IMG/VR virus record: IMGVR_UViG_3300036770_004943
Location: 64,001-128,000 of that record
From: a virus
Length of the DNA stretch: 64,000 nucleotides
Direction: 5' to 3' (one strand)
Part shown: piece by piece, positions 1-64,000 of the stretch
Layout: each line of letters opens with the position of its first letter
Numbering within the stretch: position 1 is the first letter of the stretch
Made by a program: the position numbers and the translations under genes
The notes under the pieces: generated by a model
Told to the model about the DNA's origin: nothing
The model's input: the letters and a program-made list of their open reading frames with translations, nothing else
Databases searched by the model: none

Positions 1-1
1 T

Positions 2-100
2 GTAAGAAACCCAATTATTAAAGTGATTGAAGATATTTTTGACCAAATCGAAGAGGATAAAAATAATAATAATAACGGAAAAAAATTATTAAAAGATTAA
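2..100 (+). CDS. C-terminal end of an unidentified protein (5' truncated by window)
   Basis: An open frame enters from the left edge and encodes 32 residues ending in an Asn-rich, basic tail before a TAA stop. The stop overlaps the next ATG (TAATG), so the two genes are probably translationally coupled in one operon. Too little is visible to assign a function. Confidence 0.6.
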   Translation, partial: VRNPIIKVIEDIFDQIEEDKNNNNNGKKLLKD

Positions 101-768
101 TGAAAATAGGTGTTTCAATTAACGGGGTGTTAAGAGATTTTTTTGGTAGGATTGAAAAAATTCATACAAAATATTTTAACCCAGAAGACGGACAAGAGGT
201 CCAAGTAAAAGATTACGATTTAGAAAAATGGGTTTGGTTTCCTAAAGAAGAGATTGTTAGACAAGAAATGGAATTTAACCCTAATTTTAATGAAAAAGAA
301 TTTTTAGCGGATAATAATTCAGACAACCAATTAGTAGAAGTTAAAGACGATGAAATAACTGTTGAGGATTTTGTATATGACAAATGTTGTCTTGAAATTT
401 TTGGGTATGCGGATGAGGTACTTGACGGTGTTGTACAATCTATAAATGATTTGGAGTTACACCTTAAAATGATTGGTAAGGAGTGTGAAATTATTATTAC
501 AAGTCGTGAAGCTGGTCGTAGTGTTCCAGCAACTTTATTTTTTTTATCTAAAACCGGGTGTATGATTCAAGACATTAAATTCACAATGGGTACTACAGAT
601 TGTTGGCAATTTGCTGACATTATGATAACCGACCACCCTGAAATTATAAATTCAAAACCTGAAGGTAAAAAAGTTGTGAAAATAGAAAAACCTTTTAACC
701 AAGAAATTCCGGCTGATTATACAGTTAAAAGTGTAAAAGAATTAGTTGGTTTAGAGTTGTTTAATTAA
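100..768 (+). CDS. HAD-like protein with altered nucleophile motif
   Basis: 222 aa. The N-terminus (VSINGVLRDF) resembles HAD motif I (DxDGVLxDF), but Asn replaces the second Asp and the first Asp is missing. A central segment (CEIIITSREAGRSV) looks like HAD motif II with Thr/Ser, and the segment around residues 190-200 (ADIMITDHPEII) resembles the motif IV region of phage 5'-nucleotidase-like HAD proteins. The fold is therefore plausible but catalysis is doubtful, because the nucleophile is not conserved. It starts on the stop codon of the preceding gene and is followed by two glycosyltransferases. Identification is by motif resemblance only. Confidence 0.6.
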   Translation: MKIGVSINGVLRDFFGRIEKIHTKYFNPEDGQEVQVKDYDLEKWVWFPKEEIVRQEMEFNPNFNEKEFLADNNSDNQLVEVKDDEITVEDFVYDKCCLEIFGYADEVLDGVVQSINDLELHLKMIGKECEIIITSREAGRSVPATLFFLSKTGCMIQDIKFTMGTTDCWQFADIMITDHPEIINSKPEGKKVVKIEKPFNQEIPADYTVKSVKELVGLELFN

Positions 769-804
769 GGTTTACTTATAAAGTTTCTTATTTAAAATTA
801 TAAT

Positions 805-1188
805 ATGAGATACAAAAAAGAAGAACCTTCAGAATTTTTTAGTATTGCCGGTAGTCAATATTATTTTGATTTAGATGAATTAAGTCAATTCATTAGAATA
901 GAAAAAAATGAAACTGTTGACGATATCTTAGGTGAAACTAAATACGAAAAAAAAGATTCTAAAGAAAAATCTGAAGAATCTGAAGAATCGGAGGAAACCC
1001 CACTAGAGGGCCAAATAATTGATTTGACTAAATGGGAAACTATTAAAGTTATGATAGAATCCGTTTTAAGTGAAAATGGACCCGTAGATGAAGCTATGGG
1101 TAAAACCAAATTAGGGGAGCAACTATCAATACCTTTTAGATTATCCTTTAATACATTACTAAATTATAAAATAATAAAAGAACAATAA
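805..1188 (+). CDS. small acidic phage protein, unknown
   Basis: 127 aa. The centre (about residues 45-65) is a low-complexity Ser/Glu/Lys stretch, which is typically disordered, flanked by two ordered-looking parts. The gene ends one base before the next start codon (AATAATATGG), suggesting coupling with the glycosyltransferase that follows. I recognise no family. The shadow frame on the opposite strand is explained by the Glu/Ser-rich codons. Confidence 0.55.
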   Translation: MRYKKEEPSEFFSIAGSQYYFDLDELSQFIRIEKNETVDDILGETKYEKKDSKEKSEESEESEETPLEGQIIDLTKWETIKVMIESVLSENGPVDEAMGKTKLGEQLSIPFRLSFNTLLNYKIIKEQ

Positions 1189-1189
1189 T

Positions 1190-2263
1190 ATGGAAGATAA
1201 CATCAAAGACTTACTTAAAGACTCTATTTCTAAATTAGAGAAAAAAGAATTTAGAATATTCTTCTTTGTCATGGACACAAAGGGGAACGCAATTGCAAGT
1301 ATTGCCAATATTTATGAACATGTTAAAATTTTACGTGAATTAGGTTATGATGCACAAATTTTACACGAAAAAAACGACTACACTCCAATGGGTGCGGCTT
1401 TAGGTGATGGTTATGCAGAATTACCACACGTTTCAATTGAATCACAACAATTAAAAGTTAATACACACGATTTTATTGTGATTCCTGAAATTTTTTCCAA
1501 TGTCATGGAACAAACAGCTAAATTACCTAGTAAAAGAATTGTTTTATTACAATCTTACGATTATATATTTGAAATGTTAATACCTGGTAAAAATTGGTAT
1601 GAGTATGGAATTAAAACTGTTATTACCACTACTGAAAAACAAAAAAATTATGTAGAAAATCTGATGAGCAATAAAGTTCAAGCAGAAGTGATACCTGTAG
1701 GCATACCTGAATATTTTAAACCGTCAGATAAACCTAAAAAACCAATAATTGCTATATCAACTCGTGACCAAAGAGATTTAGTTAAACTTTATAAATCTTT
1801 TTACTTAAAATATCCTCATTTAAAATGGGTTTCTTTCAGGGATATGAAGGGTTTACCTAGAGAAGTTTTTGCCAAATCTTTAGCCGAATCATGTTTAGCA
1901 ATTTGGATGGATAGACCTTCGTCTTTTGGTACTTTTCCTATTGAGGCGATGAAATGTGATGTACCAGTATTGGGGTTAGTACCTGATATGATTCCTGAAT
2001 GGATGGGTGATAAAAACGGTTTGTGGACACAAGATCCTAACGCTATCGTAGATTTAGCAGCAAACTACTTTCAAGCTTGGTTAGAAGATGGTGAACCACA
2101 AGAACTTTACGATGAAATGTCAAAAACCAAAGAGTTATACACTTTAGAACAACAAAAAAATAAAACAATCGAGGTTTATGGAAAAATAATCCAAGAAAGA
2201 ATTGATGAATTAAAAGCCAATTTACCTTTAGAAGTTGAAAATAATATAGAAACCCAAAATTAA
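1190..2263 (+). CDS. glycosyltransferase, GT-B fold (GT4-like)
   Basis: 357 aa, predicted cytoplasmic. The N-terminal half has the Rossmann-like pattern of GT-B enzymes (RIFFFVMDTKGNAIASIANI, then a helix with HVKILRELGYDAQIL). The C-terminal half contains the donor-binding region: SSFGTFPIEAMKCDVPVLGL at about residues 243-262 matches the GT4 pattern in which a Glu sits in 'EAMxxGxPV'. It probably transfers a sugar from a nucleotide sugar to a phage structural protein, DNA or host envelope component; the acceptor cannot be told. It lies 4 bp before a second, GT-A type glycosyltransferase, so the two may build one glycan. Confidence 0.75.
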   Translation: MEDNIKDLLKDSISKLEKKEFRIFFFVMDTKGNAIASIANIYEHVKILRELGYDAQILHEKNDYTPMGAALGDGYAELPHVSIESQQLKVNTHDFIVIPEIFSNVMEQTAKLPSKRIVLLQSYDYIFEMLIPGKNWYEYGIKTVITTTEKQKNYVENLMSNKVQAEVIPVGIPEYFKPSDKPKKPIIAISTRDQRDLVKLYKSFYLKYPHLKWVSFRDMKGLPREVFAKSLAESCLAIWMDRPSSFGTFPIEAMKCDVPVLGLVPDMIPEWMGDKNGLWTQDPNAIVDLAANYFQAWLEDGEPQELYDEMSKTKELYTLEQQKNKTIEVYGKIIQERIDELKANLPLEVENNIETQN

Positions 2264-2267
2264 TTAT

Positions 2268-3071
2268 ATGTCAGAAATTAAAACAAATATTACAGCAATA
2301 TTACCAATACATAAAATGGATGAAAATATTTCATCCTATTTAGAAAAAGCTTTGAAAAGTATTGAGTTACAAAAAGTTAAACCTGATGAGTTAATGATTG
2401 TAAAACCAAAAGATGTTATAGTTAACTTACCAGAAACTTCATTTAAAATAAATGTCATAGAAAATGACGGTGAAACTGATTTTTGTTCTCAAATTAACTT
2501 TGGTGTACAAAAAGTAGAGACAAAATATTTTAGTATTCTTGAGGTGGACGATGAATATTCTAAAATTTGGTTTGATAATGCAGTTAAGTATATAGAAGCT
2601 TATGATGAAGTTGATGTTTACTTACCTATAGTATTAGATGTTAACGTTGAAGGTAAATTTTTACACTTTACAAACGAACCTGTTTGGGCTAAAGATTTTT
2701 CTGATAAATTAGGTTTTTTAGATAATGACGCACTTTTAAACTTTCCAAACTTCCAACTTTCTGGTTCAGTAATTAAAGTTGAATCTTTTAAATCCGTTGG
2801 TGGTCTTAAACCAAGTATTAAATTACAATTTATTTATGAGTTTTTATTAAGAATGTCTTATTATGATAAAAAAATGATGACAATCCCTAAACTTGGTTAT
2901 AAGAAAACTAATATGAGACCAGATTCTTTATTTTTTAATTATTACAGTGTAGAGAATAATAGGATTGATGCTGTTGAGGCAAGATTTTGGTTTACTACCG
3001 CTAGAAAAGAATGTTATTTTAAAAACGATCGCGGAATAAAATTTGATAGAGAAAATGTGACACTTCAGTAA
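2268..3071 (+). CDS. glycosyltransferase family 2-like protein (GT-A fold)
   Basis: 267 aa. The start (TAILPIHKMDENISSYLEKA) follows the GT2 pattern of a beta strand ending in P-x-H/Y followed by an N/S-rich helix with 'L..AL.SI..Q'. A VDDE sequence near residue 92 sits where the DxD metal/nucleotide-sugar motif is expected. A later segment (FQLSGSVIKVESFKSVGGL) matches the usual 'GS..F.R..F...GGF' acceptor region. Its last base overlaps the first base of the sigma-factor start (TAATG), so the glycosyltransferases and the sigma gene share a transcript. Confidence 0.7.
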   Translation: MSEIKTNITAILPIHKMDENISSYLEKALKSIELQKVKPDELMIVKPKDVIVNLPETSFKINVIENDGETDFCSQINFGVQKVETKYFSILEVDDEYSKIWFDNAVKYIEAYDEVDVYLPIVLDVNVEGKFLHFTNEPVWAKDFSDKLGFLDNDALLNFPNFQLSGSVIKVESFKSVGGLKPSIKLQFIYEFLLRMSYYDKKMMTIPKLGYKKTNMRPDSLFFNYYSVENNRIDAVEARFWFTTARKECYFKNDRGIKFDRENVTLQ

Positions 3072-3844
3072 TGTCAACCGAAAAAAAAAGAGGTAGAAAA
3101 CCACAAAAAGATCCTTATTTTGGTTTGGTGGAAGAAACTGCTGTTAAAGAGTTTTTATCATTGGGTGATTTAATTCAGGATCCTAATAGTTTGGAGGGTT
3201 TTAGATGGACAGGAACCACAAAAGAGGAATTTAGACGTAACGAAATTTATAAGTTACATCTACAAGCTCCATTAAACAAAATGATAGAAAGTATTATCAG
3301 AAGATATAAATTATACTCAAAAAATATGTCTTTTGAAGATTTACATTCTGATACACTTTCATTTTTAATGATAAAATTCCATAAATTTAAACCTTCTAAA
3401 GGTAAAAAATCTTACTCTTATTACGGTACCATTTGTAAACATTATCTTTTAGGTAAAATAATTAAAGACGATAAGAAATTAAAAACTTTAATATCTTATG
3501 AAGATGTGGCAAGTGATTTAGAAGAGAATGAAGAATATTCTTACGAAATAGATAATCATGATACAGATTTAAACTACCTTATAGAAGATGTTTGCAACTC
3601 CATTAAACAAGAATTAGAAAATAAAATTCTAACCGAAAATGAAATCAAAGTAGGAAATTCACTAATTTCGATACTAGAAAATTGGGAACGTGTTTTTGAA
3701 GGACGAGACTCAACAAATAAGTATAACAAAAATCTTATATTGTATTATATGAGAGAAATGACATCATTAAATACAAAAGATATAAGAAATGCGATGAAAC
3801 GTTATAAATCGATTTACAAATTTATAAAAGATGGTGGTTTTTAA
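3071..3844 (+). CDS. 55: late-transcription sigma factor, T4 gp55-like
   Basis: 257 aa. The N-terminus has an AT-hook-like basic patch (KKRGRKPQKDP). Residues about 85-135 (MSFEDLHSDTLSFLMIKFHKF, then SYSYYGTICKHYLLGKI) match sigma-70 region 2 as kept in T4 gp55: an FEDL helix, a core-binding helix, 'F.P.kg..SY..Y', and a recognition helix. No region 4 is visible, as in gp55. In T4, gp55 directs host RNA polymerase to a short -10-like late element without a -35. Here it is the natural candidate to read the ATATTTAT element found before structural genes throughout the window. The gene ends in a perfect 24-bp palindrome that looks like a terminator. Confidence 0.75.
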   Translation: MSTEKKRGRKPQKDPYFGLVEETAVKEFLSLGDLIQDPNSLEGFRWTGTTKEEFRRNEIYKLHLQAPLNKMIESIIRRYKLYSKNMSFEDLHSDTLSFLMIKFHKFKPSKGKKSYSYYGTICKHYLLGKIIKDDKKLKTLISYEDVASDLEENEEYSYEIDNHDTDLNYLIEDVCNSIKQELENKILTENEIKVGNSLISILENWERVFEGRDSTNKYNKNLILYYMREMTSLNTKDIRNAMKRYKSIYKFIKDGGF

Positions 3845-3857
3845 AAACCACCATTTT
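3831..3857 (+). terminator. palindromic terminator overlapping the end of the sigma gene
   Basis: A perfect inverted repeat (atggtggttttt / aaaaaccaccat) ends in TTTT. It covers the last codons of the sigma-factor gene and sits immediately before a late element, separating the two transcription units. Confidence 0.7.
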
Positions 3858-3867
3858 GATATTTATA
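3858..3867 (+). promoter_or_regulatory. late element before the tail/baseplate operon
   Basis: Reads gatatttata; it ends 9 nt before the ATG at 3877 and directly follows the terminator hairpin, so it would start the structural operon 3877-7490. Confidence 0.6.
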
Positions 3868-3876
3868 AGTAAAAAC

Positions 3877-4269
3877 ATGGCTAGACCGAAAAAAAAAGAT
3901 ATTAGATTAACAACCGATAGTTTTTTGTCTTTAACACAAGAAGCTTATAATGAATTAGTGGAACAAAGAAGTACTTGCATTAGAACTATTAATGAAAACA
4001 AATCCAAAGTTAATGTTGAGGATATGCATGATTTAGCTAATCTAAATAAAGCTAACACAGATTTATTAAAAATAGTGGATACTACTATAGATAAAAAAAT
4101 CACTTTGGTTAAATTAATGGGTCAATTAATTTTTAAACCAGGTACGGGTGACGGTGATAGTAGTAACGGTAATATCACACCAGAAGATATGGCATTATTA
4201 AGGGATATTTTTAAATCGGAAGATAACAAAGAAAACGGTGACGATAAAAAAGAATATAAGATTAAATAA
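3877..4269 (+). CDS. small basic phage protein with coiled-coil, unknown
   Basis: 130 aa from the ATG at 3877. A longer frame using TTG at 3856 would run through the late element and is rejected. The N-terminus is basic (MARPKKKDIR), the middle is helical with heptad-like Leu/Ile spacing, and the C-terminus is an acidic tail. Its last base is the first base of the next gene. Size, basic N-terminus and helical core would fit a small terminase subunit, but nothing specific supports that over a baseplate accessory protein. Confidence 0.6.
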   Translation: MARPKKKDIRLTTDSFLSLTQEAYNELVEQRSTCIRTINENKSKVNVEDMHDLANLNKANTDLLKIVDTTIDKKITLVKLMGQLIFKPGTGDGDSSNGNITPEDMALLRDIFKSEDNKENGDDKKEYKIK

Positions 4270-5765
4270 TGGGGTTTATTGACGACAAAATACAGACAGT
4301 AAACAGTGTTGCATTATTTGAGGTTTTAAATAACTTACCTAAAAGTAGATCTACGTCTTCTTTAGAGTCTGTTATTTCTAAAAATAAAAATTTATTACCC
4401 TTTTTAATTGATTTATTGAGTGTTGTCTGTAAAGATAACACGAAAAATCCGAAAGATAGGGGTAGATGTGAGGCCACAAGAATTTTACTAGAAATATTAG
4501 TAGAATATTTTCCGGTGTTATTAAAAATACTTAAAGAAGGGTTAGCTAAAGCAATAAAGGCTGGTCTAGCCTGTGGTACCGATTTTACATTACCAACCTT
4601 TAATGTGAAATTTAAAATAAATTTAAAAAATTTAGATTTTAATAAACTTTTAAAAACAAACCCATTAAGTGAAGCTGGATCAACTTTTTACGGTAAAAAT
4701 GCTACAACGGATTTAAATTGGTTTTTAAATAATTTGATACAAAATAATGGCTCTGGTACGTGGAAAAACATAGTTGATTTTAATTATAATCAGACCAGCC
4801 AAGAAATGGAGGTTGGTATTAATCAAAGTTATGCTACAAGTGGTGGTGGAAAAACTTTTGATGGTTTTATTTTAGACTACATCAACTCAATAGAATTAAT
4901 TACTTTAGAACAATTCACCGCAAGATTAACTGATAAATTAACTGGTGTATTAATGGCTAATGTTGGATCTAGTTTGGACCAAATTTTATCTATGGAGCAG
5001 GTTAACAAATTACAGGATAGAATCAATAATAGTGATCCTTGTAAGGAAGACTATCAAATAGATGAAAGTTATTTTCAGTTTTCAAACGATGAAATGTTAG
5101 AAATGGAAAACATTGCCAACCAAAAATCTAAAGGTGTTGTCATGTTAAATCTAGGTTGTGGTATGGTAGAATCTACAGTACCATTGGAGATTGTCAAAGA
5201 AGTTTTTGATGAAATAAGAAACACACCACCATCTAAAGTTAATGTAGTTATAGAAAAATCTTTAACAACATTAAATGATAATTTAACATCGAATGTGGGT
5301 GAAGAGGATAAAAAAATAGCTAAATTATCCTTAAATACTAAATTTATAGAGTCAATACCAAAAATATTAACTGATATTGTTTTAGAACCTAAATTGGTTA
5401 TTTTATATCAGTTAGCCTCTAAATTAGTAAACGGACCTTTAAACCCATCAACACCAGCAGTCGGTTTAGGTGCTCCAGTAAATATTGATATAAGCCCTAA
5501 AATAGTAGTACCGGACGGTTTTAACTATGCAAAAGCGACCAGTGTATTTTTTGAATTTGTTGTTAGGGAATCCTTGGCAGCTTTATTAGAAATAATATTT
5601 AAACAAGTTAAAGAAGAAATTTTAAAATTAGTTTCAGATTTAGTCGTTAAAATAACTAAAGAACAGGCTAATAAAAAAATAAAAGCATTAACATTTTTAA
5701 CTGGTGGTCTTGTTGGTGGGTTATTATCTGCCGTACCAACACCAGATACGTCTAAATTCAATTAA
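4269..5765 (+). CDS. putative virion structural protein (tail/baseplate operon)
   Basis: 498 aa with no family I recognise. Long amphipathic helices alternate with a Gly/Asn-rich beta-like centre (residues about 150-200). The C-terminal 80 residues contain hydrophobic helices ending in a Gly-rich stretch (FLTGGLVGGLLSAVP). The gene is overlapped by 1 bp at its start and followed 2 bp later by the next one, inside the operon that ends with the gp5-like baseplate protein. A structural or assembly role is inferred from that position only. Confidence 0.55.
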   Translation: MGFIDDKIQTVNSVALFEVLNNLPKSRSTSSLESVISKNKNLLPFLIDLLSVVCKDNTKNPKDRGRCEATRILLEILVEYFPVLLKILKEGLAKAIKAGLACGTDFTLPTFNVKFKINLKNLDFNKLLKTNPLSEAGSTFYGKNATTDLNWFLNNLIQNNGSGTWKNIVDFNYNQTSQEMEVGINQSYATSGGGKTFDGFILDYINSIELITLEQFTARLTDKLTGVLMANVGSSLDQILSMEQVNKLQDRINNSDPCKEDYQIDESYFQFSNDEMLEMENIANQKSKGVVMLNLGCGMVESTVPLEIVKEVFDEIRNTPPSKVNVVIEKSLTTLNDNLTSNVGEEDKKIAKLSLNTKFIESIPKILTDIVLEPKLVILYQLASKLVNGPLNPSTPAVGLGAPVNIDISPKIVVPDGFNYAKATSVFFEFVVRESLAALLEIIFKQVKEEILKLVSDLVVKITKEQANKKIKALTFLTGGLVGGLLSAVPTPDTSKFN

Positions 5766-5767
5766 TT

Positions 5768-6199
5768 ATGTCAAAATGTAAAGAAACAAACCCTAATAAA
5801 ACTGATTTTAAAAACCCTAACTCTATTTTAAAATCACTACTTAATTTACTTAAATTAAGACCAAGTAATACCAGTACCACTATACCGGCAGAACTTTTAT
5901 TAGGTGCTAGATGTGGTAGTTTTAATTCTTCAGAAATAGCTGCAAGAATAATACAAAGACAAGCCGAAGCTGGTATACCAGTAGGACCACTACCAAGTGG
6001 TGAGATATCACCTGATGAAATTATGGAAAGAATTAGAGTTGAAGAAATGGTGGAAGCTATCAGTACAAAATTAGTTATGCAAGTCGCGATACAACCTGGT
6101 GCCGCACTACAAGGTACAGGTGGTAATGCCGGAGGACCAGTTCAAGTTGCTGGTACAGTAATCGGTATCGCTAAAGGTAAAGCTATGGTTTGTAATTAA
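5768..6199 (+). CDS. putative baseplate/tail-associated protein, unknown
   Basis: 143 aa. The N-terminus is polar and rich in Lys/Asn/Ser, followed by a helical region and a Gly/Ala-rich C-terminus (GTGGNAGGPVQVAGTVIGIAKGKAMVCN) with beta character. It lies 2 bp after its upstream neighbour and 5 bp before a tiny coiled-coil gene, in the same operon as the gp5-like protein. No homolog is recognised. Confidence 0.5.
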   Translation: MSKCKETNPNKTDFKNPNSILKSLLNLLKLRPSNTSTTIPAELLLGARCGSFNSSEIAARIIQRQAEAGIPVGPLPSGEISPDEIMERIRVEEMVEAISTKLVMQVAIQPGAALQGTGGNAGGPVQVAGTVIGIAKGKAMVCN

Positions 6200-6204
6200 A
6201 AATT

Positions 6205-6387
6205 ATGGAAAATATTAAAAATAAATCAAACACAGAGTTAACAAAAATTCAAAAAGAGTTATCTGAAGAATTTGAAAAAGTTCGTAAAGATTTAATAAAA
6301 ATTTACGATTATTGGGTGTCTTTGGAAAAAAGATATAATGAAATAACAAACGAGTTAAACGATAGATTCGGTATTAATAATAAATAA
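6205..6387 (+). CDS. 60-aa coiled-coil protein
   Basis: Almost wholly charged and helical, with a heptad pattern (ELTKIQKELSEEFEKVRKDL). It is 5 bp from its upstream neighbour, and its stop overlaps the ATG of the gp5-like gene (TAATG), which supports real translation. Likely a small assembly or chaperone-type protein for the baseplate operon; function unknown. Confidence 0.55.
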   Translation: MENIKNKSNTELTKIQKELSEEFEKVRKDLIKIYDYWVSLEKRYNEITNELNDRFGINNK

Positions 6388-7490
6388 TGGCTGACAATAG
6401 AAGATACGACTTAGGTTACGGTGATTTAACATCAGATAAAAAAAGTTTTGAGTTATGGCATTATGGTATTGTTGTAGATGTTAATGATCCTTTTGATGCC
6501 GGTAGAATAAAAGTTAGGATATTTCCTTTGGATAATGATGTACCGTTATTTAATAACGCCAATCCGAAATCTTTAACTTTAGAAAATGAGTTAAATGATT
6601 TACCATGGTGTGAACCATTATTACCCAAATACATAAATGTAGTACCTAAAGTAGGGGAAATGGTTAAAATCATTACCTTTGATTATCGTAATAAAAAAAT
6701 TAGGAGACAATATATAGGTCCTGTAATCGGTCAACAAACCCCTAGTGATTTATTAAATTCTAACTATAACGATGCTAAACTTAGAGTTGAAAATAAGGCA
6801 TATACTTCTAGTTGGACCCAAAATGTCGAAGCTTCTGATGGGGATTGGAAAATTTACCCTAATAAAGAAGATGTTGCCGTTCTTGGTCGTAAAAATACTG
6901 ATTTTATATTAAGAGATGCTAGTTATTATGATGAAATTTTATTAAGAACTGGGAAAATAGATCCCAATAGTTTAGGTAAAAACAATAATAATAATTTATC
7001 ACCTTTTATTTTAAACAAAAAAAACCCTGGTTATGTATCCATAAATTTTACCCAATCAAGTGCTTTAAAAAATTCAAACAACTCTGAATTAAAAAAATTA
7101 AATTTACAAAATGATAGGTCACATGTTAATATAGTCGCTGATAAAGTAAATTTAATTAGTCATGAAGGATCATCAAAAAAAGGTTTTACAAGAACTATAT
7201 TAAAAGGTGAGGATATTTTAAATCAGATAAAAACTGAAAATGAAAAACTACACCCAATAGCTTACGGTGATGTTTTATGGGAATTTTTAAATGTTTTAAG
7301 ACCGTATATAGAGGGTCATATACACAAAGCTTCTAGAAGAGAACCAGATGGTGATATATCTAAAAATAATTTAATAAAGTGGTTTAATGAAAATATGGGT
7401 ACTGAAGTTTCTAAAGTTAACCCTGACGGTACAAATTATAAAACTATAGAAGGTTGTAGATTCTTAAGTAAAGGCGTAAAAACTAACTAA
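6387..7490 (+). CDS. 5: baseplate hub protein with gp5-type OB-fold
   Basis: 367 aa. Residues 25-120 match the N-terminal OB-fold of T4 gp5 and related phage tail-spike proteins: GIVVDVNDPFDAGRIKVRIF, then LPWCEPLLPKYINVVPKVGE, then VKIITFDYRNKKIRRQYIGP. This domain normally plugs the tail tube at the centre of the baseplate. I see no T4-type lysozyme domain or triplicated VxGxxxxx beta-helix repeat after it, so peptidoglycan cleavage must come from another protein. Last gene of its operon. Confidence 0.75.
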   Translation: MADNRRYDLGYGDLTSDKKSFELWHYGIVVDVNDPFDAGRIKVRIFPLDNDVPLFNNANPKSLTLENELNDLPWCEPLLPKYINVVPKVGEMVKIITFDYRNKKIRRQYIGPVIGQQTPSDLLNSNYNDAKLRVENKAYTSSWTQNVEASDGDWKIYPNKEDVAVLGRKNTDFILRDASYYDEILLRTGKIDPNSLGKNNNNNLSPFILNKKNPGYVSINFTQSSALKNSNNSELKKLNLQNDRSHVNIVADKVNLISHEGSSKKGFTRTILKGEDILNQIKTENEKLHPIAYGDVLWEFLNVLRPYIEGHIHKASRREPDGDISKNNLIKWFNENMGTEVSKVNPDGTNYKTIEGCRFLSKGVKTN

Positions 7491-7496
7491 TTAGAT

Positions 7497-7505
7497 ATAT
7501 TTATA
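7497..7505 (+). promoter_or_regulatory. late element before the 523-aa structural gene
   Basis: Reads atatttata in the direction of transcription, in the 28-bp gap after the gp5-like gene; 13 nt separate it from the ATG at 7519. Confidence 0.55.
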
Positions 7506-7518
7506 GTAAAAAGAATTA

Positions 7519-9090
7519 ATGGGAATTTTACGCACATACTTTTCTAAAGACAATACAATTATTAAAAATTCTTACGTAAATACGGGTAGGAACCCTATTG
7601 TAGAATTATTTCATGGGGGCTCACTAAACCCCAACGAGGTTAAATACTCAAGGTATATATTTGATTTAAATTTTGATGGTATCTTAAATAAAATAAATAC
7701 TAAGGCAGCGTCTTTAGATAAGATGACCCATACTTTAAAAATCACCAATACTTCTACCTTTGATGAACCACAATTTTGTAAAACAGTGGACTCTTGTATT
7801 GGTGAAATTAAAAGGGCGACTTGTTTTGATTTAATACTGTTTGAAGTCCCTGAAGAGTGGTGCGAAGGTAATGGGTATGATTACACACCTGTAAAAATTG
7901 CTTGTTCAGATAGTGATAAAACATACTGTGAAGGACCTTCTAATTGGTTTCAAAGAGAAAGTGTTATTAGTTGTTGGTCAAATAGTGGTATATATTCAGA
8001 CCCAACAAATTGGTGTGGTTACTCCGGTTCTTCTAGTGGTATGACAGGTAATACTATTTGTACTGGTGGTACTAATTTAATTATAGCCACACAACACTTT
8101 GACCATGGTGATGAAAATATATGTCTTGATATCACAGAATATATTAACGGTCTTATATTAAGTGGATATACGGGTTTAACATATGGTTTAGGGTTAGCCT
8201 TTGATTATCCATTAGAAATTGCTCCATTAGAGGATGCAGAATACGTTGGTTTTTTTGGTAGGGAAACAAATACTGTTTATGAACCATTTCTTGAAACCGT
8301 GTGGGACGATACAATTAAAGATGATAGAGATAGTTTTTACTATAATAAGGAAAATAACCTTTGTTTATATGTTAACGCAGGAGGTGAAGCAACAAACGCA
8401 AATTTTAGTGGTGTAACAATATACGACCAAAACGATAATGTATATTTAACAATACCACCTTCAGGCATCACCCAAGTAACTACAGGTGTTTATTGTGTTA
8501 AAGTACAGGTTGATGAGGACCCAAATTTAGGATATTGTAATGAATTACAATTTAGAGATGTATGGAACGATGTTACTATAGGAACTAAAAATTTAGGTGA
8601 TATTGAACTTGAATTTGTGATTTTAGACGATTCGGGTTATTACAGTATTGGTGGTTCTGGTAGTGCAAAATCAAACGGTTTAGGTGTTGGTAGCTCAAAT
8701 AACATATCAATTTATGAATACGATTTTAATATCACTGGTATTAAATATAAAGAAAAAATTAAAAGAGGTGACACCAGAAGGGTTAATATAAATGTACGGG
8801 TACCTTATACTTTTGATAAAACAGCTCAATTGGATAAAGTTTATTATAGAATTTTTATTAAAGAAAGTGGGAGTTATCAAATTGATTATATTGATTGGCA
8901 AGAAATTAGTAGAACACCTGATGGTAACTTTTTTATTGTAGATACCTCTTGGTTTATACCAAACGACTATTTTGTTGAAATTAAAATTGTGTCAGGTAAT
9001 GAAGTTAAAACTTCACCAACAATAATACCTTTCACTATTGTTTCTGAAGAAGATTGGTGTAAATCTTATGGATTAGATTACTTCCCTTAA
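7519..9090 (+). CDS. Cys/Trp-rich virion protein, possible tail or adhesin component
   Basis: 523 aa, mostly beta-like (Gly, Ser, Thr, Asn and aromatic residues). A W-C-x-x-x-G-x-D-Y motif occurs twice: near residue 114 (EEWCEGNGYDYTP) and as the extreme C-terminus (EDWCKSYGLDYFP). Further WC/CW pairs lie at residues about 155-170. This spacing suggests a repeated small fold or a conserved terminal plug. It follows the baseplate gene under its own late element and is closed by a strong terminator. Structural by context; adhesin versus baseplate wedge is undecided. Confidence 0.6.
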   Translation: MGILRTYFSKDNTIIKNSYVNTGRNPIVELFHGGSLNPNEVKYSRYIFDLNFDGILNKINTKAASLDKMTHTLKITNTSTFDEPQFCKTVDSCIGEIKRATCFDLILFEVPEEWCEGNGYDYTPVKIACSDSDKTYCEGPSNWFQRESVISCWSNSGIYSDPTNWCGYSGSSSGMTGNTICTGGTNLIIATQHFDHGDENICLDITEYINGLILSGYTGLTYGLGLAFDYPLEIAPLEDAEYVGFFGRETNTVYEPFLETVWDDTIKDDRDSFYYNKENNLCLYVNAGGEATNANFSGVTIYDQNDNVYLTIPPSGITQVTTGVYCVKVQVDEDPNLGYCNELQFRDVWNDVTIGTKNLGDIELEFVILDDSGYYSIGGSGSAKSNGLGVGSSNNISIYEYDFNITGIKYKEKIKRGDTRRVNINVRVPYTFDKTAQLDKVYYRIFIKESGSYQIDYIDWQEISRTPDGNFFIVDTSWFIPNDYFVEIKIVSGNEVKTSPTIIPFTIVSEEDWCKSYGLDYFP

Positions 9091-9096
9091 ATAAAT

Positions 9097-9118
9097 AAAC
9101 CCCGAAATTTCGGGGTTT
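9097..9118. terminator. bidirectional terminator
   Basis: A perfect inverted repeat (aaaccccgaaa/tttcggggttt) with T-rich flanks on both strands, between two converging genes. Confidence 0.85.
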
Positions 9119-9147
9119 ATTTTTTTACATACATTTTCTCAAAATCC

Positions 9148-9576
9148 TTATGCGTAGTAACGACCTTCTTTACTAGCTTTCATATGATCGATATGTCTTT
9201 GTCTTTGTTTTTGTTTCATATATGACATATGGTCTTGTTTACTTTTTTGTTGAACAAAAGTACCGATAGTTTCTTTTGATTTACGAACCTTATCTTCTAA
9301 CTTTGTAAAGTCATTTACAATACCGTCAATTTCTTTAGAATAACCATCTTTACCGGTTAATTTGGAATTACATAAATCCTCAAAAGCCATTTTAGCTTGT
9401 TGAATTGCTCTAACAATCTCATCAACTGTAGATAACTCACCGTTATTGGTTTTAAGTAATACAAGTGATTTCCCTTTTGGTTCAGCTGGTTGAGCCTTCA
9501 TTTGGGTATCATCTTCACGGATAATTTTTTTAACTAAGTTTTCTATATCGTTCTCATTAAGTCTAACTACTTTCAT
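9148..9576 (-). CDS. small protein with capsid-targeting-like leader
   Basis: 142 aa. The N-terminus (MKVVRLNENDIENLVKKIIRE) ends in I-R-E at residues 19-21, matching the (L/I)xE rule of T4-type prohead proteases. The mature part is helical, with coiled-coil character and a Lys/Gln/His/Met-rich C-terminus (YMKQKQRQRHIDHMKAS) that could bind nucleic acid. It converges on the bidirectional terminator and has its own late element. It may be an internal head protein; no family recognised. Confidence 0.6.
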   Translation of the reverse strand: MKVVRLNENDIENLVKKIIREDDTQMKAQPAEPKGKSLVLLKTNNGELSTVDEIVRAIQQAKMAFEDLCNSKLTGKDGYSKEIDGIVNDFTKLEDKVRKSKETIGTFVQQKSKQDHMSYMKQKQRQRHIDHMKASKEGRYYA

Positions 9577-9590
9577 AATTACATTTTCTA

Positions 9591-9600
9591 TATAAATATC
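9591..9600 (-). promoter_or_regulatory. late element
   Basis: Reads gatatttata on the minus strand, 14 nt upstream of the start at 9576. Confidence 0.55.
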
Positions 9601-9628
9601 TCACAATTAAATAAAATATCAATATATG

Positions 9629-9659
9629 TTGACGGATTAAAACAAAAAGATTATCTTTG
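9629..9659 (+). promoter_or_regulatory. host-type promoter for the first WCT gene
   Basis: TTG (9629-9631) and TATCTTTG (9652-9659) with a 20-nt spacer, the Bacteroidota -33/-7 pattern. It faces away from the late element just to its left. Confidence 0.75.
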
Positions 9660-9693
9660 TATAGTTATTAATCAAAATAGATTGTTTTAAAAT

Positions 9694-10452
9694 ATGGCAA
9701 AGAAAAAAGACCTTAAAGAACAGAACCCTAAGTTTATGATAGATTTAGTTGAAATCTTAGCGGAAAATGACCCATCGGTAACAAATAAATATTTACCGTT
9801 CATGATTAAACAAGCTGAAACTTGGGTTGATTGGCTTAAAGAGGAACTTAAAACCAACACATTCAAAGAAATGTTTGATATTGTAAAAGAGTTTGAGGAT
9901 TTATCTAGTAAAAATTTATTAGATAATAAAGACATCTATTCTTACGGCTCAAATCAAGAAATTGTTGATACCATTAAATTGGCACGTGAAAAAGTAACCA
10001 AGAGTCAGGTTAAAAAATTTGAAACTATTACTTTACACGAAGACGATAGATTTTTGGTACTCCAACCATTAACTTCTCGTAGTTCAAATGTTTATGGTAA
10101 ATCAACCAAATGGTGTGTTTCTTCTGACCAAAATGATTTTAAGAAATACTTTAACCAATACACTGAGAATGGTGTTCTTGTGTTTGTGATTGACAAATCA
10201 ATCAAAGAAGAACAAACTCGTGATAACATCTTCTCTAAGGTGGCCTTCCATAACGATAAAACCAAAACAGGTCATTCAGCAACTACAATTTGGGATTCAA
10301 AAGATGTTCAAGTTTCAGCTGTAGGTATGATGGAGTTGATGGAAATTATACCACAGGATGTAATGAAAGTGGTTAACACAACTCTTAAAGGTAAGACCAA
10401 TAAGGAACTTGCCAAAGAGAGAGGCATTAAAGATGATATCTACAAAGGGTAA
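9694..10452 (+). CDS. WCT-family protein, early form without leader
   Basis: 252 aa, the smallest of five paralogs in this window. It has the N-terminal family signature in weak form (ENDPSVTNKYLPFM at about residues 26-39) and the core motif SSNVYGKSTKWCVSS at about residues 129-143, followed by YFNQYTENGVLVFVID. Unlike the other four it has no (L/I)xE leader and is driven by a host-type promoter, so it should act inside the cell early in infection. Biochemical activity is unknown; conserved Gly, Thr, Trp and Cys suggest an active or binding site. Confidence 0.75.
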   Translation: MAKKKDLKEQNPKFMIDLVEILAENDPSVTNKYLPFMIKQAETWVDWLKEELKTNTFKEMFDIVKEFEDLSSKNLLDNKDIYSYGSNQEIVDTIKLAREKVTKSQVKKFETITLHEDDRFLVLQPLTSRSSNVYGKSTKWCVSSDQNDFKKYFNQYTENGVLVFVIDKSIKEEQTRDNIFSKVAFHNDKTKTGHSATTIWDSKDVQVSAVGMMELMEIIPQDVMKVVNTTLKGKTNKELAKERGIKDDIYKG

Positions 10453-10468
10453 TCTTTAATCTTGATAG

Positions 10469-10498
10469 ATGGGAAGTATTTACAAAATTACTTCCCAT
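10469..10498 (+). terminator. terminator after the first WCT gene
   Basis: 10-bp stem (atgggaagta / tacttcccat) followed by TTTTTATTTTT. The ATG inside the stem is not the start of the next gene. Confidence 0.8.
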
Positions 10499-10554
10499 TT
10501 TTATTTTTACCTTGTGATTAAAAAGAAAATAAAAAAACATCATCTTACTTATAC

Positions 10555-10560
10555 GGAGGA
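10555..10560 (+). promoter_or_regulatory. strong Shine-Dalgarno sequence (unusual here)
   Basis: GGAGGA lies 7 nt before a TTG at 10568. It is the only such strong site I noticed in the window and decides the start of the following gene. Confidence 0.55.
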
Positions 10561-10567
10561 GAGCCAT

Positions 10568-10834
10568 TTGTTGGATATACCACACTTTGACTTAACCGAA
10601 GGAGCCACGATTGGTTACACTATTGCCCAAAACCTCACGATAGAAAACGTGGTAAATAATTGGCGGGTTAATTTAGGTGGGGAAGAAAGACTTCATTTAG
10701 ACTCAAATGGTGATATGAGAATAACTGGTGTGATGAAAGCATTAGGTTCGGTTAGATGGAATCAAGAGTTTCAAATACTACAATTTTGGGATGGGAACTC
10801 TTGGGTAAATTTAGTCAGCCAAGGCATCGTTTAA
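10568..10834 (+). CDS. small tail-fibre-like protein
   Basis: 88 aa if it begins at TTG 10568 behind GGAGGA. The frame extends upstream to an ATG at 10469, but that lies in a terminator stem and encodes an implausible Lys/aromatic-rich stretch. The protein is beta-like; its C-terminus (LGSVRWNQEFQILQFWDGNSWVNL) resembles the short repeats at ends of phage tail-fibre and decoration proteins ('..v..y..g.l...dG..W..l'). It overlaps the convergent gene at its 3' end by 24 bp. Different translation signal and codon context may indicate a recent arrival. Confidence 0.5.
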   Translation: MLDIPHFDLTEGATIGYTIAQNLTIENVVNNWRVNLGGEERLHLDSNGDMRITGVMKALGSVRWNQEFQILQFWDGNSWVNLVSQGIV

Positions 10835-11134
10835 AAACTGTCTAATTGTCCTTCTAACAATTGGTTCGGGGATGTTTGAAAAATCTTCTGAAATTTCAAA
10901 ATAAATTTTATTCACCAAATACTTCTTATGGTCTTCAATAAATCTAGGTTTATCATCGACAATAATATATTTTTTGTTTGGGAAAATGTCGTGGGTTGAC
11001 GGAAATTCCCATACACGATATTCTTTGATTAAAAAATTCATCAAACCTTTACTAATACCACCCAAATATAAAGGGTCAACCCAACTATAATCTTCTTCGG
11101 ATTCTTTTAATATTTTTTTAATTAATTTTCTCAC
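10811..11134 (-). CDS. small protein with capsid-targeting-like leader
   Basis: 107 aa with a GTG start; the ATG overlapping it is followed at once by TGA. The leader MRKLIKKILKE is a short basic amphipathic helix ending in L-K-E (residues 9-11), close to the leader of the zincin gene at 15605 (MKESIKKILRE). The remainder is a mixed alpha/beta domain with no recognised family. Its start lies only 3 nt from a late element. Confidence 0.6.
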   Translation of the reverse strand: MRKLIKKILKESEEDYSWVDPLYLGGISKGLMNFLIKEYRVWEFPSTHDIFPNKKYIIVDDKPRFIEDHKKYLVNKIYFEISEDFSNIPEPIVRRTIRQFLNDALAD

Positions 11135-11137
11135 ATT

Positions 11138-11147
11138 TATAAATATC
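11138..11147 (-). promoter_or_regulatory. late element
   Basis: Reads gatatttata on the minus strand with only 3 nt before the GTG start at 11134, the shortest gap in the set. Confidence 0.5.
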
Positions 11148-11161
11148 CAATAAATTATGTT

Positions 11162-11169
11162 TATATTTG
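11162..11169 (+). promoter_or_regulatory. host-type -7 element
   Basis: TATATTTG ends exactly 4 nt before the ATG at 11174. No clear TTG lies at -33, so it may be weak. Confidence 0.55.
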
Positions 11170-11173
11170 TGTT

Positions 11174-11410
11174 ATGAAATTTAAATCTTTAAAAGAACAG
11201 TATACTGAAATGATGGGTAATAAAATATCTGTTAGTCTTGAGGATTTAACGGATAATGAAAAAACCCTTATTGAGGCCGGATTTGATTTATTTTCCGAAA
11301 AAATGGAAGATATTAAAATTCTTAACGATGAAATTAGAAGAATTTCAATTGAATTAGCTAATTTAAAATCTTTTAATGAAGATTTGTTTAAAGATAGTGA
11401 TGAAGATTAA
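11174..11410 (+). CDS. 78-aa helical protein, unknown
   Basis: A charged, largely helical protein (MKFKSLKEQYTEMMGNKISV at the start) with heptad-like Ile/Leu spacing in its second half. The stop region overlaps the convergent HNH gene by 4 bp. Early-type promoter, so probably an intracellular accessory protein. Confidence 0.5.
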   Translation: MKFKSLKEQYTEMMGNKISVSLEDLTDNEKTLIEAGFDLFSEKMEDIKILNDEIRRISIELANLKSFNEDLFKDSDED

Positions 11411-12099
11411 TTGACAATATATTTACCACCTTTGGATAAATTATCCTTTTCCCATAACGGTTGAAGATTATTTAATGACCAACAATCTTGAAAGTCTTTA
11501 TCGGTTGGTTCTTTAATATTAAAAGAAACCATTGGTTTAATGTGGTCGACATGCCATTGTCCATAGTTTTCCCAAGTCATATCTTTTACGAATTTAGATT
11601 CTAAATGTTTAATTAGTTCTTCCAAAGTATAAGGCAGTAAATCAAAAGTATTTTTATACTTATCGACATTTCTTTCTTTTAAACAAGTGTAGATGGCAGT
11701 TCTGGTATAACAAGCCAGTTTATAAGCCGGGTCAGAATCTTTTTTGGTTTTTTCGTAATGTCTTTTATATTCGTTTAATAATTCACGATTTTCTTCACGC
11801 CATTTAGCATGATATTCACGTAAATGATTACGGTTTTTTTCGGACCATATTTTGTGGTATCCGGATAATTTTTCTTTATTTTTATCTCTCCATTTTTTAT
11901 CAGCAATTTCTTTACCACCAGTCCATTTACGACCAGAGGGACCTAATTTAACACCTTTATTTTTAAAATTTCTTAAAATAATTGATTTATGGAACCCAAA
12001 CCTATCGGATAATGAAGGTGTACCGACATATTCATCGTTGTACAATCTTATCATTTCATTTAACACATCTTCTGGTATTTCTATTTTTTTCTTTCCCAT
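11407..12099 (-). CDS. HNH homing endonuclease (free-standing)
   Basis: 230 aa. An N-terminal helix-turn-helix-like part (LNEMIRLYNDEYVGTPSLSD) is followed by a basic linker in which a unit of the type 'W..KN....REYHAKWREENREL' repeats, a DNA-tracking feature of phage homing endonucleases. The C-terminal HNH nuclease has HVDHIKPMVSFNI (about residues 184-196) and a later N-N-L-Q-P-L-W-E-K-D-N-L-S-K segment. It is a selfish DNA element, placed between a small early gene and the capsid gene. Confidence 0.85.
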   Translation of the reverse strand: MGKKKIEIPEDVLNEMIRLYNDEYVGTPSLSDRFGFHKSIILRNFKNKGVKLGPSGRKWTGGKEIADKKWRDKNKEKLSGYHKIWSEKNRNHLREYHAKWREENRELLNEYKRHYEKTKKDSDPAYKLACYTRTAIYTCLKERNVDKYKNTFDLLPYTLEELIKHLESKFVKDMTWENYGQWHVDHIKPMVSFNIKEPTDKDFQDCWSLNNLQPLWEKDNLSKGGKYIVN

Positions 12100-12103
12100 A
12101 TAA

Positions 12104-12112
12104 TATAAATAT
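12104..12112 (-). promoter_or_regulatory. late element before the HNH endonuclease
   Basis: Reads atatttata on the minus strand, 4 nt before the start codon at 12099. Confidence 0.5.
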
Positions 12113-12147
12113 ACCCGTATTACATATTATTGTAAATGGATTATAAA

Positions 12148-12172
12148 AAAAGAGGGACTTAGTCCCTCTTTT
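12148..12172 (-). terminator. terminator after the capsid gene
   Basis: Inverted repeat aaagagggact/agtccctcttt with T/A runs on both sides; it closes the scaffold-capsid transcript. Confidence 0.85.
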
Positions 12173-12192
12173 CTATTATTTAAGATTACTTA

Positions 12193-13980
12193 TTAACGTA
12201 ATTCTCTAACGTCAAAAGTTCTCAATCCGTCTACTCTGATATGGCCGTAAAAGCGGTTGTTCACCATTTTTTTGGCGTAACGAGTCATGATACCTTTTAC
12301 AGGTACGAAGTTGAACGGATTGTACATTGTAGGAGTTAACTGCATCGGTACGTATGGAGCGTAGATGTAGCCAGTGTCTAACAATGACTTACCTTTGTGT
12401 CCAATGATAATTGAGTATGCTGGAGCGTAAGGGTCACGGTATACAGTGTAACGACCACTTAATGAACCTACTCTTTCAATACCCATGTTATACTGATCTT
12501 GTTCAGGAGCCGCGTTAGATACGTGGAAGTATTCTAAATCATCAAATACTGCTGATACTTCAGAAGATACAACTACGAAGTTAGCACCACCTCTTAAAGT
12601 TGATTTGTGAATTTGAGCTGAGATTTGGTTGATAGCGGTCATCAAAGTCTGATTCCAATCTTTTTGAGTGTAAGCAGTTGATTGAGGTAAACGCTTCCAT
12701 CCGTTGTAATCCCAACGTAATTGCCATGCTGCACCTTTTCTTAAGTCGATTAGGATTTCACGGTCAATTTCAGCCGCAACTTGTTCTGATAACAATGCTG
12801 TTAATTCAGCTTCAGCATCAATGTTGTGGAATGCACTAACGTCTTGTGCTAATTCAGGAGTCCATGTTGCTCTCAATTTTCTTTCAGTAACAGATACAGT
12901 TACAGATTGAAGTTCGAAAGAAACTTCACCCATTGCTGATTCAGCTTCAAGGTCAGAATATCTTCTCCAAGTTACTAACGGAGCAGAATCACAAATTGTT
13001 GTTCCAGTGTAGTCAGCACCGATGTAACCATCGAATGTATTAGCTCCACAAGAAACACAAACTGGGTGAGTTAAATCCAATTCAATATAAAGTTTTCCGT
13101 TAGGAGAACAAATATCACTGTATTGAACCATTGCTTTACCATATTTTTGTGTTACAACACGGAAAGGAATTGAGTCACCTGTAGCGAAAATAGTTTGACC
13201 GTTTGGATCTAAAACATCAGCTTGAGCAACTACAGTTAAAGATGCTAAGAAAGTCTCAGTATCCATTTCATTACCATCTGGAGTTGATAAACGACCAGCA
13301 TCGATAGATGAGAAACCGTTTAACTCAATGATTTGATGACGTAAAGAACCATCAGAAGCTGCTGGAGCTTTACCATCCATAAATTCCATACCATTTGTAC
13401 AAGCTGTCCAAGTTACACACTTAGCTGTATCATCAACAACTAATGTAATTTCACCTTTTGATTGATCGTACATTCCGTCATTGTAGAAAGCGTCATAAAG
13501 ATTCTTTAAACAATTGCTGTAAGTTGTAGGATCACATTCACTGATACAAGTCGCGATAAGTGGTTGTCCGTGTTTAGATGTACCACCGTTAACACCGTCG
13601 TTAAAATTAGTATCGTTTATTCTTTCAGAATACTTAGGAATGAAATAAAACAATTTACCGATAGGTAAATTTAAAGCCTGTACAGAAACGATGTCGTTAG
13701 CTAATAATTTAGAGAAAACACGTCTTACGATAGGAAACACAACTGTTTCGAAAGAACCAGAAGAACTAGCTTGTGATCCAACACCACCAGCTGTAGTAGT
13801 TTCGTTAATAAGAATTGACGCTTGATTTTCATATAACAAAGCGATGTTTTCTTTAATGTGGCCTTCAAGACCCTCTAGAAATCCTAATGATTCCCATTTG
13901 TTTACGGTTGCCTCACGGATTGCTTTTTGGTGTTTTAACCCGATGTTTCCAACCTCACCTGATTTTAATAGATATCCCAT
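12193..13980 (-). CDS. 23: major capsid protein, T4 gp23-type
   Basis: 595 aa (T4 gp23 is 521). The segment ERKLRATWTPELAQDVSAFH and the following DAEAELTALLSEQVAAEIDR correspond to the conserved spine region of gp23 (T4: ..QLKAAYSIELAQDLRAVHGMDADAEL..). Further matches are GRYTVYRDPYAP, GYIYAPYVPMQLTP and the terminal G-x-x-TRY. An I-N-E at residues 58-60, followed by TTTAGG, sits where T4 gp23 is cut (after E65, before a Gly-rich stretch), so it is very probably the maturation site. The extra length falls in the middle (about residues 140-330) and is Cys/Gly-rich, probably a surface domain. It lacks its own late element and follows the scaffold-like gene. Confidence 0.92.
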   Translation of the reverse strand: MGYLLKSGEVGNIGLKHQKAIREATVNKWESLGFLEGLEGHIKENIALLYENQASILINETTTAGGVGSQASSSGSFETVVFPIVRRVFSKLLANDIVSVQALNLPIGKLFYFIPKYSERINDTNFNDGVNGGTSKHGQPLIATCISECDPTTYSNCLKNLYDAFYNDGMYDQSKGEITLVVDDTAKCVTWTACTNGMEFMDGKAPAASDGSLRHQIIELNGFSSIDAGRLSTPDGNEMDTETFLASLTVVAQADVLDPNGQTIFATGDSIPFRVVTQKYGKAMVQYSDICSPNGKLYIELDLTHPVCVSCGANTFDGYIGADYTGTTICDSAPLVTWRRYSDLEAESAMGEVSFELQSVTVSVTERKLRATWTPELAQDVSAFHNIDAEAELTALLSEQVAAEIDREILIDLRKGAAWQLRWDYNGWKRLPQSTAYTQKDWNQTLMTAINQISAQIHKSTLRGGANFVVVSSEVSAVFDDLEYFHVSNAAPEQDQYNMGIERVGSLSGRYTVYRDPYAPAYSIIIGHKGKSLLDTGYIYAPYVPMQLTPTMYNPFNFVPVKGIMTRYAKKMVNNRFYGHIRVDGLRTFDVRELR

Positions 13981-14010
13981 TTTTATTTGTTTTTGTTTTT
14001 TTGTTATTTA

Positions 14011-15465
14011 TTATTTTTTATATGAGTACTCCCAAAGTTTTTTCATGTTTTGTAACTCAGGGTGTACAAATACGCTTGATTCATTGATTTGTGCTCCACT
14101 TGAAGCGGTTTTATTGATTTTCTCATCGATAGATTCCTTAATAGGTGTTTTACCGTTTGAGTATTCTTTAACAAGTTGTTTATAAATTGATTGAGACTCT
14201 TTTAAATCTTTAGCGGAATCTAATCTTTTTAAAATGTCTTGTTTTTCTTCTTTAGTGGTAGAGTTTTCAGTGAACAATCTTACAGCGTAAGTAAGATTGC
14301 TATTAAATACAGCCACTTCTTGAAGTTTCTTTCTGAATTGTTTAAGAGCGTCAACCATTTTTTCTTGAGTTTCTTTTAATTCAGTATTTTCATTTTCAAT
14401 AGAAGTAAGTTTTGTATTTAAATTTGTATTTTCTTTGATGAGTTTTGTGATTTGTGGAGTTGTCGATTCACCAACGTACAAATGTCTTGGTGCCGCTTTT
14501 GGTTTATCCAACCCTTTACGACCAAATCTTCTACCTGCACCCAAAGTACGAGACATGTAAGACATTTCATCTTCATCGTCTTGTTTACCCATTGATTTTT
14601 CTATAGCCATACCTCTTTTCTTTTCATAAGAAGAGATGTCATGGTCTTTATTTAAATCAGCTTTTTCTGGGTGTTTTAAACCACTTTTTTTGTAGTTCAT
14701 GTAAGAAGACATATCATCTTCAGAATCCATATAATCCATGTGATCTTCAGAATCCATATAATCCATGTAATCCTCATCTACAACAATTTCATAGATAACT
14801 TCACCAGAATCTTCAACACCCTCTTCAATTTCACCAGCTTCAACGCTAGTAACACCTCCAGTTGGGTTCATTTCGATTCTGTATTCAGAACCAGATTTGT
14901 TATCTTTTAAAGTGACCATACCATTGTCATTAACAACTTCAATTTCATCTTCAGGTCCCATTTTCTTAAAAACGGAAATCACATCAGGTAATTTATGATT
15001 TGTAAGGTCTTGAACCTCAACATCACCAGTTGTATCCATGCCCATGTCAAAGTCTAAATCCATTTCACCTTCTTCAGATTCATCACCTAAATCAAGATCC
15101 ATGTCTTCAGATTCGTCACCTAAGTCGATATCTAAATCTTCTTCTTCACCTTCACCCTCTTCAGTGTCAAAGTCTAAATCCATTTCACCTTCTTCAGATT
15201 CATCACCTAAATCAAGATCCATGTCTTCTTCCTCTTCATCTTCTTCAGTGTCAAGGTCGAGGTCAAGGTCTTCACCTTCCTCTTCTTCCTCTTCTTCTTT
15301 CAATCTTTTCGAACCAGTTAATGATTCCTTTACCATTTCTTCAATTTCTGAACTCATTGTTTGAGTCAGTATTTCTTTTGCGTTAGATTTGAAAGCGGCG
15401 TCGATTTGTTCAGCCTCTAAAAGAGCTTCCTCAATAATTGATTTCTTTTCGTTTGCCATTTTCAT
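14011..15465 (-). CDS. prohead core/scaffold-like protein, highly acidic
   Basis: 484 aa. N-terminal helices contain (L/I)xE motifs (IIE, LLE) and are followed by about 100 residues of Asp/Glu/Leu/Met repeats, a Met/Tyr/Asp/Ser-rich stretch (DYMDSEDHMDYMDSED), and a C-terminal coiled coil (LIKENTNLNTKLTSIENENT). Position directly upstream of the capsid gene, acidity and coiled coil match T4 gp22, the scaffold degraded by the prohead protease, although it is longer (gp22 is 269 aa). It contains a perfect 64-bp repeat in its DNA. Forward frames across it are shadows of the acidic repeats. Confidence 0.75.
   Translation of the reverse strand: MKMANEKKSIIEEALLEAEQIDAAFKSNAKEILTQTMSSEIEEMVKESLTGSKRLKEEEEEEEGEDLDLDLDTEEDEEEEDMDLDLGDESEEGEMDLDFDTEEGEGEEEDLDIDLGDESEDMDLDLGDESEEGEMDLDFDMGMDTTGDVEVQDLTNHKLPDVISVFKKMGPEDEIEVVNDNGMVTLKDNKSGSEYRIEMNPTGGVTSVEAGEIEEGVEDSGEVIYEIVVDEDYMDYMDSEDHMDYMDSEDDMSSYMNYKKSGLKHPEKADLNKDHDISSYEKKRGMAIEKSMGKQDDEDEMSYMSRTLGAGRRFGRKGLDKPKAAPRHLYVGESTTPQITKLIKENTNLNTKLTSIENENTELKETQEKMVDALKQFRKKLQEVAVFNSNLTYAVRLFTENSTTKEEKQDILKRLDSAKDLKESQSIYKQLVKEYSNGKTPIKESIDEKINKTASSGAQINESSVFVHPELQNMKKLWEYSYKK
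15045..15228. repeat. 64-bp perfect direct repeat inside the scaffold-like gene
   Basis: Copies at 15045-15108 and 15165-15228, 120 bp apart and in frame, encode the acidic unit built on GDESEEGEMDLDFD. A recent in-frame duplication is the simplest explanation. Confidence 0.9.
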
Positions 15466-15492
15466 TTTTTTAATTTAACGAATTATAGAATC

Positions 15493-15506
15493 CTGCATGT
15501 GTATGC
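15493..15506 (-). other. small hairpin in the leader of the scaffold-capsid operon
   Basis: TGCAT-gtgt-ATGCA stem-loop between the late element and the scaffold start. It lies in the longest late leader in the set (51 nt) and could stabilise or regulate the mRNA. Confidence 0.4.
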
Positions 15507-15516
15507 AAGATTTTTA

Positions 15517-15525
15517 AATAAATAT
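15517..15525 (-). promoter_or_regulatory. late element of the scaffold-capsid operon
   Basis: Reads atatttatt on the minus strand, 51 nt upstream of the scaffold start, leaving room for a genuine 5' leader. Confidence 0.55.
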
Positions 15526-15589
15526 GTTTGCCTACAGCAAAGTGCGAGAAGTCAAGATAAAAAATGTAAAAAATTTAATTAAAAAATTA

Positions 15590-15599
15590 GATATTTATT
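15590..15599 (+). promoter_or_regulatory. late element before the zincin gene
   Basis: Reads gatatttatt and ends 5 nt before the ATG at 15605. Confidence 0.55.
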
Positions 15600-15604
15600 A
15601 ATTG

Positions 15605-16081
15605 ATGAAAGAAAGTATTAAAAAAATACTCAGAGAATACACTGAAAAATGGTCAAATCACCATGATTTTATGAAAAAGGTTGATTATGCACAGGAAAAA
15701 GCGATAGAGGATTCAGATTTTCCTGCTGAAACAGAAAAAATTGACCACATGAAAAATAAAATTAAAAAAAGAGTAGAAAAAGCTTACAAAGAGGTTACTG
15801 GTAAGGAACCTGTGAGTGATGATAATATTATTGTTAAAGTTGATGATAATATTAAAGCCGGTAAAATAGGATCATTCAAACACCCAGAAAGTAAAAAAGA
15901 CCTCGGGATTATGAAAGTACACCCCAAGGCCTTAAATGATATTAGTTATGTTGAGGACATAATTAAACACGAGTTAATTCATGCCGCTCATGGATTAGAA
16001 GACGAAGAAGCTAGAAACCACGGAGGTGTCTTTCAACAAGTCGCCGATAAAGTGGGTTTACCCAAAAAATATCGCCGTTAA
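15605..16081 (+). CDS. SprT-like zinc metallopeptidase with capsid-targeting-like leader
   Basis: 158 aa from ATG 15605 (a TTG three bases earlier is less likely). Leader MKESIKKILRE ends in L-R-E at residues 9-11. The catalytic motif HELIH (residues 122-126: two zinc-binding His and the catalytic Glu) continues as HELIHAAHG, and NHGGVFQQ at 138-145 supplies a likely third ligand, His139. HExxHA...HG.xF is the arrangement of small SprT/zincin-type peptidases. If the leader is real, the peptidase is packaged in the head and delivered to the host. It converges with a DUF4494 gene, overlapping by 4 bp. Confidence 0.75.
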   Translation: MKESIKKILREYTEKWSNHHDFMKKVDYAQEKAIEDSDFPAETEKIDHMKNKIKKRVEKAYKEVTGKEPVSDDNIIVKVDDNIKAGKIGSFKHPESKKDLGIMKVHPKALNDISYVEDIIKHELIHAAHGLEDEEARNHGGVFQQVADKVGLPKKYRR

Positions 16082-16311
16082 GTTTTAACAGGAACTTCAA
16101 TTACATCTTCGATTGGACTTTTAGTTGTACTTACAATTTCATAATCCATTACAGAATCTTTTAAATAAGTACGTGTACGAGCCTCAGCCTCAGTACAAGT
16201 CATTGCATCCACAAGGTACTGTGTTTTAATTTTTTTCATCTTACCATTACTTTCGTTGATGGTTTCAAATTCTACTTTTACTAAAAAGTATTTTGCTACG
16301 TTGTTATCCAT
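16078..16311 (-). CDS. DUF4494-like protein
   Basis: 77 aa. The pattern (YFLVKVEFETINESNGKMKK, then YLVDAMTCTEAEARTRTYL and DYEIVSTTKSPIEDVI) fits DUF4494, a small family known to me from Bacteroidota and their phages, which supports the host assignment. Function unknown. Confidence 0.65.
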   Translation of the reverse strand: MDNNVAKYFLVKVEFETINESNGKMKKIKTQYLVDAMTCTEAEARTRTYLKDSVMDYEIVSTTKSPIEDVIEVPVKT

Positions 16312-16354
16312 TTTTAAATTATTTTAAATCGTTATATAGTAATTTTATACAAAA

Positions 16355-16384
16355 AAAGGGGATATGTAAACTACAATCCCCTTT
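16355..16384 (-). terminator. terminator after the CAP-domain gene
   Basis: Stem aaaggggat/atcccctttc with a 12-nt loop; on the minus strand it ends in a run of T. Confidence 0.7.
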
Positions 16385-16403
16385 CTATTAACTAATTTAA
16401 AAA

Positions 16404-16937
16404 TTATTTTATCTGAAATGTTTGAGCAACTGTTGCTTTGTAATAAAAAGGTCCCCCACCTTTAAATAATTCATTACCAAAAATGATATTATTCTTTTTG
16501 ATTAAATTCTTGAGTTCGACATGAACAGCACCGTATTTATCATCCGATAACATAATTTTATTATGACTTTTACTAAGATACCAACCATAAACTGTTTGAG
16601 TAGCACAAAAAATGTTAAAATCTTTTATAACATCTTCGTAAAATAGATTATAATATTTTTTAATAAAAATTTTATATCCATCAGTTATTAAAAAACCATT
16701 ACCATACGCAACATTTTCCGAATAGGTATAACCATGACTATGGTAGATACTATCATTCATAATCATATTATTAGAATGTTTTACACAATTTTTGTAAAGT
16801 TCATCGGACCAAACTAAACCGTTTTTACCATTTTTAATACGATATTGGTTTATATAACCAAAAGTTAAAGAGTCTAAATTCTGACTAAACAAAAATGTGT
16901 TAACAAAAACAAATATAATTGTTATAAGATTTTTCAT
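16404..16937 (-). CDS. secreted CAP-domain (SCP/PR1-like) protein
   Basis: 177 aa from the ATG at 16937; an upstream GTG at 16964 is disfavoured because a promoter lies between. A Sec signal peptide is clear (MKNLITIIFVFVNTFLFSQ, cut after SQ-like residues). The rest fits the CAP superfamily: INQYRIKNGKNGLVWSDELY at the start, CVKHSNNM with the first His, HSHGYTYSENVAYG with His/Glu, and a late C-x-x-x-x-V-Y-G-W segment. Bacterial CAP proteins act in the periplasm or outside the cell. In a phage it may alter the envelope during infection or lysis. Confidence 0.75.
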   Translation of the reverse strand: MKNLITIIFVFVNTFLFSQNLDSLTFGYINQYRIKNGKNGLVWSDELYKNCVKHSNNMIMNDSIYHSHGYTYSENVAYGNGFLITDGYKIFIKKYYNLFYEDVIKDFNIFCATQTVYGWYLSKSHNKIMLSDDKYGAVHVELKNLIKKNNIIFGNELFKGGGPFYYKATVAQTFQIK

Positions 16938-16941
16938 AAAA

Positions 16942-16949
16942 CAAATATA
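16942..16949 (-). promoter_or_regulatory. host-type -7 element
   Basis: TATATTTG on the minus strand, exactly 4 nt before the ATG of the CAP-domain gene. This spacing supports that start. Confidence 0.6.
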
Positions 16950-16954
16950 CAAAA

Positions 16955-16976
16955 AAACCACCAATAAAGGTGGTTT
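16955..16976 (-). terminator. terminator after the OmpA-like gene
   Basis: Stem aaaccacc/ggtggttt with a 6-nt loop, followed by T-rich sequence on the minus strand; it also overlaps the -33 region of the CAP gene. Confidence 0.7.
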
Positions 16977-16985
16977 TATAAAAAA

Positions 16986-18500
16986 TTATTGATGACTAAA
17001 ATCTAAAAATTTTGCTATTTTTTTCTGAGAGAAACGAGGACAATCAACCTTACTACACTTCTTTTTAAATTTCTTTTTAATTAAAGGTTTGTGTTTTGGG
17101 TTTCTTTTAACTTTAACATGAGTGTGTTTAATTTTTTTATCTATGGTTTTAACCAAAGTATAAGTATTCTTCTCAATGACTTTCATTTCTGGCTCTATGG
17201 AACCAATTATAGTGTCTTGATAAGTTGCGTTAATTGTTATTTTAACGTATCTATAAGGTGCTGTTTCTTTACGTGCTAATTCTCTTTCAGATTTAGACAT
17301 TGTTTTGTTATAAAGGTTTGGTCCTTGGTCAGGTTTAACATTTACACTTACACTATCAACATCAGTAAAGTATTTAGAAACACTTTCAGCTCTTAATTCA
17401 GCTAATTTTTGATTACCCATTTTAATAGGTTCTCTATCTGTTGAAGATTCTATCATGACAGATTCTATTTGACCACCCACTTGTTCAATTGAATCTTTTA
17501 TAGCTTGGAGAGATTCAATACCTTCTGGTGATAATTGATATCCACCAGTAACAAACATACCGTCACTATTAAGACTAAAATCTAAAGATTCTGTATAAAC
17601 TATTACTGTGTCATTACCTTTTAATGTATCACTAGTTGTTTCAACACCGGTTAAAGCATAACCTTGTTTTAGTTTTGAAGCTAATTGCTTATCATCTTTA
17701 ACTTTTACTGTTGAAGTAACCCTGCCGTGTCTACCTTCTAGATTTTCTAAAGCTTTATCAGCATTTTTAAAAATTTTATCTTTTACTTCAGGTGATAAAT
17801 TTTTTGTAATCTTATTTAAAGTCGAAGTATCTTGAAGAGTTGATTCTATTTTATTTTTAACGTCTTCTTTAGATATCACATTTTTTGCTGTTTGTGCCTG
17901 ACTTTGATTCAACCCAACACCAGTTAATAAAGCAATACCTAAAAGAACGTCTTTCCACCCTTCAGTTAATAGGGTTTCGTTTAACTGTTGTTCTGTTAAA
18001 TTTACTTTAAAAAAAAAAGATTCGTCTAAATCTCTTGGGGTTGGTCTACCACCTCTAAGGTTACCTAAATTTTTCTTTTCAAAATTAATAATAACTTTTG
18101 ATAAGTTTTTCATAGGCCCTTCTACTTGGGAAAGAAAATCGTCGATACCCGTTTTTAATTCATCATCAATAACAGATTCAGAACCGATTTCATTTAAATG
18201 GTTTAAAATTTCAGATAAAGCATTGTAAGAACCTTTTAAATGACCTGCTTGACCGCCGGCATACATTGCAAACATTGAAGGATCATCGTAACCACCAACC
18301 TCATTTATAGTATTTTCTTTGATGTTTTGTTTTTTCTTAACATCTAAAACACATCTTTCGTATTTTTCTTTTTGGGATTTGGTCCAGTCACTCCTTTCGG
18401 TAGAACCTATTTTTTCACCAATACTCGCTGTACAAACGGCCCAAGGATTAACTTTTTTACCTCTCTTTTTAGCTTCCAATATTAATTTATCTATATTCAT
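16986..18500 (-). CDS. OmpA-like-domain protein with capsid-targeting-like leader
   Basis: 504 aa. The leader MNIDKLILE ends in I-L-E (residues 7-9) and is followed by a Cys-containing segment (NPWAVCTASIGEKIG) seen at the start of other phage virion proteins. More (L/I)xE sites occur at about 168-180 (LTE, LNE, LTE), just before a hydrophobic stretch (DVLLGIALLTGVGLN). Residues about 320-430 resemble an OmpA/MotB peptidoglycan-binding fold (YQLSPEGIESLQAIKDSIEQ, then KLAELRAESVSKYF). The C-terminus is very basic. It sits between the prohead protease and capsid genes, so a head-internal or multi-cleaved protein is plausible. Confidence 0.6.
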   Translation of the reverse strand: MNIDKLILEAKKRGKKVNPWAVCTASIGEKIGSTERSDWTKSQKEKYERCVLDVKKKQNIKENTINEVGGYDDPSMFAMYAGGQAGHLKGSYNALSEILNHLNEIGSESVIDDELKTGIDDFLSQVEGPMKNLSKVIINFEKKNLGNLRGGRPTPRDLDESFFFKVNLTEQQLNETLLTEGWKDVLLGIALLTGVGLNQSQAQTAKNVISKEDVKNKIESTLQDTSTLNKITKNLSPEVKDKIFKNADKALENLEGRHGRVTSTVKVKDDKQLASKLKQGYALTGVETTSDTLKGNDTVIVYTESLDFSLNSDGMFVTGGYQLSPEGIESLQAIKDSIEQVGGQIESVMIESSTDREPIKMGNQKLAELRAESVSKYFTDVDSVSVNVKPDQGPNLYNKTMSKSERELARKETAPYRYVKITINATYQDTIIGSIEPEMKVIEKNTYTLVKTIDKKIKHTHVKVKRNPKHKPLIKKKFKKKCSKVDCPRFSQKKIAKFLDFSHQ

Positions 18501-18509
18501 TTTTTCTGA

Positions 18510-18556
18510 TCTTTTGCTGCTTGCTAAGCTGCTTTTGCAAAAGCGCAGCTGCGCAA
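18510..18556. other. GC-rich nested palindromes between protease and OmpA-like genes
   Basis: Within an AT-rich genome this stretch contains GCTGCTTGCTAAGCTGC, TTTTGCAAAA and the perfect 12-bp palindrome GCGCAGCTGCGC. AGCTGC/GCAGCT arms can close over the TTTTGCAAAAGC loop. It may be a processing hairpin, a protein-binding site or a small repeat element. Confidence 0.6.
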
Positions 18557-18559
18557 TTT

Positions 18560-19342
18560 TTATTTTAAAAATTTATTTAACCCGTCAATTATTTTTTGAT
18601 TTCTATTACCAGTTAAATCAACAAAGGATATTGTAGTTGGTTTTACATCTTCCATTAAATTCCATTGACAAGAATATCCATTACAACCTTGAGTAGATTC
18701 GGTAAATGTTTTTAAATCACCAGCATCTGTAGAAATCCAAGAACCCGGAGTTGATGGAGACGTTACGATATCCCAACAAATTAATTCAAAGTCATCTTGA
18801 ACTACGTTTTTACCATTTTCAACTTTAAGGGATCCAACACCACGAGATGAAATACCAACAGTCCAACCTTTTCTAATCATGTTAACCACTTTATCACCAA
18901 CCGATGAAATAATACCTAATTTGTGGTAACCTGGTGTAGTATCTAATTCCATTTCACCCATAAGAGTTTTACCTTCCCACCATGTTTTAGTAATTCTGTG
19001 GGAAACTCTGTCAGCATCAATGATAGAAGACTCGGGGTGATTTAATTCACCTAATGAAGTCCCCATTTTAATATATTCTTGATATCTAACATTTTCTCTT
19101 TCAAGAATTTCTTTTGGGTATAATCTACCATTCTTGTTTTCAATACCCCATTTTTGAAGTACTGCGTAAACAATTATTGTATCTGGTAAACTACCGTCTT
19201 TTCCTATATTTGTACCTGATTTAAATTCTCTGATTAAATCAGCATTTTTTGTACCTTTATACGTTAAATCAGGGGAAATGTATCCCGCATCGTATTCTAC
19301 TAAGATACCTCTACCTGTTTCGTTAGCTTTTAAAATTTTCAT
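18560..19342 (-). CDS. 21: prohead core protease, T4 gp21-type
   Basis: 260 aa. The expected triad is visible: His102 in GELNHPES, Ser165/Ser166 in VGISSRGVGSL, and an acidic residue in ELICWDIVTSPS (Asp191). The motif order and the 'GISSRG' nucleophile loop match T4-type and cyanophage gp21 proteases. In T4 this enzyme cuts scaffold, capsid and internal proteins after (L/I)xE. An LVE at residues 14-16 could be a self-cleavage site. It is the expected processing enzyme for the leader-bearing proteins in this window. Confidence 0.88.
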   Translation of the reverse strand: MKILKANETGRGILVEYDAGYISPDLTYKGTKNADLIREFKSGTNIGKDGSLPDTIIVYAVLQKWGIENKNGRLYPKEILERENVRYQEYIKMGTSLGELNHPESSIIDADRVSHRITKTWWEGKTLMGEMELDTTPGYHKLGIISSVGDKVVNMIRKGWTVGISSRGVGSLKVENGKNVVQDDFELICWDIVTSPSTPGSWISTDAGDLKTFTESTQGCNGYSCQWNLMEDVKPTTISFVDLTGNRNQKIIDGLNKFLK

Positions 19343-19360
19343 TTTGTAAAAGTTTTTCTA

Positions 19361-19369
19361 TATAAATAT
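19361..19369 (-). promoter_or_regulatory. late element of the prohead protease gene
   Basis: Reads atatttata on the minus strand, 18 nt upstream of the start codon. Confidence 0.55.
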
Positions 19370-19382
19370 GCAATAAATTCAT

Positions 19383-19391
19383 ATATTTACA
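19383..19391 (+). promoter_or_regulatory. late-like element before the nucleotidyltransferase N-part
   Basis: Reads atatttaca, a one-base variant of the late element; it also resembles TAnnTTTG (TATATTTA). It ends 4 nt before the ATG at 19396, so its class is uncertain. Confidence 0.4.
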
Positions 19392-19395
19392 TTAT

Positions 19396-19815
19396 ATGAA
19401 GAACCTGATTCGAAAAATAATGAAGGAGGAGATGGTAAGAAAAAAAATACACATGGATTTACCCAATTCTGTATTGAAAATGAATCGGATTTTCAAGGAA
19501 AATGGGTATGAACTATATGTCGTTGGTGGTGCTGTGAGAGATTTGTTATACGGTAATGAACCTAAAGATTTTGATTTAACTACAAACGCTAAACCCGAAG
19601 AAATCAAATCTATGTTGAATATGTATCGTACTATCGAATTAGGTGAACAGTTCGGTATTATTAATGTGATTACAGAAGATGGTCAGTATGAAATTGCCAC
19701 TTTTAGACGTGATTTATCTTTTAAAGATAAAAGTATGAGTTCTTTTTTAGTATATTTGAAAACGTTAAATAACGGTAGTTATGAACTATTTTTAGAGAAA
19801 CTAAAAATGAAATAA
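19396..19815 (+). CDS. tRNA nucleotidyltransferase/poly(A) polymerase, N-terminal part (split gene)
   Basis: 139 aa. Leader MKNLIRKIMKE resembles the other (L/I)xE leaders, with Met in place of Leu. The nucleotidyltransferase core is clear: YVVGGAVRDLLYG (GGxVRD) and KDFDLTT (DxD metal site), then YEIATFRRD. Homology to the class II CCA-adding/poly(A) polymerase family stops after FRRDLSFKD. In intact proteins this is followed within a few residues by GRRPDSVEF, which here occurs 1 kb downstream at about 20805. The last 25 residues are foreign tail. The protein is split or its mRNA is spliced. Confidence 0.75.
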   Translation: MKNLIRKIMKEEMVRKKIHMDLPNSVLKMNRIFKENGYELYVVGGAVRDLLYGNEPKDFDLTTNAKPEEIKSMLNMYRTIELGEQFGIINVITEDGQYEIATFRRDLSFKDKSMSSFLVYLKTLNNGSYELFLEKLKMK

Positions 19816-19834
19816 CTACATTCAGAAATATCAT

Positions 19835-19844
19835 GATATTTATA
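19835..19844 (+). promoter_or_regulatory. late element inside an inverted repeat, before the GIY-YIG gene
   Basis: Reads gatatttata, 11 nt before the ATG at 19856. The flanks catgatattta/taaaatatcatg form an imperfect inverted repeat reaching the start codon, which could occlude it in longer read-through transcripts. Confidence 0.5.
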
Positions 19845-19855
19845 AATAAAATATC

Positions 19856-20530
19856 ATGGAAAAAGGTTACATTTACAAATTAATAGATCCAACAAATAAT
19901 GAATGTAGATATATCGGTAAAACTATACAAAAACTTAAAGTTAGATTATATCGACATTTAAATGATATTGATAAAAGTATTAGCCATAAAAATAACTGGT
20001 TAATTGGTTTAAGAGATAAGGGTTTATTAAACGATGTTAAAATAGAAATTTTAGAAGAATGTGATTTATACATTTTAAACGAACGTGAGGTGTTTTGGAT
20101 TAGTGAGTTTAAAAATAACGGACATAAATTAACTAATCTAACAATCGGTGGTGATGTAGGTTCTATGGGTCATAAACATAGTGATGAGGCTAAAAGGAAA
20201 ATATCTGAGGTTTCTAAAAAAATGGATAGGTCACATATGAGGACTAAAGAATTTAGAGATAAAATTAGTAAATCACTTATTGGTAATAATAGACATAAGG
20301 GATCTAAACATAGTGAAGAAACAAAGAAAAAAATATCTGAAAGTAAAAAAGGTACTGTGAGTTGGAATGCACAGTCAGTTTTACAATTAGATAAAGAAGG
20401 TAAGGTGATAAAAGAGTGGAGGAGTGCTAAATACGCTGCCGAACATCTTGGTTTAAGTCAAGGTAATATTTGGTCAGTAATAAATGGTAATAGAAATAAA
20501 TGTGGTGGTTATAAATGGAAATTAAAATGA
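19856..20530 (+). CDS. GIY-YIG homing endonuclease inserted in the nucleotidyltransferase gene
   Basis: 224 aa. The GIY-YIG nuclease domain is at the N-terminus (GYIYKLIDPTNNECRYIGKT, then the catalytic-type Arg in VRLYRH and Glu in LNEREVFWI). It is followed by NUMOD-type DNA-binding repeats (GHKHSDEAKRKISEVSKK; GSKHSEETKKKISESKKG) and a C-terminal IENR1/NUMOD1-like helix-turn-helix (SVLQLDKEGKVIKEWRSAKY). It lies exactly in the break between the two halves of the tRNA nucleotidyltransferase, so it is the mobile element that split that gene. Confidence 0.9.
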   Translation: MEKGYIYKLIDPTNNECRYIGKTIQKLKVRLYRHLNDIDKSISHKNNWLIGLRDKGLLNDVKIEILEECDLYILNEREVFWISEFKNNGHKLTNLTIGGDVGSMGHKHSDEAKRKISEVSKKMDRSHMRTKEFRDKISKSLIGNNRHKGSKHSEETKKKISESKKGTVSWNAQSVLQLDKEGKVIKEWRSAKYAAEHLGLSQGNIWSVINGNRNKCGGYKWKLK

Positions 20531-20760
20531 ACGAAAATAAAACAACCTATATAAATAGAGATGGTGATTTAACTATTAATGGAACTTTTAACTTTGAGGG
20601 TTCGTTAATTGAATTACGTAATATAATAGATAAAACTATTGAAGAATATAGTGAAGATACAAAGTGTGAATTAGCCACTTTTGGTAGTTTCCCACATAGA
20701 TGGTCTTCACATATAATTATTAAACAAGATAAAAATGGAAAACTGGGAACAAATAGCTAA
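20527..20760 (+). CDS. 77-aa protein coupled to the GIY-YIG endonuclease
   Basis: Its ATG overlaps the endonuclease stop (ATGA), so it is translationally coupled and probably part of the same insertion. The protein is small and mixed alpha/beta (TYINRDGDLTINGTFNFEG). One segment, EDTKCELATFG, faintly echoes EDGQYEIATFR of the interrupted gene at both protein and DNA level (GCCACTTTT shared), which might reflect a decayed duplication of the insertion site. Function unknown. Confidence 0.5.
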   Translation: MNENKTTYINRDGDLTINGTFNFEGSLIELRNIIDKTIEEYSEDTKCELATFGSFPHRWSSHIIIKQDKNGKLGTNS

Positions 20761-22015
20761 AGAATTACTACCTAAAGAGTATAGTGAATTCATGAAATTT
20801 ACTGGTTCAGGTAGAAGACCTGACTCTGTAGAATTCACCACAATCGACCAAGACGTTAAGCGTCGTGATTTAACCATTAACGCTCTTTTCTATGACATTG
20901 ATAAAGGTGAAGTGGTTGATTTAGTTGGTGGTATTGGTGATATTGAAAGTAATGTAGTTAGAACCGTTGGTTCCGCTTCGGAACGTTTTGATGAGGATAA
21001 ATTACGTGTACTTAGAGCACTTAGATTCGCAGCCCGTGTTAATTCTAACGTAGATAAAGACATTGAATCTGCGATAAAAAGGGATAAAACACCAATTAGT
21101 GGGAATGGTTTACCTGTTTCACAAGAACGTATTAGAGATGAGTTTCTTAAAGGTATTAAACAGGCCAAATCCGTTGGTTATTTTACCCAATTAATAACCA
21201 AATATAATCTTTGGGATTGGATATTTGGTCGACTTGTAGTTACAACCGAACCCTTAATTGAGGTTAAAAACCCAATCGTACTTATAGCGTCTTTACTTAG
21301 AAGTAATGAACCTACTTTGATTGAAAAGACCCTAACTAATCAATTTAAATATACTGTTGAAGAAGTAAGGGAAATTGTTTTTTTAATTAAGTTTTTACTC
21401 CTCGGAGAAGATGTTTATAAATTACGTGAGAGGTTTGATGTCATTAGAATGGACACTGAAACATTAAAAACTTTCGGTAGTTTAATGGGTGTCCCTAATA
21501 AAATTATAAATACTTTTCTAAAATATCGTATAACAACTTCAGGTGAGGATTTAATGAAACAAGGTTTTAAAGGTCGTGAAATTGGTCAAGAAAAAGAAAG
21601 AATAGAAAAAGAAAAATTTAAAAAACTTATGAAAGAGTCCACAAAGAGAGTTTCTTATTCAGGTGTAATACTAAATGAGAAATCAAGAGAAATGTTAAAA
21701 AATTATATTAAATTCCCTAAAGACTGGGAGTTTATTGGACATCACATGACAATTAACATGGGACCAATAACAGAAGAATATAAACCACTTATAGGCCAAT
21801 CAGTAGATTTGTTAATTACCCATGTTGGGTCGACAGATAAAGTTGTTGCTGTTAAAGTTGAAACTGAAATTAAAACTAAAAATAAAACACCACACATTAC
21901 TATAGCTGTAGATAGACGTAATGGTGGTAAACCAGTAATGTCTAATGAAATAACTGATTGGGCTCTTATTTACCCATTTGAGGTTGAAGGAAAAATTGAA
22001 GAAATTTCTTTTTAA
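20735..22015 (+). CDS. tRNA nucleotidyltransferase C-terminal part fused to a 2H phosphoesterase-like domain
   Basis: 426 aa. The first about 25 residues are not family sequence. From GSGRRPDSVEFTTI onward the nucleotidyltransferase resumes (VKRRDLTINALFYD, RFDEDKLRVLRALRFAARV), followed by a helical RNA-binding region. Residues about 300-426 form a separate domain with two H-x-T motifs (GHHMTINMGP and THITIAV-like HITIAVD) spaced as in 2H/LigT-type phosphoesterases, plus GKPVMSNEI. The whole suggests an RNA-repair enzyme that opens or trims damaged 3' ends and re-adds nucleotides. It overlaps the preceding small frame by 26 bp. The ATG at 20792 is an alternative start. Confidence 0.75.
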   Translation: MENWEQIAKELLPKEYSEFMKFTGSGRRPDSVEFTTIDQDVKRRDLTINALFYDIDKGEVVDLVGGIGDIESNVVRTVGSASERFDEDKLRVLRALRFAARVNSNVDKDIESAIKRDKTPISGNGLPVSQERIRDEFLKGIKQAKSVGYFTQLITKYNLWDWIFGRLVVTTEPLIEVKNPIVLIASLLRSNEPTLIEKTLTNQFKYTVEEVREIVFLIKFLLLGEDVYKLRERFDVIRMDTETLKTFGSLMGVPNKIINTFLKYRITTSGEDLMKQGFKGREIGQEKERIEKEKFKKLMKESTKRVSYSGVILNEKSREMLKNYIKFPKDWEFIGHHMTINMGPITEEYKPLIGQSVDLLITHVGSTDKVVAVKVETEIKTKNKTPHITIAVDRRNGGKPVMSNEITDWALIYPFEVEGKIEEISF

Positions 22016-22019
22016 TTTT

Positions 22020-22049
22020 TTGCCTAAGTTAAAAATATTTCTATCTTTG
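22020..22049 (+). promoter_or_regulatory. host-type promoter
   Basis: TTG (22020-22022) and TATCTTTG (22042-22049), 19-nt spacer; the start codon lies 37 nt downstream, leaving a normal leader. Confidence 0.75.
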
Positions 22050-22086
22050 TATTGTTAATTAATCAATCACCTAAAACGATAAAATT

Positions 22087-22725
22087 ATGGCAACAAATCT
22101 TTTTAACAAAGCAAAGGCTAAATCAACCGATACAAAAACCCCAAAGTCGAAAGACAAATCACACGTAATACCAAAATTTGATTCAGCCGTTGAAATGGCA
22201 GAATTTCACGCCAAACTTGTAAAATTAGCAACCCTTAAAGAACAGATTGACAAACTTGAGGCTGAGATTAAAGACGCGGATAGTTATGTTCGTGACTTAG
22301 GTATGACCGAGTTTTCAAACTTGGTAGAACGTACAGGTAAACGTGAATCTTCATTCATTATGGCTTCTGAACAAGGTGCGTCTGTTATGGTTGTTGTTCA
22401 AGACAAATATAAATCCATCAATGAAGAAAGAGCTAATTACCTTAAAGAAACTTACGGTGAAGATATCGTTGATGAAGCAACAGAGTTCAAGTTTAATAAC
22501 GAAGTTCTTGAACGTAACCAAGAGGTTATATCCGAGTTAATTGAAAAATGTGATAAAATCTCTAACGACGATAAAGAAAACCTAATCGTTGGTATCACTA
22601 AATACTCGGTTAAAAAAGGGTTGATTGACAGTATATATAAAGTTTCTAAAGATAAGGGTATTAGTTTAACAACCTTGTTAGCAGAAGTGGAACCACAACT
22701 CCAACTTAAGTCCCCAAAGGCTTAA
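22087..22725 (+). CDS. helical phage protein, unknown (early-type promoter)
   Basis: 212 aa. The N-terminus is polar and Lys/Thr-rich. Residues about 40-70 form a coiled coil (LVKLATLKEQIDKLEAEIKD). The rest is mixed alpha/beta with many acidic helices. Codon use is richer in C/G third positions than most neighbours, as in other highly conserved genes of this phage (ClpC-like, RadA-like). It stands alone between a host-type promoter and a strong terminator, so it is probably well expressed early. No family recognised. Confidence 0.6.
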   Translation: MATNLFNKAKAKSTDTKTPKSKDKSHVIPKFDSAVEMAEFHAKLVKLATLKEQIDKLEAEIKDADSYVRDLGMTEFSNLVERTGKRESSFIMASEQGASVMVVVQDKYKSINEERANYLKETYGEDIVDEATEFKFNNEVLERNQEVISELIEKCDKISNDDKENLIVGITKYSVKKGLIDSIYKVSKDKGISLTTLLAEVEPQLQLKSPKA

Positions 22726-22730
22726 AAATT

Positions 22731-22756
22731 AAAAACCCCTCATAAGAGGGGTTTTT
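22731..22756. terminator. bidirectional terminator
   Basis: aaaaacccctc / gaggggttttt stem with a short loop, between converging genes. Confidence 0.85.
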
Positions 22757-22758
22757 TG

Positions 22759-23190
22759 TTATCCTTTTCTTCTAAAAAATTTAAAATCTTCATCTTTTTC
22801 AAAAACATCTGTTATTATTTTTTCAGATATTTTATTTAAAGTTGGTAATAGTTTATCGGAATTAACTGGTATTGGATTTTTTTGAAACAATGTCATTTCT
22901 ACTGACATGTAACTTCTTTTTTCATACGAAATACCTGAAGATGCCATGTTAAAATCAACAATTACTTTTGGTAGAAACTGTTCGGTGTCTAACATTTCAA
23001 ATAGTTTTCTTTTAACTCTTTTAGATTTTTGTTTAATTAACGAATCGAAATCCTCTTCGTCTTTATTCTTTGGTTTACCCCAAGCTGATATTTGTATGTA
23101 GATTGATTCTGGGTTTCTATTATCTACAGCCCCTGAAATTACATTATATTCATAAGGTAAATTTAGTTTAATTTCTTTTCCTTTTTTCAT
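22759..23190 (-). CDS. unknown protein downstream of glutamine synthetase
   Basis: 143 aa, mixed alpha/beta. The central part has charged helices (DSLIKQKSKRVKRKLFEML) and a beta-rich segment (MSVEMTLFQKNPIPV). It begins 10 bp after the glutamine synthetase stop, so the two share an operon. No recognised family. Confidence 0.55.
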   Translation of the reverse strand: MKKGKEIKLNLPYEYNVISGAVDNRNPESIYIQISAWGKPKNKDEEDFDSLIKQKSKRVKRKLFEMLDTEQFLPKVIVDFNMASSGISYEKRSYMSVEMTLFQKNPIPVNSDKLLPTLNKISEKIITDVFEKDEDFKFFRRKG

Positions 23191-23200
23191 AAAATGAGTG

Positions 23201-24337
23201 TTACGCCACTGTTATTCCAGCTTTATCGAATACAGTCTCAATCATAACATTAGAAACTTTATAAGGGTCACAATTAGCCGCCGGTCTTCTATCCTCAAAA
23301 TAACCCCTTTCATTGGTGTAAGTTTGTACTGGGATACGTATACTAGAACCTCTATCTGAATTGCCAAAACTAAATGTTTCTATGCTTGAAGTTTCGTGTT
23401 TCCCAGTTAATCTTTTGTCATTAAATTCACCATAAACTTCAATGTGTTCTTTATGTCTTTCAGATAGTTTATTACAGGCTTCTAATATTTTTTTAAGTCC
23501 ACCTTTTTCACGCATTTCTTTAGTTGAAAAATTAACGTGACACCCACTACCATTCCAATCACCGTTCACAGGTTTAGGGTGATAAGAAATCCCTAAACCT
23601 TTTTTCTCAGCAACTCGCTCAAGTATATAACGTGAAATCCATAATTGGTCTGAACCGTTTAAGGCAGTCACAGGACCGATTTGATACTCCCATTGACCTA
23701 TCAGTACTTCCGCATTAATTCCACCGATATTTAGACCTATTTCTGCACATTTAGTTAGATGTTCCTCTACTACATCCCTACCAATAACATTAAGACCACC
23801 CACACCACAATAATAATCTCCTTGTGGTCTTGGTTTTTCCGACCCTTGATTAAAACCTAATGGTAGACCACCACCCCATTTAAAATGATTTGTTTTTTCC
23901 GGTGCATGAGTAATTACATATTCTTGCTCCCACCCAAACCAAGGAACCTCTGAAAGGTTTGCATCGTATTCTTTAAATTTAAGTTCGGTTAATAATTCTC
24001 TTAAATTACCCCTTGTATTTGATTTGTGGGGTGTTTTACCATCGGGATTAAAAACTTCACAGAGAACTAATTTATGACCTTTACCTCTAAATGGGTCGTC
24101 AACTACATAGACAGGTTTTAAAACACAATCGGTACCGTCAAAACCGTATTCTGAACCACCAGCTTGTTTTGTTGAACTGCCATCAAAACTCCAAAGTGGA
24201 TATGATTCAGGATATCCTTGTTTTCCGTTACCATCTCGTTCTAAAATTTCAGTATTGTCAACAACTTTTGTTTTACTTCTTAGATTTTGGGGATTGTTAC
24301 CGTCCAACCAAATATACTCTAAAAAAACTTTACTCAT
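23201..24337 (-). CDS. glnII: glutamine synthetase, type II (GSII/eukaryote-like)
   Basis: 378 aa, the normal GSII length. It catalyses ATP-dependent glutamine formation from glutamate and ammonia in the cytoplasm. Conserved blocks occur in order: LEYIWLDG, PLWSFDGSST, PVYVVDDPFRG, LVLCEVFNPDGKTP, WFGWEQEYV (metal-binding Glu), QGDYYCGVG, AEVLIGQWEYQIGP, PKPVNGDWNGSGCHVNFST (the His of the active site), ETFSFGNSDRGSSIRIP (Arg residues) and GYFEDRRPAANCDPY. Nothing essential seems missing, so it is probably active. The intact gene inside a phage is unusual and suggests host nitrogen metabolism is boosted during infection. No clear promoter of either class is seen in the 100 bp upstream. Confidence 0.93.
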   Translation of the reverse strand: MSKVFLEYIWLDGNNPQNLRSKTKVVDNTEILERDGNGKQGYPESYPLWSFDGSSTKQAGGSEYGFDGTDCVLKPVYVVDDPFRGKGHKLVLCEVFNPDGKTPHKSNTRGNLRELLTELKFKEYDANLSEVPWFGWEQEYVITHAPEKTNHFKWGGGLPLGFNQGSEKPRPQGDYYCGVGGLNVIGRDVVEEHLTKCAEIGLNIGGINAEVLIGQWEYQIGPVTALNGSDQLWISRYILERVAEKKGLGISYHPKPVNGDWNGSGCHVNFSTKEMREKGGLKKILEACNKLSERHKEHIEVYGEFNDKRLTGKHETSSIETFSFGNSDRGSSIRIPVQTYTNERGYFEDRRPAANCDPYKVSNVMIETVFDKAGITVA

Positions 24338-24414
24338 AATTTTGCCATTTTTAAAAATTTATTATATAATTTAATTATACTAAATTAATTCTGTTTAGAA
24401 AACAGCTATAAACA

Positions 24415-24441
24415 AAAAACCCTCCTAAATGGAGGGTTTTT
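24415..24441 (-). terminator. terminator upstream of glutamine synthetase
   Basis: aaaaaccctcc / ggagggttttt stem. It closes the gene ending at 24445 and insulates glnII. Confidence 0.85.
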
Positions 24442-24444
24442 AAT

Positions 24445-24789
24445 TTAAAAAAAATTTTTTAACGAGAGAAGAATACCAATTATTATTTGAACAAATAATA
24501 AAATAGCTATTGTGGCCGTCCAACGATTTTTTTGTTTATATAACTCATCTTTAGCCTCTTTCATTTGTGTTGGAGACCAAATCTCATTTACTTTTTCTTG
24601 CCACACCTTTAAGTCTTGGACGGACCTTTCAGTGTTTTTAACATCACTAAGTTTATTATTAATGTCTTTAAATTTCTCTTCAATATTATCTCTAAGAGTT
24701 TCATAGTTGTTGTTCATCCTATCAAGCTCTTTAAGAACTAATTTAGAGTACTCAGCCCAAAGGGTTTTAAAATTATCTTCTTGTGACAT
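24445..24789 (-). CDS. coiled-coil protein with C-terminal membrane anchor
   Basis: 114 aa. A long coiled coil (residues about 15-85) is followed by one transmembrane segment at about 89-110 (ATIAILLFVQIIIGILLSL) and a short tail, so it is a tail-anchored inner-membrane protein with most of its mass in the cytoplasm. Candidates are a lysis regulator or a superinfection-exclusion protein, but nothing decides. It lies next to its upstream neighbour with no gap. Confidence 0.6.
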   Translation of the reverse strand: MSQEDNFKTLWAEYSKLVLKELDRMNNNYETLRDNIEEKFKDINNKLSDVKNTERSVQDLKVWQEKVNEIWSPTQMKEAKDELYKQKNRWTATIAILLFVQIIIGILLSLKNFF

Positions 24790-25035
24790 TTAAATTAGGT
24801 GTTTTGTTCCTTCTAAAAGTGTAATTATGGAAGTGAATAAAGATTCATAAGATTTTAATTTACAGTCTTTATTTGTTTCAGAATTAATTTTCCCCATTTC
24901 AATGTGAATTAAGTCATCAATACTTTTAGTTAACCTTTCGTAATCACTGTCACTATCGAAATCAAAAATTTGATTATCAATTTCTTTTACTATTTCACGT
25001 AGCTTTTTTAGGTTTTCCGATTCGGTTTTAACCAT
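24790..25035 (-). CDS. 81-aa helical protein, unknown
   Basis: All-helical and acidic (VKEIDNQIFDFDSDSDYERL). It is contiguous with the membrane-anchored gene downstream and 10 bp from the gene upstream, in the operon that begins at 25837. No family recognised. Confidence 0.5.
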   Translation of the reverse strand: MVKTESENLKKLREIVKEIDNQIFDFDSDSDYERLTKSIDDLIHIEMGKINSETNKDCKLKSYESLFTSIITLLEGTKHLI

Positions 25036-25045
25036 AATAATAAAA

Positions 25046-25837
25046 TTAACTTAAACTTATTTTTAAATTATAAACTTTTAATATATCCTCTTTAAAAGAT
25101 TCTTTATTATAACTTATATTATAAATCACATCTTTAGCCTCTAAAAGTTTTTCTTTAACCTCAATATTATCACTAAATTGTTTTATATTAGTGTTTAATA
25201 AAACAATAGATTCTTTAACCATGTTTTTTAATAAATTTTCTTTTTCTAAATCATCTTTGGAAAGAATTGTTTTTATAACTCTTTTTTCTTCTTCGGAAAT
25301 GTTGGAATATTTTTCATTGTACTTTTTAGTTACAATCTCTAAAAATTTATTAGCATCAACAGGTTTAGACTTTTCTTTTGACTCTACTATTTTTTTAGGT
25401 GTGGTTAACCATTTTTTTACATACTCAAAAGATTCGTGAATAGTTTCAATAGTCTCAACCTTTTTTTCTAGAATAATTAGGTTGTTTATAGCTTCATGTA
25501 ATTTTTTTTTCTCTTCATACCCATTATACGTTTGTTCAAGGACATAGTTAGAAGGTAATTTAAGAAATAGTTTTTTATTTTCTTTAATAATATTTTTTTT
25601 AGAAAATTTCTCAAAAAGAAAAATATTTTCTTTTAAATATTCCACGGCACTAACCTCCGATTCAAAATAACCGTTTTCTATGTTTTTATACACAATAAAT
25701 TGCGTCCTTAATATAGAACTTTCATAAATATTTTTAATAAATTCTTTATATTTCTTTTTATTTTGTAGTTTTGATTCATTAATGTAAGAATCAATTAAAA
25801 ATTTTGTGTATATATCTTTAACTGCACCGAAATTCAT
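25046..25837 (-). CDS. head-module protein with INE leader motif, unknown
   Basis: 263 aa, helical and Lys-rich. I-N-E at residues 19-21 (LIDSYINESK) matches the cleavage rule and is identical to the motif at the capsid maturation site. It is encoded directly downstream of the portal gene under its own late element, so it is probably a virion or head-assembly protein. No family recognised. Confidence 0.55.
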   Translation of the reverse strand: MNFGAVKDIYTKFLIDSYINESKLQNKKKYKEFIKNIYESSILRTQFIVYKNIENGYFESEVSAVEYLKENIFLFEKFSKKNIIKENKKLFLKLPSNYVLEQTYNGYEEKKKLHEAINNLIILEKKVETIETIHESFEYVKKWLTTPKKIVESKEKSKPVDANKFLEIVTKKYNEKYSNISEEEKRVIKTILSKDDLEKENLLKNMVKESIVLLNTNIKQFSDNIEVKEKLLEAKDVIYNISYNKESFKEDILKVYNLKISLS

Positions 25838-25852
25838 AATAGTTTTTTAATA

Positions 25853-25861
25853 TATAAATAT
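25853..25861 (-). promoter_or_regulatory. late element
   Basis: Reads atatttata on the minus strand, 15 nt before the start at 25837. Confidence 0.5.
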
Positions 25862-25863
25862 TA

Positions 25864-27804
25864 CTAATCTTGTAATAAATTAAATTCATTTAAATCATCA
25901 TTGTTAATATTATCTTCTTCACCGATTAAGTTTTTAATACCTTCAGTCATCATAATAATATCTTCATTTTTTTGTCTACCCTCTAATAGAAGTTTATCTA
26001 TAATATTTTTATCTTTATAACGGAAACTTTCACCGAATCCACCTCCAGTTTCTTCAGCACCTCCAGTTTCTTCAGCACCTCCAGTTTCCTCACCAGTCTC
26101 ACCTTCACCACCAAATTCTTCACCACCAACACCTAAGTCAAGACCCCCACCAAATCCTCCTCCACCAAACGATTCACCGCCACCAGCTTCACCGCCACCA
26201 GCTTCACCGCCACCAGTTTCCCCACTTTCAGTTCCGGCGGGTAAACCAATTTCACCATAAAGTTTTGTTACACGGTCAAAAAAACCAGTTTTCTTAATGT
26301 TTTCAGGTGTGTTTTCCAGTTCTTTTGATGCAGCTCTTTCCATCATTTGTTGCTCTAGGTCGGTTTTAATTTCTTCATCAGTCCAATTAAAAATATTTTT
26401 CTTAGCCCAAGTATGTGACGAAGGGGCTATACCACCATCAATTTGTGATACAAGGTCTTTGTAAAGAGTAACTTTCTCTTTCCATTGTTCAACTTTTAAC
26501 ATCTCACCTTGAGTTGATGGGTTTGTAAGATTTAAAGTAAAATTATTTAAATCATCCGTAAAACCTAAAATAAATAAATGTATAATTGCTAATTTATTTA
26601 ATTCTTGAATCATAGATTGCTGTATACGATTAATTGTTCTCGCGAAACGTATATCTAATAAGGCTAAATTTTTACCCTCACCGGCTGGCTCATCAAAACC
26701 TAAAAAAGGTTTAGGTACCCTAAGTGCTGTTAATAATTTTCTTTGAATATATTCTATATCAGCGATTTGATCTAAATTACTGGCACCAGCTAAGGTATCT
26801 ATAGGGTTTGGTGCGTTAGGATCCCTTACAGGTACGAAATAATCTTGGTCTACAGCCAATGTATTGTATCTTAGGTCAACCTGACCAGATTTTTGGTCAA
26901 CTAATTGTTGTCTTTTAAATTTATTAGCAACTTTTTGTACGTATGCATCAACATCTTTATCATCAATGTTACCCACATAAATTTTAAATACGCGTCTTTC
27001 AGGTGCTCTAACAACACGATAAACTAACATTGCGTCTTCAGCCAATAACATTTGTTTCCAAATACGTCTAGCTTTTTCTAACATTGAGGTTCCGTAAGGT
27101 AAACGTCTATCGTCACCTAATAAACGAAAATGTGCAATTTCCCAAGGATTAAAATCCATATTTTTTTCACGCCAGTGAAAAATTACTTGTTTTTTCTTTG
27201 TTTGTTGTTCAGTGTTATTACCTTCTTTTTTGGTGGGGAACATTCCTTCTTCTTTTCGCTCAATTTCAATATTGGTTAACTGTGAAGAACCTATAACCCC
27301 TTTTTTATTATCAATCTTTAAAAAAACAAAATTGTCACCATATTTACACGTATTACGAGTCCACATTGGTAAATTTGTTTGAATATCGAGGACATTATAA
27401 AACAAATCTTCTAAAACGTTTTTTACTCTTTTAGAATTTGATTGAATTGTTAAAACTTTACCTTGTTCACTTGTTGTACAAGATTCTTCAGCCATAATAT
27501 CTAAAGCCGCTGAAATTTCAGGTGTAAATTCCATAGCTTCATAATCCATGTAGGAAGCTATTCTTGAAGTTTCATAATAAACTGCTTTTTGGTATAATTC
27601 ATTATCTACTCTTTGCCACTGTGCTTCAAGATAACCTTTTTGTTGTAACTCTAATTTTTGTTTATCATATTCTTGTTTTGATTGTACGGTAATTAAATCA
27701 CCGTCACCAAAACTATATTTTGGTGTTGTTCTTTCAGGTTTTTTATTTTGACCAAAAAGGTAAAATAATTTCTGATATACTGTTAAATCTTTATTATCTG
27801 ACAT
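25864..27804 (-). CDS. 20: portal protein, T4 gp20-type
   Basis: 646 aa (T4 gp20 is 524). The body has typical gp20 features: ASYMDYEAMEFTPEISAALD near residue 85, YRVVRAPERRVFKIYVGNID near 270, and QRKLLTALRVPKPFLGFDEP followed by LDIRFARTINRIQQSMIQEL, which form the clip/stem region in the family. The dodecameric portal is the DNA entry gate and head-tail connector. The C-terminal about 110 residues are an added Gly/Glu-rich low-complexity tail with GGGEAGGGE and GGAEETGGAEETGG repeats, then KLLLEGR, an LLE site at which the tail could be clipped. Confidence 0.9.
   Translation of the reverse strand: MSDNKDLTVYQKLFYLFGQNKKPERTTPKYSFGDGDLITVQSKQEYDKQKLELQQKGYLEAQWQRVDNELYQKAVYYETSRIASYMDYEAMEFTPEISAALDIMAEESCTTSEQGKVLTIQSNSKRVKNVLEDLFYNVLDIQTNLPMWTRNTCKYGDNFVFLKIDNKKGVIGSSQLTNIEIERKEEGMFPTKKEGNNTEQQTKKKQVIFHWREKNMDFNPWEIAHFRLLGDDRRLPYGTSMLEKARRIWKQMLLAEDAMLVYRVVRAPERRVFKIYVGNIDDKDVDAYVQKVANKFKRQQLVDQKSGQVDLRYNTLAVDQDYFVPVRDPNAPNPIDTLAGASNLDQIADIEYIQRKLLTALRVPKPFLGFDEPAGEGKNLALLDIRFARTINRIQQSMIQELNKLAIIHLFILGFTDDLNNFTLNLTNPSTQGEMLKVEQWKEKVTLYKDLVSQIDGGIAPSSHTWAKKNIFNWTDEEIKTDLEQQMMERAASKELENTPENIKKTGFFDRVTKLYGEIGLPAGTESGETGGGEAGGGEAGGGESFGGGGFGGGLDLGVGGEEFGGEGETGEETGGAEETGGAEETGGGFGESFRYKDKNIIDKLLLEGRQKNEDIIMMTEGIKNLIGEEDNINNDDLNEFNLLQD
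26040..26220. repeat. low-complexity triplet repeats in the portal gene
   Basis: Tandem units such as ccaccagcttcaccg (about 26177-26215) and ctccagtttcttcagcac (about 26043-26085) encode the Gly/Glu-rich C-terminal tail. They look like slippage or unequal-crossing-over products. Confidence 0.7.
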
Positions 27805-27837
27805 TAATTAATTTTCAAAACTTGTTATTTTATTTAA

Positions 27838-27846
27838 AATAAATAT
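27838..27846 (-). promoter_or_regulatory. late element of the portal gene
   Basis: Reads atatttatt (with a leading g) on the minus strand, 33 nt before the start at 27804. Confidence 0.55.
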
Positions 27847-27892
27847 CCAACTTAAAAATAAACCACCATTTTTAAATGTGAAGGCACATGTG

Positions 27893-29722
27893 TTAAGTTT
27901 TTCTATTTATTATTTTCTTATTCATTTCTTTATCCTTAAAACCAGACATACCAAAAAACACCCAATTGTGTTCAGATAACGCGGACTGAATTTGTTTAGG
28001 TGTAGATTCTCTGTTTACTACTGAATTATATTCCGAAGTATTTAGTTCACTAATGGTTTCACTAGTATTAGTAGATACTACCCAAGAATCTAACATTGCT
28101 TTAGCCTGTCCTTTACTTTTTTCAAAATCTTTAAAAGATGTTTGAGAAACATAACAACACATGGCAATTGCCATAAGTAAATCATCATGATACCCTTTCA
28201 TGTGGTCAGGGCGACCATTTTTAAACACAAAAGTATCCATCTCAGCTATCGCTCTAATTGAACGTACTTTAAAAGAATCTAACCTAACAGATTCTTCTAA
28301 TTTTGTGATAATTGTATTTCTGTTTTTTTGAAAATTTAGACCTGGTAATTTACCGTCACGCATATGACGTTCTAAGTTTTTATTGTTTGTTACCGAATCA
28401 ATACCCAAAACAACATCGTAATACATTTTTTTGGACGAATAATTAAGTTCAATCATTTTTAAAACCGAAGAGACACCATAACCGCCCGTAATATCAACAA
28501 CAACAAAGGCCTCATACCTATTACCATATTCTACAGCAATTTCACCTAAAGTATCGGGTGCAACTTTACCGTGATATTCGGCAACTTGAAATCCTGTGGT
28601 AAAATCCATAACACAAATACTTGCGAAATCATCTGCAGAACCAGATGCGGCATCAACAGAAAGAATGTATTCATGTCCTAATTGAGGATCTTCCCAAACC
28701 CACATGTTACCATCCAACCATTCAGTTCTAATAGGGTCTTTTACATTATTTTTCTTTTGATATTCAACATATTTTGAGTTAATAACATTATCACCAGAAC
28801 CGTTAAAGGCACACAATAATTCTTGTGCAATTGTACGAGGGTTATTATTTAACTGACCACACATCATCTCAAACCAAGGAGCGGTTGGTTGCCAACCATC
28901 AAGTTCTAATTGTTCAAAATGACTGTAATCCATGTCAATTTTTTCTTCTATAACATCTCCCGCATCATTTTTCTTTTGCCAAACCATATTTTTGTTGTAA
29001 CGAGGGTCTTGGAACCATCTCATCTCAACAATGTTAAACGGGTTATTAGTTTTTTCTTTGGTTTTAGCTGCCATATATGTTTTATAATATAATGGGTCCA
29101 TACCGTTTGGTGTACTAATAAGGATGGCTCCACCACCTGTAGAAAGTGCTGGTTGAGCTGCCGCGTAAACTTCTTCACCACCTTCAATATAGGCCGCCTC
29201 ATCCATGACAAGTAATGTTGGTGTATAACCACGTAACGCATCTAATGATGTTGCAACAGCTTTAACCTCGGAACCGTTTTTTAATCTATAATGTTTTGCA
29301 GAGTTTTTTTCAGAATCATACCATGAATCATCATTACCAGATGACCAAACATTCATCCAAGTCGGTAACTGTGATGTAAAATCTTTAACTTTTTTAAGAA
29401 ATTCAATCGCAGTTTCTTGTTTATTTGCTAAAATAAGAACCCTTTGTGGACTATTTGGGTCGGCCAAAGCCGTCATTACCGCTATATAAGCAGCAGTTGT
29501 GGTAGAAACACCCGCCTGACGAGGTTTCATCACTATATTAAAACGGTTATCTTTATAAGCCGTTATTAATTCTTTTTGTTTGGGGAATAATTTGAATCTG
29601 ACAAAACCTTTCTGTGTTTGGTCAAAAGTTTCAAGATAGTTCTCAATGGCATATATCGGGTCTTTCATAGACTTACCGATTTCCATCAATTTTTGAGCCT
29701 TACTTTGTGGTACATTTGACAT
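27893..29722 (-). CDS. 17: terminase large subunit, T4 gp17-type
   Basis: 609 aa, essentially the length of T4 gp17 (610). The ATPase has the Walker A variant MKPRQAGVSTT (residues 65-75), Walker B with catalytic Glu (LLVMDEAAYIEGG, D174/E175), and the coupling segment ISTPNGMDPLYYKTYM. The C-terminal RNase H-like headful nuclease has EYILSVDAASGSADDFASI (first Asp), VVVDITGGYG and the late MKGYHDDLLMAIAM acidic pair. It powers DNA packaging through the portal encoded just downstream. Confidence 0.95.
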   Translation of the reverse strand: MSNVPQSKAQKLMEIGKSMKDPIYAIENYLETFDQTQKGFVRFKLFPKQKELITAYKDNRFNIVMKPRQAGVSTTTAAYIAVMTALADPNSPQRVLILANKQETAIEFLKKVKDFTSQLPTWMNVWSSGNDDSWYDSEKNSAKHYRLKNGSEVKAVATSLDALRGYTPTLLVMDEAAYIEGGEEVYAAAQPALSTGGGAILISTPNGMDPLYYKTYMAAKTKEKTNNPFNIVEMRWFQDPRYNKNMVWQKKNDAGDVIEEKIDMDYSHFEQLELDGWQPTAPWFEMMCGQLNNNPRTIAQELLCAFNGSGDNVINSKYVEYQKKNNVKDPIRTEWLDGNMWVWEDPQLGHEYILSVDAASGSADDFASICVMDFTTGFQVAEYHGKVAPDTLGEIAVEYGNRYEAFVVVDITGGYGVSSVLKMIELNYSSKKMYYDVVLGIDSVTNNKNLERHMRDGKLPGLNFQKNRNTIITKLEESVRLDSFKVRSIRAIAEMDTFVFKNGRPDHMKGYHDDLLMAIAMCCYVSQTSFKDFEKSKGQAKAMLDSWVVSTNTSETISELNTSEYNSVVNRESTPKQIQSALSEHNWVFFGMSGFKDKEMNKKIINRKT

Positions 29723-29741
29723 AAATAACGTTACTTTAATA

Positions 29742-29750
29742 TATAAATAT
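29742..29750 (-). promoter_or_regulatory. late element of the terminase gene
   Basis: Reads atatttata (with a leading g) on the minus strand, 19 nt before the start at 29722. Confidence 0.55.
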
Positions 29751-29768
29751 CAAGAACGTTGTTAATGG

Positions 29769-32585
29769 TTATTCCACATTTGATAACTCTTTGTGTAAGA
29801 TGTTAGCAACTTCTTCAATAAAAGTTTCCTTATTAGGTGACCAACCACTTAAAAAGTGATCTAAATCAGTATAATCAAAAGTTAAGTAACTTTCAAATCT
29901 ACCAGAACCTTGGTCCATTAAATAAGTTATTAAATGGTAAACCGAATTAGGTAAATCATCTTCATACCAAACAAAATCATCAGCATAAGCCTGAATATCA
30001 TCCATTAAATAATCATATCTAAAAGTGTAAACTCTTTCTGTTTTTTTATTTTTTGTTACAATTTCTTTTTGTCTTACAAAATCACTACCAAAAACATCTT
30101 CTACCATAGATAAAACATTATTTATAACATCAGTTGAAGCCAAATTGTTATAAGCGTCGTTATAAGATTTAAGGATAATTTTTCTAAGTTGTTTTAATTC
30201 AGGAGAATGCTCTATCAAAGATTGTAATTGATAGTCTGACATACCTTCAATTCTTTCATCATATAAAGCAACGGTAAATTTATCTAATTCATCGTCAATA
30301 TCCTCAACCCAATTATCAAACTCATCAACCCAATCTAAATCTAATGTTACTTTTTTACCTCTAAAATGGTTAAATAAAAAATCAACAATTTCTTTTTTAA
30401 TTTCAAGATTATCTAAAAAATAATAAATGTCTTCTAAACTTCCATAATGAGTAGCATCAATGTCTAAACTTTTTAAATCACCTTCTAAAATTTTATAAAC
30501 ATCATGTTCACCGTTAAAAAATCCGGCTAACCTACCTAAGTCACTAAAAGCAACGTAATCACTTTTACCTTCAGGAAATAATAAACCACGATTTGTGTCA
30601 CCTTTTAGTAAATCGTAAGTACTGGATAAAATAGCCTCTCTTAATCCAGTTTTTTCCCCGACAGGGGCATCTTGGTAGGCTTTTATTAAAATTAACGGGG
30701 TTAAATCATATAAACTATTTCTATTATAATAATTAAGATATAATTGATAATAGTCACGCTCAAAAAAACTGTTCCATAAAATTTTTGGTGGTAGGGTGTA
30801 AGAACTCCAATCAGTTTTAAATATTTCTTTAACTAAAGAATCAAACTCCCCGATACTAGGAAAAAACTCTATAATATTTGTATTATCTTGTAATACATCC
30901 TCAATAGTATATTTTAAATCATCTTCATCGTTATATTTCATTTTTATATAACTTATAAAAGCCTTTCTTGGGTTTTTATAAAAAGAATTTAAATCGTTTA
31001 ATGTTATGTCGGTTATTAATTTTTTAGATATTAATTCATTTAAAACGTTTAAGCCATTTTCAGTTGAACCCAAGTATTCTAAAACTTTTTCGGTTGGAAA
31101 ACCGTAATTTTCTAAAGTACTTTTTAGGTAATCAATATTATTTAAAATATATTTTAAACGTTCAGGGGTAATTTTTTTGTTAGGGTCATTAGATTCCATC
31201 GGAAATTTTTCTTTTATTAGAATGTTCATACCTCTAACATCTATTTCTTGAAATAGATTAACACCAATTGATTTGGCATAACCAAAAATTAAATCAACAT
31301 CTTTAAACAATTCCATTAATTTTTGACCCGTCCTTGAACCCCACCAATCATCTGGTCTTTTACTACCATAAAAACTATTTAAAAGTCCAAAAATATTATT
31401 TTGTCCCCGTTCTTTATTTAAAAATTCTTTGAAGTTTGGGTCTGATGATGCATTTAAAAACTCATCTAAAGATATTGTGCCTTTAGAAACGGCATTTAAA
31501 AGACGGTCATAATGGTCTCCGGCAAACATTTTTACCAAAGGGTTTATACCCACCGATTTATAACCATTCCAAATTTCTTTTATTTTTTCACCCCATTCAC
31601 TATCTTTTGTAACATAAAGGTTGATTAAATCTTTAAAACTAAAATATTCGAAAATAGATATGTTTCTTTTTTTAAGATAATTAATTAAAGGTTCTAAACC
31701 TATTTTTTTAGTAAGTTCTTCTGATGATAAAGATTTTAATGGGTCCAAACCTTTAGACTCTAACCAAGCAATTAAGTCTTGACCAAAATAAAAATTATCA
31801 ACCCCTTTTAAATTATTCTTAAAAAGATATTCAATAATCACATCTTTAATCGTATCCCAATTAGAACCTAAATTTTCTGCCGCTTTTTGTATACTTGTTG
31901 GATTATCGGGAGCGTCAAAAGCTTGAGCCTCACCGTTATTTTTTATTAAAAACGCAGTTTTATACCAAGGATTAGTTTGAGGTTCTTTTTTATTAATAGT
32001 ATAAATTAGTGTACCTTCAGTGGTGTATCTTTTAAAATAATTGTCACTATCTTTAGTTGTGGTACACCATTTTGTACCTGAACCATAAAAACAAGAAGCT
32101 CGATGTGATTTAGGTATTAAAATTAAAAGATTACTATCATTATATAAAACATTAGCTTCTAACTTCTTAACATCAGACTTACTAAGTTTTTCACCAACCA
32201 TTTTAAAAATCTCTAAAGCAATACCATAATCTTTGTAGTTATTAATATCTTTAGGATTTTTATAAATGTTTTGAAAAATTTTGGCTGCAGGCGAATTATC
32301 AGTAAGTAACCAACTCCATTTTTTTTCTTCAATTAATTCATCTAAAAATTCTTTAGTTAGTTTGTTAACGTTTTTATGGAATAAATTAATAGCCTTAACG
32401 ATTCTAGCCTGAGAAACACCCAACCTACTACCATAAACCATCCAATCAAGGTATTTGTTGTTACCTGATGGGTCTAATCTTGATAACCCTTCTATAGTAT
32501 CTTTACGAACTTCAGGGTATTTTTTTATAACATCATCTAAACGACTCTCTAAAAGTAACTCTTCTAATAAAAAAGTATTTCTCAT
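29769..32585 (-). CDS. giant WCT-family protein with capsid-targeting-like leader
   Basis: 938 aa, the largest paralog. Leader MRNTFLLEELLLESRLDD has L-L-E at 6-8 and 11-13. It is followed by the family N-terminal signature (LDPSGNNKYLDWM at about 37-49) and the core motif HRASCFYGSGTKWCTTTKDS at about 160-179, then YFKRYTTEGTLIYTINKK. About 650 further residues of helical, acidic, solenoid-like sequence ('LI..LI..', 'EYLGSTENGLNVL') have no parallel in the shorter members. It sits next to the terminase under its own late element. I infer a packaged, injected protein whose long extension binds a host target. Confidence 0.75.
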   Translation of the reverse strand: MRNTFLLEELLLESRLDDVIKKYPEVRKDTIEGLSRLDPSGNNKYLDWMVYGSRLGVSQARIVKAINLFHKNVNKLTKEFLDELIEEKKWSWLLTDNSPAAKIFQNIYKNPKDINNYKDYGIALEIFKMVGEKLSKSDVKKLEANVLYNDSNLLILIPKSHRASCFYGSGTKWCTTTKDSDNYFKRYTTEGTLIYTINKKEPQTNPWYKTAFLIKNNGEAQAFDAPDNPTSIQKAAENLGSNWDTIKDVIIEYLFKNNLKGVDNFYFGQDLIAWLESKGLDPLKSLSSEELTKKIGLEPLINYLKKRNISIFEYFSFKDLINLYVTKDSEWGEKIKEIWNGYKSVGINPLVKMFAGDHYDRLLNAVSKGTISLDEFLNASSDPNFKEFLNKERGQNNIFGLLNSFYGSKRPDDWWGSRTGQKLMELFKDVDLIFGYAKSIGVNLFQEIDVRGMNILIKEKFPMESNDPNKKITPERLKYILNNIDYLKSTLENYGFPTEKVLEYLGSTENGLNVLNELISKKLITDITLNDLNSFYKNPRKAFISYIKMKYNDEDDLKYTIEDVLQDNTNIIEFFPSIGEFDSLVKEIFKTDWSSYTLPPKILWNSFFERDYYQLYLNYYNRNSLYDLTPLILIKAYQDAPVGEKTGLREAILSSTYDLLKGDTNRGLLFPEGKSDYVAFSDLGRLAGFFNGEHDVYKILEGDLKSLDIDATHYGSLEDIYYFLDNLEIKKEIVDFLFNHFRGKKVTLDLDWVDEFDNWVEDIDDELDKFTVALYDERIEGMSDYQLQSLIEHSPELKQLRKIILKSYNDAYNNLASTDVINNVLSMVEDVFGSDFVRQKEIVTKNKKTERVYTFRYDYLMDDIQAYADDFVWYEDDLPNSVYHLITYLMDQGSGRFESYLTFDYTDLDHFLSGWSPNKETFIEEVANILHKELSNVE

Positions 32586-32589
32586 ATCA

Positions 32590-32599
32590 AATAAATATC
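32590..32599 (-). promoter_or_regulatory. late element of the giant WCT gene
   Basis: Reads gatatttatt on the minus strand, 4 nt before the start at 32585. Confidence 0.55.
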
Positions 32600-32625
32600 T
32601 GAATTTAAATTAGAAACTAAATAAT

Positions 32626-32654
32626 AAACCCATCTGGAGCGAACAGATGGGTTT
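32626..32654 (-). terminator. terminator of the head-core operon
   Basis: Perfect 11-bp stem aaacccatctg/cagatgggttt with a 7-nt loop. T-rich sequence follows on the minus strand. Confidence 0.8.
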
Positions 32655-32661
32655 AATTTTT

Positions 32662-32702
32662 GAAGATTCTCATCTTCATAACTTAACGGTCCTAACGCTA
32701 AG
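32662..32702 (-). other. two further small hairpins in the same 3' region
   Basis: gaagat/atcttc (32662-32677) and cttaacg/cgctaag (32682-32702, one mismatch). The second contains the 12-mer TAACGGTCCTAA, identical to a stretch of the universally conserved helix-69 region of bacterial 23S rRNA. Confidence 0.45.
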
Positions 32703-32705
32703 GTT

Positions 32706-34520
32706 TTAATACTTACGATCTAATATTGATTGATAGTAAGCTACCATTTTATAATCTTCATTATCTAAAGCTTCATCTCTTGCGTTTTCAAGGTCACGTT
32801 TAGACCAAGTACTAGGGTCATCAACAGGTTCTTCTTCAGTTTGTTTACCTTTTTTACCTAAAAGTCTGGCTAATAACTCATCTTCTTCTTCAGGAGCTTC
32901 TGGACCTTCAGGTGCTTCTGGTGTTTCAGTATCGTCATCATCACTATACGAATCCAACACATCATCAGCCTCTTCTTGTCTCAACTCAATTAAAGATTCC
33001 TGAGCTAATTCTTTTACCTTGTTTTGTGCCTCATTCTTATTAGAAATAAGACCCTCAATGATTTTATTAAATTCGTCGTCAGATAATTCTTGTAATTTAT
33101 GCCAAGTTAAAGATATAACTTCTTGATTGTCAACAGGCATTTGTTCAACAAATTTTTCCCATATTTTAGGTCCTAGACGAATATCGTTTGTTTCAGATTC
33201 CAAGTTATCAACCATATCAGCAACGTACTTTCTAACTTCAGGATCTTTAGATAAACCCCAAAGTGAGGTTAATTCCATGACACCTTTACCTAATTCATGT
33301 AAAAGAATTGGAAATGTCATACCTTGTGCAATAACTTTAGGTTTACCACCTGTTGATGATAGTTGTATCCTAGAGTTACCAGCGTGAATACCTTGTTCAC
33401 CTTGTGATTTAATAGTTTCATTACTCATTAAAAAATAAGAAGCGTCATTTGCCGCCATCAAATTACTATAACCCCTAACTAATTCTGGGTTTTGTTCACG
33501 AAACTCATCGTCCATCATGTGTAAATTTTGACTTTTTCTGGCTGCCCCTTGCATCATTGCGTTAGTAAGTCTACGTCTTTTAACAGCTTTCTTTAATTCG
33601 TCAGTTGATTTACCTTGAGGTGGTCTTGTATTCGCTTTCGACATTTTAAGACCTTCACGATTAATTTTACCTATTTTAAAACCTTGTTGTCTAGAAATCA
33701 TTTCAATTTCTCTAGGGGAAGCATTGTCAGGTAATCCTAACATTTGTGGGGGGATACCAGTTATAGTAGCCTCAAAATCAACAGCATCTACAGGTATATT
33801 ATATTTTTTTCTAATAAGTTCTACAGCCTTTCTTTCCAAATTTTGGATACCCATTTCGTATTCTTTTTTAGCTGTATTGATGACTGAATCACCTAAAAGT
33901 TCTTGTACATCTTGTAATGTAACCCTTTGTCTTCCAGTTTTTTCTCTGATTTTAGAGGCAATTTCTTCAAAAGATTCTCTAGCTAACCTATCAGTTAATT
34001 CTCTACCTAAAATTTCGGAATAATCGTTTTCACCACTTTCAAAACTTCTCCTAACACTGTCTTCCATATCTTCATTAACTAATCTTCTTGATATAGTTTC
34101 TATAAGTTCACTTTTGGTCATCCTAGCCGGTTCACTTGATTCCACCATACTAAGTATATCCTTTTTTGTTAATTTAGCCATTATATTTTGTTTTTTATAT
34201 ATTTTATTCTCACCTAAATCAGACTGCCTCTCAATATCATCTTTGCTTAGATTACTAATTTCTATATCTATAGCTTTAATTCTATCGTTATTGATTTTAA
34301 CCGATTGAATTTCGGCATTTTTTTTTGCTGTAAATTGTTTTTTTCTTTCTGAAGCTTCAGAACCAGAAACTGGGTCTGATGCTTGAGAACCGTAGGCTGA
34401 TGCTGTTGCTTGGTCGGCAGGTATTTGTTTTTTAGAAGCACCTATTTTTTTTATTAGGTTGTTTTTCTCATCTTCTAATTTTTTAATCTTTTCTTTATTA
34501 GAAATTTCTTTTTCTGCCAT
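32706..34520 (-). CDS. virion/head-assembly protein of T4-like head cluster, unknown
   Basis: 604 aa. The N-terminal 110 residues are Lys/Glu/Ser/Ala low-complexity. An internal ATG (residue 114, at 34181) begins a more typical phage start (MAKLTKKDILSMVESSEPARM), so two products are possible. The middle has FPILLHELGKGVMELTSLWG, a motif I associate with structural proteins of T4-like phages. It resembles HExxH but with Lys in place of the second His, so it is not a protease by that criterion. The C-terminus is Pro/Glu-rich. Its ATG overlaps the upstream stop (TAATG). Confidence 0.6.
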   Translation of the reverse strand: MAEKEISNKEKIKKLEDEKNNLIKKIGASKKQIPADQATASAYGSQASDPVSGSEASERKKQFTAKKNAEIQSVKINNDRIKAIDIEISNLSKDDIERQSDLGENKIYKKQNIMAKLTKKDILSMVESSEPARMTKSELIETISRRLVNEDMEDSVRRSFESGENDYSEILGRELTDRLARESFEEIASKIREKTGRQRVTLQDVQELLGDSVINTAKKEYEMGIQNLERKAVELIRKKYNIPVDAVDFEATITGIPPQMLGLPDNASPREIEMISRQQGFKIGKINREGLKMSKANTRPPQGKSTDELKKAVKRRRLTNAMMQGAARKSQNLHMMDDEFREQNPELVRGYSNLMAANDASYFLMSNETIKSQGEQGIHAGNSRIQLSSTGGKPKVIAQGMTFPILLHELGKGVMELTSLWGLSKDPEVRKYVADMVDNLESETNDIRLGPKIWEKFVEQMPVDNQEVISLTWHKLQELSDDEFNKIIEGLISNKNEAQNKVKELAQESLIELRQEEADDVLDSYSDDDDTETPEAPEGPEAPEEEDELLARLLGKKGKQTEEEPVDDPSTWSKRDLENARDEALDNEDYKMVAYYQSILDRKY

Positions 34521-34939
34521 TACTTTTTAATTTTAGTATCATCATAATTTAAAACCAAATCAAGGGAATATAATTTTTCCTCAACAGATTCTTTAATCTC
34601 ACCAAATTTAAAAACTAATCTTTCTTCTGGGTAATCCTGGTCATCTTGTAATTTTTCCCATCCTAATGCAACAATACCTTCTACAGCATTATAAATTTGA
34701 AAAACCCCCGAATTCTGTATTAGTTCTAAATCTAGTTCAGATGTTTTTAAACCACCCACAAGTTTAATAAAACTTGGGTCGGGAGTCAAATCATTTTTAT
34801 CCGTAACAACAGAAGATTCATACCAAGACTCATCCCAATCCAAATTAGTTCTATCAGAAAAGAGGAACTCAAAAATGTGTTCCCCTTTAAAGTTAGTACC
34901 AATTTTATTTATGTATATTAAATACAGTTCTTTATTCAT
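34520..34939 (-). CDS. 139-aa acidic protein in head-core operon, unknown
   Basis: Mixed alpha/beta (MNKELYLIYINKIGTNFKGE at the start; then a W-D-E-S-W-Y-E-S segment). It overlaps the 843-aa gene upstream by 8 bp and the 604-aa gene downstream by 1 bp, so all three are translated from one mRNA. No family recognised. Confidence 0.55.
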   Translation of the reverse strand: MNKELYLIYINKIGTNFKGEHIFEFLFSDRTNLDWDESWYESSVVTDKNDLTPDPSFIKLVGGLKTSELDLELIQNSGVFQIYNAVEGIVALGWEKLQDDQDYPEERLVFKFGEIKESVEEKLYSLDLVLNYDDTKIKK

Positions 34940-37463
34940 ATCTTGTACCTAATTTTTTTCTACCCGCTTTAGGTCCCGGTTCTTCACCTGGTGTAATATG
35001 TGGTGGTGGAGTAAACGGTCTCTTAGAGGGAGACGGTCTATCTGTATCAGGTCTTCCTGGTTTAACAGGTGTTTCAGGTCTTGTTTGAGGTTTTGACGGT
35101 GCTGGTGCTGGACTCATAGTTGTTTTAATTCTTTTTTCACGTAAAACTTCGTCAAAATCTGAATGAGAATCAACTGGTTCACCTTTAAAAACTTTACCTG
35201 TCATATGACCCATTTCAACATCACCCGCTGAATTAATTCTAATTTTAGCTACTGCTTTACCTTTTTTAATTAAATCTAAGTAAACAGTTTGTTCTTCAGG
35301 GTCTTTAGCTCTATCTTTATGACAAAACTCAACATCCATACCGTGTTGTCTAGCCATATCTTCAACATCTTCATACGCAACTTCTTGTTCATAAGATACC
35401 ATTTTATTGTTTATATGGTCTTCTTTAAGGGTTTTTTTATTACGTCTACTATTTTCACCCATATTAAAAGGGAAATTAAACTTCTCTTTGTATTGTAATT
35501 TATACTTCATACCTTTTGGTAACGTAGAAGATGGTTCTTCTTGATATCCCATAGGATTTGCTGAATCTATATAAGGTTCGTCTACTTCACCATCCATTTC
35601 CATTCTTGGGACTTGGCCCAAACCGGCACATGTGATACAAACTTTAGGTCTACGGCCAAAACCTATAGTACCTTGTTCATGACCTCTACCCCCACAGGCT
35701 TGACACATTTCCATATTTTCATCATCTTCCATATAACTCATACCTTCGGTTGGTCCATAATATTCATCACCATATTCATCACCATATTCGTCATCCTCCC
35801 AAGCTTTAGGTCCCGGTTCTTCACCTGGTGTAATATGTGGTGGTGGAGTAAACGGTCTCTTAGAGGGAGACGGTCTATCTGTATCAGGTCTTCCTGGTTT
35901 AACAGGTGTTTCAGGTCTTTCTTGTGGCCTTGCTGGAGCGGGTTGTGGCATCATATAAGGATCTTCCATATATGGGTCATACATATAATCCTCCCCCAAA
36001 TCACCAATAGATTTTTGTAATTTACCTAATTCTTCAAAACCAAAAGGTTTACCGAACTTAGAACCTTCTTTATGTAATATATAACCAGTCGGTTTTACTT
36101 CTACATAACCAAAAGATCCGACAACTTTATTATCGTCAATATGGACCACACTAGCACCACCTAATTTATTTTGAATTTTTTTTAAGTGACTATCTATTTC
36201 ATGTACATCCATTTTTTTACCAGGTACTGCACGTTTAACGTTTTTAGCAAATCTTGACATGAAATCAGTTTTTGGTTCTGACATCCAATCATCTTGCATA
36301 CCTGGATAGTTACCCATTTCAGTTTCATCTTCATAATAAGGTCTACTTCTATCGCCACAATATGAGCAATTATCTTCATCATCTAATATCACCTCACCCG
36401 GTTTCACATCACCATTACCAGGTCCGTACATATCATCTTCCATGAAATCTTCCATGTTCTCGACACCAGTTCCCATACACCACTCACATTCTTCACCTGT
36501 CATATCATCATGACCCATACCACCACAGTGTGAACACATATCCTCACCATCGTATTCAATTTCATCATCACTTGAATGATTTACAATTTTAGCTTTTTCT
36601 TCATCAGATAACCTACCCCAATCAACCATATCATCATTTGACATATAAGTTATAATTGGTGTTGTCATAATTTTTTCATCGTCCATAAAATCAAATTCTT
36701 CGTCAGAACCTTCGTCTTTTTTCTTCTTAATTGTACGAATCAAATCTTTTTTATCCTCAGAATCCATATCTTCTAAGCTTAAAGCGGATAAAACACTTTT
36801 AGCCACCCATTTACTTAAATCAGAAGATTTATCTTCAGTATCTCTAAGTTTTTGACCTAACTTACCAGTCATTCTTTGAATTACCTTTATAGAATCCTCA
36901 CTGTCATCTTCTAAATCTAAATCCTCATCAGTTTCTTCCGTTTCTTCCCCTTCAGTGGTGTCTTCTTCCCCATCAAAATCAAAATCTCCACTTTCTTCCC
37001 CACCTTCCTCTTCAGTACCATCCCCACCAAAATCAAAATCACTACTTTCATTATCTTCTGCACCACCAAAATCAAAATCAATAGCCTCATCATCTGTTGA
37101 TTCAGGTGTAGGATTTTCAATTTTTTTCTTTTTAGTTTTAATAACAAACTTTTTCTCTTCTATAATATCAGGTGTTAAGACATCACTATCCTCAATCATT
37201 AAATTAAGTCTTCTAACTGCCTCCTCAAAAGAATTATATTGATTTTTAGTTTTATTGGCAACACCACCTATAAAATCAAAATTGATTCCGTCGGTAGATT
37301 CTTTAATAAAATATTTTTTAATTTCTTTTACAACACCATATATTTTACCGTTAGGTGCTTTTTTCTTTAACTCGATGTTTGAAAGATTGATGTTTTCGTT
37401 AATAGATTTTTTATTACCCATTAACTCTCTCATTCTTTGTAATTCTTTATTTGTGATTTTCAT
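34932..37463 (-). CDS. large acidic head-core-like protein with DnaJ-type zinc-finger motifs
   Basis: 843 aa. The N-terminus (MKITNKELQRMRELMGNKKS, then INE at about 21-23) looks like the leader class. Asp/Glu/Phe/Gly repeats follow at about 120-190, then Cys clusters of DnaJ type: CSHCGGMGH...CEWCMGTG near 310, CSYCGDRS near 365, and CQACGGRGH...CITCAGLG near 615. A Pro-rich unit (PETPVKPGRPDTDRPSPSKR) occurs twice because of a 117-bp DNA duplication. Acidity and location suggest a prohead core or internal protein. The zinc fingers could bind unfolded clients, as in DnaJ, but there is no J domain. Confidence 0.65.
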   Translation of the reverse strand: MKITNKELQRMRELMGNKKSINENINLSNIELKKKAPNGKIYGVVKEIKKYFIKESTDGINFDFIGGVANKTKNQYNSFEEAVRRLNLMIEDSDVLTPDIIEEKKFVIKTKKKKIENPTPESTDDEAIDFDFGGAEDNESSDFDFGGDGTEEEGGEESGDFDFDGEEDTTEGEETEETDEDLDLEDDSEDSIKVIQRMTGKLGQKLRDTEDKSSDLSKWVAKSVLSALSLEDMDSEDKKDLIRTIKKKKDEGSDEEFDFMDDEKIMTTPIITYMSNDDMVDWGRLSDEEKAKIVNHSSDDEIEYDGEDMCSHCGGMGHDDMTGEECEWCMGTGVENMEDFMEDDMYGPGNGDVKPGEVILDDEDNCSYCGDRSRPYYEDETEMGNYPGMQDDWMSEPKTDFMSRFAKNVKRAVPGKKMDVHEIDSHLKKIQNKLGGASVVHIDDNKVVGSFGYVEVKPTGYILHKEGSKFGKPFGFEELGKLQKSIGDLGEDYMYDPYMEDPYMMPQPAPARPQERPETPVKPGRPDTDRPSPSKRPFTPPPHITPGEEPGPKAWEDDEYGDEYGDEYYGPTEGMSYMEDDENMEMCQACGGRGHEQGTIGFGRRPKVCITCAGLGQVPRMEMDGEVDEPYIDSANPMGYQEEPSSTLPKGMKYKLQYKEKFNFPFNMGENSRRNKKTLKEDHINNKMVSYEQEVAYEDVEDMARQHGMDVEFCHKDRAKDPEEQTVYLDLIKKGKAVAKIRINSAGDVEMGHMTGKVFKGEPVDSHSDFDEVLREKRIKTTMSPAPAPSKPQTRPETPVKPGRPDTDRPSPSKRPFTPPPHITPGEEPGPKAGRKKLGTRYE
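34966..35919. repeat. 117-bp perfect direct repeat (two copies)
   Basis: Copies at 34966-35082 and 35803-35919, 837 bp apart and in the same frame, encode the Pro-rich segment of the acidic protein. Identity at every base, including third codon positions, points to recent duplication or ongoing gene conversion. Confidence 0.9.
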
Positions 37464-37471
37464 AATATTTT

Positions 37472-37762
37472 TTATTTAATGGAGTATGATCCTTTTGCGT
37501 TACCACTATCATTAGATAATGGTGTTTCCCAAGTACCGGTGTAACCAGATGTTGCACCAAATTTTTTATTACCTATTAAAAAAATATCACCAGTTGCATC
37601 AGACTGTTTACTAATACCGATAGGTAATATTACTGTTGAATTCATGGTTGGTAACGTGGTACCGTTTATTGTTGTACTAACACCGTTTGGTATTAATATA
37701 GAATTATACCAATAATCGTTAAAATTGGAACCAGATAATGGATGTATAATTTCTCCTGTCAT
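37472..37762 (-). CDS. small beta-rich protein, possible capsid decoration
   Basis: 96 aa, rich in Gly, Ser, Thr, Asn and Ile with no charged helices (MTGEIIHPLSGSNFNDYWYN; GDIFLIGNKKFGATSGYTGT). It is expressed with the head genes under a late element. Size and composition would fit an outer-capsid or tail decoration protein; this is inference. Confidence 0.5.
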   Translation of the reverse strand: MTGEIIHPLSGSNFNDYWYNSILIPNGVSTTINGTTLPTMNSTVILPIGISKQSDATGDIFLIGNKKFGATSGYTGTWETPLSNDSGNAKGSYSIK

Positions 37763-38562
37763 TTTAATATGTTTTTAAATAAATATCTGTTATTTTCTAA
37801 TGTCACAGATTTATCGTAAGCAACAGTTTTGATGTCTGAAAGTCTATCTAACATGCCGTTTCTCCTCAAAACTTTAAAAACCAAGTTCTCAACAGAAAAC
37901 TCGCCACTTTTATCTAAACCTGCTTGACGCATTTTTTTAATTTTATCCTTAATTTTGTCAGCCTTTTCAACGACAATCTCGTAATTTTTTTCTTTTTTCA
38001 TTTCATCATATAAATCATCAATAGAATCCATTATACGATTTGCTTTTAATTTAACGTTTTTATCATCAACTGTAATACGTTTTTTTTCAGGTTTGATTAA
38101 CCATTCATTATTTAAGATAGAATAAACCCCCGTTGAAACGTGTTCTTCATTAATATCTTGAACATAAAGTTCTACGTCATAACCGTATATTTTAACATCG
38201 TGACTTTGATTCCAAGAAGTACTTTTAGATTTTAAAAAGTCTTGGATTAAAGATTCATCAACTGGTACTTCATCGTAATCAATTAAAATATGTAAATCAA
38301 CATCGGAGTATTGGGACCAATTGTAATTGGCTAAACTTCCAGTAAAAGTAACATCTTCTATATCTAAATTTTCAATACCTAAACTTTCAATATAGTCATC
38401 AGCTATTTTAAGTAAATTTTTTCTAATTTCAGGACGTAGTTTACCACCTTTATCCCATACTCTAGGGTTTAATTTATCCTGCATTTCAAAGCCGGTTAAA
38501 TCAACGTACCTATCACTTTTAGTTATTTTAGTAACTTCCTTTATTTGTACAGTATTTTTCAT
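37759..38562 (-). CDS. Pol-beta-type nucleotidyltransferase with leader-like N-terminus
   Basis: 267 aa. The nucleotidyltransferase signature is clear at about residues 73-90: FTGSLANYNWSQYSDVDLHI (GS followed by DxD), with a third carboxylate likely in GYDVELYVQD. The N-terminus MKNTVQIKE contains I-K-E at 7-9, compatible with the leader class. The C-terminus is helical. Such enzymes transfer a nucleotide to RNA, protein or small molecules; the acceptor is unknown. It has its own late element and overlaps the decoration-like gene by 4 bp. Confidence 0.7.
   Translation of the reverse strand: MKNTVQIKEVTKITKSDRYVDLTGFEMQDKLNPRVWDKGGKLRPEIRKNLLKIADDYIESLGIENLDIEDVTFTGSLANYNWSQYSDVDLHILIDYDEVPVDESLIQDFLKSKSTSWNQSHDVKIYGYDVELYVQDINEEHVSTGVYSILNNEWLIKPEKKRITVDDKNVKLKANRIMDSIDDLYDEMKKEKNYEIVVEKADKIKDKIKKMRQAGLDKSGEFSVENLVFKVLRRNGMLDRLSDIKTVAYDKSVTLENNRYLFKNILK
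37778..37786 (-). promoter_or_regulatory. late element
   Basis: Reads atatttatt (with a leading g) on the minus strand, 15 nt before the start at 37762 and inside the end of the nucleotidyltransferase gene. Confidence 0.5.
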
Positions 38563-38568
38563 CTACAT

Positions 38569-38577
38569 TATAAATAT
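38569..38577 (-). promoter_or_regulatory. late element of the nucleotidyltransferase gene
   Basis: Reads atatttata on the minus strand, 6 nt before the start at 38562. It is back to back with the plus-strand element at 38582. Confidence 0.5.
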
Positions 38578-38581
38578 TCGT

Positions 38582-38591
38582 GATATTTATT
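38582..38591 (+). promoter_or_regulatory. late element
   Basis: Reads gatatttatt, 7 nt before the ATG at 38599; divergent partner of the element at 38569. Confidence 0.55.
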
Positions 38592-38598
38592 AAAAAGA

Positions 38599-38931
38599 AT
38601 GAAAAAGAAGATTATTTTAAAAGAACATCAACTTAGAAAATTAATTGAAACTCGTATTAACGATTTTAATATTGAAGATATTGCAAAACAGTTAGAATCA
38701 ATCGAATGTACAGGAGCTGACTTAAAATATTTGGTTAGTGAGATACTTTCAAAATACGGTTATGAGGATATTAAAGTTCTTTTTTTAGGGCATGAAAAAG
38801 AAACAAAAGAACTTAGATATATTGTGCATACAGAAGGACCTGTTTTAACTTATAAAACAAAATCTGAAGTTACGGCGGATGATAGACCTTGTTTATCTAT
38901 TTACGACGTAAAAGTCTATCAACAAATTTAA
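38599..38931 (+). CDS. small protein with capsid-targeting-like leader
   Basis: 110 aa. The leader MKKKIILKEHQLRKLIETRI contains L-K-E (7-9) and L-I-E (15-17). The remainder is a small alpha/beta domain (LRYIVHTEGPVLTYKTKSEV) with no recognised family. A late, possibly packaged protein. Confidence 0.6.
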   Translation: MKKKIILKEHQLRKLIETRINDFNIEDIAKQLESIECTGADLKYLVSEILSKYGYEDIKVLFLGHEKETKELRYIVHTEGPVLTYKTKSEVTADDRPCLSIYDVKVYQQI

Positions 38932-39020
38932 AATTTACCCCAACCAGAATGCATCATGCATTTGATTCTTTCTTGTTCAAGGAAATCTAAAAATTTTATT
39001 ATTTTTTTTATTGTTTTCAT
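38928..39020 (-). CDS. 30-aa peptide coupled to the lipoprotein gene
   Basis: A short frame (starts MKTIKKIIKFLDFLEQERIK) whose ATG overlaps the stop of the lipoprotein gene (ATGA). It forms a basic amphipathic helix ending in a Met/His/Gly/Trp tail. The overlap geometry and composition support translation, but there is no independent proof. Confidence 0.4.
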   Translation of the reverse strand: MKTIKKIIKFLDFLEQERIKCMMHSGWGKF

Positions 39021-39250
39021 TTTTTATGTTTATTCGATACGGAACATGAATCAAATTTACGACCCCAGTAACTAATTTCACTTTCTTTAAATTGTAGTTC
39101 ATCTTTCATAACATCTATTTCAATTTCCTGTTCTTTTAAGATAACCAATAAAGAGTCGTATTCTTTTTTATAACTTATTTCATATTGTATTGGTTGTGTA
39201 CATTTACAACTTACAAACAAAATTAAAGATAGTAATAATATTTTTTTCAT
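39017..39250 (-). CDS. small lipoprotein, coiled-coil
   Basis: 77 aa. A type II signal peptide (MKKILLLSLILFVSC, lipobox LFVSC with the Cys at residue 15) is followed by a charged coiled coil. The mature protein would be anchored to the outer or inner membrane facing the periplasm. A spanin-like role in lysis is possible, and the membrane-anchored gene at 58647 would be a conceivable partner, but this is speculation. Confidence 0.6.
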   Translation of the reverse strand: MKKILLLSLILFVSCKCTQPIQYEISYKKEYDSLLVILKEQEIEIDVMKDELQFKESEISYWGRKFDSCSVSNKHKK

Positions 39251-39251
39251 A

Positions 39252-39452
39252 CTAATGACCTATGTGTTTTAAGTATTCTTGATAATTCCTTTGAGAAGTG
39301 AGCTGAGCCAAATTTTCATGTATCATTTTAATATAATCTTCGGTGTTCATTCTTCTTTTTTTATATTGGTTTGTTAAAAACTCAATTGATTTTGTAGCTT
39401 CTTGAATTTTAGCTACATTTATTGAACCTGCTTCGTATTTTTTGTTTTCCAT
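39252..39452 (-). CDS. 66-aa helical protein, unknown
   Basis: Mostly helical (NVAKIQEATKSIEFLTNQYK) and basic towards the C-terminus. It begins 3 bp after the thyA stop and ends 2 bp before the lipoprotein gene, so it belongs to the thyA operon. No recognised family. Confidence 0.5.
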   Translation of the reverse strand: MENKKYEAGSINVAKIQEATKSIEFLTNQYKKRRMNTEDYIKMIHENLAQLTSQRNYQEYLKHIGH

Positions 39453-39455
39453 AGT

Positions 39456-40715
39456 TTAATTTGATAAAGGTGCCTTAATTGTTGGGTGTGATTGATAATT
39501 TTCAATAACAAAATCAGTATTATCTAAATGAGTCACTAAAGATACATCTTCAGATAATGATTTATAGAAATCATCAGTTTTCATATGTTTTAATGTTGGT
39601 AATGGATATGGTTCTCTTGTTCGAGTTGGTACTTTTAAGTCATCCAAAAGTAGTGAAGAGATAACCTCTGGTTCATTTAAGTGTTGTGATAACGATGATT
39701 TTGCGTCTTTGTTTGTTTCGAATAATTTTTCTATTCTTTCTATGTGAGTTAATTCTCTACCAATCTGTTCTTTTGCTTGTTCAATATGATTACTATAAAG
39801 GTGTACATCACCGAGATTTCCAATCAATTCATCAGGAACCATATTAACTGCTTTAGCAATGATTTCTAATAACAATCCATAAGAAGCAATGTTGAATGGT
39901 AACCCTAAGAATGTATCTACTGAACGTTGATTCCACATTAAAGAGATTGCTCGTTTAGGAATGTTTAACTCATCATAATTAACTTTAAGTAATTCATCAT
40001 ATGATTTAGTTTCATTCTTTTTCATATAATGTTTTCCGTAATATTCCATTCTTTCAACAACACTCAACTCTCTTGTATAAACTTGAAATCCATAATGACA
40101 AGGTGGAAGTACCATTTGGTCTAACTCTCCAACATTCCAAGCATTCACCATTAATCGTCTTGAGTCTGGATTTGTTTTAAGGTCGTTGATTAGGTTTGCG
40201 ATTTGGTCTACGTCACCATAGTCAGGATAAGCTTTGCGTATTATATCACCATCTTCAATTCCTATTCTTCTAATGGATGGCCACTTTCTCCACTGCTTAC
40301 CATAAATTGGTCCTAATTCACCCCACTTCTTAGCAAACATATCATCTGTTTTGATTTTATTGATGAAGTATTCTTGTGTTAATTGCCTATAAGTATTTTC
40401 TTTATTTTCAACTTCTATGCTATGTGGAGCTTTTTGTTGATAATTCTTATACGCATCACCATCCCAAATATGACAATCGTTATCAACTAAGTACTTAATG
40501 TTTGTATCACCTCTTAAAAACCATAACAATTCTGTTACAATTTGTTTCCAAGCCATCTTTTTAGTTGTAAGTAAAGGAAACCCATCACTCATTTTATGAC
40601 GTATTTGTCTTCCAAATACTGAGATAGTTCCTGTTCCAGTTCGGTCACCTTTGGTATAACCATTATCCAAAATGTCTTTTAGAAGGTTTTGATAATCTAA
40701 GTCTAATTTATTCAT
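39456..40715 (-). CDS. thyA: thymidylate synthase (ThyA) with insertions
   Basis: 419 aa, well above the usual 260-290. It converts dUMP to dTMP using methylene-tetrahydrofolate. Visible are the phosphate-binding Arg in DRTGTGTISVFG, WFLRGDTNIKYL, the catalytic Cys206 in LPPCHYGFQVY, the paired Arg residues in NPDSRRLMVNAWN, RSVDTFLGLPFNIASY and GDVHLYSNH. Extra segments lie near residues 91-125, 213-250 and 325-350, all outside the motifs, so the enzyme should be active. Its 5' end has a near-synonymous second copy upstream of the adjacent homing endonuclease (41595-41651). Confidence 0.93.
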   Translation of the reverse strand: MNKLDLDYQNLLKDILDNGYTKGDRTGTGTISVFGRQIRHKMSDGFPLLTTKKMAWKQIVTELLWFLRGDTNIKYLVDNDCHIWDGDAYKNYQQKAPHSIEVENKENTYRQLTQEYFINKIKTDDMFAKKWGELGPIYGKQWRKWPSIRRIGIEDGDIIRKAYPDYGDVDQIANLINDLKTNPDSRRLMVNAWNVGELDQMVLPPCHYGFQVYTRELSVVERMEYYGKHYMKKNETKSYDELLKVNYDELNIPKRAISLMWNQRSVDTFLGLPFNIASYGLLLEIIAKAVNMVPDELIGNLGDVHLYSNHIEQAKEQIGRELTHIERIEKLFETNKDAKSSLSQHLNEPEVISSLLLDDLKVPTRTREPYPLPTLKHMKTDDFYKSLSEDVSLVTHLDNTDFVIENYQSHPTIKAPLSN

Positions 40716-41439
40716 AATATTTCCATTTAAACTTACCAGCCGTTTCTTGTTTACCTTTACAAACCGCTGATATATTGTATATTTTTAAAAAATTTTCAGC
40801 CTCTAAAATAGAATCCCATATTTTTACTATTTTATCATCTATTGTTAATTGTACAACTTTTTTTCTAGATTTAGAAGGCCCATTAGATACCCCTTTTTTA
40901 ATTTTTGAAAGTTTTTCTGAAAAACCTTTTGGTTTTGGTTTTTTCATTTTATTTCTTGTTTCTTGGGTAATAATTTTACCTTTTTGTGCTTCTGAGATTT
41001 TTTTTCTAACTTCCTCAGTTTGAGACCAACCATTTAACATTTTTATTTTTTGATACTCAGATATTTTTTGTTTCCACTCACGATGTTTTTTATCAGCCTC
41101 TTCTTTACCATATTTTTCTAACCAAGTTTTATACCTACCTTTTTTTATAAGAGAATTGTACCCTAATTTTCTATCACCTTCTTTACTACCATCACTTATA
41201 TTATAACCTATTTTTCTATCTGTTGATTTATAATAAAGTATCCAAAAAATTTCTCTTTCATTTAACATCTCTTCACTATCACAAACCTCAATCACCTCTT
41301 TTAAAAAATTATTTTTACCATATTTTTTAACAGCTCTTTTTAATTTTTTACCGGAACCTAAATAATTTGGGTTATTATTTTTGTCTTGTCCGATATAAAT
41401 TTTATTGTTTATCAGATTTGTTGTTTTGTATATTACCAT
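40708..41439 (-). CDS. GIY-YIG homing endonuclease upstream of thyA
   Basis: 243 aa. The nuclease domain opens the protein (MVIYKTTNLINNKIYIGQDK; Glu in LNEREIFWILYY), followed by NUMOD-like repeats (WSQTEEVRKKISEAQKGKII, TQETRNKMKKPKP) and a C-terminal DNA-binding segment (KKVVQLTIDDKIVKIWDSIL). Its stop overlaps the thyA start by 8 bp. Together with the small frame upstream it forms an insertion of about 0.9 kb at the fourth-to-twentieth codon region of an ancestral thyA. Confidence 0.88.
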   Translation of the reverse strand: MVIYKTTNLINNKIYIGQDKNNNPNYLGSGKKLKRAVKKYGKNNFLKEVIEVCDSEEMLNEREIFWILYYKSTDRKIGYNISDGSKEGDRKLGYNSLIKKGRYKTWLEKYGKEEADKKHREWKQKISEYQKIKMLNGWSQTEEVRKKISEAQKGKIITQETRNKMKKPKPKGFSEKLSKIKKGVSNGPSKSRKKVVQLTIDDKIVKIWDSILEAENFLKIYNISAVCKGKQETAGKFKWKYYE

Positions 41440-41599
41440 CTTTTTTATTAGATAAATATGTTCTGTCTTTTTTTTGTACTACATTATTTTCTAATTTATT
41501 ACGAAGATCTATACTAAAACTACCATTTATACATTCGGTACCGAATATCATATCCATGTTATCCTCCAAATATTTTTCAATATTTTTTTCTTGTTCCAT
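41402..41599 (-). CDS. 65-aa protein within the thyA-linked insertion
   Basis: Charged and Asn/Lys-rich (MEQEKNIEKYLEDNMDMIFG). Its ATG lies within the thyA remnant, and its 3' end overlaps the endonuclease start by 38 bp. Unknown; it may be a chance frame created by the insertion. Confidence 0.35.
   Translation of the reverse strand: MEQEKNIEKYLEDNMDMIFGTECINGSFSIDLRNKLENNVVQKKDRTYLSNKKDGNIQNNKSDKQ
41451..41459 (-). promoter_or_regulatory. late element of the thyA-linked endonuclease
   Basis: Reads atatttatc on the minus strand, 11 nt before the start at 41439. Confidence 0.45.
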
Positions 41600-41651
41600 T
41601 TTCTAATATATCTTTAAGAAGATTTTGATACTGTAGATCCAGCTTGTTCAT
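41595..41651 (-). pseudogene. remnant 5' end of thyA (19 codons)
   Basis: From an ATG at 41651 the frame reads MNKLDLQYQNLLKDILENG, differing from the start of the intact ThyA at only two residues (D7Q and D17E). Most codons nevertheless use a different third base. Homology ends sharply at the NG codons, where the endonuclease insertion begins, and the frame stops five codons later. It overlaps the 3' end of the KTSC gene, as the intact thyA start presumably once did. Confidence 0.8.
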
Positions 41652-41934
41652 TTAATATTTGTGTTACGTTGTTTAACAATTCTGTAGGGTCAATATCAGG
41701 GTTTTTAACAGTTGGGTATTTTTTAATGTACTTATTAAAAATTTGTCCCTGACTTTCCGCCATTTCAAAACGATGGTAGTCTTTATAATCTACACCAGAA
41801 TAGGTATATTGACGACCAGCGTTAAAAGTTATGGTTAATTCTTTTTTTTCTTGATTATATTTTGAGGCCAAAATATTTGACGATTTAAATAAACAAGAAA
41901 CTGTATTTCCTTCTTCTATTCTTTGAATAAACAT
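41614..41934 (-). CDS. KTSC-domain protein
   Basis: 106 aa. The pattern SSNILASKYNQEKKELTITF, then FNAGRQYTYSGVDYKDYHRF and AESQGQIFNKYIKKYP is the KTSC domain (normally 'SS.I...gYd.....L.V.F..G..Y.Y..Vp...y..l..A.S.G.Yfn..I'). KTSC is a small domain often fused to or near RNA/DNA enzymes; biochemical role unproven. Its stop overlaps the start of the upstream 63-aa gene's transcript order, and its 3' end overlaps the thyA remnant. Confidence 0.75.
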   Translation of the reverse strand: MFIQRIEEGNTVSCLFKSSNILASKYNQEKKELTITFNAGRQYTYSGVDYKDYHRFEMAESQGQIFNKYIKKYPTVKNPDIDPTELLNNVTQILNEQAGSTVSKSS

Positions 41935-42125
41935 TAGTTAATGTAAGTTTTCCATGTTTTTATACCATCTAAATGGTGTACTTGTGTTGTAACTTCTGTA
42001 CTATCATCATTGTGAATAGATAAGATTAGGTAATTTCCTGAAATAGTAACACTAACTCTTTCAAAGTCTGTGGCGATAACTGAACCGTTATCTTTGAACC
42101 ATATTGTAACTCTTTTATATAACAT
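41934..42125 (-). CDS. 63-aa beta-rich protein, unknown
   Basis: Beta-strand pattern (RVTIWFKDNGSVIATDFERV, then NYLILSIHNDDSTEV). Its last base overlaps the first base of the KTSC gene (TAATG), so the two are coupled. No recognised family. Confidence 0.5.
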   Translation of the reverse strand: MLYKRVTIWFKDNGSVIATDFERVSVTISGNYLILSIHNDDSTEVTTQVHHLDGIKTWKTYIN

Positions 42126-42221
42126 AATTTTTATTTTAAAACTAATAATTTAAGGGTTAAAAGAAAACTTTTCTTTCGTATAATTTTAAATATATTTTAA
42201 TCAGTAAATAAATTATTAGTA

Positions 42222-44738
42222 ATGAAAAAAATGACATCTAATATGAAAACCGTTGTCAGGGAATCTTTTAAAGAAACTTTAAGATTGGGTGACAATAAAA
42301 TAAAACCAGAACATTTGATTTTAACAACTTTATTGGTTAAAAACAACGAAGTGACCCAAGTGTTAAACGAAATGGGTTCTGATGTTGATGATTTAGCAGA
42401 AAAATTAGAAAGTTATTTGAGAATTAAAGTAAAAAACCCTAATATTGTAGAACCTAAAATTATACCTTTAAATGTTTCCTCAAAAAACGCTATTAGTTCA
42501 GCGGAACTTGAGGCTGACAAATTAAAAGATGATTTTATTGGTGTCGAACATTTATTTTTATCTATTTTAAAAAATAAATCATTAGACGGCACAAAAGTTT
42601 TAGGAAATCAGGGTATTACCTATAGAACTTTTAAAGAAACTTTAGTACATTTAAAAAAACAAAAAATAATGAATATGACAGGAGATTTTGAAGAAGTAGA
42701 CGATTTGGGTAAAAGAGCTAAGAAAGCCGCCCAAGGGAAATCAACAACACCAATCCTTGATAATTTTGGTAGGGATATCACAAAATTGGCTTCAGACGGT
42801 CAAATTGACCCAATTATTGGTCGTGAAGATGAAATTGAACGTGTTTCACAAATTCTTTCAAGACGTAAAAAGAATAACCCAATTCTAATTGGTGAACCAG
42901 GTGTTGGTAAAACCGCGATTGTTGAGGGTTTGGCGCTTAAAATTGTTGAAAGAAAGTGTCCACGTATTCTTTTTGATAAAAGAGTCGTTAGTTTGGACTT
43001 GGCATCATTGGTCGCAGGAACTAAATACCGTGGTCAGTTTGAAGAAAGAATGAAAGGTATCATGCAAGAACTTGAAAAGGCGGATGATGTAATTCTTTTT
43101 ATAGATGAAATCCATACAATGGTTGGTGCGGGTAACGCTTCAGGTTCACTCGACGCATCTAACATTTTAAAACCGGCTTTAGCTCGTGGTGAGGTTCAAT
43201 GTATCGGGGCTACAACTCTTGATGAATATAGACAAAACATTGAAAAAGATGGGGCTTTGGCAAGAAGATTCCAAATGGTTATTGTTGACCCACCGTCAAA
43301 AGATGAGACTTTGGTTATTCTTAATAACATTAAAAATAAGTATGAAGACCATCACAAAGTTTCTTACACTAAAGAAGCCATTGAATCTTGTGTAAACTTA
43401 GCTGACCGTTACATTAGTGACCGTGAACAACCCGATAAAGCAATTGATATTCTTGATGAAGTTGGTGCTAGAATGCAAGTTCACATTAAACCACCACAAG
43501 AAATTGTAGATCTTGAAGAAAAAATTGCAGATGTGGGCCGTCAAAAAATAGATGTTGTTAAAGCTCAACGTTATGAAGATGCCGCTAAACTTCGTGATGA
43601 AGAAAAAACTCTTCAAGAAGAATTAGAACATTCCACAAATGAGTGGGCTAAAAATTTAGATAAATTCAGACCTACTGTTAATGAAGAAGATGTTGCGAAA
43701 GTTGTTTCAATGATTACAGGTATTCCTGTGACTAAAGTTTCCCAAACTGAAAACGAAAAACTTCGTAATATGGATAAGGAATTAAAACACAAAGTTATCG
43801 GTCAAGACGAGGCTATAGATAAAATCAGTAAAGCAATTAAACGTAATCGTGTCGGGATTAAAAACAAAAATAAACCAATCGGTTCTTTTATGTTCCTAGG
43901 TCCAACTGGTGTAGGTAAAACTTATTTAGCTAAAATGTTAGCTGAAAGTATATTCGGTTCCCAAGACGCACTTATCCGAGTTGACATGAGTGAGTATATG
44001 GAAAAACATTCAGTATCTAAATTAATCGGAGCACCTCCAGGTTATGTTGGATATGAAGATGGTGGTCAGTTAACTGAAAAAATCAGAAGAAAACCGTTTT
44101 CAGTAATTCTTTTAGATGAAGTTGAAAAGGCTCACCCTGATACTTTTAACATATTGTTACAAGTTTTAGATGATGGTCATTTAAGTGATGGTTTAGGTCG
44201 TAAAGTTGACTTCAAAAATTGTCTTATTATCATGACTTCTAACGTTGGGGCACGTAAATTACAAGAATTTGGTACTGGTGTTGGTTTTGGTACTAAATCT
44301 AAAATGGACGGTAATGACGAAGTGGCGGAAGGTGTAATCCAAGACTCACTTAAAAAGGCTTTTTCACCTGAATTTTTAAACCGTATTGATGATGTAATCG
44401 TTTTCAAGTCACTTGGTAAAGAAGAAATTAAGAAAATTGTTGATATACCACTTATCGAGGTTATTGAAAGGGTTAAAGAAATGGGTTATACACTTAAAAT
44501 TGATGACACTCTTAAAGAATACTTGGTTGAAAAAGGGTATGATGAGAAATATGGAGCTAGACCTCTTAATAGAGCAATCCAAAAGTATGTAGAAGACCCA
44601 ATATCTGAAAAAGTACTAGAAAATGAACTTAGTATTGGTGATACGGTAACAATATCTTATAACTCTAAAGTTGAAGATGTTAAAATTAGTATCAAAAAAG
44701 CTAAAAGCACTAAGAAAAAAGAAGATACTGGTGAATAA
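42222..44738 (+). CDS. clpC: ClpC-type AAA+ unfoldase
   Basis: 838 aa, full length. The N-domain has two Clp_N repeats (residues about 1-145). AAA-1 has Walker A GEPGVGKTA, Walker B VILFIDEIHTMVG and GALARRFQ. A UVR-like coiled coil (AQRYEDAAKLRDEEKTLQEEL) marks ClpC rather than ClpA/ClpB. AAA-2 has Walker A GPTGVGKTY, VILLDEVEKAH and the arginine finger in FLNRIDD. A GVGF loop after SNVGARKLQ matches the ClpP-docking loop of ClpC, so it may use host ClpP to degrade chosen proteins. Codon use is host-like. No obvious promoter of either class is seen in the 96-bp upstream gap. Confidence 0.93.
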   Translation: MKKMTSNMKTVVRESFKETLRLGDNKIKPEHLILTTLLVKNNEVTQVLNEMGSDVDDLAEKLESYLRIKVKNPNIVEPKIIPLNVSSKNAISSAELEADKLKDDFIGVEHLFLSILKNKSLDGTKVLGNQGITYRTFKETLVHLKKQKIMNMTGDFEEVDDLGKRAKKAAQGKSTTPILDNFGRDITKLASDGQIDPIIGREDEIERVSQILSRRKKNNPILIGEPGVGKTAIVEGLALKIVERKCPRILFDKRVVSLDLASLVAGTKYRGQFEERMKGIMQELEKADDVILFIDEIHTMVGAGNASGSLDASNILKPALARGEVQCIGATTLDEYRQNIEKDGALARRFQMVIVDPPSKDETLVILNNIKNKYEDHHKVSYTKEAIESCVNLADRYISDREQPDKAIDILDEVGARMQVHIKPPQEIVDLEEKIADVGRQKIDVVKAQRYEDAAKLRDEEKTLQEELEHSTNEWAKNLDKFRPTVNEEDVAKVVSMITGIPVTKVSQTENEKLRNMDKELKHKVIGQDEAIDKISKAIKRNRVGIKNKNKPIGSFMFLGPTGVGKTYLAKMLAESIFGSQDALIRVDMSEYMEKHSVSKLIGAPPGYVGYEDGGQLTEKIRRKPFSVILLDEVEKAHPDTFNILLQVLDDGHLSDGLGRKVDFKNCLIIMTSNVGARKLQEFGTGVGFGTKSKMDGNDEVAEGVIQDSLKKAFSPEFLNRIDDVIVFKSLGKEEIKKIVDIPLIEVIERVKEMGYTLKIDDTLKEYLVEKGYDEKYGARPLNRAIQKYVEDPISEKVLENELSIGDTVTISYNSKVEDVKISIKKAKSTKKKEDTGE

Positions 44739-44741
44739 TAC

Positions 44742-44767
44742 AAAAACCCCTTGAAAAAGGGGTTTTT
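44742..44767 (+). terminator. terminator after clpC
   Basis: aaaaacccc/ggggttttt stem with an 8-nt loop, followed by T-rich sequence. Confidence 0.85.
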
Positions 44768-44782
44768 TTGTTTTTTTAATAA

Positions 44783-44807
44783 AAAAAGGGGTTATTTACC
44801 CCTTTTT
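44783..44807 (-). terminator. terminator overlapping the end of the next minus-strand gene
   Basis: aaaaaggggt/accccttttt stem; it spans the stop codon of the gene ending at 44796. Confidence 0.75.
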
Positions 44808-45074
44808 CTTTTTCTGTCCATAAGGAATCGTCCTTGTTGGCATATAATCTCTAAATTTAGTATCCTTTAAATTTCCTGGGATTTTTGGAAAATCCATTCT
44901 ATCAGTGTGTAGTTTAAAAAATCTGTCAAATTCTGTTTTAAGAAGTTCCATAACTTCTGTATGAGTTAGATTTGGGTTACTTTTTTTAATGTCTATCATT
45001 GCATCGGTGAAACTAGTTTGAACATCACCAAAACCTTCTCTAAGTAATCTTTTAGTTTTATTAAAATTATCCAT
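44796..45074 (-). CDS. small protein with capsid-targeting-like leader
   Basis: 92 aa from the ATG at 45074, preferred over the one three codons upstream. The leader MDNFNKTKRLLRE ends in L-R-E at residues 11-13, followed by GFGD. The rest is helical with a basic tail (YGQKKKKG). It overlaps the end of the DHH phosphoesterase gene by 8 bp. No family recognised. Confidence 0.6.
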   Translation of the reverse strand: MDNFNKTKRLLREGFGDVQTSFTDAMIDIKKSNPNLTHTEVMELLKTEFDRFFKLHTDRMDFPKIPGNLKDTKFRDYMPTRTIPYGQKKKKG

Positions 45075-46509
45075 TTTGAACATTTGTTGGGTTATTTGCT
45101 ATTATTTTTGACGTTAATTCTTTTTCGAATTCGGCTTGAAAGTCTTTTAAATAAGGCACCCCTTGTTTACCAAAATACATCAAACCTGAAATATTAGTTA
45201 TACACTTGTGTCCACCACTATTAGCCTGAATCATGTCCCACCCTGAAACCTTTAACATTTTAAGGGCTTTAATTTCATTATCATTTAAAGTTGTGTAAGG
45301 TTTATCCATTACTTTTTTAATTGCATTTCTCCATCTTTCTACAGTATAACCTTCTTTCGCACCTTGAGGTATTGAGTCTAACCCCACTACACCACCTTCT
45401 GTTTGACCGTAAATAGCGATAAGGTCGTTGTAAGTAAATCCCACAGATTCTTGACCGAAATCTTTATGTTTTTCCGCAAAATATTTGATAGTATCTACCG
45501 TGATCTCAAATTGTTCTAATTGTGGTTTAAATTTTAATAATACTTCTTGTGCAATTTCCCCTAAATTTACACCTTTAAGACTTCTTTCAGCTTTAAAAGG
45601 GTTACAACTTGCTTGTAATAAACCTAAAGGCCAAGCTATAATTAAGAAATTCGCTTCGGGAAAGTTTTTGAAAGGAACGTATCTATCATAAGAACCTGGT
45701 TTTATCATAGAACCACCACCATATTGTGAGATAATACCTGTTGTTGGGTTATACTTCACATTTTGACTAGTTTTCATAGTCTCAGCATATTGTTTAGCGT
45801 GTTGGGTCATAACTTCTGGTGATGCGTAACCTTCTTCTTTAGCCAATCTAACAATATTTTGGTAAATACTTAAAAGTGAAGCTGAAGACTCCATAACTAA
45901 ACGTTCTAGAAATCTTGGTTTGTTTTTATAGGCTAACAATAATTTATTAGTTACAAGGGACATTGCCTTTTTGTTTTGTTCTAAACTTTTTTCTTTTTCT
46001 AAAACAAAGACATAATTCATAACCTGCTCAGGTGTTATACCCATTCTTGCATAATCGGCACTATCAATAGTGGATATCATTAAAATATCTGAGTGGGGGA
46101 AAATCTCTGCCGGTGAAATAATTTGAGATATAGTCTCAACATTTGAACGGGATTGTCTAAAGGATTTAGACGTTTCTTTTTCAACACCAACCTGTTTATC
46201 ATGGTGATCGGTATGTATTACAAACATTGGTTTACCGTGGGCAAAATCAACCAAAACCGGCATGATATCACCTTTTGCCATAGGTTTTTTAATACTAAAT
46301 TCTTTATCACCGTACTGTATTACCTCAGTCTCAACCACTTTAATACCGTGCTGTTCAAGATAATTTTTCATCGCAATAGCGGTTGTTACACCGTCTAAAT
46401 CTTGGTGGAAATATATTTTCGCATTTTCATATCGTTGTGCTAATTCGTTTATACCCCTAATACCAGTTTCGGTTATTAAGAATTTTTTTTCTAACAATAA
46501 AGTTGACAT
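45067..46509 (-). CDS. DHH-family phosphoesterase with capsid-targeting-like leader
   Basis: 480 aa. The leader MSTLLLEKKFLITE has L-L-E (5-7) and I-T-E (12-14). DHH motifs follow: YFHQDLDGVTTAIAM (Asp37, Asp39), VLVDFAHG, FVIHTDHHDK (the DHH itself) and STIDSADYAR. The C-terminal DHHA1-like substrate domain ends in SGGHKCITNISG (GGH motif). Members are RecJ-type nucleases, oligoribonucleases/pAp phosphatases, or cyclic-dinucleotide phosphodiesterases; sequence alone does not choose. Late expression and the leader suggest delivery into the host, where destroying a nucleotide second messenger or short oligos would be useful. Confidence 0.8.
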   Translation of the reverse strand: MSTLLLEKKFLITETGIRGINELAQRYENAKIYFHQDLDGVTTAIAMKNYLEQHGIKVVETEVIQYGDKEFSIKKPMAKGDIMPVLVDFAHGKPMFVIHTDHHDKQVGVEKETSKSFRQSRSNVETISQIISPAEIFPHSDILMISTIDSADYARMGITPEQVMNYVFVLEKEKSLEQNKKAMSLVTNKLLLAYKNKPRFLERLVMESSASLLSIYQNIVRLAKEEGYASPEVMTQHAKQYAETMKTSQNVKYNPTTGIISQYGGGSMIKPGSYDRYVPFKNFPEANFLIIAWPLGLLQASCNPFKAERSLKGVNLGEIAQEVLLKFKPQLEQFEITVDTIKYFAEKHKDFGQESVGFTYNDLIAIYGQTEGGVVGLDSIPQGAKEGYTVERWRNAIKKVMDKPYTTLNDNEIKALKMLKVSGWDMIQANSGGHKCITNISGLMYFGKQGVPYLKDFQAEFEKELTSKIIANNPTNVQNG

Positions 46510-46525
46510 TAAAATTACTTTTAAT

Positions 46526-46535
46526 AATAAATATC
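46526..46535 (-). promoter_or_regulatory. late element of the DHH phosphoesterase gene
   Basis: Reads gatatttatt on the minus strand, 16 nt before the start at 46509 and at the very end of the DUF3310-like gene. Confidence 0.55.
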
Positions 46536-46755
46536 ACGAATTTTCTTTCAATTTTTCTTCTTGAATTTTTATGTATTTGTCTAAATATTGTTTAGCTTTG
46601 TAGAGGTCTTGAATACCATTTTTATGTTTCCAACGAGTCACGTATTTAACAACATTACCCTCAAAAAAATCAAGGTCGTGTTGTGCGGAATAGTCCCACA
46701 TTTCTGTCTTTCCTTGATTATAATGGGACGGATGTTCAACTTGTTCTTTACTCAT
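46534..46755 (-). CDS. DUF3310-like protein
   Basis: 73 aa. HPSHYNQGKTEMWDYSAQHD, then FEGNVVKYVTRWKHKNGIQD and LYKAKQYLDKYI, is the DUF3310 pattern ('hP.HY..g..e.id.i.......f..Gn.iKYl.R...K.g..DL.Ka..Yl...'), common in phages near nucleotide-metabolism genes. Function is not established. Confidence 0.8.
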   Translation of the reverse strand: MSKEQVEHPSHYNQGKTEMWDYSAQHDLDFFEGNVVKYVTRWKHKNGIQDLYKAKQYLDKYIKIQEEKLKENS

Positions 46756-46763
46756 AAATAAAT

Positions 46764-46794
46764 TTGTTTAATTGAGTCAATTGTTATATCTTTG
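46764..46794 (+). promoter_or_regulatory. host-type promoter of the RadA-like gene
   Basis: TTG (46764-46766) and TATCTTTG (46787-46794), 20-nt spacer; 30-nt leader before the ATG at 46825. Confidence 0.75.
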
Positions 46795-46824
46795 TAATTG
46801 TAAATAAAAACTAAAACAAACTGT

Positions 46825-47763
46825 ATGTCAAAAACTAAAGAAACGGTAAAAATTGTAAAACTAAACGATTTTAATTTCCCACCCGAAGTTTTTATACCAT
46901 TAAAAAGTGGTAAATTTATTGATAATATAATTTCTAAAAAAGGTGGTACAATGCCGGCAACTATCTCAGTTGTTGTTGGCGAACCTGGTTCAGGTAAAAC
47001 TACAATGTTAGTAGACAAAATGGCTGGTATTGAGAAAAACAACCCAGGTCGTAGATGTCTTTACATATCTTCTGAAATGAACCCGATTGATAATCGTGAG
47101 TTGGCTGAAGAATTACCACAACTTATGAATTTAAATACACTTTATTTAGCCGACTACGATAATCCTAAAGTTGCTTTAGAAGAAGCTCTTGATATGGGTT
47201 GGGACTATGTCTTGATGGATTCTTTTATGGATGTAAAAGATAAAATCAAAGATTCTCAAAATAAAATGAACGCATCAACAGTTGAAACATGGTTAATTAA
47301 CTTATTGGTTAAACACACTAAGGGTCAAAATCAAAATAATAAATTTACCGCTTTCGATGTTATCCAACACATTACTAAAGGTGGTGAGTACGCTGGTTCG
47401 ACTAAACTAAAACATAACACAACCGCAATGATGTATGTTCGTATTGATGAAGTTACAGGACAACGTTATGTTGTTTATGTTAAAAATCGTCGTGGTGATA
47501 TCCGTAAAAAACTTTACATGATTCTTGATAGGGAATCTGGTGAACTTAACTACGATGTTAAAAAATACAATGAGTTAGAAAAAGCGATTGAAATCCAAAA
47601 ACAAATGGATAACTTTCAATCAGAAAACGACCAAAAACTTTTAGAATTATTACAAAACTCCGAAACTTCAGATAAAGAAATTACCAGCAAAAATTTTTCT
47701 ACTAAAGAATCTGTTGAAGATTTGGTTACGGCAACATCAGAAGTTGAAGATTTTGAAGATTAA
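46825..47763 (+). CDS. RadA/Sms-like RecA-family ATPase
   Basis: 312 aa. A RecA-type core is present: Walker A GEPGSGKTT (about residues 52-60), Walker B DYVLMDSFMD (about 133-142), HITKGGEYAGSTKLKH and KNRRGDIRKK. The last two correspond to the RadA 'HVTKEG.iAG...LeH' segment and the KNRFG signature that separates RadA from RecA. No N-terminal zinc finger or C-terminal Lon-like domain is present, so it is a core-only version. RadA helps branch migration in recombination, and here it would serve recombination-dependent replication. The C-terminus is acidic. Early-type promoter. Confidence 0.75.
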   Translation: MSKTKETVKIVKLNDFNFPPEVFIPLKSGKFIDNIISKKGGTMPATISVVVGEPGSGKTTMLVDKMAGIEKNNPGRRCLYISSEMNPIDNRELAEELPQLMNLNTLYLADYDNPKVALEEALDMGWDYVLMDSFMDVKDKIKDSQNKMNASTVETWLINLLVKHTKGQNQNNKFTAFDVIQHITKGGEYAGSTKLKHNTTAMMYVRIDEVTGQRYVVYVKNRRGDIRKKLYMILDRESGELNYDVKKYNELEKAIEIQKQMDNFQSENDQKLLELLQNSETSDKEITSKNFSTKESVEDLVTATSEVEDFED

Positions 47764-47772
47764 TAATTTAGC

Positions 47773-47803
47773 TTGTATTTATCTAAAAACATTATTATAT
47801 TTG
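47773..47803 (+). promoter_or_regulatory. host-type promoter of the DUF932-like gene
   Basis: TTG (47773-47775) and TATATTTG (47796-47803), 20-nt spacer; 15 nt before the ATG at 47819. Confidence 0.7.
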
Positions 47804-47818
47804 TATAAAATTAAAAAC

Positions 47819-48925
47819 ATGGAAAACATAAAGTACGAAAATTTCAAAAAAGAAGTTAAAGAAAACTACCCAATACGTAAAGTGATGACACTATCTGAAC
47901 TTAATATCGATTTTGAGGATATTGAAAGTCGTAATGGTAATATTACTCTTGAAGGTGTTAAATTAAAGTTATCTTCTGGAGCTTTTAAGTCATTACTTAA
48001 AACCCTTAAAATCACTGATTCTTTTATGGGTAAATTTACTGACATATTTGGTATGAATTCTCGTAATCAGTTGGTTAAAGTCATTAAAAATAAAATGGCA
48101 ATTCAAAAAGATATGAAAGTAGGTATCTACATTTCACCATCTACTAGAAGAGTAGTTGCTGTTACAGACGCTAATAAACCATATATTTCACCTGATTTTT
48201 ATTTCGATATGGTTGAAAATGTAATCAATGACCACCAATTGGATGTTGGTAACATGTCAATTTCAGGTGACGGAAATATTCAAATTTCAACTGTTAAAAA
48301 TGGTTGGGGTTTTGATATCCCTGATTTAAAAGATGAGGCTTTTCATACAGGTGTTATTGTGACAGCTGGTCCGACAGAAGATATCGCAATTGACCCTTAT
48401 ATTCTTCGTCTTGTTTGTACAAATGGTCTTGTGGGTCCTCGTCGTCTTGAAATGGGCCCTCGTTTAATGGACAACTCAATTGAAAGTATCAATACTTTTA
48501 TGAGAGACATTAAAGGGTTATCTGAAACAAACCAAAAATTTCAAGGTGTTTTTACAGACCAAGTAAGAAAAATGAATTCAATTTCAGCTTCTTACAATGA
48601 GTTAACAAAAATTCGTGAAATGGTTGCAAACAAAGTTACCGATAAGAATGACGCTCGTGTTGAAGCTGTTCTTGATAGATTCTTCCCAATTAACGAAGCC
48701 AAATCTATGTACAAAGAAAAAGGTCATAACCTTGACACCCTAACAAATCGTCATTGGAAAAACGCGAAAACCAATATGACAACTTGGGAGTTATTAAATT
48801 CACTTACTGATGTCGCATCCCATGACTACGGTATGGGTATTGGTGACTACGCTAAGGCTGATTTAAGAAAACAAGCTGGTTTGTTTATGTTCAATAAGCA
48901 GTTTGATTGTGAATATCTACTTTAA
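47819..48925 (+). CDS. DUF932/phage-plasmid-like protein
   Basis: 368 aa from the ATG at 47819; the frame is open further upstream, but that part overlaps the RadA-like gene and the promoter. Features such as VGIYISPSTRRVVAVTDANK, FHTGVIVTAG and DPYILRLVCTNGLVG fit the DUF932 pattern ('...v.....rvvCtNgl'). Such proteins occur on phages and plasmids near recombination genes. Function is not established. The 3' end overlaps the convergent HNH gene by 9 bp. Confidence 0.65.
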   Translation: MENIKYENFKKEVKENYPIRKVMTLSELNIDFEDIESRNGNITLEGVKLKLSSGAFKSLLKTLKITDSFMGKFTDIFGMNSRNQLVKVIKNKMAIQKDMKVGIYISPSTRRVVAVTDANKPYISPDFYFDMVENVINDHQLDVGNMSISGDGNIQISTVKNGWGFDIPDLKDEAFHTGVIVTAGPTEDIAIDPYILRLVCTNGLVGPRRLEMGPRLMDNSIESINTFMRDIKGLSETNQKFQGVFTDQVRKMNSISASYNELTKIREMVANKVTDKNDARVEAVLDRFFPINEAKSMYKEKGHNLDTLTNRHWKNAKTNMTTWELLNSLTDVASHDYGMGIGDYAKADLRKQAGLFMFNKQFDCEYLL

Positions 48926-49615
48926 ATCACGATTTACTTTACTACAAAGAGGTTGGAGGTTGGTGTAATGATTTAATCTTAATACATCAACCTCTTTTTC
49001 TGCGGAGTATAATGGTATTATGTGGTCTATATCCCATCCGTAATTTAACTGACCGTTGTATAAACCATAATTATCCCAAGACATCCAAGGTTCAAACTTA
49101 GACTCTAAATGTTTTTTAAAATCTTCAAACGAACAACCTAAAATTTCAATAGTTTTTAAAGATTTTTTAAAACCCTTTCTTTTAATTCCTGAATTTATAT
49201 TTGCTCTAATACTTTCTTTTAACCTAAACAACGGATCCTTGTATCTTTTTTCTTTATTGTATTTTTTATGTGATAGGATGATACTTTCTTTATTTTCTTT
49301 ATAATAATTTTTATGATATTCCATCATTTTTTCCTTATTATCTAATCTCCATTTTTTTAAATATTCTTTTTGGTATGTTTTGGTTTTTTCTTTGTTTTTT
49401 TCTTTATATTTTTTTTGATAATCAGATATTATTTCTTTGTTTTTTTCTTTATATTTTTTTACTGTATCCACATACCCGTTTTTTTTATATCTTTCATTAC
49501 TACTTTTACGATTACAAGATAAGCAAACATATCCGATACCAAATTGACAATCTTTACGTTTGACAAATTCAGAAAAATCTTTTTCTTCTTTACACTTATT
49601 ACAAACTCTTTTCAT
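48917..49615 (-). CDS. HNH homing endonuclease with N-terminal zinc ribbon
   Basis: 232 aa. The N-terminus has two CxxC pairs (VCNKCKEEKDFSEF; GYVCLSCNRKS) of the zinc-ribbon type that precedes many phage HNH nucleases. A basic region with repeats of YKEKNKE...YQKKYKEKNKE follows. The C-terminal nuclease has GWDIDHIIPLYSAEKEVDVL (His-Asp-His) and NLQPLCSKVNRD. It is a free-standing mobile endonuclease placed between the DUF932-like gene and an early operon. Confidence 0.87.
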   Translation of the reverse strand: MKRVCNKCKEEKDFSEFVKRKDCQFGIGYVCLSCNRKSSNERYKKNGYVDTVKKYKEKNKEIISDYQKKYKEKNKEKTKTYQKEYLKKWRLDNKEKMMEYHKNYYKENKESIILSHKKYNKEKRYKDPLFRLKESIRANINSGIKRKGFKKSLKTIEILGCSFEDFKKHLESKFEPWMSWDNYGLYNGQLNYGWDIDHIIPLYSAEKEVDVLRLNHYTNLQPLCSKVNRDLK

Positions 49616-49620
49616 ATAAT

Positions 49621-49630
49621 AATAAATATC
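49621..49630 (-). promoter_or_regulatory. late element of the HNH endonuclease
   Basis: Reads gatatttatt on the minus strand, 5 nt before the start at 49615. Confidence 0.5.
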
Positions 49631-49649
49631 TGATTTTTCAAAAAATAAT

Positions 49650-49679
49650 TTGATACAGAATTTATTTTTATTACATTTG
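49650..49679 (+). promoter_or_regulatory. host-type promoter
   Basis: TTG (49650-49652) and TACATTTG (49672-49679), 19-nt spacer; the ATG at 49684 follows after exactly 4 nt. Confidence 0.7.
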
Positions 49680-49683
49680 TGAT

Positions 49684-49908
49684 ATGAAAGTCAAAATAAC
49701 ACCGTTACCACACATTGATAAAAATTTGGGTTTTGAATATTGGTTTGAACCTGTATTTAATTCGGTAGGTGAAATATCTGGTTATTATTACGGTGAAAGT
49801 GGCTGGTACGGACACCAATGTTTTATTTCTGATTTAAAAACGGGGTTAATTAGTATTATCGAAGACTTTAAACCAAAAAAAGAAATTAAAAAACTATCAT
49901 TAGTATGA
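49684..49908 (+). CDS. 74-aa protein, unknown
   Basis: Small alpha/beta protein rich in Gly and aromatics (FEYWFEPVFNSVGEISGYYY). Its stop overlaps the next ATG by 4 bp (ATGA-type coupling). Early-type promoter; no recognised family. Confidence 0.5.
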   Translation: MKVKITPLPHIDKNLGFEYWFEPVFNSVGEISGYYYGESGWYGHQCFISDLKTGLISIIEDFKPKKEIKKLSLV

Positions 49909-50087
49909 GTAGAATTAAAGAACAATTTATCGACGAAATTAATTGTGTAATTGAAGACTACGATTATCAATACACAGAATGGCTTAAACAACAAGAGGAT
50001 AAAGCTATTGTAGATTTTTACGAGGAAAATAAAGAAAGGTTTGAGGGTGAAAAAATATTTAATCTAACAAATACCTACCCTTTTTAG
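49905..50087 (+). CDS. 60-aa acidic helical protein, unknown
   Basis: Helical and acidic (MSRIKEQFIDEINCVIEDYD). It is coupled to the gene before it and overlaps the convergent WCT gene by 4 bp. Confidence 0.5.
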   Translation: MSRIKEQFIDEINCVIEDYDYQYTEWLKQQEDKAIVDFYEENKERFEGEKIFNLTNTYPF

Positions 50088-51778
50088 TCTGTTGGGAATA
50101 TGTAGTATTTATCACCATCTATTGTTACATAATCGTAACTACCAGTCCTACTAAAATATTCATAATCTAAATCATCTGCCATATCATTAATTAATTCGGT
50201 TTCGTCAATACCGACCAAACCGTTTTTAATTGCATTTTTATCTAAACCAGTTTTACTACTCCAGTAACCAAAGTCTTCCAACCAATCTAATGGGTCGTCC
50301 GTTAAACGACTAACATAATGTTCGTAATAATCGTTATAAAGTCTATCTTTAATGGATTCTAAAAGTTTATCGTTGGTTTTTTCTATAGACTCATTTTCGG
50401 CCTCCAATTCTGATAATTCTTGCTCTTCGTCTTCATCTAATTCATCATATCTACCCATCATTTCGTCGATTTCTTCTTGATTACTTTCCATGATTGATTG
50501 GTTAACTTCCCACTCTTCAACCATGACTTTAGTTTCTTTATCTAACCTTTTTCCTTCGTGTAGTATATCATCATTATCTAAATCCCCTGCATAACTTTCA
50601 GCCATATCACGTGCAACACCTCTTGGGTCATTGATGTATATATATTTTTCAGGGTTATTACCGATAGCTTCCCAAACGCCTAAATCACTAATGTAATTTT
50701 CCGCCCATTCGTGTTTAGCTCTTTCAACTTCATCCGTTGTCGCTACAGCATAATCATCACTACCGTCTACGGTATAAACACGCATACCGTAATAACCGTA
50801 ATTTCTTTGTTCAACTTCTTCAACTTCTTCTTCACTTAAAGCCAAATGTTCAACCAAAGCTTGGATGTAAGGATCCTCAACGTAAGCCATGTTGGCATAC
50901 ATTTCATCCATTTTTGTTTGCATGTATTTTAGAATAACTCCCTTAACAGATGTTGGAACCGTATCTAAATAATCATAACCAGAAGAACCTCTACTCGCAA
51001 TATTAGTGTCTTCAGCATTCCATAATTTAATTTTATCAGTATTTAAAGTCCAAACCGAGGGGTTACCTGGTGTTGAGGTGACATATTTATTTACTTTTTT
51101 GACATATGGTATTTGCCAAGCAACTTTATATTCAGGGTTATCAGAATTTTTACTTTTATTAATCACATAAATTAAAAATTTACGGTCGGTTTCACGTTTA
51201 AAATGTGAATCAGTTTCTTTTGATGTTGTACACCATTTAGTTCCGGCACCATAAACACAAGAAGCACCCCAAGTTTTAGGTCTAACCACTAACCAATTAC
51301 CATCTTCGTAAATTTTGTCAACACCTTTTTTAGCCTCTTTTTCTTCGTCTTTTCTTTGTTTTCTTTCTTTTGCTTGGGCTAAATCACTACCTAAGTAATG
51401 AATCATATCACTATCAGTAAATTTATATTGATAAAGGTCTGTAGTACCGTATTTTTCACCAGAAACTTCATCATTATAGACCATATATGGTAATAATTCG
51501 TGAAATTTTTTAACTAACGTCATTAAAAAGCCAGCAATCTCACCTGCTTCTGGTGATTTAAACTGCATTGTTTCGTCTAAAATATCTTCGACTGATTGCA
51601 TCGTTGGTTCGTGTACCATAGCCTTAACCAACCATTCTAAATATTTTTGATTACCTGATGGGTCATTTTTTACAAAATAATCCACAATTTCAGAACTAAC
51701 GTCAGGGAATTTTTTTCTAACATCATCAACCCGATTTTCTGATAAAACTTTTCTTATATTTTCTAACGTGATTTTCAT
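50084..51778 (-). CDS. WCT-family protein with capsid-targeting-like leader
   Basis: 564 aa. Leader MKITLENIRKVLSE ends in L-S-E (12-14), followed by NRVDDVRKKFPDV and the family signature NDPSGNQKYLEWL at about residues 38-50. The core motif WGASCVYGAGTKWCTTSKET lies at about 177-196, then HFKRETDRKFLIYVINKS and, later, LWNAEDTNI. The C-terminal 250 residues are acidic and helical with a coiled coil (EESNQ..EEDEEQELSELEAENESIEK-like) and differ from the other paralogs. It shares its upstream palindrome with the divergent nuclease-like gene. Confidence 0.75.
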   Translation of the reverse strand: MKITLENIRKVLSENRVDDVRKKFPDVSSEIVDYFVKNDPSGNQKYLEWLVKAMVHEPTMQSVEDILDETMQFKSPEAGEIAGFLMTLVKKFHELLPYMVYNDEVSGEKYGTTDLYQYKFTDSDMIHYLGSDLAQAKERKQRKDEEKEAKKGVDKIYEDGNWLVVRPKTWGASCVYGAGTKWCTTSKETDSHFKRETDRKFLIYVINKSKNSDNPEYKVAWQIPYVKKVNKYVTSTPGNPSVWTLNTDKIKLWNAEDTNIASRGSSGYDYLDTVPTSVKGVILKYMQTKMDEMYANMAYVEDPYIQALVEHLALSEEEVEEVEQRNYGYYGMRVYTVDGSDDYAVATTDEVERAKHEWAENYISDLGVWEAIGNNPEKYIYINDPRGVARDMAESYAGDLDNDDILHEGKRLDKETKVMVEEWEVNQSIMESNQEEIDEMMGRYDELDEDEEQELSELEAENESIEKTNDKLLESIKDRLYNDYYEHYVSRLTDDPLDWLEDFGYWSSKTGLDKNAIKNGLVGIDETELINDMADDLDYEYFSRTGSYDYVTIDGDKYYIFPTD

Positions 51779-51795
51779 TAAAGAATTTTTTATTT

Positions 51796-51809
51796 ATATT
51801 TATAAATAT
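51796..51809. promoter_or_regulatory. bidirectional late element (14-bp perfect palindrome)
   Basis: atatttataaatat reads as a late element on both strands, 20 nt before the plus-strand ATG at 51825 and 22 nt before the minus-strand start at 51778. Confidence 0.6.
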
Positions 51810-51824
51810 TAAAACAAAAGTAAA

Positions 51825-52625
51825 ATGGCATATTCCGCGTTTGACAATGATTATAAAAACATAATAAATAATATAATTAGAGATCTGTATGCTGATACAG
51901 AATATTGGGGTGTTGGTGAAGGTGGCAACCAAGGTATTGTTAGACCAATAACCGAAAACGATGACCAATTGTGGTCCAATTACAACTACGTTAATACTAA
52001 TTGGATTGTTAAAAATAAAATTGTGTTCCCTTATATAGATAGAGTTAGACCAGGTTTGGTAGAAAATCTAGTTCTTAATGCAAGATATGATGAGAATGAA
52101 ATAAATGGTGAATTTTTTAAAGTTTTATGGGAAGAAAGGGAGAACATATTTGGTCTTAATTCTACTTTAAAAAATAACATTATTAATATAATTAATAAAA
52201 CCAGAAATAAAGGTGATCGTGATGAAAACTTTACTAAATTGGCTTTAGAATCTATACCAGGTTTTACTGTTAGTAAAATCGCTCAAGCAGGTGGTTCAGC
52301 CGATTTTATGGGTATTGATTTAACCATAAATTCTACCAACGGGTTACTTCCTAAAAATTCATCAACAGCCCAAGTAAAACCTTTTAATAATTTTTATCCA
52401 AATAAAAAAAATTGGTACATATACACCAAACTGATTAGAACTTATAACACTGATTTAATGATTTTTACTAAACAAAGTGGTGTTGAGGTTCACGTTGCCG
52501 TATTTTTAAATGATCCAAAAAGAATTATTATTGAACCTGAAAGGGTTATAATACCATCTGATTTAGTAAAACTTTTAATTAATTATAATTACAGAACAAA
52601 AAAGAGTAATTATAAAAGTTATTGA
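51825..52625 (+). CDS. putative PD-(D/E)XK-type nuclease
   Basis: 266 aa. Residues about 160-190 read GGSADFMGIDLTIN...STAQVKPF. This is the layout of restriction-like nucleases, with an Asp ending one strand, a second Asp, and Q-x-K on the next strand (usually E/Q-x-K). An upstream Glu in TKLALESIPGF is a candidate for the first acidic residue. The rest is helical. It has no (L/I)xE leader, although it is driven by the shared late palindrome, so it may act in genome processing or degradation of host DNA. Prediction rests on motif spacing only. Confidence 0.5.
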   Translation: MAYSAFDNDYKNIINNIIRDLYADTEYWGVGEGGNQGIVRPITENDDQLWSNYNYVNTNWIVKNKIVFPYIDRVRPGLVENLVLNARYDENEINGEFFKVLWEERENIFGLNSTLKNNIINIINKTRNKGDRDENFTKLALESIPGFTVSKIAQAGGSADFMGIDLTINSTNGLLPKNSSTAQVKPFNNFYPNKKNWYIYTKLIRTYNTDLMIFTKQSGVEVHVAVFLNDPKRIIIEPERVIIPSDLVKLLINYNYRTKKSNYKSY

Positions 52626-53836
52626 CAAAAAACTTTAGGTTTAACAGCGACATCAAGTTCTAGTGGGGTTAATTGGTTACTATGTGTTTTTGAATCGTAT
52701 GTGTAAGCCGTAACATTTGGATTTATAATTTTAAACCTAATACTTAATCTACGTTCATCACAACTTCTTTGCCCTTTGTTACTCCAATAAAATTCAATAT
52801 CTTTTTTTAATACAATTATATTTTTATCATACATGATACCATCAACGTTATCAGCTATTTTATTAATCATGAATTGACCTTTTTCTTGTACGTTTTTAAA
52901 AATACCGTCAATAATCATATTATATAATTCTTTAAAATCTTCTTCTTGAGCTATTTCAGGTATGCTACTATTTTTGTATATTGCAAAATATTCTGAAAAA
53001 TAACTATCAATTTCATAGTCAAATTTTTTAACTTCAATACTTGAACCTTGTGGGATAATAACATCTTCCCCTACCATCAAATCATTTTTTACTTTTAAAT
53101 CGGATTTATAAAGTAAGTCACTAATATCAGTATTTAGAACAGCATTAGAAACTGAATCAATAAATAAATTAACGTCAATATTTCCTTCATAAACACTTCT
53201 AACCATCTTAAAGAATGATTCAGATTTACCGGTTTCAGGATTTATTTGACCGTGATTTAGTTTACTGCCACCTCTTAATAAATCAAAATTATTACTTGAA
53301 AAAGATTCTTCGTATTTGGAGTACTCTTTAAATCTCGCTTTTTTAAGAAAATCTTCTAACTGATCCTGTGGTACTGACTCCTCATTCCTAAAATTTATAA
53401 GTGCTTTTTTAACATCATCTTTATCAAAATCAGGGTCGGTTAAGAATTTAGATATTAACCTTAATGAATTACCAGGGTTTTCATTTTTTAATATGGCTTT
53501 AATAGTTTTAATAAAAACAACCCTATTATCTTTTTTAATTGGTTTAAAAAAGTTATATAAATTATCTATAGCTTTATAAGTTTCTTCAGCTAAAGCTTGT
53601 GGTAATTCATCTAAAAGTTTTGCTAAATGACAATAAACACTATCTTTGATGTTACGAGCAATATCTTCTCCACAGAGTTGGGTTAACTTTAAAGTTTCTT
53701 TTCTATCGTCACCTTCAGAAATTAAATTTCTACGTAAAAAAGAAGTTTCATTTAAATTAGGTCTTCTTTTTAACGCTTCTTGTACGTGGTAACCTCTACG
53801 AAGTAGAGCTCTTTCTTTATGTCCTTTTATTGCCAT
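52619..53836 (-). CDS. late protein with internal (L/I)xE motifs, unknown
   Basis: 405 aa from the ATG at 53836 (a TTG one codon upstream is less likely). The basic N-terminus (MAIKGHKERALLRRGYHVQE) leads to LNE and ISE motifs at about residues 28-41 (NLISEGDDRKE), where a prohead protease could cut. Helical middle, beta-rich C-terminus (DIEFYWSNKGQRSCDERRLS; NVTAYTYDSKTHSNQLTPLE). A virion protein is likely from the late element and motifs; no family recognised. It overlaps the convergent nuclease-like gene by 7 bp. Confidence 0.55.
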   Translation of the reverse strand: MAIKGHKERALLRRGYHVQEALKRRPNLNETSFLRRNLISEGDDRKETLKLTQLCGEDIARNIKDSVYCHLAKLLDELPQALAEETYKAIDNLYNFFKPIKKDNRVVFIKTIKAILKNENPGNSLRLISKFLTDPDFDKDDVKKALINFRNEESVPQDQLEDFLKKARFKEYSKYEESFSSNNFDLLRGGSKLNHGQINPETGKSESFFKMVRSVYEGNIDVNLFIDSVSNAVLNTDISDLLYKSDLKVKNDLMVGEDVIIPQGSSIEVKKFDYEIDSYFSEYFAIYKNSSIPEIAQEEDFKELYNMIIDGIFKNVQEKGQFMINKIADNVDGIMYDKNIIVLKKDIEFYWSNKGQRSCDERRLSIRFKIINPNVTAYTYDSKTHSNQLTPLELDVAVKPKVFCQ

Positions 53837-53840
53837 CAAA

Positions 53841-53850
53841 TATAAATATC
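53841..53850 (-). promoter_or_regulatory. late element
   Basis: Reads gatatttata on the minus strand, 4 nt before the ATG at 53836, and overlaps the stop of the upstream 78-aa gene. Confidence 0.5.
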
Positions 53851-54085
53851 AATGTAGTGTACCATCTTCTTTTATTATTGTAGAAAAAGGTGCTCTAAAA
53901 TGGTTATCGTATGAAAAAACCTTAGTTGGATAGTTTGGGTTGTAAATTTTATAATTACTGTGGGGAAAAATATTATTAGAAGACCATTTTAATAAAGATT
54001 TTTTATCTTCTAATTCTGAAATTTTATCTAAATAACCGGTTTGGTTTGTAATACTTAATACTGAATCATATAACTCATCTATCAT
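53849..54085 (-). CDS. 78-aa protein, unknown
   Basis: Mixed alpha/beta with many Asn/Tyr (KWSSNNIFPHSNYKIYNPNY). It lies 52 bp downstream of the gene ending at 54138 and has no late element of its own, so it is probably cotranscribed. No recognised family. Confidence 0.45.
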   Translation of the reverse strand: MIDELYDSVLSITNQTGYLDKISELEDKKSLLKWSSNNIFPHSNYKIYNPNYPTKVFSYDNHFRAPFSTIIKEDGTLH

Positions 54086-54137
54086 AAATTTAAATCGTTT
54101 GTATTAACTTTAGACAATTTAAATTTGATTATAAACT

Positions 54138-54542
54138 TTAATCTAAATTAATATCGTCCTTTTCAGGTTTAAAATCACGAAGATGTTCAATCGCTTCAAT
54201 AATATTTTCTAATTGATCCACAACTTGTCCTATATAATCTTCTGAAGATGTTTCAGGCCAATCATCAGCTAAAACATCAGGTTCTTTTGTTTGAATAATC
54301 ATCAAATCTTCTACGATATCATACAAAGAACTTGCCATATCACCAAACGCTTTTAATGCTTTGTCACTGAATCCTTTAGTTTCTGGAGCGTTTTCAGGAT
54401 CTAAATCTTCTTTACGTTCTTTTAGATATTGTTTAATAGCCTTATCTATTTTAGATTCGTGTACAAAGGTCCCATCTTTCTTTAGTTTTTCACTAATAAG
54501 CTTTTTAAATTTTTCGTTATTAAATCTAACTTTCTTTTTCAT
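54138..54542 (-). CDS. acidic helical protein with capsid-targeting-like leader
   Basis: 134 aa. The leader MKKKVRFNNEKFKKLISE ends in I-S-E at residues 16-18. The mature part is acidic and helical (SLYDIVEDLMIIQTKEPDVL; QVVDQLENIIEAIEHL), a possible small internal head protein. Late element 16 nt upstream. No family recognised. Confidence 0.6.
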   Translation of the reverse strand: MKKKVRFNNEKFKKLISEKLKKDGTFVHESKIDKAIKQYLKERKEDLDPENAPETKGFSDKALKAFGDMASSLYDIVEDLMIIQTKEPDVLADDWPETSSEDYIGQVVDQLENIIEAIEHLRDFKPEKDDINLD

Positions 54543-54558
54543 TTTACCTTTGTTTAAT

Positions 54559-54567
54559 AATAAATAT
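54559..54567 (-). promoter_or_regulatory. late element
   Basis: Reads atatttatt on the minus strand, 16 nt before the start at 54542. Confidence 0.5.
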
Positions 54568-54571
54568 ATGT

Positions 54572-54817
54572 TTAAAGATTAAATCGCAAAGTCTCAAGGC
54601 CTTTAAAACTATCAAACTCTTCTTTTGTTATCTGTTTAATTTTAAAACCATTATCAAAAAAACCGTCTAATAAGTTAACCATATCTTCAGTATCAACAAT
54701 AAGTTTAACTTTAAAAATAACCTCATCACCATCTAAAACCTCAACATACTTAGCTTTAGACTCTCTTAAAGAATCTAAGATGACAAAAACGTTACTAATA
54801 TGTTCTTTATTTTCCAT
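54572..54817 (-). CDS. 81-aa protein, unknown
   Basis: Alpha/beta protein (SKAKYVEVLDGDEVIFKVKL) with an early L-R-E at residues 17-19, which may or may not be a cleavage site. It has its own late element and overlaps the next upstream gene by 11 bp. Confidence 0.5.
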   Translation of the reverse strand: MENKEHISNVFVILDSLRESKAKYVEVLDGDEVIFKVKLIVDTEDMVNLLDGFFDNGFKIKQITKEEFDSFKGLETLRFNL

Positions 54818-54989
54818 TACATATAAATATATGAGGTTTTAAACTCTTTTTAGGGCCAACTGATTTTTCTTTATAATTTAACTTACCGTCTTTAAAATAA
54901 GGTATATATAACTCCATCATTTTCATGTGAGCATCTATAAAACTAGATGATTTACTTTTGGTGTAAGCGTCAACAAAATAATTTTTCAT
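54807..54989 (-). CDS. 60-aa protein, unknown
   Basis: Begins at ATG 54989 (MKNYFVDAYTKSKSSSFIDA) rather than the TTG at 55007. Basic and helical; no recognised family. It is divergent from the UvsE gene. Confidence 0.45.
   Translation of the reverse strand: MKNYFVDAYTKSKSSSFIDAHMKMMELYIPYFKDGKLNYKEKSVGPKKSLKPHIFICNGK
54822..54830 (-). promoter_or_regulatory. late element
   Basis: Reads atatttata on the minus strand, 4 nt before the start at 54817. Confidence 0.5.
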
Positions 54990-54999
54990 AAGATTAATA

Positions 55000-55030
55000 T
55001 TGTACAATAAAATATAAATGTGTATGTTTG
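55000..55030 (+). promoter_or_regulatory. host-type promoter of uvsE
   Basis: TTG (55000-55002) and TATGTTTG (55023-55030), 20-nt spacer; the ATG at 55035 follows after exactly 4 nt. Confidence 0.7.
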
Positions 55031-55034
55031 TATT

Positions 55035-55931
55035 ATGAAAATTGGCTACGCTTGTATCAACATGACTTTAGGTGAGAAAAATATCACGACTAATCGTGGT
55101 ATGATTCGAAAAACTTTCGACTCCAAAGGTCTAAATTATGTTTCTGAACTTTCTCTACAAAATGTTCGAGACCTTATAGAGGTTATCAAGTGGAATGAGA
55201 AAAACAACATCAGTCTTTACCGCATGTCTTCCGATATGTTCCCATGGTCAAGTGAGTATGATTTTAATGACTTACCTGATATTGGTAAGATTCGTAATTT
55301 ACTGTCAGGTTTAGGTAATCTTGCCACCCAATACGGACATCGTTTAAGTTTTCATCCAGGTCCGTTTAATGTTTTAGCGTCACCAAACCCTGAAGTGGTT
55401 AGAAAAACAATATCAGAGTTGGACAAACATTCCGAGATTATGGATATGATAGGTTTACCCGTATCACCTTATTCTAAGATTAACATCCACGTTGGTGGTG
55501 CTTACGGTAATAAACAAGATGCTCTTAAACGTTGGGTTGACAACTTTCAACTACTGGGTGAGAACACCAAAAAACGTTTAACTATTGAAAATGATGATAA
55601 ACCAAACATGTTTACAGTCAAAGATTTGTTATACATTCACGAACATACTAAAACACCTATTGTATTTGACTATCATCATCATAACTGTCACAATGATGGT
55701 ATGAGTACCAAAGATGCCTTAAAACTTGCCGTGGCAACTTGGCCTTCTGATATAACACCTGTTGTTCATATTTCCGAACCAAGAGACGAAAAAAATTTTC
55801 GAGCCCATCATGACTATGTTCAAAATGAGGTAAACACTTATGGTTATGACTTAGATTTAATGTTCGAGTCTAAAGCAAAAGAACTTTCTGTGTTAGAATA
55901 CCGTAAAAAATTTGGTCTTTTGTTGGTTTAG
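55035..55931 (+). CDS. uvsE: UV-damage endonuclease (UvsE/UVDE family)
   Basis: 298 aa from ATG 55035; the GTG at 55020 lies in the promoter. UVDE is a TIM-barrel metalloenzyme that nicks DNA 5' of UV photoproducts. Family blocks are visible: MKIGYACINMTLG, LYRMSSDMFPWSSEYDF, LSFHPGPFNVLASPNPEVV, KINIHVGGAYGNKQDAL, RLTIENDDKPNMF (metal Glu), PIVFDYHHHNCHNDG (metal Asp/His cluster) and PVVHISEPRD. All metal-ligand positions appear present. Early-type promoter, so repair begins at once after entry. Confidence 0.92.
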   Translation: MKIGYACINMTLGEKNITTNRGMIRKTFDSKGLNYVSELSLQNVRDLIEVIKWNEKNNISLYRMSSDMFPWSSEYDFNDLPDIGKIRNLLSGLGNLATQYGHRLSFHPGPFNVLASPNPEVVRKTISELDKHSEIMDMIGLPVSPYSKINIHVGGAYGNKQDALKRWVDNFQLLGENTKKRLTIENDDKPNMFTVKDLLYIHEHTKTPIVFDYHHHNCHNDGMSTKDALKLAVATWPSDITPVVHISEPRDEKNFRAHHDYVQNEVNTYGYDLDLMFESKAKELSVLEYRKKFGLLLV

Positions 55932-55996
55932 ATATATTTACAAATAGGAAATAATTAATTATAATTAAAAAATAAAAATTAAAAACTTAAAAAAAA

Positions 55997-56176
55997 ATGA
56001 AAAAAGTTATTTTAGCGTTAAGCGTAATCGGTTTTATGACCGCTTGTTCATCTTCAACACCTGAAGAAGTAAAAACTACTGATAGTACAGTTGTTGCTAC
56101 AGCTGTTGATACTGTTGTTCCAACTATGGATACTGCAGCAGTTGCAACTAGCACAGTAGAGGCAGCTACAAAATAA
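55997..56176 (+). CDS. 59-aa lipoprotein
   Basis: Begins MKKVILALSVIGFMTACSSS: a lipoprotein signal peptide with lipobox FMTAC and Cys17. The mature part is a low-complexity Thr/Val/Ala/Asp chain. It is preceded by a 70-bp A-rich leader. Such tiny Thr/Val-rich lipoproteins are common in Bacteroidota. A surface or periplasmic role such as superinfection exclusion is possible but unproven. Confidence 0.65.
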   Translation: MKKVILALSVIGFMTACSSSTPEEVKTTDSTVVATAVDTVVPTMDTAAVATSTVEAATK

Positions 56177-56193
56177 TTGTAGAATTGCACAAT

Positions 56194-56223
56194 AAAAAAA
56201 GGACCTTTTAGGTCCTTTTTTTA
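56194..56223. terminator. bidirectional terminator
   Basis: aaaaaggacct/aggtccttttt stem-loop between the lipoprotein gene and the convergent gene ending at 56221. Confidence 0.85.
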
Positions 56224-56622
56224 TTTTATCTCAATCCCAACATTAAATACTATAAATTTAAAATCCTTAAAACCAATTCTTATTAATTCAAAAGTGCCGG
56301 AACCCCAATAGTTAACAAATTTTAACTTTTTTTTAGGTTCTTCTTTTTTTTCGTTTAAAGATTCAAATATTTGTTTTTCTAATTCTTCTCGTTGTGCTTT
56401 TTGTAATAAAGAAGGTGAAATTACATGAAACTCTTCTTCACCATTTAAAATATTGTTTAATTCTTTTTGTAAACCAGCCGCAACTTCATACTCTTCCCTA
56501 TCAATAGAAGCTTCAATCCACATAGACAATAAACCTACACGTTCTACCGTATTCATTTGGTGTTTATAAAAATTATATAAACCGACAATACTTTTAACTT
56601 TGTTTTCTACCTTTTCATCCAT
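56221..56622 (-). CDS. 133-aa protein, unknown
   Basis: An N-terminal helical half (VGLYNFYKHQMNTVERVGLL; ASIDREEYEVAAGLQKELNN, resembling a UVR-like helix pair) leads to a basic and beta-rich C-terminus. No recognised family; no clear promoter of either class. Confidence 0.5.
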   Translation of the reverse strand: MDEKVENKVKSIVGLYNFYKHQMNTVERVGLLSMWIEASIDREEYEVAAGLQKELNNILNGEEEFHVISPSLLQKAQREELEKQIFESLNEKKEEPKKKLKFVNYWGSGTFELIRIGFKDFKFIVFNVGIEIK

Positions 56623-56641
56623 AAAATTAATATAATATACA

Positions 56642-56671
56642 TTGTGTATTAAATAAATAATCGTATCTTTG
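56642..56671 (+). promoter_or_regulatory. host-type promoter of the DNA ligase gene
   Basis: TTG (56642-56644) and TATCTTTG (56664-56671), 19-nt spacer; ATG at 56676 after exactly 4 nt. Confidence 0.75.
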
Positions 56672-56675
56672 TGTT

Positions 56676-57974
56676 ATGAAAAATATTTTAAATCGTCTTC
56701 AAGAACTTGTTACTAAATTACAGTCAGATTCTTCTTCAAATAAAAAAGTAGAACTTTTAAAAGAATATCTACACGATTCTGATTTAAAAAAACTTGTAAT
56801 GTATATTCATAACCCATTCTATCAATTCTATGTAACTTCAGATAATTGTAAGAAGTTAAATACGTTACTTGATTTGTCTGAATATGAATATAATATTTTT
56901 GAGTTGTTAGATGATCTTCGTAATAGAGAAATAACTGGACACAATGCCATTGGTGTTGTAAATTCGTTTATAAAATCAAATATTGAACATAAAGAATTAA
57001 TCTTCAACATTATTGATAAAGACTTGAAGTGTCGTGTTGGTGAAAGTCTTATCAACAAAGCCGTTCCTGGTACCGTCCCAACATTTGATGTTGCTTTAGC
57101 AGAAAAATTTGAACCTGAGATGGTGAATTTTGAGACTGAGGATTGGTACGTATCTCGTAAACTTGATGGTGTACGTTGTATTACTGTTGTTGACGAAAAC
57201 GGTAAAGTTACTTCTTTTTCTCGTCAAGGTAAAATATTTGATACCTTGGGTAAAGTAGAAGAAGTAATTACCAGTCTTGGTCTTCGTAACATTGTTTTTG
57301 ATGGTGAAATTTGTATGGTTGATAAAAACGGTGACGAAGATTTTCAATCCATTATGAAAGAAATTCGTAGAAAAAATCATACAATTCAAAATGTAAAATA
57401 TAAGATATTCGATTGTTTAACCTTGGAAGAGTTTTCCAATCAAAGAAGTGTTCGTAAACTTTCTGAACGTCTTAAAGTTTTAGGTGAAACTATTATTTGT
57501 AATGAAGATAATTGCACCCTTGAAGTTCTTCCGCAAGAAAAAATTAAAAATTTAAATCATTTCCAAGAGTGGATGGATGAATCTGAAAGCGGTAAATGGG
57601 AAGGTGTAATGGTACGTAAGAATGTTGGTTACAAAGGAAAACGTAGTAAAGACCTTTTAAAGGCAAAAAAATTCCATGACGCAGAATATGTTGTTAAAGG
57701 AATTAATTACGGACCTATTCGTATTGTAGTTAACGGAAAAGAAATTACAGAAACAATGACATCACAAATTGTGATTGAACATAAAGGATTTGAAGTTGGT
57801 GTGGGTAGTGGTTTTAGTATTGAACAACGTCAAGATTTTTATAAAGACCCATCTAAAATTGTGGGTAAAACCGTGACAATCCAATATTTTGAAGAAACCA
57901 AAAACCAAGAAGGTGGAGTTAGTCTTAGATTCCCTGTTTTAAAACATATTTATGAAAATGGTAGAAATGTTTAA
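56676..57974 (+). CDS. 30: ATP-dependent DNA ligase
   Basis: 432 aa, close to T4 gp30 in plan (487 aa). An N-terminal helical DNA-binding domain is followed by nucleotidyltransferase motifs: I at WYVSRKLDGVRCI (Lys162 forms the adenylate), III at NIVFDGEICMVD, IIIa/IV around KIFDCLTLEEF and GKWEGVMVRKN, and V at DLLKAKKFHDAEYVV. The C-terminal OB-fold holds VEHKGFEVGVGSGFS and VTIQYFEETKNQEGGVSLRF. It seals nicks in replication and recombination. Confidence 0.93.
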   Translation: MKNILNRLQELVTKLQSDSSSNKKVELLKEYLHDSDLKKLVMYIHNPFYQFYVTSDNCKKLNTLLDLSEYEYNIFELLDDLRNREITGHNAIGVVNSFIKSNIEHKELIFNIIDKDLKCRVGESLINKAVPGTVPTFDVALAEKFEPEMVNFETEDWYVSRKLDGVRCITVVDENGKVTSFSRQGKIFDTLGKVEEVITSLGLRNIVFDGEICMVDKNGDEDFQSIMKEIRRKNHTIQNVKYKIFDCLTLEEFSNQRSVRKLSERLKVLGETIICNEDNCTLEVLPQEKIKNLNHFQEWMDESESGKWEGVMVRKNVGYKGKRSKDLLKAKKFHDAEYVVKGINYGPIRIVVNGKEITETMTSQIVIEHKGFEVGVGSGFSIEQRQDFYKDPSKIVGKTVTIQYFEETKNQEGGVSLRFPVLKHIYENGRNV

Positions 57975-57984
57975 ATAAATTACC

Positions 57985-57992
57985 TAAATTTG
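57985..57992 (+). promoter_or_regulatory. host-type -7 element
   Basis: TAAATTTG lies exactly 4 nt before a GTG at 57997. No TTG is seen at -33. The spacing favours GTG as the start. Confidence 0.5.
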
Positions 57993-57996
57993 TGGG

Positions 57997-58248
57997 GTGA
58001 CAGTTATTAAAGTTTTTATAATGAAGATTTGGGTTGATTATATAAAAGTTTTAAGTGTTATTGATAGTTGTAACACTACGGAACAATTAAAGTCCGCGGC
58101 TAAGTTTTTAGCTCTTTGGTATGATAAGTATTTAGATTATCCGATTTATAGAAATACATTCTCAGGTATCGAAGAAAAATTTTTTGATTTGGGGGGTGTG
58201 GATTCAAATGAATTATTTTTAACAAAAAATAAAGATGAAAACTTTTAA
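57997..58248 (+). CDS. 83-aa helical protein, unknown
   Basis: Starts at GTG 57997 if the 4-nt leaderless rule holds, or at ATG 58021 (MKIWVDYIKVLSVIDSCNTT). Helical; the pattern DSCNTTEQLKSAAKFLALWYDK resembles a small interaction domain. It overlaps the next gene by 14 bp. No recognised family. Confidence 0.5.
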   Translation: MTVIKVFIMKIWVDYIKVLSVIDSCNTTEQLKSAAKFLALWYDKYLDYPIYRNTFSGIEEKFFDLGGVDSNELFLTKNKDENF

Positions 58249-58663
58249 ACATAAAATAAAAAGGTGGCTTCAAAAATTAGCTATAAAATACCTTAAAATA
58301 TTTTCTTTAGATAAAGAATTTGAACACGGTGAATTTGAAAATGAGGGTTTATCTATTTGTAAAAATTTAATTTCAAAAGAAGAATCTAAACTTTTAATAT
58401 CACCAATATCTAAAAAACGTTATATCAAAAATGATGATAAAAAAATATTCATTATTTTTGAACCTACAAGAACTTTAACAATAGTTAACCATCTGTATAG
58501 TTACACAATTGATTTACATCCTAAGGCTTGTGAAAGATTAATCGATATTTTTGATAACGAGGTTGAGTCTAGGAGATCAGCAATGGAAATGGAAATTAAA
58601 TCAAATGTAAAACATTCATTATCTAGTATATATAAAAACTTAATCAATGAAAAAAACACTTGA
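58235..58663 (+). CDS. 142-aa basic protein, unknown
   Basis: The N-terminus is strongly basic (MKTFKHKIKRWLQKLAIKYL) and amphipathic, followed by an alpha/beta segment and a helical C-terminus. It overlaps both neighbours, so three genes (57997-58883) form one operon. No recognised family. Confidence 0.5.
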   Translation: MKTFKHKIKRWLQKLAIKYLKIFSLDKEFEHGEFENEGLSICKNLISKEESKLLISPISKKRYIKNDDKKIFIIFEPTRTLTIVNHLYSYTIDLHPKACERLIDIFDNEVESRRSAMEMEIKSNVKHSLSSIYKNLINEKNT

Positions 58664-58883
58664 TATTTTATTCTACACAGGTCTTTCAATGGTGGGATTC
58701 CCAACCATTATTTTATTTTTCTTTATTTTTTTACATATATCTTCAGAAAAAAAAGAAATAAATGAAGAGGTTAGAAAAGTATATGATACTGTAACCGTTA
58801 AAAAAGTGGTAAAAATTTACGATACAGTTTACGTAAAAAAAACAAAATGGATAGAAAAAGTAAAAACCGACACAATTAATTAA
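58647..58883 (+). CDS. single-pass membrane protein with periplasmic-type tail
   Basis: 78 aa. A short N-terminus leads to one transmembrane helix (FYTGLSMVGFPTIILFFFIF) and a charged tail containing two copies of a VYDTVTVKK / IYDTVYVKK unit. The layout (N-in, C-out, about 50-residue tail) fits an inner-membrane spanin or a small envelope protein. No decisive motif. Confidence 0.55.
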   Translation: MKKTLDILFYTGLSMVGFPTIILFFFIFLHISSEKKEINEEVRKVYDTVTVKKVVKIYDTVYVKKTKWIEKVKTDTIN

Positions 58884-59857
58884 CTGTGTGTTTCATAAAA
58901 TTTACCTATCTTATCTTTATGATAATCTTCAGCCCTCATAACCCCCGACCAAAAAGCGTGAGCTGATTCTAAACCGTAAACATCTTTTACCATGTCGGAT
59001 ATATTGTGAGCATCAATTTCCCCGTCTGAGGCATCGTAAAAAACCATATCACCGTCAATGTTAATATGAAGAGCCACTTTACTCATATCAAATTCTTCGT
59101 CTAAATAATCTAAAAAATAATCAGAAATATCTTTAATTGATTTAGTTTTAGGGATAAAATAAAATAAAGAACTTGTATTACTTTGATACCTATTAAACTG
59201 AACGTCTTCTTTTGCTGTCGTACACCAACGAGTTCCGGCACCGTAAGTACAAGAAGACCTGTGTGTTGTTGGTATAATAACTAACCAATAGTCATTATCC
59301 ATTAATTTAATGGACTCTTTTTTGATATCACTTTTAGACGGCAATTGTTTAATTGCGTTAGTTATTTCAAACAATAAATAATGGTCATAATATGAATTAA
59401 TATCTTTTGGATTTTTCATTATATTTTCTAATTCAGCTATCGGGTATCTAAATTTAAAATAAGGTGATGGAGTACCATAAGAAATTGAAAATTCTTTTGG
59501 GTTAGATATTGCACTCCAAGCCACAACCTTATCGATATTTTCTTTAGTTAATTTATTTTGTAAATTATGAAAGTTAGTAATCCCTGTAATAAGGTTTTCA
59601 ATTAACATACTAGCAACGTTAAAGGGGTGGAATTTACCTGTGGCTTTTTTAATTTCTTTTAAGGCCCACATTAAATATTTTTGGTTTCCTGAAGGATCAG
59701 AATTTACCAAATCTACAAACCACTCAGGCATTTTTCTACCTTCTTTATAAGATTGTGGTATTAAATAATCTTGGAAATCTTTAATAACAAAAGATTTAGC
59801 ATCATCTAGTCTTCCTTCCGATAAAATTTGTTCCGATATAATTTTTCTAACTAACAT
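58880..59857 (-). CDS. WCT-family protein with capsid-targeting-like leader
   Basis: 325 aa, the shortest leader-bearing paralog and so close to the minimal domain. The leader MLVRKIISEQILSEGRLDD has I-S-E (7-9) and L-S-E (12-14). The family signature NSDPSGNQKYLMWAL is at about 50-64. The core motif HRSSCTYGAGTRWCTTAKED lies at about 205-224, then QFNRYQSNTSSLFYFIPKTK, and a final strand MVFYDASDGEIDAHN matching the 'A.....FDA.D' segment of the 938-aa paralog. Activity unknown. Confidence 0.75.
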   Translation of the reverse strand: MLVRKIISEQILSEGRLDDAKSFVIKDFQDYLIPQSYKEGRKMPEWFVDLVNSDPSGNQKYLMWALKEIKKATGKFHPFNVASMLIENLITGITNFHNLQNKLTKENIDKVVAWSAISNPKEFSISYGTPSPYFKFRYPIAELENIMKNPKDINSYYDHYLLFEITNAIKQLPSKSDIKKESIKLMDNDYWLVIIPTTHRSSCTYGAGTRWCTTAKEDVQFNRYQSNTSSLFYFIPKTKSIKDISDYFLDYLDEEFDMSKVALHINIDGDMVFYDASDGEIDAHNISDMVKDVYGLESAHAFWSGVMRAEDYHKDKIGKFYETHS

Positions 59858-59868
59858 GTTTTCTAATT

Positions 59869-59877
59869 AATAAATAT
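59869..59877 (-). promoter_or_regulatory. late element
   Basis: Reads atatttatt on the minus strand, 11 nt before the start at 59857; next to a divergent host-type element. Confidence 0.5.
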
Positions 59878-59881
59878 TCTA

Positions 59882-59889
59882 TATCTTTG
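59882..59889 (+). promoter_or_regulatory. host-type -7 element
   Basis: TATCTTTG, 22 nt before the ATG at 59912; no TTG at the expected -33 position. Confidence 0.55.
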
Positions 59890-59911
59890 TAATAATAAAT
59901 AACTTACATTA

Positions 59912-60181
59912 ATGGATTTAAAAGAATTTCTAGAAAAAGTTGTCGGTTCGGGCTTAATCCATCTTTCCGAAGGGGGGTGGGAGATAAAACCTTTTGAAAT
60001 TAATACCGGAATTAGGTGTATAACCTTTAAGGGTGAAAGAATCCAAGATTATGGTAACACGGATCCGTACATACTTGAATCGATTGTGCAAGGAATGAAT
60101 TACGCTTACGGTATGGCAATAAAAGATGTTGTTGGAAGTGGTAACGTGTCACAAAGTATAAAACCCTTTAAGTTTATTTAA
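59912..60181 (+). CDS. 89-aa protein, unknown
   Basis: Small alpha/beta protein (FLEKVVGSGLIHLSEGGWEI; GIRCITFKGERIQDYGNTDP). Early-type element, convergent with a HAD hydrolase gene. No recognised family. Confidence 0.5.
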   Translation: MDLKEFLEKVVGSGLIHLSEGGWEIKPFEINTGIRCITFKGERIQDYGNTDPYILESIVQGMNYAYGMAIKDVVGSGNVSQSIKPFKFI

Positions 60182-60187
60182 AGGGGT
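60164..60187. terminator. possible bidirectional terminator
   Basis: An imperfect inverted repeat (acccttta..., ...taaaggggt) overlaps the stop of the plus-strand gene and lies just before the end of the minus-strand gene. Confidence 0.45.
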
Positions 60188-61044
60188 TATTCTTTTTCAA
60201 TAACAATTTTTCTTTTACCACCTTCAGAAGTATCGTAAATAACGAAATGAACTTCAGGGTACATAGTACTTAATTCATTTTCAAGAAAATCTTGTGCTGC
60301 TTTAACATTTCTTTTGTCATCATCAGAAAATCCTAAAGATATTTTTTTGTATTTACCGGCAACCATATGTTTTTTAACACCATCAAGTAATTTTTTAACA
60401 AAATTTTCAATCGCTACTTTCTTAGCGTGTTCAGGATTTGACGCTCCGCCTTTAACTTCAAGACCAAATCTTTCACCAAATTCTTCAGAAGAAACAGGAT
60501 AAAATTCCCCTCTTTCATCTAAATACAAATCTAATAATTGTGTGGCATTAAGCCCCTGAGTTAAACTACTTGGTAATTCTTTTTGAATGTTTGTAAACAT
60601 CATTCTTTTTTCGTCGTCACTTAAAACCATTTTAACAAAAAGTTTAACCCCCTTTTTTAAAGTTTCAGGACTATGACCTCTAGCCGTATTGATAGCGAAA
60701 GGGTTTGCGTGTGTTAAAGCCTCAATAAATTTTTTGTAACTTGGTGCAAAACTACCATTATGTATAGCCTTTTCAGCGTCAACCAAGAAAGATTTGTTAT
60801 CAGTAAAGTCAGCAAATGAATTTGGTGTTGTTCTATAATTAGGGTCTGACCTAAAATGAGCAAACTCTTCAGTTGAAACTTTTACGGGGACCCAACTACC
60901 GTTTTCATTTTTTTCCATGTTAACTTTAGTGGGCATTCTTAAAATATTATCATCCCAATCAAAAACATAAGACCTTAATTTATTTTCAAGTAGTGATTTT
61001 CTAAGTTTTTTATATTGTGTTTCAGTAATTAAAAATTTTTTCAT
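60187..61044 (-). CDS. HAD-superfamily hydrolase with capsid-targeting-like leader
   Basis: 285 aa. Leader MKKFLITE ends in I-T-E (6-8); a second L-L-E follows at 18-20. HAD motif I is YVFDWDDNILRMPT (Asp nucleophile and Asp+2), motif II INTARGHSPE, motif III probably a Lys in NPEHAKKVAIENF, and motif IV ISLGFSDDDKRNVKAA. Unlike the protein at 100-768, the catalytic Asp pair is intact, so phosphatase or phosphotransfer activity is likely. Substrate unknown; a 5' or 3' nucleotide/RNA end is plausible given the other repair enzymes. Confidence 0.75.
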   Translation of the reverse strand: MKKFLITETQYKKLRKSLLENKLRSYVFDWDDNILRMPTKVNMEKNENGSWVPVKVSTEEFAHFRSDPNYRTTPNSFADFTDNKSFLVDAEKAIHNGSFAPSYKKFIEALTHANPFAINTARGHSPETLKKGVKLFVKMVLSDDEKRMMFTNIQKELPSSLTQGLNATQLLDLYLDERGEFYPVSSEEFGERFGLEVKGGASNPEHAKKVAIENFVKKLLDGVKKHMVAGKYKKISLGFSDDDKRNVKAAQDFLENELSTMYPEVHFVIYDTSEGGKRKIVIEKE

Positions 61045-61050
61045 CTAAAT

Positions 61051-61080
61051 TTGTTTATTTATAAATATTACATATCTTTG
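61051..61080 (+). promoter_or_regulatory. host-type promoter of the two-helix membrane protein gene
   Basis: TTG (61051-61053) and TATCTTTG (61073-61080), 19-nt spacer; 24 nt before the ATG at 61105. Confidence 0.7.
61060..61068 (-). promoter_or_regulatory. late element of the HAD hydrolase gene
   Basis: Reads atatttata on the minus strand, 15 nt before the start at 61044. It lies inside the spacer of the opposing host-type promoter, so the two may interfere. Confidence 0.5.
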
Positions 61081-61104
61081 TATTATAATTAAAGATTTAC
61101 ACAC

Positions 61105-61431
61105 ATGAACTATTCGGATTATACAATTAATGAAGTTTGGAAAAATGTATCAACAGAAGAAATTATTAAAATAAAAAAAGCTGCAAAAAAACTTGTTATT
61201 TTAAATAACGAATGGTTTTTATTTCATTTGTTTATGTTGGTGTTTTCACTACCGTCTTTTGTGTTAATGTTTAGTAATTTATCTTTTGGTTTTAATTGTT
61301 TTGTAATAAACCTTGTGATTTACACACCTATATGGTTTTTCTATCTTAAAATAAAACACGTTAACACAGAGTTATTGGAACAGGCGAAAAAAAGAATAGA
61401 AGAAATGGATATTGTCTTAAAGTATCGTTAA
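61105..61431 (+). CDS. small membrane protein with two transmembrane helices
   Basis: 108 aa. Two helices at about 36-56 (LFHLFMLVFSLPSFVLMF) and 58-78 (FNCFVINLVIYTPIWFFYL) form a hairpin between basic cytoplasmic ends. Small two-pass proteins of this kind include holins and exclusion proteins. Early-type promoter argues against a holin and for exclusion or another host-membrane effect. Confidence 0.6.
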   Translation: MNYSDYTINEVWKNVSTEEIIKIKKAAKKLVILNNEWFLFHLFMLVFSLPSFVLMFSNLSFGFNCFVINLVIYTPIWFFYLKIKHVNTELLEQAKKRIEEMDIVLKYR

Positions 61432-61434
61432 ATA

Positions 61435-61455
61435 AAAAACCCCATAGGGGTTTTT
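61435..61455. terminator. bidirectional terminator
   Basis: aaaaacccc-ata-ggggttttt between converging genes. Confidence 0.85.
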
Positions 61456-62869
61456 ATCTTATTTTTTGTAGGAAAACACCGTTTATATTAACACCTGTGA
61501 GTGTTATGGTTTGATTACCGGTTTCAAAATCATCATCTGGACCTAAATTTAATTTAGGTAACAGTTTATCTGTTTTTTTTAAGTCGATTGTATTATAAGC
61601 TTTATAAAAATCACTAGTATAATCACGGTATTGTCTAATTCTTTTCGGTACGTAAACGGTATAGACTCCTGCATCATCTTGGGGTAATTTAGTTCCTTTG
61701 GTTCCCGATCCGAACCATGTGGCAATTACATAACCTTCGTCACCACGTATATAACCGTAACCACTAGCTAATAATTTAACTTTATCACCTTTTCTAAGAC
61801 GTACAGGGTTTTCATTTTTTTCGTAAGGTATGTCACCTTTTTTCTTTTTAGCTATTGAGACTACAACCTTTTTTTCAACAAATCTTAAAAGTTGTTGTAA
61901 TTTTTCTGGTAAATTAGACTCTTTTATAAACTCATCCCAATTAATTTCATCATCTTCAGCATTCCAATAAGTTGTTTTTGAACCACCTTTATATAAAGCA
62001 GATAAACCACCCCTAGGATTTCTAGGAAACCTTTCAGCTGGTTTATCGACATAACCATAAAATAATTTAACTTCTTTATGCCAAGGTAAATTAATATTAA
62101 CATCTTGTGGTTCCGATCCCATTGGAATTTTAGTATGTATCGCCCATTTTCGGTTTGCAGCTTTACTAATAACAAAAATCAAATACTCACCATTGTCAGT
62201 GTAATTTTTAAAATAACTATTATCACCTCTCATAGTAACACACCATTTAGTGTTAGCACCATAAGCACAAGAAGATTGATGTGTTTTAGGGGAAACAAAT
62301 AACCATTCATTATCTTCATAAATTTTGGTTACATCTTTCGCTAATTCTTTTTCTTGAGATTGTAATTTTTTATTGGATAAAGCGTCTTTTAAAGTATTAT
62401 AGTTATATCTATTAATATCTTTAATGGGTAATGCATTAACAAATCGATGAAAATATTTTACCTCTTCAATTAAAGCGTCGGCTAAGTCTTTAAGAAAATA
62501 TTTTACCTCTATATTATCAAAATTAGTTTTTTTAACTCTGCTACTAAACTCATTGGCTAAAATATTTTGACAAATTGGTGGTTTTGTTGGATCACCCTTT
62601 TCATCAGGATAATCATGATTATCCTCTAACCACTGATATATGGTTGATGTGTTTGAGGCCCATTCCATACCTGTAATCTCGTTAACCCCTTCAGAATCCC
62701 AAGCGTTTTTACACATCCATTCAAGATACTTGTTATTACCTGATGAATCTCCAGCTGATAAATAATCAATAAATTTTGGTGGGAGACAAGGGTATTTATC
62801 CTTTGCCTGTTGTATTCTATTCTCGGTTAAGAGTTGTTCTAATATAATATATTTAAAAATATTTTTCAT
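61454..62869 (-). CDS. WCT-family protein with capsid-targeting-like leader
   Basis: 471 aa. Leader MKNIFKYIILEQLLTENRIQ has I-L-E (9-11) and L-T-E (14-16). The family signature GDSSGNNKYLEWM is at about 38-50 (Ser replaces Pro). The core motif HQSSCAYGANTKWCVTMRGD lies at about 199-218, then YFKNYTDNGEYLIFVISKAA and YWNAEDDEINWDEF. The C-terminus adds an SH3-like segment (VRLRKGDKVKLLASGYGYIR, GDEGYVIATWFGSG) absent from the other paralogs. Confidence 0.75.
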   Translation of the reverse strand: MKNIFKYIILEQLLTENRIQQAKDKYPCLPPKFIDYLSAGDSSGNNKYLEWMCKNAWDSEGVNEITGMEWASNTSTIYQWLEDNHDYPDEKGDPTKPPICQNILANEFSSRVKKTNFDNIEVKYFLKDLADALIEEVKYFHRFVNALPIKDINRYNYNTLKDALSNKKLQSQEKELAKDVTKIYEDNEWLFVSPKTHQSSCAYGANTKWCVTMRGDNSYFKNYTDNGEYLIFVISKAANRKWAIHTKIPMGSEPQDVNINLPWHKEVKLFYGYVDKPAERFPRNPRGGLSALYKGGSKTTYWNAEDDEINWDEFIKESNLPEKLQQLLRFVEKKVVVSIAKKKKGDIPYEKNENPVRLRKGDKVKLLASGYGYIRGDEGYVIATWFGSGTKGTKLPQDDAGVYTVYVPKRIRQYRDYTSDFYKAYNTIDLKKTDKLLPKLNLGPDDDFETGNQTITLTGVNINGVFLQKIR

Positions 62870-62876
62870 CCTATCA

Positions 62877-62886
62877 AATAAATATC
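62877..62886 (-). promoter_or_regulatory. late element
   Basis: Reads gatatttatt on the minus strand, 7 nt before the start at 62869. Confidence 0.55.
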
Positions 62887-63243
62887 TTAATCGTCATCAT
62901 TATTATAAATAGACGAAGAAGGTTTTTCAGATTTTTTATGTAATTCATCTGTTAATAAGTAGTTCGTAATCTCTCTAGCCTTTTCTTGGTAGGTTGAAAT
63001 GTTAGCTTCTTGCATTATTGCCCTAACCATCATGAAAACAATAGTGTAGTTTTCATAATATTTTATAATATCATTTAATGTTATATTCGATTTTTTCTTA
63101 ATCTTCTCAAAATCCTCAATAATATTGTCGTTCATTGTCCTAATAAAATGAACTAAATCTTTATCCCGCATTAAAAGGCTAAGTTTAATGACTTCATATA
63201 ATGCTCTAACACTATATGTTTCGTTTTTTGTATTACCTGTCAT
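62887..63243 (-). CDS. 118-aa helical protein, unknown
   Basis: Starts at ATG 63243 (MTGNTKNETYSVRALYEVIK) rather than the TTG at 63249. All-helical, with a Ser/Asn/Asp tail. Late element 19 nt upstream. No recognised family; possibly a virion or assembly protein. Confidence 0.5.
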   Translation of the reverse strand: MTGNTKNETYSVRALYEVIKLSLLMRDKDLVHFIRTMNDNIIEDFEKIKKKSNITLNDIIKYYENYTIVFMMVRAIMQEANISTYQEKAREITNYLLTDELHKKSEKPSSSIYNNDDD

Positions 63244-63262
63244 AACCAATTTATCTATATTA

Positions 63263-63271
63263 GATAAATAT
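63263..63271 (-). promoter_or_regulatory. late element
   Basis: Reads atatttatc on the minus strand, 19 nt before the ATG at 63243. Confidence 0.45.
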
Positions 63272-63297
63272 AGTTCTTAGAAATAAAAATGATAGGG

Positions 63298-63999
63298 TTA
63301 ATCTAATTGATTGAAGATGTCTTCAGGGTTAAAAGAATCAAAGTCTTGTTTATGTTCTTTTGGAACCAATTGAAACCATATACCGTAATGCCAATCTGTT
63401 TTAGGGTCAGTACTAAATTGATGCGCGGTTTTACTGTTATTGATTATTTCTAACCTATCTCTATTTAAAACCTTTATAATAGGGTAGAATTTACCTGCTG
63501 TTGCCTCTCTAAATCCATCATCTTCCATGATAACATCTTTATAACAATAAAGGTAGTCATCAACTTTTGGTTTTGGTTCTTCTATAGACTCATTTAAATT
63601 AGAAAAAATGTTGGATGTTTTATCAAAATCGGTATCTACATCTTTGTAGTAAACCCAATTCGGGTGTTCTTTTATTTCATCTAAATTTAAATTAATATCG
63701 TCAAAACTACCATAATCTAAAAAAGGCCACGGACGATGGCCGGTTAGATAAAAATAACCCAAACCAGTACGGTAGATAAAATCGTCAAGTTCAGTAAGAA
63801 AATCTTCTTTATCGTGTTTATCGTAATCTTTATAACCCACACTAACTAAAAATTGATATACTCTTTCAATGTCTTCTCTATTAGCCGATTCATCAAACCA
63901 TATTTTTTTCCTAAATAAAAAAGGTTCTTCTTCAGTTGATTCGGACATAAATCCGGATTCATTTATTTTATTGAAAATATCATAGGTATCAGTCGGGTT
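63298..63999 (-). CDS. unknown protein, 5' end beyond the window
   Basis: At least 233 aa. The frame stays open through 63948 to the window edge, and the extra residues (TDTYDIFNKINESGF) resemble an internal segment of the same protein (TSNIFSNLNESIEEP), so the ATG at 63948 is probably not the true start. The middle contains FYLTGHRPWPFLDYGSFDD; the C-terminal part (DDYLYCYKDVIMEDDGFREA, then YPIIKVLNRDRLEIINNSKT) looks like a small beta-barrel. No recognised family. Confidence 0.55.
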   Translation of the reverse strand, partial: NPTDTYDIFNKINESGFMSESTEEEPFLFRKKIWFDESANREDIERVYQFLVSVGYKDYDKHDKEDFLTELDDFIYRTGLGYFYLTGHRPWPFLDYGSFDDINLNLDEIKEHPNWVYYKDVDTDFDKTSNIFSNLNESIEEPKPKVDDYLYCYKDVIMEDDGFREATAGKFYPIIKVLNRDRLEIINNSKTAHQFSTDPKTDWHYGIWFQLVPKEHKQDFDSFNPEDIFNQLD

Positions 64000-64000
64000 A

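Follow-up and report, generated by a model that had tools for sequence, protein, structure and literature searches.

The window examined here is a 64,000-nucleotide stretch of viral DNA (positions 64,001 to 128,000 of IMG/VR record IMGVR_UViG_3300036770_004943). It belongs to a 130-kb virus record, and the closest named relatives of its thyA gene are those of Flavobacterium phages. The locus of interest reads on the minus strand in the order KTSC-domain gene (41614-41934; PF13619, E 1.7e-13), displaced thyA start, 65-aa open reading frame (41402-41599), GIY-YIG homing endonuclease gene (40708-41439, 243 aa) and thyA (39456-40715). The last gene encodes a full-length thymidylate synthase of 419 aa (PF00303, E 8.8e-91) in a single continuous frame 3' of the nuclease, and its product contains the active-site sequence PCHYGFQ. 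The two genes overlap by 8 nt, with the stop codon of the nuclease situated inside the start of thyA (TATGAATAAA). The first part of thyA, at 40659-40715 (minus strand), appears to be an element-borne replacement 5' end that is divergent over at least codons 1-12 and up to codon ~19. A TATTTAT motif resembling a promoter is located at 41452-41458 (minus strand), 13-19 nt 5' of the nuclease ATG. The same motif is found 5-40 nt 5' of 22 of the 53 window ORFs of at least 120 aa and is likely a phage promoter motif. Its presence before both the nuclease ATG and these large ORFs makes it appear that the element brings or keeps a phage promoter.

The initial annotation of this DNA had reported a 57-nt remnant of thyA upstream of the GIY-YIG gene, and our analysis confirmed it at 41595-41651 (minus strand), where it covers codons 1-19. 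The encoded peptide (MNKLDLQYQNLLKDILENG, then TRKKY and a stop) is identical to the start of ThyA at 17 of 19 residues, and the DNA identity between 41596-41651 (remnant) and 40660-40715 (thyA start) is 75%. The remnant corresponds to the beginning of the intact thyA of empty-site relatives in the sister lineage. When all 71 window ORFs of at least 80 aa were subjected to a duplication test, thyA alone had an N-terminal duplication no more than 2.5 kb upstream of its own gene (tblastn E 3.5e-10), indicating that the remnant is not a chance match. The homology had also been described as stopping dead at the NG codons. This description does not hold, as a deletion of 15-24 nt after NG is followed by a degenerate stretch matching thyA codons ~30-40. 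The 65-aa ORF lies between the remnant and the nuclease gene and overlaps the nuclease start. Its first ~22 codons are the +1 reading frame of the displaced thyA codons 18-40 (KYLEDNMDMIFGTE versus QYLEDNSDMIFGTD). Its differences from empty thyA fall mostly at the third position of the +1 frame (3, 2 and 11-13 by position). Of three dN/dS estimates, two are 0.19-0.25 and one is 0.92. This ORF may have arisen as a new gene in an alternative frame of the thyA remnant.

The window nuclease matches phage homing endonucleases (phrog_314, E 5.7e-35), and a profile built from 11 of its relatives matches the catalytic domain of I-TevI (1ln0, E 2.8e-6). Pfam matches to GIY-YIG, SegE and NUMOD3 were all under the gathering score, with the GIY-YIG model narrowly missed, and GIY relatives in named phage records are all less than 60% identical. 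On these matches the enzyme is grouped with the free-standing Seg-like enzymes, which have a GIY-YIG nuclease domain with NUMOD-type DNA-binding repeats, and it resides in neither an intron nor an intein: no Rfam match to an RNA family or intron was obtained within 38500-42400 and the thyA frame is continuous. Seg-like genes are intergenic and have a distant cut site, whereas comparison with empty sites places this gene within thyA codons ~20-28. A second GIY-YIG-like ORF is present in the window at 19856-20530 (plus strand; profile match E 3.9e-18), with no next-gene remnant detected.

A search with the KTSC protein retrieved two contigs, L114 and L116, in which the KTSC gene joins an intact thyA directly with no nuclease between them. 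This is the empty site that the initial annotation had predicted, a KTSC gene followed immediately by a remnant-like thyA. Further empty thyA sites were found in L123 and L124, and the Immutovirus phages cultured on LMO8 likewise have a thyA free of interruption. L114, a single contig that ends in or near the element and could be a chimeric assembly, is 99.82% identical to occupied L111-type phages over 5,684 bp of left flank; the occupied phages near-identical to it come from several metagenomes (L111, L112, L110, L113, L115 and L088). The remnant of the L111-type phages (MSKIEQQYLNLLKDILENG) corresponds to the thyA start of L114 and L116 with 94-96% DNA identity. Their rebuilt thyA (MNKLDLDYQNLLRDILENGTKKETRNGGT) is only 70% identical to the empty site over codons 1-18 and 63% identical to L114 over nt 1-81 (to codon 27), after which 99 of 99 bases agree to the end of L114; the L085-type new 5' end shares this switch at nt 81. 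The more distant L116 is empty too, so acquisition of the element is a more parsimonious change than its loss. L084, likewise a single contig ending in or near the element and possibly chimeric in assembly, has ~82-85% identity to L083 and the window's virus in the left flank and then 100% identity over more than 800 bp, beginning at remnant nt 17, crossing the nuclease gene and reaching the end of the contig. L084 thus appears to record a recent transfer of the element between phage lineages, and a switch point within the remnant would suit a role of the remnant as left homology arm. The L114/L111 tract and the L084 transfer bear out the earlier proposal that the cassette brought a replacement thyA 5' end with it. 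For the window's own sub-lineage, a pattern search for the empty site returned occupied contigs only.

The chimeric nature of thyA was further evaluated across occupied phages. Element-borne codons 1-18 share 85-93% identity among L026, L069 and L085, compared with 62-67% for the thyA bodies of the same phages. The more two nucleases differ, the more their thyA 5' ends differ too (rho 0.32-0.44, p 0.05-0.02), a trend not seen for the thyA bodies (rho 0.06-0.08). A permutation test of excess 5' similarity was not significant across all occupied lineages (p 0.13) and reached p 0.01 only for five lineages picked post hoc.

The same arrangement recurs at other genes. Nucleases related to that of the window (L093-L098) precede a phage gene of 171 aa, which they likewise overlap by 8 nt, and a remnant of the start of this gene is also present. 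Phages in which this site is empty (L128-L130) read MDNKLPITRLGKF..., in agreement with the occupied remnant, and comparison of L129 (empty) with L093 (occupied) indicates replacement to codon 12 at 47% identity, followed by 90% identity. In a scan of 61 non-redundant nuclease/next-gene pairs at a threshold of E<1e-3, 15 had, upstream, a remnant of the start of the gene that follows, as did 2 of the 336 control pairs (p 1e-11). Genes with both nuclease and remnant include thyA, the 171-aa gene, translation initiation factor IF-3, a HAD/polynucleotide-kinase-like gene and others; a separate scan also found remnants at an uncharacterised 111-aa gene (L256) and a glycosyltransferase-like gene (L243).

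Several other ORFs were observed at thyA. Short non-nuclease ORFs directly 5' of thyA in L019 (3114-3705), L022 (4376-5017), L026 (3722-4087) and L090 (3633-3926) open with the thyA N-terminus and continue into unrelated sequence; they may represent cargo that entered together with such a 5'-end duplication, or what is left of elements since lost. The remnant-like thyA starts of L019 and L022 were considered as empty remnants and rejected, as they begin such short ORFs with no nuclease, and both contigs were left out of the nuclease-case counts. In L013 the C-terminus of a DUF7487/TnsA-like endonuclease (3618-3839) overlaps the thyA start, which encodes the unusual N-terminal protein sequence also present in nuclease-bearing L092; the 5'-end trick may be shared by another type of nuclease. 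Other GIY-type ORFs, in L091 (1414-2133), L100 (5001-5867) and L226 (2739-3635), split thyA further downstream (~codons 92-110, mid-gene), and in L226 the start of the second thyA piece resembles the sequence 5' of the nuclease.

At the level of sequence, these comparisons demonstrate the insertion, the displaced remnant, the rebuilt gene, the transfer tract and the recurrence. We consider it highly probable that the window contains a mobile free-standing GIY-YIG homing element that targets the conserved 5' coding region of thyA and whose own 3' end is fused to a divergent replacement for the thyA codons 5' of the cut. During mixed infection, an empty thyA would be cleaved by the nuclease near the DRTGTGT codons. 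Repair would then proceed from the occupied phage, with the KTSC gene and remnant providing left homology and the thyA body providing right homology, in keeping with the crossover tracts present in the compared sequences. The recipient would gain the nuclease gene together with a new 5' end restoring full-length thyA, and the old 5' end would stay upstream as a dead remnant, both of which are evident in the occupied contigs. The divergent new 5' end would probably confer immunity to the element's own nuclease, and divergence between the two copies would hinder deletion of the element by recombination between them; both effects are expected because the new 5' end has only 54-76% DNA identity to the old one and usually carries an altered DRTGTGT.

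The position of the break bears directly on the proposed immunity. Remnants in relatives extend to the codons for DRT/DRTGT, a conserved thymidylate-synthase motif at codons ~23-28, and end there: directly after KKDRTGT in L026, RKGDRTGT in L213 and L214 and KQDR in L090, and with KKDRN in L092 and SDRR in L069. Entry of the cassette into the 5' coding region of thyA, as first proposed, is thus upheld, but the breaks in relatives do not agree with entry near codon 19. The proposal of a synonymous replacement likewise stands in part, as the new 5' end is divergent but in most relatives alters the protein, with ETRNGGT-type sequence in place of DRTGTGT in the rebuilt gene. By approximate lineage counts, DRTG is lost in 9 of 11 nuclease-linked thyA lineages versus 9 of ~79 unlinked ones (p 3e-6). 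The remnant breaks off, the protein sequence changes and the replaced tract ends at one and the same place, which suggests the DRTGTGT codons as the putative cut site, and we infer that the new 5' end resists cleavage in a gene that we assume to be essential. TRNG-type thyA was also observed with no adjacent nuclease in nine lineages (L005, L014, L017, L047, L049, L068, L118 and L121 among them), so that the motif change is not unique to occupied loci; these genes are candidate natural resistant alleles or sites of element loss.

The window thyA is an exception, being of the L020 type (resident-like) from ~nt 38 and keeping GDRTGTGT. The DNA here is close to the resident form where the cut is presumed to fall, so the window itself is the case in which immunity is least clear. 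Binding of the enzyme may depend on the recoded codons 1-12, the site may have been restored by a later recombination event, or the immunity may be incomplete. The retained motif also suits the alternative that survives best, which we regard as unlikely though deserving serious consideration: the mobile element is the same, but its new 5' end has no cleavage resistance, protection comes from splitting of the target by the insertion, and divergence only restores the gene and avoids repeat recombination. Splitting of the target site is how group I introns achieve self-protection, and the present insertion does part remnant codons 1-20 from codon 28 onward. However, the rebuilt gene would regenerate a continuous site unless altered, and the approximate lineage counts for loss of DRTG favour an altered site.

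Retention of DRTGTGT in the window could also be accommodated by an ordinary intergenic endonuclease of the T4 Seg type with a distant cut site, for which the remnant would be an unrelated recombination junction and the 5' replacement passive co-conversion. T4 free-standing enzymes cleave at distances of hundreds to thousands of bp from the genes that encode them and co-convert the flanks (PMC2988022). An intergenic insertion would leave no remnant, yet remnants recur across several genes. In several lineages, and in two genes, the codons at which the remnant breaks off are also those at which the replaced tract ends; we judge this explanation improbable. There is very little to recommend a tandem duplication of the thyA 5' end with subsequent insertion of the nuclease between the copies and drift in the dead one. 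The copies are in direct orientation and an unselected remnant would diverge, but in L111-type phages the copy matching the empty site (94-96%) is the dead remnant. The live copy has 70% identity to that site over codons 1-18 and 63% over nt 1-81, whereas drift in the dead copy would predict the opposite. The live 5' end moreover resembles those of other occupied phages (85-93%), and the L114/L111 and L129/L093 pairs largely refute this scenario. Weakest of all, and close to negligible, is a degraded group I intron or split-gene arrangement like that of T4 td, for although thyA/td is a classic home of GIY-YIG introns and thyA is split further downstream in some relatives (L091, L100, L226), the region 38500-42400 has no Rfam match to such a self-splicing, exon-joining RNA, the full 419-aa thyA frame runs uninterrupted 3' of the nuclease, and the two copies, one on either side of the nuclease gene, cover identical codon positions and are not complementary exons.

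The nearest precedents for the thyA element are the fungal mitochondrial mORFs and the Tremella introns, of which mORFs with terminal gene duplications are the closest known system. Such mORFs, which duplicate the terminus of a host gene, occur at atp6 of Allomyces and at atp6, atp9, cox2 and nad3 of Glomus (PMC3630166). They similarly place an endonuclease ORF in a conserved gene, complete that gene with a diverged terminus and displace a native terminus that remains near the sequence of relatives (PMC3630166). The L111-type phages share the property that the element-borne in-frame terminus (70%/63%) is more diverged than the displaced one (94-96%). The mORFs differ in being mitochondrial, mostly LAGLIDADG and located at the 3' end (PMC3630166), the duplication affecting the carboxy terminus, while the phage element encodes a GIY-YIG enzyme, duplicates the 5' end and resides in a virus record. 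Mitochondrial introns of Tremella fuciformis described under 'N-terminal duplication' also carry a duplicate host-gene fragment and cause partial foreign gene replacement, but their fragment lies at the intron 5' end and duplicates the following exon, and several are present in cDNA (PMC7315562). The phage element has no intron and a phage host, and its fragment is a gene start fused behind the nuclease. The T4 Seg enzymes are likewise GIY-YIG, non-intron and situated among overlapping phage genes, but are intergenic and cut at a distance (PMC2988022); the passages of that review covered here describe split genes and no replacement 5' end. In the open-access literature, with subscription papers mostly outside the scope of the search, no description of 5'-end replacement in phages was found. 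Synthetic home-and-rescue (HomeR) gene drives are alike in placing a nuclease at its own cut site in a needed gene with a re-coded, cut-resistant rescue piece that limits back-recombination (PMC7968924). HomeR is an engineered CRISPR drive with a re-coded 3' end in Drosophila (PMC7968924), whereas the phage element is natural, acts at the 5' end and uses a protein nuclease.

On balance we lean, with some reserve, towards a broader reading in which these form a widespread and hitherto undescribed class of selfish phage elements acting as natural home-and-rescue drives. GIY-YIG nucleases would be directed against conserved 5' codons of thyA, IF-3, the conserved 171-aa gene, the kinase/phosphatase-like gene and others, and a cleavage-resistant 5' end locked to the nuclease stop codon would allow selection on the gene to protect the element. 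Free-standing homing endonucleases of phages are thought to avoid damage through their intergenic position; the thyA element would instead enter coding sequence and repair it with a diverged copy. This would explain how conserved coding sites can be occupied without an intron and would provide a natural counterpart to engineered home-and-rescue gene drives. The 5' ends of phage genes would be exchangeable in single events, which misleads gene trees, and the matched empty and occupied sequences open the question of self-immunity to direct testing.
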